Assembly: GCA_937949525.1 (NCBI GenBank)
Contig: CALEDT010000030.1
Location: 1 to 35,479 of the forward strand
Origin: an uncultured Burkholderiales bacterium
GTDB lineage: Bacteria > Pseudomonadota > Gammaproteobacteria > Burkholderiales > Thiobacillaceae
Direction of reading: 5' to 3'
Length of the DNA: 35,479 nt
Position numbers and translations under genes: made by a program. A model generated the notes under the pieces. The model was not told the DNA's origin. It ran no database searches and saw nothing but the letters and a program-made list of their open reading frames with translations. This document shows positions 1 to 35,479 of the stretch, piece by piece (the first letter of the stretch is position 1; every line of letters begins with the position of its first letter).

Positions 1-1342
1 GCGCCACGTCGTGCACACCCCGTTCCGTCGTCTCCACCAGACGGTTGATGCCCTGCGCCAGCTCCAGGAAAAAGCCCTCCTTGCCGCTCACTTCCAGGCG
101 TCGGCTGAAATCCCCCGATGCCGCCGCCGACACCAGGCCGGATATTTCCCGTTCCGCCGCCACCTCGGCGGTGCGGTCGTGCCACTGCACGATCGAACCG
201 TGACGCGTGCCCTGCGCATCGATGACCGGATCGGCGATCACGGTCATGGTGCGCCCGCCGATGTGCAGCGTGCTGCGATAGGTATCGGTGAAATGCGCCA
301 GCAGGCTGGCCTGGCGTTCGGGGTGGCGGTGGAATTCATCGATCGAGGCGCCGAGCAGGCGGTCCGTGCTGAAGTCCGGCAGTTGCTTGCGGATGTCCGC
401 CTCGGCCGCGCGGAACATCGCGTCGGCGGCCTTGTTCACGTAAACGATGCGCCGCTCGTTGTCGGCCACCATGACGTTGGCGCCGACGTTGTCGAGCGCG
501 ATGCGGATGCGCAGGTTCTCGCGCGCCTCGGCGGCCACGCGCGCCAGATCGGCATTGAGCCTGTCACGCAGACGCTTGAAGCTGACGGCGACCTCGCCGA
601 TCTCGTCGGCGCGGTCCACCACCACGTCGACCGTGGTGTCACCGGCGGCGATCGCGTCGATCTCCCCTGCCAGGTTGCGTAGCGGCCGCACGATGGAACG
701 CAGCAGCAGCAAGGCGAACAGCAGCGCCAGCATCATGCCGCCCGCGCCCAGCCACCAGGCCAGCCGGTTGGCCTGCTCATAGGCGGCCGCCGCTGCGTTG
801 TATTCGGCGCGCGCGAACGACAGTTGTACCGTGATCAGCGTGGCCAGATGCGCGCTGAGCGGGTCGACGGCCTCATACAGCGGCCCGATCAGCGTGGACA
901 ACCGTCCCGATACCTCGTCGTCGCCGCCGCGCAACGCCTGCGCGACGCGTTCCACCTGCGCATCGGCGGCGGCGAACAGCGGCTCCGCCTGCGCCGCCAG
1001 TTCGCGGTCGTCGGCATTGCGGATGCTCGCCAGGTATGCGCCCCAATCGTCGGCGATGCGCGCGCGCGCCTCGGTAATGGCAGCGCCGGCCTCGGCACCG
1101 CCGATGACGCCGGCATGGGCCTTGTTCACGGCATCGACGATGGTCACGCGGTAGGCGTCGGTCACGCTTTTCAGATGCACGAACGGCAGCACACGCCCGT
1201 TGACCACGTTTTCCAAACCATCGCTGGTGTGTTTCATGCCGCGGATACCGACGCCGCCGACCACGGCGATGACCAGGAACACCTGCACGAAGATGGCGAT
1301 CAGCCGCCAACGGATGGACAGACTGTTCATCCAGCGTTTCAT
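1..1342 (-). CDS. Methyl-accepting chemotaxis protein with HAMP and PAS domains (partial, 3' end beyond window)
   Basis: Transmembrane chemoreceptor; 447 codons are visible and the reading frame runs off the left edge, so the methyl-accepting signalling hairpin is not seen. TM1 lies at about residues 14-35, followed by a mostly helical periplasmic domain (about 36-195, four-helix-bundle style), TM2 at about 197-216, HAMP at about 217-270 and a PAS domain at about 281-390 (with [13 protein letters not shown]). A second HAMP-like linker follows (GDFSRRLEV). The start ATG at 1342 overlaps the cheW stop by 4 bp (ATGA), so the two are translationally coupled. It is the last visible gene of the che operon. 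A PAS in the cytoplasmic part suggests an internal signal, perhaps redox, in addition to the periplasmic domain; that ligand call is inference. Confidence 0.9.
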
Positions 1343-1815
1343 GGCGCGGCCTCCACCAGCGCCATCTCCTGGCTGGTCATCAGACCTTCGATGTCGACCA
1401 CGATGATCATGCGATTCTCCAGTGTGCCCAGACCGAGCAGGTAACGGGTATCCAGCGCCGCGCCGAACTCCGGCGCCGGCCGCAGGTCGGCGCTGTCCAG
1501 CCGGATCACGTCGGACACGCTGTCGACGACGATGCCCATGACCCGTTTGCCGATGTTGAGGATGATGACCACGGTAAACGCGTCGTACGTGGGCTCGCCC
1601 AGGTTGAACTTGATGCGCAGGTCGATGATGGGCACGATGACCCCGCGCAGGTTGATCACCCCCTTGATGAACGCGGGCGTATTGGCGATGCGCGTGACCG
1701 TGTCGTAACCACGGATCTCCTGCACCTTGAGAATGTCGATGCCGTATTCCTCGTCACCGAGCGTGAAGGTCAGGTATTCGTTGGCGTTGGCCGAGGTGCT
1801 TGACGTGTTGTCCAT
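1339..1815 (-). CDS. cheW: Chemotaxis coupling protein CheW
   Basis: A 158-residue single CheW domain, the adaptor that links receptor tips to CheA kinase at the inner membrane. The family pattern is clear: [22 protein letters not shown] near the N-terminus, then [16 protein letters not shown] at about residues 51-67, and a C-terminal [18 protein letters not shown] segment. Length is usual for CheW. It lies 137 bp downstream of cheA and overlaps the following MCP by 4 bp. The spacer to cheA has no recognisable gene. I chose the ATG at 1815, which gives a short polar tail of about 12 residues before the domain; nothing in the sequence argues for another start. Confidence 0.96.
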
Positions 1816-1941
1816 GCAGACGCTCCAGATCGGATCGGCGTGTTACCCAAACAAACCCGCCCGCCGTCCCCCCGAGCAGGGCAGGGCAGTCAGACCGTTC
1901 ATGATGCAGGCCGCTGTTTGCATGAGTGGGGTGGCGTAGAG

Positions 1942-1959
1942 GGCTTGAACGGTCAAGCC
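1942..1959 (-). other. Stem-loop over the cheA stop codon
   Basis: A perfect 7-bp inverted repeat with a 4-nt loop (GGCTTGA-N4-TCAAGCC) contains the cheA stop codon. No run of T follows on either strand, so it is not a standard intrinsic terminator. It could modulate relative cheA/cheW expression or mRNA stability; that is a guess. Confidence 0.4.
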
Positions 1960-4193
1960 GCGAGGCGGTGCTGCCGGTCGCGTTCCAGACCCAGCCGGGC
2001 GACCGCGGCGACGTCGAGGATCAGGGCGACGCGGCCATCGCCCATGATGGTGGCGCCGGATACCCCGGGCACCTTGCGGTAATTGTCCTCCAGGCTTTTG
2101 ATGACCACCTGGTGCTGGCCCAGAAGCGCATCCACCAACAGCGCCGCCCGGCCGTCGTCCACCTCGACCACGACGACGATGCCGCGTTCCGGTGCGATGC
2201 CGGTTTCCTGGCCGAACACCTCGGCGAGCGAGATCACCGGCAGATAATCGCCGCGGATGTGCACCACGCGCGCCTCGCCAGCCAGCGTGCGCACGTCGGC
2301 GGCGTTGGGCTGCAACGACTCCACCACGCTGGTGATGGGCAGGATGTAGGTATCCTCGCCGACGGCTACCGACATGCCGTCCAGGATGGCCAGCGTCAGC
2401 GGCAGCCGGATCACGGTGCGCGTGCCCCAGCCGGGCGACGATTCGAGTTCGACGCGCCCGCCCAGACCTTCGATGTTGCGTTTGACCACGTCCATGCCGA
2501 CGCCGCGCCCGGACAGATCGGTGACCTTCTCGGCGGTGGAAAAGCCGGGCGCGAAGATCAGTTGCCAAACCTCGTGGTCGCTCATGCCGTCATGTGCCGG
2601 CAGGCCGCGCTCGCGCGCCTTGTCGAGCAGGCGGGCGCGGTTCAGACCGGCGCCGTCGTCGATCACCTCGATGACGATGTTGCCGCCCTGGTGCGAAGCC
2701 TTCAGCGTCAGCGTCCCCTTGGGCGGCTTGCCGGCGGCGACGCGCCGTTCCGGCGTCTCGATGCCGTGATCCAGGCTGTTGCGCACCAGATGCGTGAGCG
2801 GATCGGCGATCTTCTCGATCAGACCCTTGTCCAGCTCGGTGTTCTCGCCGACGGTGCGCAGCTCCACCTGCTTGCCCAGCTTGCCCGCCAGGTCGCGCAC
2901 CACGCGCGGGAAACGCGAGAACACCATGCTCATCGGCAGCATGCGGATGGACATCACCGCCTCCTGCATGTCGCGCGTGTTGCGCGCCAACAGCTCGATG
3001 CCCGAGAGCAGTTTGTCGGCACGCGCCGGATCCAGACCGGCGGCGGCCTCGGCCAGCATGGCCTGGGTGATGACCAGTTCGCCCACCAGATTGATGATCT
3101 GATCGACCTTCTCCACCGACACACGGATGCTGCTCTCGGTATTGGCCGCGACCACGGTCTTGTCGGTATCGCGCCGGCCCGCCGGTGCCACTTCGACGCT
3201 GGGGTTGTCACTCAGGCGGCGGCCCATCGCGCCGTGGGCCGGCACGGGCGTGGCGACCGGCGAAGGTGGCGTCGCGTCTGCCGCCGGTGACGTGGCGGCC
3301 GGGGGTGCTCCGGGCGCGTCGGCGAACAGGCCGAAACCCGCGTCGGCGGCACCGTCGTCACCGCCATGCCGGCCCGGCGCGCCTGCCGCCTCGGCGAACA
3401 AGCCGTAGTCCTCGGCAGCGGCATCGACCGGCGTCGGTACGTCGAAGAAGCCGTAGCCGGGATCCTCGTCGAACAACCCCCAGGCGGCATCCTGCTCTAC
3501 CTGGCCGGTCGGCGCGGCCCCGCCGTCCTCGGTCAGTTCGATCGCTTCCGGGGCGACATAGAACGCCAGCGCATCGCGCAACGCCGCATCGGACTGGTCG
3601 GTGGTCATCACCAGATCGAGCCGCCCGTCACCGGGTGCGGGGCGATGCTCGATGCGCACGGCGGCCAGTTCTTCCAGCGCCGCCAGCAGGTGGTCGACAT
3701 TGCGCGGTGTGGCCAGCACGGCTTCGGGCACCACGCAGCGCAGACGCAACTGGCGGATCGGCGTGCCATCCGCGGCAGGCGCGGCCGGCCCATCGCCGGT
3801 CGCATCATCGTCGGCCAGGCGTTGCAGGCGCCCGCACACCTCGGCGACCTCGGCGGCATCGACCGCCGGGCCGCCCTGATGGTGCGCGAGTTGGGCGCGC
3901 AGCACATCGCCGGCGGCGAGAAAGGCGTCGACCATCTCCGCGCGCAGCGGCAGTTCCTGCTTGCGCAGCCGGTCGAGCAACGTCTCCAGGATGTGGGTCA
4001 CCTCGGTCATGTCGGAGAAACCGAAAGTGCCGCTGCCCCCCTTGATGGAATGGGCCGCGCGGAAAATGGCGTTGAGGTCGTCCAGCGCGGGGTGCTCGAC
4101 ATCGAGGCCGAGCAATAGCGTCTCCATGGTCGCCAGGTGCTCCGAGGTCTCCTCGAAGAACACCTGGTAGAACTGCGTCATGTCGATGGACAT
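1953..4193 (-). CDS. cheA: Chemotaxis histidine kinase CheA
   Basis: A 746-residue CheA that autophosphorylates in response to receptor state and passes the phosphate to CheY. P1 Hpt domain at the N-terminus with AAHSIKGG; His48 is the phosphorylated residue. A second globular segment (about 145-225) probably corresponds to P2, followed by a long Ala/Pro/Asp-rich linker (about 226-335). P3 dimerisation helices sit at about 350-410. The P4 ATPase has the N box HLVRNSLDHGIE and Gly motifs DDGAGL and GRGVGMDVV. The P5 CheW-like domain fills the last 130 residues. It sits between cheY (73 bp upstream) and cheW. The start at 4193 gives MSIDMTQFY; the in-frame Met5 is an alternative. Length is within the usual range. 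Confidence 0.96.
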   Translation of the reverse strand: MSIDMTQFYQVFFEETSEHLATMETLLLGLDVEHPALDDLNAIFRAAHSIKGGSGTFGFSDMTEVTHILETLLDRLRKQELPLRAEMVDAFLAAGDVLRAQLAHHQGGPAVDAAEVAEVCGRLQRLADDDATGDGPAAPAADGTPIRQLRLRCVVPEAVLATPRNVDHLLAALEELAAVRIEHRPAPGDGRLDLVMTTDQSDAALRDALAFYVAPEAIELTEDGGAAPTGQVEQDAAWGLFDEDPGYGFFDVPTPVDAAAEDYGLFAEAAGAPGRHGGDDGAADAGFGLFADAPGAPPAATSPAADATPPSPVATPVPAHGAMGRRLSDNPSVEVAPAGRRDTDKTVVAANTESSIRVSVEKVDQIINLVGELVITQAMLAEAAAGLDPARADKLLSGIELLARNTRDMQEAVMSIRMLPMSMVFSRFPRVVRDLAGKLGKQVELRTVGENTELDKGLIEKIADPLTHLVRNSLDHGIETPERRVAAGKPPKGTLTLKASHQGGNIVIEVIDDGAGLNRARLLDKARERGLPAHDGMSDHEVWQLIFAPGFSTAEKVTDLSGRGVGMDVVKRNIEGLGGRVELESSPGWGTRTVIRLPLTLAILDGMSVAVGEDTYILPITSVVESLQPNAADVRTLAGEARVVHIRGDYLPVISLAEVFGQETGIAPERGIVVVVEVDDGRAALLVDALLGQHQVVIKSLEDNYRKVPGVSGATIMGDGRVALILDVAAVARLGLERDRQHRLAA

Positions 4194-4266
4194 CGTCCGC
4201 TTCCGCCCCCGTTGAAACCGCCGTTCAGGCCATCCAGCCGCCGAGCGCCCTTTTCCGCGACGCCGT

Positions 4267-4632
4267 TCAGCCGATCACCTTTTTCACCACCTCCAGCAGT
4301 TTCTGCGGGTCGAACGGCTTCACCAGCCAACCGGTGGCGCCCGCCGCCCGTCCGGCCGATTTCATCGCGTCGGACGATTCCGTGGTCAGCATCAGGATGG
4401 GCTTGCTGCGGTAATCGGGCAGGGCGCGCAGCGCCTTGATCAGGCTGAGACCGTCCATCTTCGGCATGTTCTGGTCGGTCAGCACCAGATCGGCCACCCG
4501 GCTCCTGGCCTTGGCCAGTCCGTCCTCGCCGTCGACGGCCTCGACCACATCATAGCCCGCGCTCTTCAACGTGAAAGCGACCATCTGCCGGATGGAAGCC
4601 GAATCGTCGACGGTCAACACCACTTTGCCCAT
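4267..4632 (-). CDS. cheY: Chemotaxis response regulator CheY
   Basis: A 121-residue stand-alone receiver domain. Acidic pocket Asp9/Asp10, phospho-acceptor Asp53 (LVLTDQNMPKMDG), switch Thr83/Thr84 and conserved Lys105 (VKPFDP) are all present. It is placed directly upstream of cheA and downstream of the MCP-like gene, the usual position for the CheY served by that kinase. Because the operon has a sigma-28 promoter, its output is more likely the flagellar switch than type IV pili; a twitching role cannot be excluded from sequence alone. There is no output domain. Confidence 0.95.
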   Translation of the reverse strand: MGKVVLTVDDSASIRQMVAFTLKSAGYDVVEAVDGEDGLAKARSRVADLVLTDQNMPKMDGLSLIKALRALPDYRSKPILMLTTESSDAMKSAGRAAGATGWLVKPFDPQKLLEVVKKVIG

Positions 4633-4684
4633 TTGCTTCCTCTGTCAACGTAAAAACACGCGCGCACGGCGCGCGCGCCTGCCA

Positions 4685-5845
4685 TCAAAAGAGTTCGACA
4701 TCGCCCGAACCCATGTGCCGCTGTCCCACCGGGTGCGCCGCGCGCGCCACGCGCTCGCCATGCTCGCGCAACTGCCCGCGTGCGCGCTCGACGGCGCCTT
4801 CACGCGCGCCGGCGAGCGCCGCCTCCATCGCTTCGCGAGCCAGCGCCATCTGGCGCCGCGCGTGTTCCAGCAACTGGTTGGTCATGTCCTGGAACTGCAA
4901 CGCCGTCACCGCGCCGTTCACACCGCTGGCCACACCGGTGGCGTGCCCGTCGATCTCGCGCGCGGCCTCGGCCATGCGTGCATTGATCCGGCCGATGCGG
5001 GCCATGGTGGATTGCACGCGATCCTTGGAGTGCAAGGCGAAATTCATGTCCATGGCGGCCACGGCATAGATCGCTTCATGCGCCTTGGTCAGCGAGACCC
5101 CCACCGCGTCCATGCGCTGCCGTATCTCCTGGGAAAACTGGTTGGTGCGTTGCGACAGGTTGCGTACCTCATCCGCCACCACGGCGAAGCCCCGTCCCGC
5201 CTCGCCGGCGCGCGCGGCTTCGATGGCGGCATTGAGCGCGAGCAGGTTGGTCTGCTTGGCGATGGCCTCGATTTCGCCCAGGATGGCGCCCATGGCGCGG
5301 GTCTCCTGATCGATGCCGTCCATGGTCTCCACCAGGCCCATGGCGATCTTGCTGGTGGCGATGGTGTTGTCGACGAAGGCGCCCATCGACCGTGACGTGT
5401 CCTCGACGAACTCCGCAAAGCTGACGTTATCCGGCCCATTCGCCTCCGTGGCCATGCTATCCACGATGGACAAGGCCAGATCGCGTTGCGCCTGGATGTG
5501 TCGGTTCATCTCGGCGAACGCGGCCAGCAGGTCTTCGATGGCTTGCCGTAGCAGTCCGCCGACCCGATCGAGGTCCGCGCTGCCGGCCTCGCAATGGTGG
5601 CGTTCCAGTTCGGCCAGTTCGGCCAGCAGCGCGACCAGTTCGGACCGACCTCCGGCGGCGTCCGCCGCCGGGGCAGGCACCGCAGCGCCCGACACGGCGC
5701 CGCGCGCGGCCAGCCAGGCGATGGCGCCGGCGCCGGCGAATATCGCCAGCACCCGCCACCATGGCGCCAGGTACCACGCGCACAACGCGGTCGACGCGGC
5801 GATCGCAAGCACGGCGATGGCGGTCCATCCAACGCTCAGGCGCAT
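4685..5845 (-). CDS. Short MCP-like protein with CheZ-like D-x3-Q motif and C-terminal tail
   Basis: A 386-residue protein with two N-terminal membrane segments (about 7-25 and 31-49) separated by only a few residues, so there is essentially no periplasmic sensor. The conserved receptor tip is at about 194-234 ([18 protein letters not shown], then [14 protein letters not shown]), the region that contacts CheA and CheW. Residues 317-326 read [10 protein letters not shown]: Asp320 and Gln324 have the same spacing as the CheZ catalytic pair in its FQDLTGQ motif. The protein ends SGDVELF, resembling the acidic/aromatic CheY-binding tail of CheZ. It is the first gene of the che operon, 52 bp ahead of cheY. 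Seen: receptor tip plus these motifs. Inferred: a receptor-like scaffold that may dephosphorylate CheY-P. It could also simply be an ordinary MCP subfamily. Confidence 0.85.
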
Positions 5846-5954
5846 GGAGTTCCTTTTACACGAGAGATCACGCTGTCACCTGCTGAACCGAGAGTCGCGC
5901 GCGCCGCGCGGACCAAAGCGATCGGGCTGGAGTACCGTCCGGGGATACGCGCCG

Positions 5955-5981
5955 TTTACGGCGTGCCGGCACGAAACTTTA
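5955..5981 (-). promoter_or_regulatory. Sigma-28 (FliA) promoter of the che operon
   Basis: On the minus strand TAAAGTTT is followed after exactly 11 bases by GCCGTAAA. The FliA consensus is TAAAGTTT-N11-GCCGATAA, so the -35 matches 8/8 and the -10 about 6/8. It lies about 110 bp upstream of the MCP-like gene start and is well placed to drive the whole che operon. The N11 spacer GTGCCGGCAC is itself palindromic. Confidence 0.75.
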
Positions 5982-6029
5982 GCCCACCGACCGTGGTGAC
6001 ATGGGCGCCCGAAGACCGCGGTCACGGCG

Positions 6030-6054
6030 AAAAAAACGCCGGCGTGAGCCGGCG
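6030..6054 (-). terminator. Intrinsic terminator downstream of grxD
   Basis: On the minus strand a perfect 7-bp stem CGCCGGC / GCCGGCG with a 4-nt loop is followed by seven T. It begins about 22 bp after the grxD stop codon and would end that transcript before the che promoter. Confidence 0.85.
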
Positions 6055-6076
6055 GAGAAGGGGCTGAAAAGGTCAC

Positions 6077-6397
6077 TCAGTGTGCCAGCGCGCCGGCCAA
6101 GAGCTTCTGCAGTTCGCCGCTCTGGAACAGGTCGCGCATGATGTCCGAGCCGCCGATGAACTGTCCGCCGATGTAGAGCTGGGGGATGGTCGGCCAGTTG
6201 GCATAGGCCTTGATGCCTTCGCGGATGTCACCGTTTTCCAGCACGTTGACCGAGAAGAAGTCGGTGACGCCGCAGGCGCGCAGGATGTTGGCGGCATTGG
6301 CGGAGAAGCCGCATTGCGGGAATTGCGGCGTGCCTTTCATGTACAGCACCACGGGATGACTGGTCACCTGTTGATGGATGATGGCTTGCACGTCCAT
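6077..6397 (-). CDS. grxD: Monothiol glutaredoxin Grx4 family
   Basis: A 106-residue monothiol glutaredoxin with the CGFS active-site motif (PQCGFSANA) after LYMKGTPQ. The family binds a glutathione-coordinated [2Fe-2S] cluster, often with BolA partners, and serves iron-sulphur trafficking in the cytosol. The WPTIPQLYIGG and GGSDIM segments that form the glutathione site are present. I chose the ATG at 6397 because GAGGG sits just upstream of it. The ATG at 6418 would add seven residues but lies only about 6 nt from the predicted transcription start. The gene is monocistronic, with its own promoter and terminator. Confidence 0.95.
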   Translation of the reverse strand: MDVQAIIHQQVTSHPVVLYMKGTPQFPQCGFSANAANILRACGVTDFFSVNVLENGDIREGIKAYANWPTIPQLYIGGQFIGGSDIMRDLFQSGELQKLLAGALAH

Positions 6398-6430
6398 GTT
6401 GACCCTCATAGTCGACAAAATTGGTCGGGA

Positions 6431-6458
6431 ATTATACGGTGGTCCGTCCCGCCGTCAA
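6431..6458 (-). promoter_or_regulatory. Sigma-70 promoter of grxD
   Basis: TTGACG, a 16-bp spacer, then a perfect TATAAT on the minus strand. Predicted start of transcription is near 6424, leaving about 27 nt of leader before the grxD ATG at 6397. Confidence 0.75.
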
Positions 6459-6465
6459 GCGTGCG

Positions 6466-6984
6466 TCAACCCCCTTCGCCCGGATGCTTGTGCCCACCCA
6501 GACGATCCATCACCGCGAACATCACCCCGGAGAACACGAAGGTGATATGGATGCCGACCTTCCAGGCCATCTGCTCGTTGGTCAGGCTCTCCATGTTGAC
6601 GAAAGCCTTCAACAGCTCGATGCCGGAAATCGCGACGATGGACCCGATCAACTTGATCTTGAGGTCGGAGAAACCGACATGGCCCATCCAGTCCGGCCTG
6701 TCCTCGTGGTCCTCGGTGTGGATCTTGGATACGAAGTTCTCATAACCGGCGAAGATGATGATCAGCAGCAGGTTGGCCACCAGCACGATGTCCACCAGCG
6801 TCAGCACGCCCAGCAGCACCTGGCTGCCCTCACCGGTGAAAGTCAGCGGCAGCAGGTTCATGAATTCCTTGGCGAACTTGATCAGCAGCAGCACGATGGC
6901 CGCGGCCAGACCGACATAGAAGGGTGCCAGCAACCAGCGGCTGGTGAACAGCAGACGTTCCAGGGCGTGCTCATAACGTTTCAT
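6466..6984 (-). CDS. UPF0114 / YqhA family membrane protein
   Basis: A 172-residue integral membrane protein. It opens with ERLLFTSRWLLAPFYVGL, a characteristic start of the YqhA/UPF0114 family, and has four hydrophobic segments (about 17-37, 56-82, 107-127 and 138-158). A cytoplasmic or periplasmic loop carries HTEDHEDRPDW. Its molecular function is not established. It lies upstream of grxD on the same strand, but the grxD promoter begins just beyond its stop codon, so the two need not be co-transcribed. Family assignment rests on recognition of the N-terminal pattern and topology. Confidence 0.88.
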   Translation of the reverse strand: MKRYEHALERLLFTSRWLLAPFYVGLAAAIVLLLIKFAKEFMNLLPLTFTGEGSQVLLGVLTLVDIVLVANLLLIIIFAGYENFVSKIHTEDHEDRPDWMGHVGFSDLKIKLIGSIVAISGIELLKAFVNMESLTNEQMAWKVGIHITFVFSGVMFAVMDRLGGHKHPGEGG

Positions 6985-7088
6985 CGGGGCTCTCCTCTGT
7001 GCGCCGGGCCGACATGGACCGGACGCGGATTATCCCGGAAACGCGTGATCCGGGTATGAACCGCGCCCAGCGCTCCCTGCCCGCCGTC

Positions 7089-7117
7089 TTGAGCGGCGCG
7101 CACGCGCGCGGTACAGT
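7089..7117 (+). promoter_or_regulatory. Candidate sigma-70 promoter of the 7136 gene
   Basis: TTGAGC, a 17-bp spacer and TACAGT. Predicted transcription start is near 7124, only about 12 nt before the ATG at 7136. The match is moderate. Confidence 0.45.
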
Positions 7118-7135
7118 CCCGCCCAGCCGGCACGA

Positions 7136-7714
7136 ATGCTCCCCGACCGGCACCCTCTGGCCGATGTGAGGATTCGCGACGTGCCCGAACCCGCAAGGTG
7201 GACCGACGATGACCATGCTGCCGCGACGTCTGCGCAGCGTGACGGGCGCACACCCCGTACCCCGCTGGGCGACGGCACGACCGGCGCGGCGTACGCCACC
7301 CCGTGGTGGCAGCGCGCCGCCGCCCGGCATCCGGTCACCCGTTTCCTGCTGATCTTCGTGCCACTGGCCGCCCTGTGGTTTGGCTGGAAGTTCCATGACG
7401 TCGGCACCGCGCCGGCGGCTCCAGCGATCCAGCCGGCCGTGACACCAGCCCCCGCCGCTGCCGACACGGCGGTGGTGCTGCCGCCCCCCCCGGTATGGCA
7501 GGATCCGCTGGACGCGCACATGAGTGACGAGGCACGGCGCGCGGCGCTGCTGGCCAAGGAAGCGGCCTGGCGGGCCTGGTACCAGCGCCCGGAACGGTGC
7601 GAACGGCCTGCCTCGGCCGACATCGAGGTCGAATGCGCCACGCACTACCTCGAACACGCGCGCGAGTTCGAGGCGCGCTATCGGGCCGGAACGTTACCGA
7701 CCACGGCGCAGTAA
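7136..7714 (+). CDS. Hypothetical single-TM protein
   Basis: A 192-residue protein I do not recognise. One hydrophobic segment at about residues 69-84 (FLLIFVPLAALWFGW) follows a basic stretch, so a membrane anchor with the C-terminus outside is plausible. A Pro/Ala-rich linker (about 91-117, with a PPPPP run) leads to a charged helical C-terminal part containing WRAWYQRPERC and VECATHYLEHAREFEARY. The two Cys could pair if periplasmic. It converges on the hybrid kinase gene with 9 bp between stop codons. The in-frame GTG at 7166 is an alternative start; the N-terminal 60 residues are poorly constrained. No function is assigned. Confidence 0.7.
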   Translation: MLPDRHPLADVRIRDVPEPARWTDDDHAAATSAQRDGRTPRTPLGDGTTGAAYATPWWQRAAARHPVTRFLLIFVPLAALWFGWKFHDVGTAPAAPAIQPAVTPAPAAADTAVVLPPPPVWQDPLDAHMSDEARRAALLAKEAAWRAWYQRPERCERPASADIEVECATHYLEHAREFEARYRAGTLPTTAQ

Positions 7715-7723
7715 GCGCCCGTT

Positions 7724-10700
7724 TCAGCGCGGGGCCGGCGCCGCCAGTTCCAGGAAGCGGCCGACTTCCTCGCGCAGGGTCGCCACCAGACGGGCACTGC
7801 TGGCGCGATCGGCGGCCCGCGCCGCCTGTTCCAGCCTGCTCGCGGTCTGCCCGGCACGGTGCGCGGAGAACGTCGCCAGCAGGCCTTTCAGCGTGTGTGC
7901 GCCACGCGCCAGTTCCGCCCAGTCGGTGGCGGATAGCGCCTGATCGAGTTCAGCCAGATGACGTTCCGCGTCGGCGGCGAACAGTTCGATCAGGCTGGCG
8001 AGCAGTGTCTCGTCGCCATCGATGCGGGACAGCGCCTCGGCGCGATCGAACACCGGGGGCGCGGTTCGTTCCGGCATCCGCTCGGCAGCCGGCTCGGTGG
8101 TCAGCCGGGCGATCTCCTGCAGCAGGCGTTCGGCGCGCACCGGCTTGGCCACGTAGCCGTCCGCGCCGGCGGCGAGGAAACGTTCGCGGTCACCCTGCAT
8201 GGCATGCGCGGTCAGGGCGATGATGGGAATGTGCGTCCCCGGTGGCTCCAGGTCACGGATGCGGCGTATGGTCTCCAGGCCATCCATGCCCGGCATCATC
8301 ATGTCCATCAGCACCAGATCGTAATGACCGTGCTGAAACGCGGCCAGCGCGGCCAGGCCGTCCTCGACCTCGGTGACTCGATGACCCCACCTGGCCAGCA
8401 GGGCCACGGCCAGACGACGGTTGACCAGGTTGTCCTCGGCCAGCAGGATGCTCAGGCCGCGTGTCGCCGGTGCGCCGCCGGGTGATGCGGGCGTGCCGGC
8501 GCCGTCGGTGGCGGTGCGGGTATCGGTGGATGCCGTCGCCGCCGGCCGGAACGGGATGACCACGTGAAAGCCGCTGCCCCGGCCCGGCTCGCTCTCCACC
8601 CAGATACGGCCGCCCATCAGGCCGACCAGCTTGGCCGAGATGGTCAGCCCCAGGCCGGTGCCGCCGTACAGCCGGCCGATGCCGCCATCCGCCTGGGTGA
8701 ACGCCGCGAAGATGGCTTCCTGCTTGTCGGCCGGGATGCCGATGCCGGTATCGGCGACGACGAAATGCAGGCGGCCGTCCGCGTCGTCTCCCTCCCGCAT
8801 CAGGCTCACGCCCACCTTGCCCTGGTGCGTGAACTTGATGGCGTTGCCCACCAGATTGATCAGCACCTGACGCAGCCGGGTGGCATCGGCGACGACCTGC
8901 TCCGGCACGGTTTGCGCCACATCGAGTTCGAGGTCGATGCCCTTCTCGTCCGCACGCAGACGCAGGGGATGCAGCAGGTCGCGTAGCAGTGCGCGCGGCG
9001 AGAACGTGTCGACCACGATCTCCAGCTTGCCGGCCTCGATGCGCGAGAAATCGAGGATGTCGTTGATGATGGTCAACAGATGGCGGGCAGAGTCCAGCGC
9101 CATGGTCAGTTGTTCGCGCTGCTCGCCGGTGAGTTCGCTGTCCAGCACCAGTTCGGTCATGCCGATGATGCCGTTCATCGGCGTGCGGATCTCGTGGCTC
9201 ATGTTGGCGAGAAACTCGCTTTTCATACGGTTGGCCGTTTCCGCCGCCGCGAGCGCCTGGCGCATGGCGGTTTCCGCCTGCTTGCGCGCCGAGATGTCGC
9301 GGTAGACCCACAGGTAGCCGTAGTTGGACTCGCCGGCGACGATGGGCACGAAGTCCCGTTCCATGACCCGGCCGTCGCACAGCGGCAGTTCCTCGCCCAC
9401 CACCGCCTGGCCGTGTGCCAGCAGGGCCTCGATCCGCGGCTGGAACCGTTCCGGGTGTTGGAAATGCGGCGCGAACGCCGCCGCCATGGCGCCGCAATCC
9501 TGACCGAGGAACGATTCCACCGGCGCGGCGACACCGAACAAGGTCAGCATGGCCGGGTTGATCAGCACGATGCGGCGTTTGGCGTCCTCCACCAGCACGC
9601 CGGCCTGCATGCTCTCGATCAGGGTGTACAGGCGCATCGTGGTCTCGCGCAGCGCCAGTTCGGCACGCTTGCGCTCGCCGATGTCGCGCAGGGACACGAT
9701 GCGGTAGGGCAGGTCGTGCATGGAGAAACGCGTGACGATGGCGTCGACGGTCACGCTGCCGCCATCGCTGCGCTGTGCCAGGGTCTCGCGGAACACGCGG
9801 TGGCCGCGCGCATCGTCGGCCAGCCAGGGCCATTCCGGCAGCACGCGCACGGCGGACAGGCCGATCAACTCAGGCTCGTGGTAATCCAACATGGCGCACG
9901 CGGCTTCGTTGGTGCTCTCGATCATGCCATCGGCATTGACCATCAGCAGCGCATCCGAAATGTTGCCGACCACCGCATGCAGCCGCTGGTGCGCGCTGCT
10001 GGCCGACATCTCCTTGGCGTACAGCCACAGCGACGTCTGATTGAGGGCATGCACCAGTTCGGCGATCTCACTCGGGTCATCGCGCTCTGGAAGGGTCTCG
10101 CCGAGGTTGGTCATCAACGTGGTGGCGAAGCGCGACAGCGACTTGATGCGCGCCACCGGCGCGCGCAGGTAGGTCAGCAGCACCAGCACACCGAGGGCCA
10201 CCATCAGCAGCGCGAACACGGCGCCGTCACGAATGCCTCGAGCGATGGTCGCGTGCAGCGCATCGGTGGCCAGTTCGACCTGCAACTCACCACGCAAGCC
10301 ATGGGGCTCGAGTGCGTGCCATACCACCAGGCGCGACGCGCGCAGGAAGCCGTACTCACGATCGAGCACGCGCCCTTCCGCGTCCAGCCATGCGTGACGC
10401 CCGCCGCTCCCCGACGGCGGTGCGGCGACGGCGCTGTCGAGCGCCACTGCGGGTGCCGCCTGCGGTGGGCGCAGCACTTGGGTGATCAGACGACCGCCCT
10501 CACCGTAGACGCGCAGGGCGCGCACGCCGGGGGCCCGGGCCGCGGCCAGCAGATGGGTGTCGATGGCATCGAACTCGCGGCCCAGCAAAGCGTCGGCGCC
10601 GACCACGGCCAGATTGGCCAACAGGTCGCCGGCACGCTGGATCAGCGCCACGCGCTGCTGTTCCACCTGCCGCCAGGTGAAGTACAGCGTACTGCCGAGG

Positions 10701-10783
10701 ATGCCGGCAGCCAGTACGCCGACGCTCAGCCACACCACCTGACTGGCGAAACTGCGTGGCAGCCACGTGCGCGCCAGGTTCAT
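7724..10783 (-). CDS. Hybrid sensor histidine kinase (PAS-PAS-HisKA-HATPase-REC-Hpt)
   Basis: A 1019-residue membrane hybrid kinase. TM1 at about 14-34, a periplasmic segment, TM2 at about 188-208, a HAMP-like linker to about 262, two PAS domains (about 268-375 and 388-505), HisKA with His530 ([12 protein letters not shown]), HATPase with DTGIGIP and GGTGLGLTI, a receiver with Asp827 ([13 protein letters not shown]) and a C-terminal Hpt with His963 (AHTLKG). This is a complete phosphorelay in one chain, so a separate receiver must be the final acceptor. The gene 54 bp upstream encodes an HD-GYP response regulator, the obvious partner. The input signal is unknown. No DNA-binding domain is present. 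Confidence 0.95.
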
Positions 10784-10837
10784 CGCGCGCCGGCCTGGTG
10801 GCCGTGGACATCGTGCGGCCCGCGCGCCACCGCCCGC

Positions 10838-11923
10838 TCAATCATCGACGAGACGGGCCGCGTGCGGCGTGGCGTCCTGGTAACGCGCGCGGATTTCGAG
10901 CACGTCGTTAAGGCAGGCATTGAAGGCTTCGACGCAGGCCGGATCGAAATGCGTGCCGGCGCCATCGCGCAGGAAATCCAGCGCGCGTTCCAGCGCCCAG
11001 GCCCGCTTGTACGGCCGCTCCGTGGTCAGCGCGTCGAATACGTCCGCCACCGCGACGATACGCCCATGAAGCGGGATGGCCTCGCCGGCCAGCCCGCGCG
11101 GATAGCCGCTGCCGTCGTATTTCTCATGGTGTGAGCGCGCGATCTCCGCGGCCACGTCCAGCAACTGCGCGCGGCTGCCCTTGAGGATCTCGTAGCCCAT
11201 CTGCGCGTGCGTGCGCATGATGGCTCGTTCGTCCGCGTCCAGCCGGCCGGGTTTGAGCAGGATGTGGTCCGGTATCGCGATCTTGCCGACGTCGTGCATG
11301 GGTGCGGCGCGCAGGATCAAGTCCTGTTCCGTCTCCGCCAGGCCGAGTTGGCGCGCGATCAGACGCGAATAGTGCGACATGCGCTGGATGTGCGCGCCGG
11401 TCTCCGGGTCGCGGAATTCGGCGGCGCGCGACAGGCGGGTGATCATCTCGCGCTCGCGCTCCAGGATCTCGCCGGTCGCCTCGGCCACTTTCTCCGCCAG
11501 CCAGGCGGCGCGATCGGCCAGGGCCTTCTGGCTGCGCCGCAGGGCCAGCATGTTGCGCAGGCGGGCACGGAACTCGGCGCTGTCGATGGGCTTGGTCAGG
11601 AAGTCGTTGGCGCCGGCCTCCAGCGCGGCATAACGCGTCGGCCGCTCGTGATCCGCCGTGATCATCAGCAACGGCACCTCGGCGTTGGCCGGACTGGCGC
11701 GAAAGCGCCGGATGAACTCCAGCCCGTCCGGAGGCGGCATCATGTAGTCGACGATGACCAGATCGGCCTGGTTTTGCAGACACCACGCCAGCCCCACGGC
11801 CGAATCCTGAAACGGCAGGATCTCACCGACATCCAGCCGTTTGACCAGGCTCTCCATGAGTTTCAGGTTGACCAGGTTGTCGTCGACGATGACGACGCGC
11901 TGCATTGAGGTCGTTTGGGACAT
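10838..11923 (-). CDS. Response regulator with HD-GYP domain (cyclic-di-GMP phosphodiesterase family)
   Basis: A 361-residue RpfG-type regulator. The receiver has Asp14/Asp15, phospho-acceptor Asp59 (LVIVDYMMPPPDG) and Lys111. The HD-GYP output has MHDVGK (His210, Asp211) and HHEKYDGSGYP (265-275), with downstream VADVFDALT, so all metal and GYP residues are intact and hydrolysis of c-di-GMP is expected. A coiled segment (about 140-165) joins the two. It is followed by the hybrid kinase, so phosphate from its Hpt domain probably controls this enzyme. The ATG at 11923 abuts the predicted transcription start; Met7 (ATG at 11905) is an alternative with a short leader. Neither has a strong ribosome binding site. 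Confidence 0.93.
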   Translation of the reverse strand: MSQTTSMQRVVIVDDNLVNLKLMESLVKRLDVGEILPFQDSAVGLAWCLQNQADLVIVDYMMPPPDGLEFIRRFRASPANAEVPLLMITADHERPTRYAALEAGANDFLTKPIDSAEFRARLRNMLALRRSQKALADRAAWLAEKVAEATGEILEREREMITRLSRAAEFRDPETGAHIQRMSHYSRLIARQLGLAETEQDLILRAAPMHDVGKIAIPDHILLKPGRLDADERAIMRTHAQMGYEILKGSRAQLLDVAAEIARSHHEKYDGSGYPRGLAGEAIPLHGRIVAVADVFDALTTERPYKRAWALERALDFLRDGAGTHFDPACVEAFNACLNDVLEIRARYQDATPHAARLVDD

Positions 11924-11930
11924 GACGGGG

Positions 11931-11957
11931 ATATCGCTCGGACGCGGTAAAACTTTA
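11931..11957 (-). promoter_or_regulatory. Sigma-28-like promoter of the HD-GYP/hybrid kinase operon
   Basis: On the minus strand TAAAGTTT, 11 bases, then AGCGATAT. The -35 is a perfect FliA match and the -10 keeps the CGATA core (5/8). Transcription would start near 11924, right at the first ATG, so translation is either leaderless or begins at 11905. Confidence 0.6.
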
Positions 11958-11992
11958 GCGTGAACGAGCCTTGGCGCCCCCCGGCCAACACC

Positions 11993-12135
11993 CTGGATCG
12001 CCGCGCTTCGCTCGCGATGACGACGTCCACCCTCGCCATGATGGCGAGGCGCGCGGCGCCGTGGCGATCCGGCAGCTACGGTCGCGCCGGCGCAAGCCTC
12101 CGGACCACCACGCTACGCTCGCGAAAATGACGTCC
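11993..12135. repeat. Intergenic repeat element with two direct copies and a central hairpin
   Basis: Copy A (11993-12028) and copy B (12100-12135) are similar direct repeats sharing a CGCT-T/A-CGCTCGCGA core followed by TGACG. Between them is a perfect 8-bp stem with a 3-nt loop (12031-12049, CCTCGCCA / TGGCGAGG). Sequences of the type GCTTCGCTCGCGATGACG are common dispersed intergenic repeats in many proteobacteria. Copy B runs into the 3' end of the phosphomutase gene and supplies its stop codon. Confidence 0.5.
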
Positions 12136-13555
12136 GCGCCACGCTTTGCAGGCAGGAACGTGCCAACCATTCGGCGCGAGCGGGATCGGCCGCCTCGGCG
12201 TAGCAGCGCAGTTCCGGCGCGTTGCCGGAGGGGCGCAGGTGCACGATCTCGCCGTTCGCGGCGGTCATGCGCACACCGTCGGTCTGGTCCAGCGTCACCG
12301 GTGCGCCGCACAGGTCCGCGAGCAGCTCGGCCCTGGCGTCGGCGGAAGCGGCGAGCCGGTGCAGCAGCGCGGCCGCGTCGGCCGTCGGAAAATCGCGCAG
12401 CCGGTCGCTCGCGGTGTAGCGTGGCGGCAGGTCGTGGGCGAGTTGCGACAGCGGTACGCCACGTGCGCGCGCCGCCGTCAGCAGCGTGACCATGGGCAAC
12501 ACGGCGTCGCGCGTGGGCAGCGCCGCCAGTACCCGGCCATCGCGGCGCAGCGGCGTGCCGACCAGAAAACCGCCGTTGGCTTCGTAGCCGACCACGCCGT
12601 CGCAACCTTCGGCCGCGAGTTCCTGCATGGCGGCGATGACGAACGGCGAGCCGATGCGCGTGCGTACCACGCGCGCGAATGCGCCGCAGGCCTCCAGCGC
12701 GGTGTTGCTGCTCACCGGCGTGGCCACGGCTCGGGCGCCCAGCTCGCGCGCGCACAGGATGCCCAGCACGTCTCCGCGCAACCACTCGCCCCGTTCGTCG
12801 GCCAGCAGCGGGCGGTCGGCGTCGCCATCGGTGGACAGGATGGCATCGAAGCCGTACTCGGCGCTCCAGGCGCGAGCACGCTGCACATCCTCATCGGCCA
12901 CGGCCTCGGTATCGATGGGCACGAACCGGTCGGTGCGTTCCAGCGTCGTCACGCGCGCGCCCAGGCCCTCCAGGATCTCGCGCAAGACGTCGCGCGCCAC
13001 GCTGGAATGCTCGTAGAAGCCGAGGTGCATACCGGCCAGCGGCGCGCCGGGAAAGAACTCCAGGTAGCGCGCCACATAGGCCGCGCGCGCCGCTGGATTC
13101 GGCTCGGGCAGGGCAACCGCCCGGCTGTGTGCGGGCATGGGCATGCGCGCGGCGAGGATGGCCGCCTCGTCCCCCTTGCTGATCTCGCCATCGGCGCGAT
13201 AGAACTTGATGCCGTTGCGGTCGAAGGGAATGTGGCTGCCGGTGACCATGATGGCCGGCACGCCCTCGCGCAGGGCATGGCAGGCCAGCGCCGGCGTCGG
13301 CAGTGCGCCGCAATGGTCCAGCTCGATTCCCCTGTGCGCCATGGCCGCCGCGCAGGCGCCGGCGATGCGCGGACTGCTCGGCCGCAGGTCGAGCGCAAGC
13401 GCCACCCGGCCATGCGCATCGGCGCCGATCGCTTCCAGAAAGGCGAGCGTGTAGGCCTGACAGACCGCGTCGGTCAGATCCGTCACCAGTCCGCGCGCGC
13501 CGCTGGTGCCGAATCGCACCGGGCTGGCATCGAGGATGTCCCGCGTCGTCGTCAT
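12113..13555 (-). CDS. Phosphohexomutase (phosphomannomutase/phosphoglucomutase family)
   Basis: A 480-residue alpha-D-phosphohexomutase, interconverting 1- and 6-phospho sugars for polysaccharide precursors. Phosphoserine loop VTGSHIPFDRNG with Ser107, where the more usual form is TASHNP; the metal loop is TDGDADRP (Asp243, 245, 247); the sugar loop is GYEANGGF (Glu325); the phosphate-binding loop is RPSGNAPELR near 453. All four catalytic elements are intact. Substrate (mannose, glucose or other) cannot be fixed from these motifs. It is divergent from rlmH with 130 bp between. Its last residues (SFSRA) and stop fall inside an intergenic repeat copy, so the C-terminus may have been altered by that element. 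Confidence 0.9.
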   Translation of the reverse strand: MTTTRDILDASPVRFGTSGARGLVTDLTDAVCQAYTLAFLEAIGADAHGRVALALDLRPSSPRIAGACAAAMAHRGIELDHCGALPTPALACHALREGVPAIMVTGSHIPFDRNGIKFYRADGEISKGDEAAILAARMPMPAHSRAVALPEPNPAARAAYVARYLEFFPGAPLAGMHLGFYEHSSVARDVLREILEGLGARVTTLERTDRFVPIDTEAVADEDVQRARAWSAEYGFDAILSTDGDADRPLLADERGEWLRGDVLGILCARELGARAVATPVSSNTALEACGAFARVVRTRIGSPFVIAAMQELAAEGCDGVVGYEANGGFLVGTPLRRDGRVLAALPTRDAVLPMVTLLTAARARGVPLSQLAHDLPPRYTASDRLRDFPTADAAALLHRLAASADARAELLADLCGAPVTLDQTDGVRMTAANGEIVHLRPSGNAPELRCYAEAADPARAEWLARSCLQSVARTSFSRA

Positions 13556-13685
13556 CGCAACCCTTTCAGTGTGAGCATGCGGCGATTATCCTGCATGCCA
13601 CCGGCCGTTCCAGCCCTCGCCCGATGTCCGCTGCCCAAGCCACCGCCCGTCCCCAGACCCGGCAACATGCCGCGGCAACGCCAGC

Positions 13686-14153
13686 GTGAAGCTCACCATC
13701 CTGGCCGTGGGCGAGCGCATGCCGGCCTGGGCAGAAGCCGCTGCGGCGGACTACCTGAAGCGCATGCCGCGCGAGGCGCGCGTGTCGCTGCTGACGGTCA
13801 AGGCGGAGAAGCGCGCCGGGCAAAGCGGCGATACCCTGAAGCAGGCCGAGGCGAGACGACTGCTGGAACGTGTGCCGCCGAGGGAGCGGCTGGTGGCCTT
13901 GGACGAGCGCGGACGTCAGGTGGATACGCATGAACTGGCCGAGCTGTTGCGCGCGTGGCTGGATGACGGCCGTGACACCACGCTGGTGATCGGCGGCGCC
14001 GACGGCCTGGCCGCGGACGTATTGAGCCGCGCCGAAACCAGCCTTGCCCTGTCGCGGCTCACGCTGCCGCATGCGCTGGCGCGGGTGCTGCTGGCCGAGC
14101 AGTTGTATCGCGCCATCAGCCTGCTGCGCGGGCATCCGTATCACCGCGAGTGA
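13686..14153 (+). CDS. rlmH: 23S rRNA (pseudouridine1915-N3)-methyltransferase RlmH
   Basis: A 155-residue SPOUT-class methyltransferase that methylates pseudouridine 1915 in helix 69 of 23S rRNA. MKLTILAVGERMPAWAEAA at the start, LDERGRQ at mid-protein, TLVIGGADGL for the SAM-binding knot, LSRLTLPHALARVLLAEQLYRA and a terminal HPYHRE are all family hallmarks. The start is GTG at 13686, fixed by the conserved N-terminus. It usually follows rsfS, but here it stands alone and divergent from a phosphohexomutase gene. Its 3' end overlaps the convergent VanZ-family gene by 38 bp. Confidence 0.97.
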   Translation: MKLTILAVGERMPAWAEAAAADYLKRMPREARVSLLTVKAEKRAGQSGDTLKQAEARRLLERVPPRERLVALDERGRQVDTHELAELLRAWLDDGRDTTLVIGGADGLAADVLSRAETSLALSRLTLPHALARVLLAEQLYRAISLLRGHPYHRE

Positions 14154-15183
14154 CGCGTGCCCGCCGAAGACCGGCGATCCGGGTTGCCAGCAGCAAGGCC
14201 AGTGCCAGCCAAGGCCATAGCGCGGCGATGGCCTTGGCCAGGCCGACCAGATTGAGCACGCTACCTGCAGGCCACATCTGCCCTTCGGTCAGCCAGATGC
14301 GCAACGCCACCGAGGCAAGCAACAGCAGACCGGCCAGCGGCAGCCGGCGCCTGGACACCGCCGGGTTGAGCAGGAACCACAGCGCCAGCACGAAGGCGCT
14401 CAGCGTCTCCAGCGACAGGATGCCGCCCACCACGTTGAGCCGCAGCAGCAGCGTGGCGGCGATCAGCTTCATCAGAAACGCCGCCAGCAACAGCAGCAGC
14501 ATGGCGCCGACGTAGCGGCCGGGGCGCAGCAATGTGGCGGCGAACACGCCCAACGTGACGATCTCGAGGAACAGTGCGGCGAACCACGCCACATTGATCT
14601 GGCCCAGTTCGCTCGGCGGCGTGTCGATCGGGTGCAGATGCAGCGCCAGCCAGTCGAGGCCGGGAAACGGCCGCAGCGAGAACTGGGCGAGAAACCAGGC
14701 CAGCAGCAGCAGCAGGCCCAGGTTGGCCGGCGGGCCGGCGTGGAACCAGCGCGTGCGCCAGCGCCGCAATGCGCGCCCGGCGCGCAGCCAGCGGCCGTGG
14801 TGCAAAGAGAACAGGGCGCCGGCCAGCGCGCCGAGGCCGTTGGCCAACAGGTCGACGTTGGATGCGATGCGGGCGGCCAGCAGCGCCTGTGCGCTTTCCA
14901 GCGCCAGACTCAGGCCGGTGCCGAACACCGCGCCGGCGAGCACGGCACGCGCGCCCCGGCCGGGCGCGGAGCAGCGCAGGGCCACGGCATAGCCCAACGG
15001 CACGTACACCAGCGCATTGGTGGCCAGATCGGTGCGGGTGATGTGACGGGGCCAGTCGGCGAACAGGAAATCGCTGGACCACATGGCCAGCGGCAACCAA
15101 CCGGTGAACGGGTACAGGCTGCCGATCACCAGCAGCAGCGCGTAGGCGCCCATGAACCACGATCGGTGACGCGGGACGGGCAT
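14116..15183 (-). CDS. VanZ family membrane protein
   Basis: A 355-residue polytopic membrane protein. The N-terminal part shows the VanZ pattern: SLYPFTGW, then [17 protein letters not shown] (about residues 48-64) and [27 protein letters not shown] (about 97-123). At least three further hydrophobic helices follow in the C-terminal half, making it longer than a minimal VanZ domain. The function of stand-alone VanZ-like proteins is not known; the name comes from a teicoplanin-resistance protein and does not imply resistance. I chose ATG 15183 (MPVPRHRSW), 28 bp after the sucD stop; in-frame sequence upstream is Arg/Pro-rich and lies antisense-like over sucD. Its end overlaps rlmH. Confidence 0.88.
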
Positions 15184-15211
15184 CGGGCCGTCAGCGCGCC
15201 GCGCCGGCGCC

Positions 15212-16095
15212 TTACGCGGGCGAACGCGCGCGCGCGATCGCCGCGGCGCAGGCCTTGCCCAGCTCGGCCGGACTGGCGGCGACGACCACGCCGGCCGCCT
15301 GCAGCGCGGCGATTTTGGCCGCGGCCGTGCCCTTGCCACCGGCGATGATGGCGCCGGCATGGCCCATGCGCTTGCCCGGCGGCGCGGTCAGACCGGCGAT
15401 GTAGCCGGCCACGGGCTTGGTGATATGGGCGCGGATGTACTCGGCCGCATCTTCCTCGCGCGTGCCGCCGATCTCGCCCACCAGGATGATGGCTTCGGTC
15501 TGCGGGTCGGCCTGGAACATTTCCAGACAATCGATGAAATCCAGGCCCTTGATCGGGTCGCCGCCAATGCCCACGCAGGTCGATTGGCCCAGGCCCAGCC
15601 GGGTGGTCTGATGCACCGCCTCGTAGGTCAGCGTGCCGGAGCGCGAGACGATGCCCACCGCGCCGGGGCGATGTATGGCGCCCGGCATGATGCCGATCTT
15701 GCAGGCGCCCGGCGTGATCACGCCGGGACAGTTGGGTCCGATCAGGCGTGCGCCGTTGGCACGCAGCGCCGCCTTGACGTTGATCATGTCGCGCACGGGG
15801 ATGCCCTCGGTGATGCAGACGATGACGCCGATGCCGGCGTCCGCCGCCTCCAGGATGCCATCGGCGGCGAACGCCGCCGGCACGTAGATGACCGTGGCAT
15901 CGGCACCGGTCTCGCGCACCGCCTGTTTGACGGTGTCGAACACCGGCAGGCCCAAGTGACTCTGCCCGCCCTTGCCGGGCGTCACCCCGCCGACCATGCG
16001 CGTGCCGTAGGCGATGGCCTGCTCGGAATGGAAGGTACCCTGCTTGCCGGTGAAACCCTGGCAGATCACGCGGGTGTTGTGGTCGACGAGGATGC

Positions 16096-16099
<4 letters not shown>
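15212..16099 (-). CDS. sucD: Succinyl-CoA ligase [ADP-forming] subunit alpha
   Basis: A 295-residue alpha subunit of succinyl-CoA synthetase, the substrate-level phosphorylation step of the TCA cycle. N-terminal CoA-binding Rossmann part with [16 protein letters not shown], then [22 protein letters not shown] and GIGGDPIKG. The phosphorylated histidine is His247 in RMGHAGAII. The length is standard (E. coli has 289). Its ATG overlaps the sucC stop by 4 bp, so synthesis of the two subunits is coupled. No sucAB genes are beside it. Confidence 0.97.
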
Positions 16100-17265
<1,166 letters not shown>

Positions 17266-17287
17266 GACGATCGGAAACGACGTGTAA

Positions 17288-18692
<1,405 letters not shown>

Positions 18693-18696
<4 letters not shown>

Positions 18697-19034
18697 CGCC
18701 GGCACGCCTGCAGTTCGTTGCCTCGGCCAGTCTGATCGCGCTGATCCTGCTGGGGCTCGCCTGGGAACTGTGGCTGGCGCCGCTGCGGCCGGGCGGCTCC
18801 TGGCTGGTGCTGAAGGTGCTGCCGCTGCTGGTGCCGCTGTTCGGCATCCTGCGCGGCAAGCTGTACACCTACCGCTGGTTCACGCTGCTGATCTGGCTGT
18901 ACTTCACCGAAGGCGTGGTGCGCGTCTGGAGTGAAACCGGCGTTTCCGCCTGGCTGGCGGGGATCGAAGTTGCATTATCGCTACAGTTATTCGCAGCGGC
19001 GGTGCTTTACGTCCGTCTGCGAACCCGAGGTTGA
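18693..19034 (+). CDS. DUF2069 family membrane protein
   Basis: A 113-residue inner-membrane protein with four hydrophobic segments (about 9-28, 36-52, 61-76 and 88-108). The central FGILRGKLYTYRWFTLLIWLYFTEG stretch, rich in aromatics, is typical of DUF2069. The family is often found downstream of wrbA, as here through the intervening HugZ-like gene, but its function is unknown. Overlaps the previous stop by 4 bp (ATGA). The stop codon lies inside a candidate FNR box for the next gene. Confidence 0.88.
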
Positions 19035-19044
19035 TATCCGTCAA
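19031..19044 (+). promoter_or_regulatory. FNR/ANR-like box
   Basis: TTGATATCCGTCAA matches the FNR-family consensus TTGAT-N4-ATCAA at 9 of 10 fixed bases. Its centre lies about 69 bp upstream of the predicted start of transcription near 19107, a spacing compatible with class I activation. It overlaps the stop codon of the preceding gene. Confidence 0.55.
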
Positions 19045-19071
19045 CCCACGAGCGTGCGGCTATATCCATAA

Positions 19072-19100
19072 TTGACGATATAAGCATCCACTAATACACT
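19072..19100 (+). promoter_or_regulatory. Sigma-70 promoter of the CxxCH membrane protein gene
   Basis: TTGACG, a 17-bp spacer and TACACT. A 6-bp inverted repeat (TATATC-N10-GATATA, 19061-19082) surrounds the -35 and could be a further operator. The GGAG ribosome binding site at 19117-19120 is 5 nt from the ATG. Confidence 0.65.
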
Positions 19101-19125
19101 CGTCGTCACTTTATTTGGAGCCGTC

Positions 19126-19908
19126 ATGTCCAACGTCAACTTCACCCACTTCCGGTTTCTCCCCCTTTCCATGCGCGTGCTGTTCACCATGGTGCTGTTG
19201 GTGTTCGGCATCGGCTATCTGATGGCCATGATCCAGGTGTGGGAGAATCATGCCGGCAAGGACGGCGACCCCATGCTCACCGCCAAGGATCTGATGATCG
19301 CCTACAGCGGCAATCCGGACGGCACCAAGCTGGAAACGGCGTTGCGCGGTTCCATGTCGGACATGCTGCCGGCGGAGAAGCGGGAGACCATCTTCACCTG
19401 GCTGCACGAAGGCGCCAACATGGACGAGTTCGATGCCCGCATCAACCCCATCCTGCAGGAACACTGCGTGATGTGCCACAGCCCGGACGGCAACCCGCAC
19501 CTGCCCGACTTCACCTCGGCCGCGGGCGTCGCCAAGGTCACCGCCACCGACGAGGGCATGACGCTGCACACGCTGATCCGGGTGTCGCACATCCACCTGT
19601 TCTCCATCACCTTCATCTTTTTCATCATCGGCTACATCTACACCCATGCCTTCGTGCGTCCGACCTGGCTCAAGTGCGTGGTCATTGCCGTGCCGTTCGC
19701 AACACTGATCACTGACGTCGCCTCCTGGTATCTGACCAAGGTGTGGACCGGCTTCGCCTGGGTGGTGATCGGCAGCGGCGCGCTGATGGGCATCTCCTTC
19801 GCCATCATGTGGTTCACCTCCATGTGGCAGATGTGGTTCTGGAAAGTACCCGCCTCGATCACCGAGAAGAACGGTCTGATTCCCTGCGTGCACAGCGAAG
19901 CGCATTGA
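19126..19908 (+). CDS. Membrane protein with a single c-type haem motif (CxxCH)
   Basis: A 260-residue protein with an N-terminal membrane segment (about 18-37), an extracytoplasmic domain of about 110 residues and three or four C-terminal membrane segments (about 146-171, 176-197 and 203-231). CVMCH at 114-118 would bind one covalent haem c, preceded by INPILQEHC, the usual approach to a mono-haem site. Histidines at the start of the second membrane segment (SHIHLF) could be further ligands. It is monocistronic, with its own promoter, FNR-like box and strong terminator. I do not know a named family for it. A respiratory electron-transfer or redox-sensing role under low oxygen is inference from the haem motif plus the operator. 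Confidence 0.88.
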   Translation: MSNVNFTHFRFLPLSMRVLFTMVLLVFGIGYLMAMIQVWENHAGKDGDPMLTAKDLMIAYSGNPDGTKLETALRGSMSDMLPAEKRETIFTWLHEGANMDEFDARINPILQEHCVMCHSPDGNPHLPDFTSAAGVAKVTATDEGMTLHTLIRVSHIHLFSITFIFFIIGYIYTHAFVRPTWLKCVVIAVPFATLITDVASWYLTKVWTGFAWVVIGSGALMGISFAIMWFTSMWQMWFWKVPASITEKNGLIPCVHSEAH

Positions 19909-19924
19909 CCCGGCGCTGACCCGA

Positions 19925-19960
19925 CGACAAAAAGGCGACCCGCGGGTCGCTTTTTTGTCG
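19925..19960. terminator. Bidirectional intrinsic terminator
   Basis: A perfect 16-bp palindrome GCGACCCGCGGGTCGC is flanked by A5 on one side and T6 on the other, extended by CGAC/GTCG. It can stop transcription of the haem protein gene on the plus strand and of leuA, which ends at 19974, on the minus strand. Confidence 0.92.
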
Positions 19961-19973
19961 TGCTTGGCACGGG

Positions 19974-21509
<1,536 letters not shown>

Positions 21510-21566
21510 GGCGTGCTCCCTTTGCAGGCACATCCGTCCGCAACCCGGACGGCGGGGTAAAGCAAC

Positions 21567-21611
21567 GGTGGTGCGCCGGACATGGCGCCACCCGCAACGG
21601 CATTACGGGTG
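21567..21611 (-). promoter_or_regulatory. Mutually exclusive hairpins of a leucine attenuator
   Basis: In the minus-strand transcript, hairpin 1 (21589-21611) pairs CACCCGTAA with TTGCGGGTG around a 5-nt loop. Hairpin 2 (21567-21592) pairs GGTGGCGCC with GGCGCACCACC (one bulged A) around a 6-nt loop. They share 21589-21592, so both cannot form fully at once. Hairpin 2 is followed by GTTGCTTT, a weak U tract, so it is the better terminator candidate. No folding program was run. Confidence 0.5.
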
Positions 21612-21634
21612 TGACAGGGGGGAGAAAAGGAGAT

Positions 21635-21718
21635 TCAGTGCCCGCGCGGGGGCAGCAGCAGCCGGGTGGCAAGCCGCATCAGGGCGTAGGGATACGAGGC
21701 GGGAGTGCGTGCGCGCAT
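21635..21718 (-). CDS. leuL: Leucine-rich leader peptide of leuA
   Basis: A 27-codon open frame upstream of leuA, running from ATG 21718 to TGA 21635. It contains five Leu codons (CTG, CTT, then CTG CTG CTG in a row near its end, RLLLPP), 18% of the peptide, placed shortly before the hairpins of the putative attenuator. This is the standard arrangement for ribosome-mediated attenuation: stalling at Leu codons in leucine shortage would favour the hairpin that allows read-through into leuA. The predicted transcription start coincides with the ATG, so translation may be leaderless; an internal ATG at codon 14 is an alternative. The symbol is used by analogy with enteric leader peptides. Confidence 0.6.
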   Translation of the reverse strand: MRARTPASYPYALMRLATRLLLPPRGH

Positions 21719-21724
21719 GGCGCG

Positions 21725-21754
21725 ACTATAACGCGCCTACGACGACGGCGGCAA
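21725..21754 (-). promoter_or_regulatory. Sigma-70 promoter for the leuA leader transcript
   Basis: TTGCCG, an 18-bp spacer and TATAGT on the minus strand, overlapping the 3' end of pssA. Transcription would start near 21718, at the leader peptide ATG. leuA therefore has its own promoter even though it follows pssA on the same strand. Confidence 0.6.
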
Positions 21755-22546
21755 GGCGGCGCTGCGCTTGCGCCGCAGGTGGCGTTGCGCCCAAAGCACG
21801 TAGCCGGACGACGCATAACCCAGGAACAGCAGGAACAGCACACTGGGCGGGTCGATCGACACCAGCGAGAACGACAGGGCCACCAGCACGATGACCACGA
21901 ACGGCACGCTGCGCTTCAGGTTGATGTCCTTGCCGCTGTAGTAGTGCAGATTGCTGATCATGCTGACGCCGGCGAACACCGTGATCGCCCACGCCAGCCA
22001 GGGCAGGTCCAGGCCGGGGATGCGGTTGTCCACCATGATCCAGACGTAACCGGCCAGCAGGGCCGCCGCCGCCGGGCTGGGCAGGCCGAGGAACCAGCGC
22101 TTGTCCTGCACCGCCAGCATGGTGTTGAAGCGCGCCAGACGCAGCGCGGCGGCGGCGCAGAACACGAAGGCAGCGATCCAGCCCAGCTTGCCCATACCCT
22201 TGAGCGCGAAGCTGTACATCACCAGGGCCGGCGCCACGCCGAACGACACCATGTCGGCGAGCGAGTCGTACTCCGCGCCGAACGCGCTTTGTGTGTTGGT
22301 CATGCGCGCCACCCGGCCGTCCAGTCCATCCAGCACCATGGCGATGAAAATGGCGATGGCCGCCTGTTCGAAGCGGCCGTTCATGGCCTGCACGATGGCG
22401 TAGAAGCCGGCGAACAGCGCACCGGTGGTGAACAGGTTGGGCAGCAGGTAGATGCCGCGTCGCGTCGGCTTGACGCTGCCGGCTTCGTCGTCGCACGGCG
22501 GCGAAGCCACCGCGTGGCGCGCGTCCGGGGCGCTATCCGACGACAT
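21737..22546 (-). CDS. pssA: CDP-diacylglycerol-serine O-phosphatidyltransferase
   Basis: A 269-residue integral membrane enzyme making phosphatidylserine from CDP-diacylglycerol and serine. The CDP-alcohol phosphotransferase motif DG-x2-AR-x8-G-x3-D-x3-D is complete, from Asp76 through Gly90 and Asp94 to Asp98, with an additional Asp73. About six to eight hydrophobic helices follow the pattern of the Bacillus-type (class II) PssA. The first 30 residues are polar and variable. It starts 3 bp after the psd stop, so substrate and next-step enzyme are made together. Length fits this subclass. Confidence 0.95.
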   Translation of the reverse strand: MSSDSAPDARHAVASPPCDDEAGSVKPTRRGIYLLPNLFTTGALFAGFYAIVQAMNGRFEQAAIAIFIAMVLDGLDGRVARMTNTQSAFGAEYDSLADMVSFGVAPALVMYSFALKGMGKLGWIAAFVFCAAAALRLARFNTMLAVQDKRWFLGLPSPAAAALLAGYVWIMVDNRIPGLDLPWLAWAITVFAGVSMISNLHYYSGKDINLKRSVPFVVIVLVALSFSLVSIDPPSVLFLLFLGYASSGYVLWAQRHLRRKRSAALPPSS

Positions 22547-22549
22547 CGC

Positions 22550-23218
22550 TCACAGTTGTGCCAACACGTCGCGGCTGGCCTTGACCTTGTCGCCCAGCGC
22601 CACGCGCGCGCGCGCATCCGGTGGCAGGTAGACGTCGACGCGTGAACCGAAGCGGATGAAGCCATAACGCTCGCCGCGCCGCAGGCGCGCGCCCGGCTCG
22701 ACGTAACACAGGATGCGCCGCGCGATCAGCCCCGCCACCTGCACGCAGGTGACATCCTGCCCAGCCTCGGTGCGCAGCCACAGCGCGTTGCGTTCGTTCT
22801 CGGTGGACGCCTTGTCGAGGTCGGCGTTGACGAACGAGCCGGGGTTGTACCAGCGTCCCTTGACCTCGCCATCCACCGGCGCGCGGTTGGAATGCACGTT
22901 GAACACGTTCATGAACACGCTGATCTTCAGCGCCTCGCGCTCGAGCCAGGGATCCTCGCACTTGCCCACCGCGACGATGCGCCCGTCCGCCGGCGACAAC
23001 ACCAGGTCCGCGCCCACCGGTGCCGGCCGCGCCGGGTCGCGGAAGAACTGCAACACGAACAGCGCGATCAGCCACAGCGGCAGCGCCCAAGCCCAACCGG
23101 CCCAGGCATGGGTGAGCAGCGCCGCCAGCAACGCAGCGGCCAGAAAAGGCCAGCCCTCACGGGCGATCGGCGGATGGGGCCAGGGCGCGTTGGGCGGAGG
23201 GGCCATGCCGATACACAT
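22550..23218 (-). CDS. psd: Phosphatidylserine decarboxylase proenzyme (short type)
   Basis: A 222-residue proenzyme that converts phosphatidylserine to phosphatidylethanolamine at the inner membrane. Two hydrophobic stretches near the N-terminus (about 24-40 and 43-58) anchor it. [12 protein letters not shown] and [13 protein letters not shown] carry the conserved Asp and His. [12 protein letters not shown] contains Gly191-Ser192, where self-cleavage would create the pyruvoyl group on the small alpha chain. The short length and GS (not LGST) processing site place it in the archaeal/short-Psd subgroup. The in-frame ATG at 23206 is an alternative start. It lies 48 bp after ilvC and 3 bp before pssA. 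Confidence 0.95.
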
Positions 23219-23266
23219 GTGGGCGGGTCGTTGGTCGGAAACGGCAGGTCGTGGCGATTTGCCAGC

Positions 23267-24364
<1,098 letters not shown>

Positions 24365-24368
24365 CTGG

Positions 24369-24860
24369 TCAAATCTTCATGATGCGGTCGCCGCGACCGA
24401 TGCCGCAGGCGCCGGTGCGCACGGTTTCCAGGATGGCGCCGGGCTCGACGGCGTGCAGAAAGGCGTCCAGCTTGGCGCCGGTGCCGGTCAGCTCGATGGT
24501 GTAGGTCTTGTCCGAGACGTCGATGATGCGACCGCGGAAGATGTCGGACAGACGCTTCATCTCTTCGCGCAGTTCGCCGGTGGCGCGCACCTTGACCAGC
24601 ATCAACTCGCGCTCGATGTGGCTGCCGTCGGTCAGGTCCTGCACCTTGACGGTGTCGATCAGCTTGTTGAGCTGCTTGGTGATCTGCTCGATGACGTCAT
24701 CGGAGCCGCGCGTGACGATGGTCATGCGCGACAGCGTGGCATCCTCCGTGGGGGCGACGGTGAGCGACTCGATGTTGTAGCCGCGCGCCGAGAACAGGCC
24801 GGCGACGCGCGACAGCGCGCCGGATTCGTTTTCCATCAGCAGGGAAATGATGTGGCGCAT
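24369..24860 (-). CDS. ilvH: Acetolactate synthase small (regulatory) subunit
   Basis: A 163-residue regulatory subunit that raises the activity of the IlvB-type catalytic subunit and confers valine feedback. The N-terminal ACT domain (about 1-75) has ISLLMENESGALSRVAGLFSARGYNIESL, and a second ACT-like half follows (RELMLVKVRA, FRGRIIDVS, YTIELTGTGAKLDAFL). Length and sequence are those of the IlvH/IlvN long form. It lies 41 bp downstream of the catalytic subunit gene. No obvious Shine-Dalgarno sequence precedes the ATG. Confidence 0.96.
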   Translation of the reverse strand: MRHIISLLMENESGALSRVAGLFSARGYNIESLTVAPTEDATLSRMTIVTRGSDDVIEQITKQLNKLIDTVKVQDLTDGSHIERELMLVKVRATGELREEMKRLSDIFRGRIIDVSDKTYTIELTGTGAKLDAFLHAVEPGAILETVRTGACGIGRGDRIMKI

Positions 24861-24901
24861 CAGGAGTCAGATGTCAGATTTCGGGTATCGGCCAGCGCGG
24901 T

Positions 24902-26611
24902 TCAGACCAGGATCATCTCGGACAGGCCCTTGCCGGCCGGAATCATCGGGAACACGTTCTCGCGCGGATCGGTGACGAAGTTGAGGAACACCAGCTTGTC
25001 TCGATGCTTGCCGAACGCGTCGCGCAACGCGGGTTCCACGTCCGCCGGCCGTTCGATGGTCATGCCGACATGGCCGTAGGCTTCGGCCAGCTTGACGAAA
25101 TCGGGCAGCGAGTTCATGTACGACTCCGCGTAGCGTTCCTCGTAGAAGAACTCCTGCCACTGGCGCACCATGCCCAGGTAGCCGTTGTTGAGCAGGATGA
25201 CCTTGAGCGGCAGGTTCCACTCCTTGCAGGTGGACAGCTCCTGGATGTTCATCTGGATGCTGCCCTCGCCGGTGACGCAGGCCACCATGGCGTCGGGGAA
25301 AGCCAGTTGCACGCCCATCGCCGCCGGCAGGCCGAAACCCATGGTGCCCAGACCACCGGAATTGATCCAGCGGCGCGGCTTGGCGAACGGGTAGTACTGC
25401 GCTGCCCACATCTGGTGCTGGCCGACGTCGGAGGTGACGTAGGCGTCGCCGCCGGTCACCTCAAACAGCTTCTCGATCACGAACTGCGGCTTGATCACCG
25501 GTGCATCGCGGTCGTACTTCAGGCAATCCTGCGCCCGCCACAACTCGATTTGCGCCCACCATGCCTTCAACGCCTGGGCCTTGGGCCGCGCCGTGCCGGC
25601 GCGCAGCAGCTTGATCATCTCCTCCAGCACCTGCGCCACGTCGCCGACGATGGGCACGTCCACGCGCACGCGCTTGGAGATCGAGGACGGGTCCACATCG
25701 ATGTGGATGATGCGGCGCGCCTCGCGCGCGAAGTGCTTGGGATTGCCGATGACGCGGTCGTCGAAGCGCGCGCCCACCGCCAGCAGCACGTCGCAATGCT
25801 GCATGGCCATGTTCGCCTCGATGGTGCCGTGCATGCCCAGCATGCCCAGGAACAGCGGGTCGGGCGCGGGATAGCCGCCCAACCCCATCAGCGTGCTGGT
25901 GGCCGGGAAACCGAGCAGGCGCACCAGTTCGGTCAGGCGCTCGGCGGCATTGCCCAGCACCACGCCGCCGCCGCTGTAGATCATCGGCCGTTCGGCCTCC
26001 AGCAGCATCTGCGCGGCCTTCTTGATCTGCCCGGCGTGGCCCTTGCCGGTGGGGTTGTACGAGCGCATGGACACGCTCGCCGGGTAGTCGTAGGCGCAAC
26101 GGTGCTGCGTCACGTCCTTGGGGATGTCCACCACCACCGGGCCGGGACGGCCGGTGGCGGCGATGTAGAACGCCTTCTTGATGGTGACCGCCAGATCGCG
26201 CACATCCTTGACCAGGAAGTTGTGCTTGACGCAGGGCCGCGTGATGCCGACGGTATCGACCTCCTGGAACGCATCCTGGCCGATCGCCGCGGTCGGTACC
26301 TGGCCGGTCAGCACCACCAGCGGAATGGAATCCATGTAGGCCGTGGCAATGCCGGTCACCGCGTTGGTCGCGCCGGGGCCGGACGTGACGATGGCCACGC
26401 CGACCTTGCCGGTGGCGCGCGCATAGGCATCGGCCGCATGCACCGCCGCCTGCTCATGGCGCACCAGGATGTGCTTGAAATCGTCCTGCTTGTAGATTTC
26501 GTCGTAGATGTTCAGCACGGCGCCGCCCGGATAACCGAAGATGTGCTCGACACCCTCGTCGCTCAGGCAGCGGACGACGATCTCCGCACCGGTCAGTTCC
26601 ATGTCGGCCAT
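24902..26611 (-). CDS. ilvB: Acetolactate synthase large (catalytic) subunit
   Basis: A 569-residue ThDP- and FAD-dependent enzyme that joins pyruvate to pyruvate or 2-oxobutyrate. FGYPGGAVLNIYDEI and RHEQAAVHAADAYARATG hold the catalytic glutamate; VFLGMLGMHGT-type sequence and ARFDDRVIGN lie in the FAD domain. The ThDP motif reads GEGSIQMNIQEL, with Glu in place of the commoner Asp of GDG, a variant I recall from related gammaproteobacteria. The start was chosen as ATG 26611 (MADMELTGAE); the in-frame ATG at 26602 is equally possible and neither has a good ribosome binding site. It is the first gene of the ilv-psd-pssA-leuA run. ilvI is an equally valid symbol. Confidence 0.96.
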   Translation of the reverse strand: MADMELTGAEIVVRCLSDEGVEHIFGYPGGAVLNIYDEIYKQDDFKHILVRHEQAAVHAADAYARATGKVGVAIVTSGPGATNAVTGIATAYMDSIPLVVLTGQVPTAAIGQDAFQEVDTVGITRPCVKHNFLVKDVRDLAVTIKKAFYIAATGRPGPVVVDIPKDVTQHRCAYDYPASVSMRSYNPTGKGHAGQIKKAAQMLLEAERPMIYSGGGVVLGNAAERLTELVRLLGFPATSTLMGLGGYPAPDPLFLGMLGMHGTIEANMAMQHCDVLLAVGARFDDRVIGNPKHFAREARRIIHIDVDPSSISKRVRVDVPIVGDVAQVLEEMIKLLRAGTARPKAQALKAWWAQIELWRAQDCLKYDRDAPVIKPQFVIEKLFEVTGGDAYVTSDVGQHQMWAAQYYPFAKPRRWINSGGLGTMGFGLPAAMGVQLAFPDAMVACVTGEGSIQMNIQELSTCKEWNLPLKVILLNNGYLGMVRQWQEFFYEERYAESYMNSLPDFVKLAEAYGHVGMTIERPADVEPALRDAFGKHRDKLVFLNFVTDPRENVFPMIPAGKGLSEMILV

Positions 26612-26644
26612 GGGGGGCAGTATGTATTTCGTAAAAAGGGTGGA

Positions 26645-26673
26645 ACAGTAGCGACTGGCTCGCGCACGGTCAA
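26645..26673 (-). promoter_or_regulatory. Candidate sigma-70 promoter of ilvB
   Basis: TTGACC, a 17-bp spacer and TACTGT. Transcription would start near 26638, about 27 nt before the ATG, too short for a leader peptide. Unlike leuA, the ilvB end of the run shows no sign of attenuation. Confidence 0.5.
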
Positions 26674-26773
26674 GCGGCGGGCGGCGATTCCGGGTCCGGC
26701 TGCGGCTCCGCTCGGTCGCGGGGGCGGCGTGACCGGTCGCCGTCGGTTGCCGGCACCGGCTCCTGGGACCGGT

Positions 26774-26797
26774 GTCGGTTGACCTCGGCCAACCGAC
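26774..26797. repeat. Inverted repeat in the ilvB-HIT divergent spacer
   Basis: Perfect 8-bp arms GTCGGTTG and CAACCGAC separated by 8 bases. It lies between the ilvB promoter and the HIT gene, about 100 bp from each. There is no adjacent T run. It may be an operator or simply a GC-skewed repeat; further CGGTTG-like copies occur nearby at about 26739-26780. The whole spacer 26674-26894 otherwise shows no gene. Confidence 0.4.
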
Positions 26798-26894
26798 CGT
26801 TCGGCATCCACGCCGGTTCAGTAGATGCGTATAGTTCGCGGTGATGTGCACGTCCGAGTGGTCCTGCCGGGCCCGAGCGTACTCTGGTGAGTTC

Positions 26895-27323
26895 ATGACC
26901 TCCTGCCCACTGTGCCTGCCCGATCACGAGTCCCTGCTCTGGCGCGACGCCTTCTGCCGCGTGGTCTGGGTGGACGACGCCGATTACCCCGGCTTCTGCC
27001 GCGTCATCCTGAACGCCCACGTGCGGGAGATGACCGATCTGCCGGCGCCCGACCGGTGCCGGCTGATGGACGTGGTGTTCACCGTCGAAGCGGTGGTGCG
27101 CGAGGTGCTCGCCCCGACCAAGATCAATCTCGCCAGTCTGGGCAACGTGGTGCCGCATCTGCACTGGCATGTGATTCCGCGCTTTGCCGACGACCGTCAT
27201 TTCCCCGACGCGATCTGGGCGCCGCCGCGGCGGGCGGCGGGGTGCCGGCCGACTCCGCCGGGGGATGTCAGAGCGGAGCTGGCGACACTCCTGCGTCAGC
27301 GGCTGGGGCCGCCGCGGGAATGA
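26895..27323 (+). CDS. HIT family (histidine triad) protein
   Basis: A 142-residue nucleotide-binding protein of the HIT superfamily. It opens with CPLC, has NLASLGNVVPHLHWHVIPRF, and contains the triad H-x-H-x-H with the last His as nucleophile. The family hydrolyses nucleoside phosphoramidates or dinucleoside polyphosphates; the actual substrate cannot be assigned. ATG 26895 is chosen because the conserved domain begins at once (MTSCPLCLPDHES) and GGTGAG precedes it. Its 3' end overlaps the convergent phoR gene by 56 bp. Confidence 0.92.
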   Translation: MTSCPLCLPDHESLLWRDAFCRVVWVDDADYPGFCRVILNAHVREMTDLPAPDRCRLMDVVFTVEAVVREVLAPTKINLASLGNVVPHLHWHVIPRFADDRHFPDAIWAPPRRAAGCRPTPPGDVRAELATLLRQRLGPPRE

Positions 27324-28605
27324 CCCGGTCGGCCGGAAACACCGCCGCGAAACGGCTGCCCTTGCCCAGCGTGCTGTCCACACGCAGTCGGGCCTGATGC
27401 CGCTGCAGCACGTGTTTGACGATGGCCAGGCCCAGACCGGTGCCGCCGGTGGCGCGCGAGCGGCCGCGGTCGACGCGATAGAAGCGTTCGGTCAGGCGCG
27501 GGATGTGTTGCGGTTCGATGCCTTCGCCGGTGTCGGTCACTGCGAACACCATCTCGCCCTGGCCCTCGCGCCGCCAGTGGATGCCGATGTGTCCGCCGGC
27601 GGGGGTGTAACGCACTGCGTTGGATACCAGGTTGGCGAAGGCGCTGTACAGTTCCTGGCTGTTGCCGATCAAACGGGCTGCGCTGTCGACATGCAGTGAC
27701 ACCTGATGGCGACCGCCGCTCATGGTCTCGGCCTCGTCGGCCAGACGCCGGACCAGCGCCGCCACATCGACGGTCTCGTCCTTGCTCTCCGCCTCGCTCT
27801 CCAGCCGCGCGAGCGTGAGCAGGTCATCCACCAGACGCCGGATGCGGTCGGTCTGCTCGCGCATCAAGGGAATATGGCGGCGGAACTCGGCCGGGTCCGG
27901 ATTGGGCATGTCGTCGAAGGCTTCGAGAAAGCCGACGATGACGGTGATCGGCGTGCGCAGTTCATGCGATACGTTGGCGACGAAATCGCGCCGCATCGCC
28001 TCGACCCGTGCCAGTTCCGTGATGTCCCGCGCCAGCAGCATCTTCTGCGTGCGCGGCAACGGCACCAGTTGCATGGCCAGGGTCTTCTCCGGTACGACCG
28101 GCGAAGCGAATTGCAGGATCTGCGCGTAGTCCTCCTGCTGCAACCAGGTGGCGAAGCTGGACTGGCGCAGCAGATAGAGCAGGTACTGGCCCAGGTCGCG
28201 CGCGGGCAACAGCCCCAGCAGGGTCTGGGCCGCCTGGTTGAGCCAGGTGATACGGTTTTCCTGATCCAGGATCACCACGCCGTCGGGCAGATGGCGCGTG
28301 GCCTCGAGCATCTGCTCCAGATCGGCGGCGGTCCGTTGCTGGTCGGCCTGACGCACACGCAGCATTTTTTCCAGCCGGTACAGGGGATCGCCCCACAGGC
28401 CGCCGGAGGCCAGGGGCGGCCGGTCCCGTGCGGCCAGCCAACGGTCCAACCGGTAGAGCTGGCGCAGGTGGTGCAGTAGATAGGCCAGCAGACCCAGCGC
28501 GAAGAAGAACCACCCGGTGTACCCATCCGCGCCGGCCGCCAGCAGTGCGGAGGCCACGGCCAGCCCGCTCAGGAGCAGCAGTGGGCGCCACCAGAATTGC
28601 AGCAT
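27268..28605 (-). CDS. phoR: Phosphate regulon sensor histidine kinase PhoR
   Basis: A 445-residue PhoR-type kinase. Two close membrane segments (about 8-24 and 30-46) without a periplasmic sensor domain, a Cys-free linker (about 50-100), a PAS domain (about 100-200), HisKA with His214 (NVSHELRTPITVIVGFLEAFDD) and HATPase with NAVRYTP, DTGEGI and GGTGLGLAIVKH. This minimal-sensor form detects phosphate through the PstSCAB-PhoU complex rather than directly. It follows phoB by 56 bp in the usual order. The last 20 residues are Ala/Pro-rich and overlap the HIT gene. Confidence 0.96.
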   Translation of the reverse strand: MLQFWWRPLLLLSGLAVASALLAAGADGYTGWFFFALGLLAYLLHHLRQLYRLDRWLAARDRPPLASGGLWGDPLYRLEKMLRVRQADQQRTAADLEQMLEATRHLPDGVVILDQENRITWLNQAAQTLLGLLPARDLGQYLLYLLRQSSFATWLQQEDYAQILQFASPVVPEKTLAMQLVPLPRTQKMLLARDITELARVEAMRRDFVANVSHELRTPITVIVGFLEAFDDMPNPDPAEFRRHIPLMREQTDRIRRLVDDLLTLARLESEAESKDETVDVAALVRRLADEAETMSGGRHQVSLHVDSAARLIGNSQELYSAFANLVSNAVRYTPAGGHIGIHWRREGQGEMVFAVTDTGEGIEPQHIPRLTERFYRVDRGRSRATGGTGLGLAIVKHVLQRHQARLRVDSTLGKGSRFAAVFPADRVIPAAAPAADAGVSPAPL

Positions 28606-28661
28606 CGGCTAATGGAAAAGCAGAACACCGGCGCATTCTACGCCGGCAGGAGGGGTGCGAT

Positions 28662-29354
28662 TCAGGCGGGCGTGGCCGACAGGCGGTAGCCCGAACCCCG
28701 CACGGTCTGGATCAGCGCGTCATGACCGGAAGGTTCCAGCGCCGAACGCAGCCGGCGGATGTGCACGTCCACGGTGCGTTCCTCGACGAAAACGTGGTCA
28801 CCCCAGACGTGGTCCAGCAGTTGCGAGCGCGAATAGACCCGTTCCGGGTGGGTCATCATGAAGTGCAGCAGACGGAACTCGGTCGGCCCCAGATCCAGCG
28901 GCTTCTGGTGGCCGAACACACGATGCGCCACCGGATCCAGTCTGAGCCCGGCGATCTCCACCACGTCCTCGGTCATCTGCGGCGCGCGCCGGCGCAGAAC
29001 GGCCTTGATGCGCGCCATCAGCTCGCGCGGGCTGAACGGTTTGGTGATGTAATCGTCGGCGCCGGTCTCCAGACCCTGGATCTTGTCGCGCTCTTCCGAA
29101 CGCGCGGTCAGCATGATGATGGGGACGTTCTTCAGGCGATGATCGCTGCGCACGCGCCGCGCGAACTCGATGCCGGACTGACCGGGCAGCATCCAGTCCA
29201 GCAGGATCAGATCAGGCAGGGCGTTGCGCAGCAACGCGGCGGCCTCTTCGGCGTCGCTGGCGATGAGCACCTCGTGACCGTGCTGACCCAGGTTGAACTT
29301 GAGCACTTCCTGAATGCCGGGTTCGTCCTCGACGACGAGGATGGTGGCGGACAT
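28662..29354 (-). CDS. phoB: Phosphate regulon response regulator PhoB
   Basis: A 230-residue OmpR/PhoB-class regulator. The receiver has Glu9/Asp10, Asp53 ([13 protein letters not shown]) and Lys105 ([10 protein letters not shown]). The winged-helix DNA-binding domain (about 130-228) has [33 protein letters not shown] and [15 protein letters not shown], close to E. coli PhoB. The start is ATG 29354 ([11 protein letters not shown]), preceded by GGAGG about 7 nt upstream. A Pho box sits 33 bp upstream of the ATG, so it is probably autoregulated together with phoR. Confidence 0.97.
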
Positions 29355-29386
29355 GTGGGCCTCCGGAGACGGTTTTCCGGCATGGT

Positions 29387-29415
29387 ATGACGGGTTCATG
29401 AATTTTTCGTGACAG
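29387..29415 (-). promoter_or_regulatory. Pho box upstream of phoB
   Basis: Three 7-bp direct repeats at an exact 11-bp period on the minus strand: CTGTCAC, then 4 bases, AATTCAT, then 4 bases, CCGTCAT. The PhoB consensus is CTGTCAT with a 4-bp A/T-rich spacer. The first and third repeats match 6/7 each. No clear -10 was found immediately downstream. Confidence 0.7.
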
Positions 29416-29502
29416 TCATCGGTCGCCGCCGTGGCTGCCCCGTCTTGCCGGCAGGGGGCATGGGTGGGCGAGTCGGGCGCGCCCGGTGCGGAAGCGCAGA
29501 CC

Positions 29503-29527
29503 AAAAAAAGGGCGCCTCGCGGCGCCC
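29503..29527 (-). terminator. Intrinsic terminator downstream of amtB
   Basis: On the minus strand a perfect 7-bp stem GGGCGCC / GGCGCCC with a 4-nt loop is followed by seven T. It lies 23 bp after the amtB stop and ends the torF-glnK-amtB transcript. Confidence 0.9.
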
Positions 29528-29550
29528 TTGGAGTTGGAACGCAGTCGGTG

Positions 29551-30969
29551 TCAGGCGTTGTAGGCGCGTTCGCCGTGGGTGGCGGTATCCAGACCCTCGC
29601 GCTCCTGTTCCTCGCTGACGCGCAGACCCATGGTCATGTCAATCAGTTTGAACAGCACCAGGCTGACGATGCCGGACCACAGCACGGTGATCACCACACC
29701 GGTCGCCTGCGTCAGCACCTGACCGCCCATGGAGTAGTCGTCGACGCCGACGCCGCCCAGCGCGGTCGACACGAAGATGCCGGTGCCGATCGCGCCGACG
29801 ATGCCGCCGATGCCGTGGATACCGAACACGTCCAGGGACTCGTCGTAACCCAGCGATTTCTTCAGGCCGGTCACACCCCACAGGCAGGCCACGCCGCCGA
29901 TGGCGCCCAGCACGATGGCGCCCATCGGACCGACCAGACCGGCCGCCGGCGTGATCACCACCAGACCGGCCACGACCCCGGAGGCCACACCCAGCATGGA
30001 CGGCTTGCCGCGCATCATCCACTCCGCGAACATCCAGGCCAGCGCCGCCGCGGCCGGGGCCAGGATGGTGTTGATGAAGGCCAGGGCCGCGCCGCCGGTG
30101 GCTTCCAGATTGGAGCCGGCGTTGAAGCCGAACCAGCCCACCCACAGCAGCGAGGCGCCGACCATGGTGAACGCCAGGTTGTGCGGCGGCATCGGATCGC
30201 GCCCGTAGCCGATGCGCTTGCCCAGCACCAGCGCACCCATCAGCGCGGCCACGCCGGAGTTGATGTGCACCACGGTGCCGCCGGCGAAGTCCAGATCGCC
30301 CGCCTCGAACAGGTAGCCGCCGGTGGCCCAGACCATGTGCGCGATCGGCAGGTAGGCGAAGGTGAACCACAGCGCGGAGAACACCAGCAACGCCGAGAAC
30401 TTCACCCGCTCCGCCAGACCGCCGATGATCAGCGCGGTGGTGATGGCGGCGAAGGTGAGCTGGAAGGCGACGAAGGTGAACTCGGGAATGACCACGCCGT
30501 CGGTGAAGGTCGCGGCCGTGCTGTCACCGGTGATGCCGGCAAGGAACATCTTCGACAGGTCGCCGATGGCCCAATTCAGGCTGCCGCCGTCACCGAAGGC
30601 CAGCGAGTAGCCGTACACCACCCACAGGATGGAGATCAGGCCGAAGATGGCCAGCACCTGGGTCAGCACCGACAGCATGTTCTTGGCGCGCACCAGACCA
30701 CCGTAGAACAGCGCCACGCCGGGCACGATCATCAGGATCACCAGCAGGGTGGACAACATCATCCACGCGGTGTCGCCCTTGTCGGGCACCGGTTCTGCGG
30801 CAGGCGCCGCTTCGGCCGGAGCCGCCTCGGCGGTGGCCATGGGTGCCATTTCCCAGGCCACGGCTTCCAGGGTTTCCACGGCTTCGGCCGGCAGGGATTC
30901 CTCCGCCAGCACGGTGCCGGCCAGGCCCAGCGTGCCGGCCAGCAACAGGGATGCAAACAGTCGTTTCAT
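29551..30969 (-). CDS. amtB: Ammonium transporter Amt
   Basis: A 472-residue ammonium channel. It begins with a signal peptide ([22 protein letters not shown]), followed by an Ala/Glu/Pro-rich periplasmic stretch to about residue 62 that is longer than in E. coli AmtB. Eleven membrane helices follow. Family signatures include [29 protein letters not shown], the Phe gate and twin-His region ([20 protein letters not shown]) and [10 protein letters not shown]. The usual partner GlnK is encoded 12 bp upstream. The extended N-terminus is odd but in frame and preceded by a good start. Confidence 0.97.
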
Positions 30970-30981
30970 GATGTGTTCTCC

Positions 30982-31341
<360 letters not shown>

Positions 31342-31393
31342 TCAGGGAAATGAGGGGCGCCGAAGAGGGTTGGCACCCCGCTCGGCTGGCTGA

Positions 31394-32158
31394 TCAGAAC
31401 GACTTGGAGAGCCAGAACGTGGTGGTGCCCTTGCCAAGGAACCGGTTGTTCGCATCCGTCCAGTTGGCCTTCTTGGCATTGGTGTCGGTATACATCACGC
31501 CGATGGTGACGTCGGACAACGTCTTGCTCATTTTTCCCAGATCATAGGTAACGCCGATCTTCCAGTCGTCGTAGTCCTGAGGTCCGTTGTTCTCGAACTT
31601 GAACGTGCCCCAGTGCGCATCGACGGTGAGGCCGGTTTCTCCGACGGGAACGCTGGCGGAAAGCTCCAGGTAGGAGGAGCCATCGGCATTGGCGAAACCG
31701 AACACCTCGTCGCTGATGTAGTACGCGTACTTGGCTTTGAGCCACTTCCAGCCCAGCGATGCGTACAGTTCGGTGGTGTTGGCGTTGACCGCACCGGCCT
31801 TGGTGCCAGGATAGAAGTACTGGACGGCGCCGACGTCGTAAGACAGGCCGGTATCGCCGATGTCGGCGCCGTAGCCGGCATAGACGTCGACTTCAATGTT
31901 GCCGGAAGCGTAGCCCTGGAAGTCCTCGATCCAGCCGACATTGGAACCCCAGGTGCCCATGTAGAAGCCGCTGCTGTGCGCGTAGTCGAAGCCACCCTGC
32001 AGCGCCATGTCGCCACCCGTCTGCGAGATACCGCGGAAAATGTAGTTGCTGGTCATGCTGACGTTGGCGGTGAAGCTATGCGGGCTTTCCTCGGCCAGGG
32101 CAAGCGTCGGCGCGCCGAGCAGGCCGGCGAAAACGAGAGAGTGAACGAGCTTTTTCAT
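31394..32158 (-). CDS. TorF family putative outer-membrane porin
   Basis: A 254-residue protein with a clear signal peptide (MKKLVHSLVFAGLLGAPTLALA, cleaved before EES). The mature part alternates polar and aromatic residues as in a beta-barrel, opens with FTANVSMTSNYIFRGISQTGG and ends with Phe (TFWLSKSF). SNYIFRGIS followed by PAVQGGFDY-like sequence and GYASGNIEVDVYAGY identify the TorF/TIGR02001 family, often found beside glnK-amtB. It is the first gene after the sigma-54 promoter, so it may be an outer-membrane pore for nitrogen compounds; the substrate is unknown. Confidence 0.9.
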   Translation of the reverse strand: MKKLVHSLVFAGLLGAPTLALAEESPHSFTANVSMTSNYIFRGISQTGGDMALQGGFDYAHSSGFYMGTWGSNVGWIEDFQGYASGNIEVDVYAGYGADIGDTGLSYDVGAVQYFYPGTKAGAVNANTTELYASLGWKWLKAKYAYYISDEVFGFANADGSSYLELSASVPVGETGLTVDAHWGTFKFENNGPQDYDDWKIGVTYDLGKMSKTLSDVTIGVMYTDTNAKKANWTDANNRFLGKGTTTFWLSKSF

Positions 32159-32207
32159 GGGTAATCTCCACAGGGAAGGAATCGGTGCGGGCTTGCACAA
32201 CCCTGTA

Positions 32208-32224
32208 AAGCATGTCTCGTGCCA
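32208..32224 (-). promoter_or_regulatory. Sigma-54 promoter of torF-glnK-amtB
   Basis: TGGCAC-N5-ATGCTT on the minus strand, against the consensus TGGCAC-N5-TTGCWT: one mismatch, with invariant GG and GC exactly 12 bases apart. Transcription would start near 32198, 40 nt before the torF-like ATG. Confidence 0.75.
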
Positions 32225-32286
32225 TCTACGATTATGTTTAATAAACATGGGGTTATTAGGATGTGATCGATCATGGCGCGCCCGTA

Positions 32287-32303
32287 TGCACGGACATGGT
32301 GCA
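32287..32303. promoter_or_regulatory. NtrC-binding site (proximal)
   Basis: TGCACGGACATGGTGCA on the plus strand matches TGCACC-N5-GGTGCA at 11 of 12 fixed bases with correct spacing. Centre about 97 bp upstream of the sigma-54 start site, as expected for an enhancer. Confidence 0.7.
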
Positions 32304-32317
32304 TGGTCCCGTGGCCA

Positions 32318-32334
32318 TGCACCGACCTGGCGCC
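32318..32334. promoter_or_regulatory. NtrC-binding site (distal)
   Basis: TGCACCGACCTGGCGCC on the plus strand: the left half-site is perfect and the right half matches 4 of 6 (10 of 12 overall). Its centre is 31 bp, about three helical turns, from the proximal site, so NtrC dimers would lie on the same face. The two sites also sit 64-111 bp upstream of the divergent ubiK gene. Confidence 0.55.
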
Positions 32335-32397
32335 GGCCGATGGCGACGCCGCTTTGCTACACTGCGCGCACCGTTTCACGACCATGGAAATCACGAC

Positions 32398-32637
32398 ATG
32401 CTGCCGCAGAAACTCGCCCAGGAAGTCGCCGGCAAAGTCGCCGAAACCCTCGCCGTCAGCCCCGCGCGCGATCTGGAAAAGAACCTCAAGGCCAGCCTCG
32501 CGGTCTGGCTGTCCCGCCTGGATCTGGTCACGCGCGAGGAATTCGACGTGCAGACCGAGGTGCTGGCGCGCACGCGCGACAAGCTGCAGGCACTGGAAGC
32601 GCGTGTGGCCGAGCTGGAAGCGCAGCGCACGCCGTGA
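32398..32637 (+). CDS. ubiK: Ubiquinone biosynthesis accessory factor UbiK
   Basis: A 79-residue protein of the BMFP/UbiK family, an accessory of the aerobic ubiquinone-synthesis complex that associates with UbiJ. Two helices joined by a short turn: an amphipathic N-terminal part (VAETLAVSPARDLEKNLKASL) and a C-terminal coiled coil (EVLARTRDKLQALEARVAELEAQ). FDVQTEVLARTR is strongly conserved in the family. Start ATG 32398 (MLPQKLAQEV) is the family start. It overlaps the next gene by 4 bp (GTGA). A TACACT hexamer at 32358-32363 may be its -10, but no good -35 is visible. Confidence 0.93.
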   Translation: MLPQKLAQEVAGKVAETLAVSPARDLEKNLKASLAVWLSRLDLVTREEFDVQTEVLARTRDKLQALEARVAELEAQRTP

Positions 32638-33575
32638 GCGCTGAACGTGTCGAGGTGGCCGCCGCCGTGATCGAGCGGCCGGACGGCGGCATCTTGATGG
32701 CGCAGCGCCCGGCCGGCAAGGTCTACGCCGGCTGGTGGGAATTTCCCGGCGGCAAGGTGGAACCGGGTGAGAATGCGCGCGCCGCGCTGCAACGCGAACT
32801 GCGCGAGGAACTGGGCATCACCGTGATCAACGCCTGGCCCTGGCTCAACCGCGCCCACCTCTACCCGCACGCGCATGTGTTGCTGCGCTTCTTCCGCGTC
32901 GATGCCTGGGACGGCGAGCCGCACCCGCACGAGGATCAGGCGCTGGCCTGGACCCATGCCTCGTCGCCGCAGTTGACCCCCATCCTGCCGGCCAACGGCC
33001 CGATCCTGAAGGCCCTACGCCTGCCGTCGGAATACGCGATATCCGACGCCGTGGCGCTGGGCGCCGACGAGTTCCTGCGCCGACTCGACCTGCGCCTGGC
33101 GCAGGGGCTCAGGCTTTTGCAGTGGCGGGAACGGGATTTCCCGCCAGACGTCACGGCGCGTCTGATCGACGCGGTCGCGGCGCGCTGCCGCGCGGTCGGC
33201 GCGTTGCTGATGCTCAATGCCGATGTCGAACGCGCCCGCGCCCTGGGGGCGGGCGTGCACCTGAACGCCGCGCAGTTGTTGCGAACGACGCAGCGGCCCG
33301 ACCTGGAATGGGTGAGCGCCTCCTGTCATGACGCAGCCGAACTGGCGCACGCGGCGCGGCTCGAGCTGGACTTCGTGGTGCTGTCGCCGGTGCTGCCCAC
33401 GGCCAGTCATCCCGGCGCGACGACGCTGGGCTGGGCGGCCTTCGCCGAGCTGCTGCGTGATTACCCGCTGCCGGTCTTTGCGCTGGGTGGGCTGGACCGC
33501 GCCGATCTGGCGCAGGCGCGCAGCCTGGGCGCGCACGGTGTCGCGCTGAAACGCCAGGCCTGGACGGTGGCATGA
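32634..33575 (+). CDS. Nudix hydrolase fused to a thiamine-phosphate-synthase-like domain
   Basis: A 313-residue two-domain protein. The N-terminal MutT-type domain (about 1-130) has the complete Nudix box GGKVEPGENARAALQRELRE followed by ELGI. The C-terminal half (about 145-310) is a TIM-barrel like ThiE/TenI, with LLMLNADVERARALGAGVHLNAAQL, VSASCHDAAELAHAA, SPVLPTASHPGATTLGW and VFALGGL. The family is known in Pseudomonas and relatives. The first half probably hydrolyses oxidised or damaged nucleotides; the second keeps the fold, but its thiamine role is unproven. Start is GTG 32634, which overlaps the ubiK stop; no ATG is available before the domain. Confidence 0.92.
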   Translation: MSAERVEVAAAVIERPDGGILMAQRPAGKVYAGWWEFPGGKVEPGENARAALQRELREELGITVINAWPWLNRAHLYPHAHVLLRFFRVDAWDGEPHPHEDQALAWTHASSPQLTPILPANGPILKALRLPSEYAISDAVALGADEFLRRLDLRLAQGLRLLQWRERDFPPDVTARLIDAVAARCRAVGALLMLNADVERARALGAGVHLNAAQLLRTTQRPDLEWVSASCHDAAELAHAARLELDFVVLSPVLPTASHPGATTLGWAAFAELLRDYPLPVFALGGLDRADLAQARSLGAHGVALKRQAWTVA

Positions 33576-34003
33576 ACGCGCCGTTCCGTTCCGCGCTGCG
33601 CTGGCTGCCGCTGTTGCTGCTGCTGCTGATCGGTGTGGTGCTGTGGTTCGCGCGCGGCATGGGCCAGCACGACACGGTTCGGGTGGCCTGTGCCGACCTC
33701 ACCGCCGGCTGCGCGTATGGCAGCGGTGCCGACGTCATCGAATTCGGCAGCGACGAGCGACCCAACCCCATGCAGTCGTTCAATCTTTGGCTGCGCGCAC
33801 CCGGCGCGCGTTCGGTGGAAGCCAGCTTCACCATGGAAGGCATGGACATGGGCTTCAATCTGTACCGCCTGCGCGCCGATGAGCAAGGCGTGTTCCATGC
33901 CAACATCACGCTGCCGGTGTGCGTCACCGGACGGCGCGACTGGATCATGAATCTGCGTGTCGACGACACGCATCTGGCCGTGCCATTTGTCACCGACATG
34001 TAA
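33572..34003 (+). CDS. Hypothetical membrane-anchored protein with Met-containing motif
   Basis: A 143-residue protein with one N-terminal membrane segment (about 11-27, WLPLLLLLLIGVVLWFA) and an extracytoplasmic domain. Two Cys near the membrane (VACADLTAGCAYG) and one at PVCVTGRRDW could form disulphides. The segment SFTMEGMDMGFNLYRL has a closely spaced Met cluster, reminiscent of FixH/YtkA-like or copper-binding periplasmic domains. It overlaps the Nudix-ThiE gene by 4 bp. I assign no function; a copper link is suggested only by the Met cluster and by the PCu(A)C gene on the other strand 0.9 kb away. Confidence 0.8.
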   Translation: MNAPFRSALRWLPLLLLLLIGVVLWFARGMGQHDTVRVACADLTAGCAYGSGADVIEFGSDERPNPMQSFNLWLRAPGARSVEASFTMEGMDMGFNLYRLRADEQGVFHANITLPVCVTGRRDWIMNLRVDDTHLAVPFVTDM

Positions 34004-34004
34004 C
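33987..34004 (+). promoter_or_regulatory. Candidate Pho box upstream of phoU
   Basis: TTGTCAC, four bases, ATGTAAC: two 7-bp repeats at 11-bp period, matching CTGTCAC at 6/7 and 5/7. It overlaps the stop codon of the preceding gene and ends 22 bp before a TATAAT hexamer. Weaker than the phoB box. Confidence 0.35.
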
Positions 34005-34005
34005 A

Positions 34006-34032
34006 TTGGGCGCGCGCGCGCGTGCCTATAAT
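34006..34032 (+). promoter_or_regulatory. Promoter of phoU
   Basis: A perfect TATAAT at 34027-34032. The best -35 is poor: TTGGGC with a 15-bp spacer or CATTGG with 17. A weak -35 next to a candidate Pho box would fit an activator-dependent promoter. The leader to the ATG at 34104 is about 65 nt. Confidence 0.55.
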
Positions 34033-34103
34033 CCGCGCATGGGCCGTGCATACGGCGATTCTGCGAGGCCGTCACGGCGGCACATCCGAGGAGAACAGCA
34101 GCG

Positions 34104-34805
34104 ATGGGCAACGAACATACCTACAAGAAATTTGACGCCGACCTGGAATCCGCGCGCGCCAGCGTGCTGGAGATGGGGGGGCTGGTCGAGGAGCAGGTGA
34201 ACAAGGCGGTGGATGCGCTGATCACCGGCAACACCAAGCTGGCCGAGGAGGTGATTGCAAACGACCACAAGGTCAATCTGCTGGAAGTCGCCACCGACGA
34301 GGCGTGCACCCGCATCATCGCGTTGCGTCAGCCGGCGGCGGTCGATCTGCGCATGATCCTGACCATCGTCAAGACCATCACCGACCTGGAACGTATCGGT
34401 GACGAGGCGGCCAAGATCGCGCGCTTTGCCATCAAGGTGTACGACAACGACCGCATCCTGACGCCGCGCTACAACGAGATCAAATACATGACCGGCCTGG
34501 CCGTGCGCATGCTGCGCGAGTCACTGGATGCCTTCGCGCGACTGGACGTCTCCGGCGCGGCCGCCGTGGCGCGTCAGGATATCGAGGTGGACGAGGAATT
34601 CCACCTGATCACGCGCCATCTGATCACCTACATGATGGAAGACCCGCGCACCATCTCCACCTTCATCGACCTCTTGTTCGTGGTCAAGGCCATCGAGCGT
34701 ATCGGCGACCATGCCAAGAACATGTCGGAATACGTGGTGTTCATGGTCAAGGGCAAGGATGTGCGCCACACCACCATCGAGGAACTGGAGCGCGAAATCC
34801 AGTGA
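34104..34805 (+). CDS. phoU: Phosphate signalling complex protein PhoU
   Basis: A 233-residue PhoU with two three-helix repeats. Repeat 1 has DLERIGDEAAKIA and repeat 2 AIERIGDHAKNM, the E/D-x3-D metal-binding motifs of the family. PhoU damps the PhoR-PhoB response when phosphate is plentiful and interacts with PstB and the PhoR PAS domain. Here it stands apart from pst genes, none of which are in the window, and from phoBR 4.7 kb away on the opposite strand. The start (MGNEHTYKKFD) is preceded by GAGGAGAACAG. A strong terminator follows. Confidence 0.97.
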   Translation: MGNEHTYKKFDADLESARASVLEMGGLVEEQVNKAVDALITGNTKLAEEVIANDHKVNLLEVATDEACTRIIALRQPAAVDLRMILTIVKTITDLERIGDEAAKIARFAIKVYDNDRILTPRYNEIKYMTGLAVRMLRESLDAFARLDVSGAAAVARQDIEVDEEFHLITRHLITYMMEDPRTISTFIDLLFVVKAIERIGDHAKNMSEYVVFMVKGKDVRHTTIEELEREIQ

Positions 34806-34829
34806 CTGCGTAAGCGTCGCACACAGCCG

Positions 34830-34861
34830 AAGGGCCGGCATTGCCGGCCCTTGGTTTTTTT
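34830..34861 (+). terminator. Intrinsic terminator downstream of phoU
   Basis: A 9-bp stem AGGGCCGGC / GCCGGCCCT with a 3-nt loop, followed after TGG by seven T. It lies 25 bp past the phoU stop. Confidence 0.9.
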
Positions 34862-34909
34862 GGTGCGCCGCTGCGGGGCGCCGCGCACAGCGGGGGTGGC
34901 GGCGCGCGA

Positions 34910-35368
34910 TCAGTGCCCGTGTTTGTGCTGCATGCCGCCGGTCGCGCGTGCTTCCAGCGTGACGGCGAGCGACTGTTCCTTGCCGTTGGCGCCGCGCACC
35001 TGCAGTGTCACCGGCACCTTGTCGCCGGCCTTGATCGGCTGTTTGAGGCCGATGAACATGATGTGCAGGCCACCGGGTTTGAGTTCCACGGCCTTGCCCT
35101 TGGGCAACGGGATGTTGTCGACCTGACGCATCACCATGACGCCGCCATCCATCTGCATGGTGTGCAGTTCGAGATGGGATGACACCGGGCTGCTGCCGCC
35201 GACCAGGGTCATGTCGGCTGCCGCGGTCAGGCGCATGAAGCCGCCGGCTACTTTTTGCCCGGGTGCGGTGGCGCGGGTCCAGGGGTCATCCACCTTGACG
35301 TTGTCCGCCCAGGCCGTGGACGCGCCGATCAGGCCCGCCAGGGCAAGCATGATGAGTCTGTGTTGCAT
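34910..35368 (-). CDS. Periplasmic copper chaperone PCu(A)C
   Basis: A 152-residue secreted protein. Signal peptide MQHRLIMLALAGLIGASTAWA, mature chain from about residue 22. The copper(I) site H-(M)-x10-M-x21-H-x-M is exact: His in HTMQMDGG, Met 11 residues later, then 21 residues to HIM in PGGLHIMFIGL. The C-terminus is His-rich (GGMQHKHGH), which may add a copper(II) site. PCu(A)C proteins deliver copper to the CuA site of cytochrome oxidase together with Sco proteins. Start ATG 35368 has AAGGA upstream; a longer in-frame start would precede the signal peptide needlessly. It follows the tail of a TonB-type receptor on the same strand. Confidence 0.93.
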   Translation of the reverse strand: MQHRLIMLALAGLIGASTAWADNVKVDDPWTRATAPGQKVAGGFMRLTAAADMTLVGGSSPVSSHLELHTMQMDGGVMVMRQVDNIPLPKGKAVELKPGGLHIMFIGLKQPIKAGDKVPVTLQVRGANGKEQSLAVTLEARATGGMQHKHGH

Positions 35369-35410
35369 GGGAGATCCTTTCCAGTCGGTCATGTTTTGAG
35401 GATACGCGAT

Positions 35411-35479
35411 TCAGAACTTCACGTTCAGACCTGCGTAAATGGAGCGGCCCGGGCCGGGAACCGGGGTGCCCCAGGCGGG
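35411..35479 (-). CDS. C-terminal end of a probable TonB-dependent receptor (partial)
   Basis: Only 22 codons and the stop are in the window. They read with GPGRSIYAGLNVKF at the end: the PGRSIYAGL pattern and a terminal Phe are typical of the last beta-strand of TonB-dependent outer-membrane receptors. With a copper chaperone gene directly downstream (42 bp), a copper receptor of the OprC/NosA kind is possible. The fragment is too short to settle the substrate or to exclude another barrel family. Confidence 0.6.
   Translation of the reverse strand, partial: PAWGTPVPGPGRSIYAGLNVKF

Follow-up and report, generated by a model that had tools for sequence, protein, structure and literature searches.

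Genes and promoter at the leuA locus

The window, that is, the whole stretch of 35,479 nucleotides that was analysed, is one contig of a 64-contig, 2.68-Mb genome. All the features described here lie on its minus strand, where NCBIfam names the genes, in order, ilvH, ilvC, psd, pssA, and leuA; the long frame upstream of ilvH is presumably the large subunit of acetolactate synthase. The gene upstream of leuA, pssA (21737..22546 in the list of open reading frames), scores above the cutoff of TIGR00473 for CDP-diacylglycerol-serine O-phosphatidyltransferase, and leuA (19974..21509, with its ATG at 21509) scores above those of NF002087 and TIGR00973 for 2-isopropylmalate synthase. The Shine-Dalgarno sequence of leuA is GGGAG (21516..21520), and a motif of this type likewise precedes leuA in the relatives (76 of 77 loci).

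Between the stop codon of pssA at 21737 and the start of leuA sit a promoter and a short leader frame. The scan of positions 21480-21780 returned a sole sigma-70-like site, made of TTGCCG (21749..21754), which falls within the 3' end of pssA, and TATAGT (21725..21730), separated by 18 nt; dinucleotide shuffles of this region gave a mean of 0.0 such sites (50 shuffles). Transcription is predicted to begin at or beside the ATG of the leader frame at 21718, given that TATAGT ends 6 nt upstream of it. The frame, MRARTPASYPYALMRLATRLLLPPRGH followed by a TGA stop (21637-21635), occupies 21635..21718. It has 27 codons, five of them for leucine, including a run of CTG CTG CTG near its end (21653..21661), and its stop lies 125 nt from leuA. 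The original prediction had described these elements, namely a promoter for leuA after pssA, a 27-codon frame with this leucine content, and a predicted transcription start on the leader ATG, and each of them was recovered. In the leader region no Rfam covariance model matched at the gathering score or up to an E value of 10, and four leader peptides compared with Pfam and NCBIfam were assigned to no family.

Conservation of the leader among relatives

The loci used for comparison were 80 leuA loci of named genomes, the best 80 of at least 589 relatives, together with 56 leuA loci of the window's own family (strong matches). A leucine-rich leader frame was found in 85 of the 126 distinct upstream regions scored, of which six to eight leaders were later excluded, five of them as doubtful. 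The exclusions from the counts comprise the doubtful leaders (L041, L046, L047, L065, and L069), one leader shortened by an insert (L109), loci with long or misread spacers (L212, L233, L243, and L248), loci in which the script found no in-frame pair of leucine codons (L231 and L241), and repeats of loci already in the set (L162, L163, L167, and L171); L011 and L035 were left out of the 77-locus counts, and L034, L038, L052, and L066 yielded no leuA start in one locus extraction. Removal of near-alike spacers reduced 147 loci to 133, or to 127. Stop codons, starts, and inserts of single loci were often read by eye.

As judged by reading, 51 of the 56 family loci keep the leader, and in a few of these it carries inserts or is poor in leucine codons; five lack it (L110, L116, L120, L127, and L150). 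The sequence of L116 is also that of L002, whose LeuA is the closest to that of the window among the matches listed (94%). The control exerted by the leader would be dispensable, given that this locus and four others of the family lack it. In L002/L116 and in L110 leuA follows closely behind the preceding frame, which suggests a loss of separate control. Leaders were also found in named records of Thiobacillus, Gallionella, Candidatus Nitrotoga, Sideroxydans, Aromatoleum, Pseudothauera, and Nitrosomonas, all of which we take to be betaproteobacteria. At the level of DNA, the leader end was recovered in 20 of 61 genomes, counting that of the window, and two genomes of the same genus share with it a match of 44 identical bases, far more than expected by chance.

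The ends of the peptides vary (LLLPPRGH, LLLPCAGTR, LLLRVARTY, LLLRGAR, LLLRKQ, and LLLP) and the leucine run is retained in most. The run is conserved in the alignment of 41 sequences, in which GCTGC and one more C are invariant. Summed over five groups of relatives, the variable columns of the leader at codon positions 1, 2, and 3 number 41, 32, and 58, an excess at third positions that stems mainly from two of the five groups and for which the spacer is an uninformative control because nearly all of its columns vary. Alignment across relatives had been proposed as a check: the leucine codons and the frame are kept, and as for the stems, hairpin P1 (see below), which the original prediction had not described, is kept, while the two competing stems that it had drawn are not. 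Judged by this conservation, the leader is real, widely conserved, and not private to this genome. A direct repeat of about 60-80 nt was seen between the leucine run and the leader stop in three genomes (L094/L102 of G010, L095/L103/L114 of G019, and L097/L109 of G005); that of G010 is in tandem, and the leader remains open in L114 (46 codons) and ends early in L109.

Predicted leaderless start of the leader frame

The distance between promoter and leader was studied in a test blind to the ATG, in which the best promoter in the 170 nt ahead of the leucine run was chosen by the -35 and -10 weights alone. In 128 of 153 loci the next ATG lay 6-7 nt past the -10 box, and in 127 of these it was in frame and open; of random positions, 2% are followed by an in-frame ATG at 6-7 nt. 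The first search for leaders favoured starts near a -10 box, and its own spacing figure (64 of 77) is therefore biased; 79 of the 153 loci were originally selected with this bonus, and the other 74 came from the leader-end model alone. Among these 74, an in-frame open ATG stands at 5-9 nt in 67 and at 6-7 nt in 54, and a Shine-Dalgarno-like motif precedes the leader ATG in none of the 67. The consensus of their -10 box is TATA(T/G)T, the spacing to the -35 box is 17 nt in 59 of 74, and the commonest start of the -35 box in relatives is TTGC. A transcription start at the leader ATG is therefore predicted to be a conserved design. That the leader might be read without a ribosome binding site had been suggested for the window, and the conserved position of the ATG together with the lack of a Shine-Dalgarno-like motif in relatives indicates that this is probably so.

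Distribution of the leader end within and beyond the order

A model of 52 positions, covering the leader end, P1, and the C tract that follows, was built from 41 loci. It finds leucine runs by design because it consists mostly of the CTG run, P1, and the C tract. The leader end of the window, which belongs to the 41 sequences behind the model, scores 44.2 bits, and the second-best site of the window reaches 10.8 bits. Of 200 genomes searched in the order, 141 have matches at E≤1, about half of them weak, and 75 matches in 73 genomes reach E≤0.01. All of these 75 were inspected together with 15 weaker ones, one of which is a second match in the window's own genome. A leuA gene, judged by a frame starting 20-420 nt downstream of the match, follows 70 of the 75 and 80 of the 90 inspected, and at least four of the 80 coincide with sequences used in the model. 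The window's own LeuA type follows 65 of the 80, and a second, leuA_yeast-like type follows 15; for the latter, the N-terminal 80 residues encoded at L187 best fit NCBIfam PRK03739 and leuA_yeast. The ten matches that do not precede leuA, all of them weak (E of 0.002 or more), were taken as chance; eight fall across long open frames and two (L228 and L240) across the ends of frames.

At the level of the class, 274 genomes gave seven matches at E≤0.01, the window's own included. Three of the other six (L250, L251, and L254) precede leuA, and two (L252 and L255) fall within long open frames. The remaining one, L253, comes from the genus of L254 and shares its leader; its locus is short, and no LeuA frame could be made out on it. 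The stricter filters of the large searches miss weak matches. Judged by these matches, the element is mainly one of this order, with rare members elsewhere. The leader of L251, from another order of the same class, was read by eye to end in LLLP, with its stop codon within the loop of P1, ahead of leuA; it may stem from horizontal transfer or have an older origin.

Hairpin P1 and the C-rich tract

The hairpin P1, UGCCC-CCGCGC-GGGCA (21639..21654), has a 5' arm that starts at the second base of the last leucine codon. All five of its pairs can form in 62 of 79 loci, compared with at most 34 at 20 other registers taken in steps of three, and in 41 aligned loci 90.7% of its cells are paired, versus 71% or less when the stem is slid. 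Its covariation score is 0.258, above every shuffle (0.177 in shuffles), and one pair is C-G in 16 and G-C in 16 of the 41 loci. Changes on both sides were found for one pair of the five, and neither their count nor the pair types exceed those of shuffles. Elsewhere P1 gives way to a shifted stem (CUGCUGCU/AGCAGUAG); L131, L139, L142, and L011 retain a stem whose loop contains or adjoins the stop codon; and in some loci another local hairpin is more stable than P1.

Straight after the leader stop comes a C/U-rich, G-poor tract (21616..21634). Over relatives its composition is 43-63% C and 4-9% G at +0..+14 (77 loci), and 42-61% C and 2-10% G at +0..+15 (133 loci); its predicted mean unpaired probability at +0..+14 is 0.72-0.81 (77 loci). 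Unstructured RNA that is rich in C and poor in G at the end of a leader, as expected of a Rho-type leader, is what was found, though it extends over only about 15-20 nt, and a typical rut site is longer. A Rho site at the leader stop, offered here as a proposal and in line with the Rho-dependent alternative named in the original prediction, would fit this composition best, though the tract is short.

The effect of a stalled ribosome was modelled by masking the leader, with an assumed 12 nt from the A site. The mean accessibility of the tract fell from 0.75 to 0.67-0.70 (77 loci). With the mask at the last leucine codon (mean of 0.67) it fell by more than 0.15 in 19 of the 77 loci and rose in one, and with the mask at the two preceding leucine codons it fell in 12 and 14 and rose in none. 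In the window the tract goes from 0.86 to 0.69 for the last leucine codon and to 0.85 and 0.84 for the two before it. The shift is small, and in the window it is seen only for the last leucine codon. Simple occlusion of the tract gives the wrong sign, because a ribosome at the last CTG, with the 12-nt footprint, would reach only to 6 nt before the stop codon, leaving the tract uncovered, whereas a ribosome at the leader stop would cover it.

Hairpins of the window and of the spacer

The original prediction had placed after the leucine codons two hairpins that exclude each other, the first at 21589..21611 and the second at 21568..21591. Both can be drawn and, in their full extent, have about three bases in common. 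The minimum-energy fold nevertheless accommodates the two next to each other (10 bp at 21611-21589, and a core of 5 bp at 21588-21573), and it is only through its outer extension that the second competes with the first. Of 15 aligned leaders, only that of the window has a segment of 36 nt (21601-21566), missing from the other 14, and this segment holds the 3' half of the first hairpin and almost the entire second one. Folding of the whole leader is no better than that of shuffles (z -0.74), 42 of 200 doing equally well, and 19 of 30 shuffles equal or beat the strongest local hairpin in the window's spacer. The stems looked on as an attenuator thus do not amount to a conserved switch, and as far as the aligned relatives tell they look particular to this genome. 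As for folding the leader with and without a paused ribosome, also proposed as a check, the whole fold is at the level of chance, and the tract becomes slightly less open when the leader is masked.

Another spacer hairpin, CCGTCCG-GGTTG-CGGACGG (21534..21552), was read by eye and has counterparts with compensating changes (CGCCC/GGGCG and CGTCC/GGACG) in several genomes of the same genus. The motif GCAGTA is enriched in the spacers (22 of 127 at +8..+47, with 0.6 expected), mostly at +14 to +26 past the leader stop, and a CACAATTCG-like sequence occurs in other spacers. Pairing of the leucine run with GCAGTA was considered and rejected: the duplex reaches -7.6 versus -6.6 for shuffles, the control shows a nearly equal shift (-6.4 versus -5.6), and a test on the partition function gave no effect. 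The sequence TATAATGCGTCGG is conserved a few tens of bases upstream of leuA in L112, L115, L117, L119, L122, L126, L130, L133, L135, L141, and L007, and may represent an additional promoter of leuA that bypasses the leader.

Proposed mechanism of leuA control

The recurrence of the leader before leuA in many relatives points to a leucine-sensing switch. A short leader rich in codons for the end product stands before a biosynthetic gene, and a hairpin overlaps the regulatory codons, P1 taking the 1:2 position of an attenuator; leader, leucine run, and P1 would be as expected for ribosome-mediated control by leucyl-tRNA. An intrinsic terminator with a U tract, the further mark of an attenuator, was not found at 21480-21780. 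Of the ribosome-mediated attenuation put forward as leuA's own control, the leucine leader and the separate promoter stand, and the classical switch between antiterminator and terminator is unsupported. The reading we favour, and consider probable from the arrangement of these elements, is a leucine-responsive, ribosome-mediated attenuation through a leaderless leader peptide whose off-switch is non-intrinsic and perhaps Rho-dependent, with the start site, the response, and the off-switch all inferred.

Classical attenuation as it was drawn originally, in which a stalled ribosome favours an antiterminator and a terminator hairpin in the spacer otherwise stops RNA polymerase, would agree with the position of P1 and with the spacers themselves, whose hairpins are stronger than those of shuffles (mean of -13.1 versus -10.3 kcal/mol over 133 loci) and rank in the top 2 of 31 in 32 of 133 loci, where about 8.6 are expected. 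The leader end also pairs with its own spacer slightly better than with others (-15.4 versus -14.9, p 0.0095, 133 loci). However, the terminator hairpin with a weak U tract that had been claimed was not confirmed, as a search of 21480-21780 returned no terminator-like site, and a U-rich tail occurs in only 5 of 77 loci, or in 15 of 132 by a looser count (at least five U in the next ten bases). The accompanying suspicion that an intrinsic terminator may not be used is thereby borne out. A fixed 2:3 partner is not apparent either, because by eye the stems of P1 are of few types and the sequences of the spacer hairpins change widely. Together with the placement of the two original hairpins largely in a segment missing from 14 relatives, and their folding no better than shuffles, this makes a classical switch quite unlikely.

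Control could instead be translational, with translation of the leader setting how far the ribosome site of leuA is hidden by the C tract, by the leucine run in the manner put forward for actinobacteria, or by another structure. The leuA start region of the window is predicted to be unpaired at 0.37 when the leader is released and at 0.47, 0.68, or 0.70 when it is masked at the last three leucine codons, and across relatives the mask at the last leucine codon raises the accessibility of the Shine-Dalgarno sequence by more than 0.15 in 12 of 77 loci and lowers it in two. One cell of the pairing grid between leader and leuA start, that of the RNA just before and into the leucine run with the Shine-Dalgarno and start region, also reaches z -2.9. 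The grid as a whole (55 loci) spans z -2.9 to +2.9 without an interpretable hot spot, however, and its row over the leucine run carries no signal for the Shine-Dalgarno region (z +0.8 and -0.7). The C tract as an anti-Shine-Dalgarno was rejected, given that it pairs with its own leuA Shine-Dalgarno worse than with permuted partners (-8.6 versus -9.7 kcal/mol, p 1.0, 77 loci), and by the partition function the leucine run pairs with the RNA beyond the tract no more than in shuffles (p 0.69). We regard translational control as rather unlikely. That the frame is a by-product, with leuA having a promoter and a 5' untranslated region with a conserved RNA hairpin and no regulatory translation, would suit P1 and the tract, which look conserved as RNA, and the loci where the stop codon lies in or at the loop. 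It is very improbable in view of the in-frame ATG that in most loci keeps a near-constant spacing to the -10 box, the leucine codons that are kept with some excess of third-position changes, and the placement before two distantly related LeuA types.

In the favoured attenuation by a leaderless leader peptide, ribosomes would start on the bare 5' AUG of the emerging RNA and trail RNA polymerase. When leucyl-tRNA is plentiful, they would complete the leader and depart, P1 would refold, and the C-rich tract would stay open, so that Rho, or another factor acting on C-rich RNA, could end transcription ahead of leuA or soon after entry into it. Under leucine shortage, a ribosome parked on the CTG run would hold P1 open, termination would be averted, and leuA would be transcribed. 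The weakest step is the block of termination by a ribosome parked upstream of the tract, for which the anatomy gives no explanation. A broader claim is put forward only tentatively, and we lean somewhat against it: that in at least one third of the sampled genomes of the order leucine is sensed by a leader with a bare 5' AUG, that a ribosome-gated C-rich site hands the RNA to Rho with no terminator/antiterminator pair, and that this leucine module stands before two kinds of leuA.

Comparison with known systems

In the leu operon of enteric bacteria, the attenuator leuL consists of a leucine-rich leader, a hairpin over the regulatory codons, and leuA downstream. The element described here shares all three, and differs in that its leader apparently has no ribosome binding site, that no intrinsic terminator was found, and that its leucine run is made of CTG. 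Rho-dependent control of the tnaC type responds to a ligand at the stop codon of the leader peptide. Unstructured C-rich RNA beside the leader stop is common to both, whereas the element at leuA would sense a scarcity of charged tRNA at codons upstream of the stop, and a role of Rho in it is a proposal.

Attenuators of proteobacteria were reportedly surveyed by Vitreschak and others in 2004. No betaproteobacterial account of this element was recognised in a literature search made mostly without subscription papers, nor in Rfam. If the favoured reading is true, leuA would be under leucine control in a large bacterial group for which the literature and Rfam searched hold no such element, and about 150 examples would form a natural series pairing a leaderless start with regulation. 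This raises the questions of why the leader peptide forgoes a ribosome binding site and of how a ribosome stalled upstream controls termination without an intrinsic terminator.

In the LEU element of Actinobacteria, an upstream frame with a leucine run precedes leuA with no apparent terminator, as here, and the run pairs with the Shine-Dalgarno box of leuA, with a pseudoknot (PMC1262725). This pairing has no counterpart signal over the leucine run at the present loci (z +0.8 and -0.7, with a neighbouring cell at -2.9). The LeuL of Campylobacter jejuni is a leader of 28 amino acids with five leucine codons at its end, located before leuABCD, and its short RNA ends behind the stop codon (PMC3847290). 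It resembles the leader of the window in having five leucine codons before leu genes, and is unlike it in that it belongs to another bacterial class and, according to the same text (PMC3847290), was sought with a ribosome binding site and uses leucine codons that are rare in its genome. The trpL attenuator of Sinorhizobium meliloti is leaderless, its RNA beginning with the ATG of the leader (PMC7298713); the codons are those of tryptophan there and of leucine here, and the 5' end that is reported for trpL is predicted for the leader of leuA.
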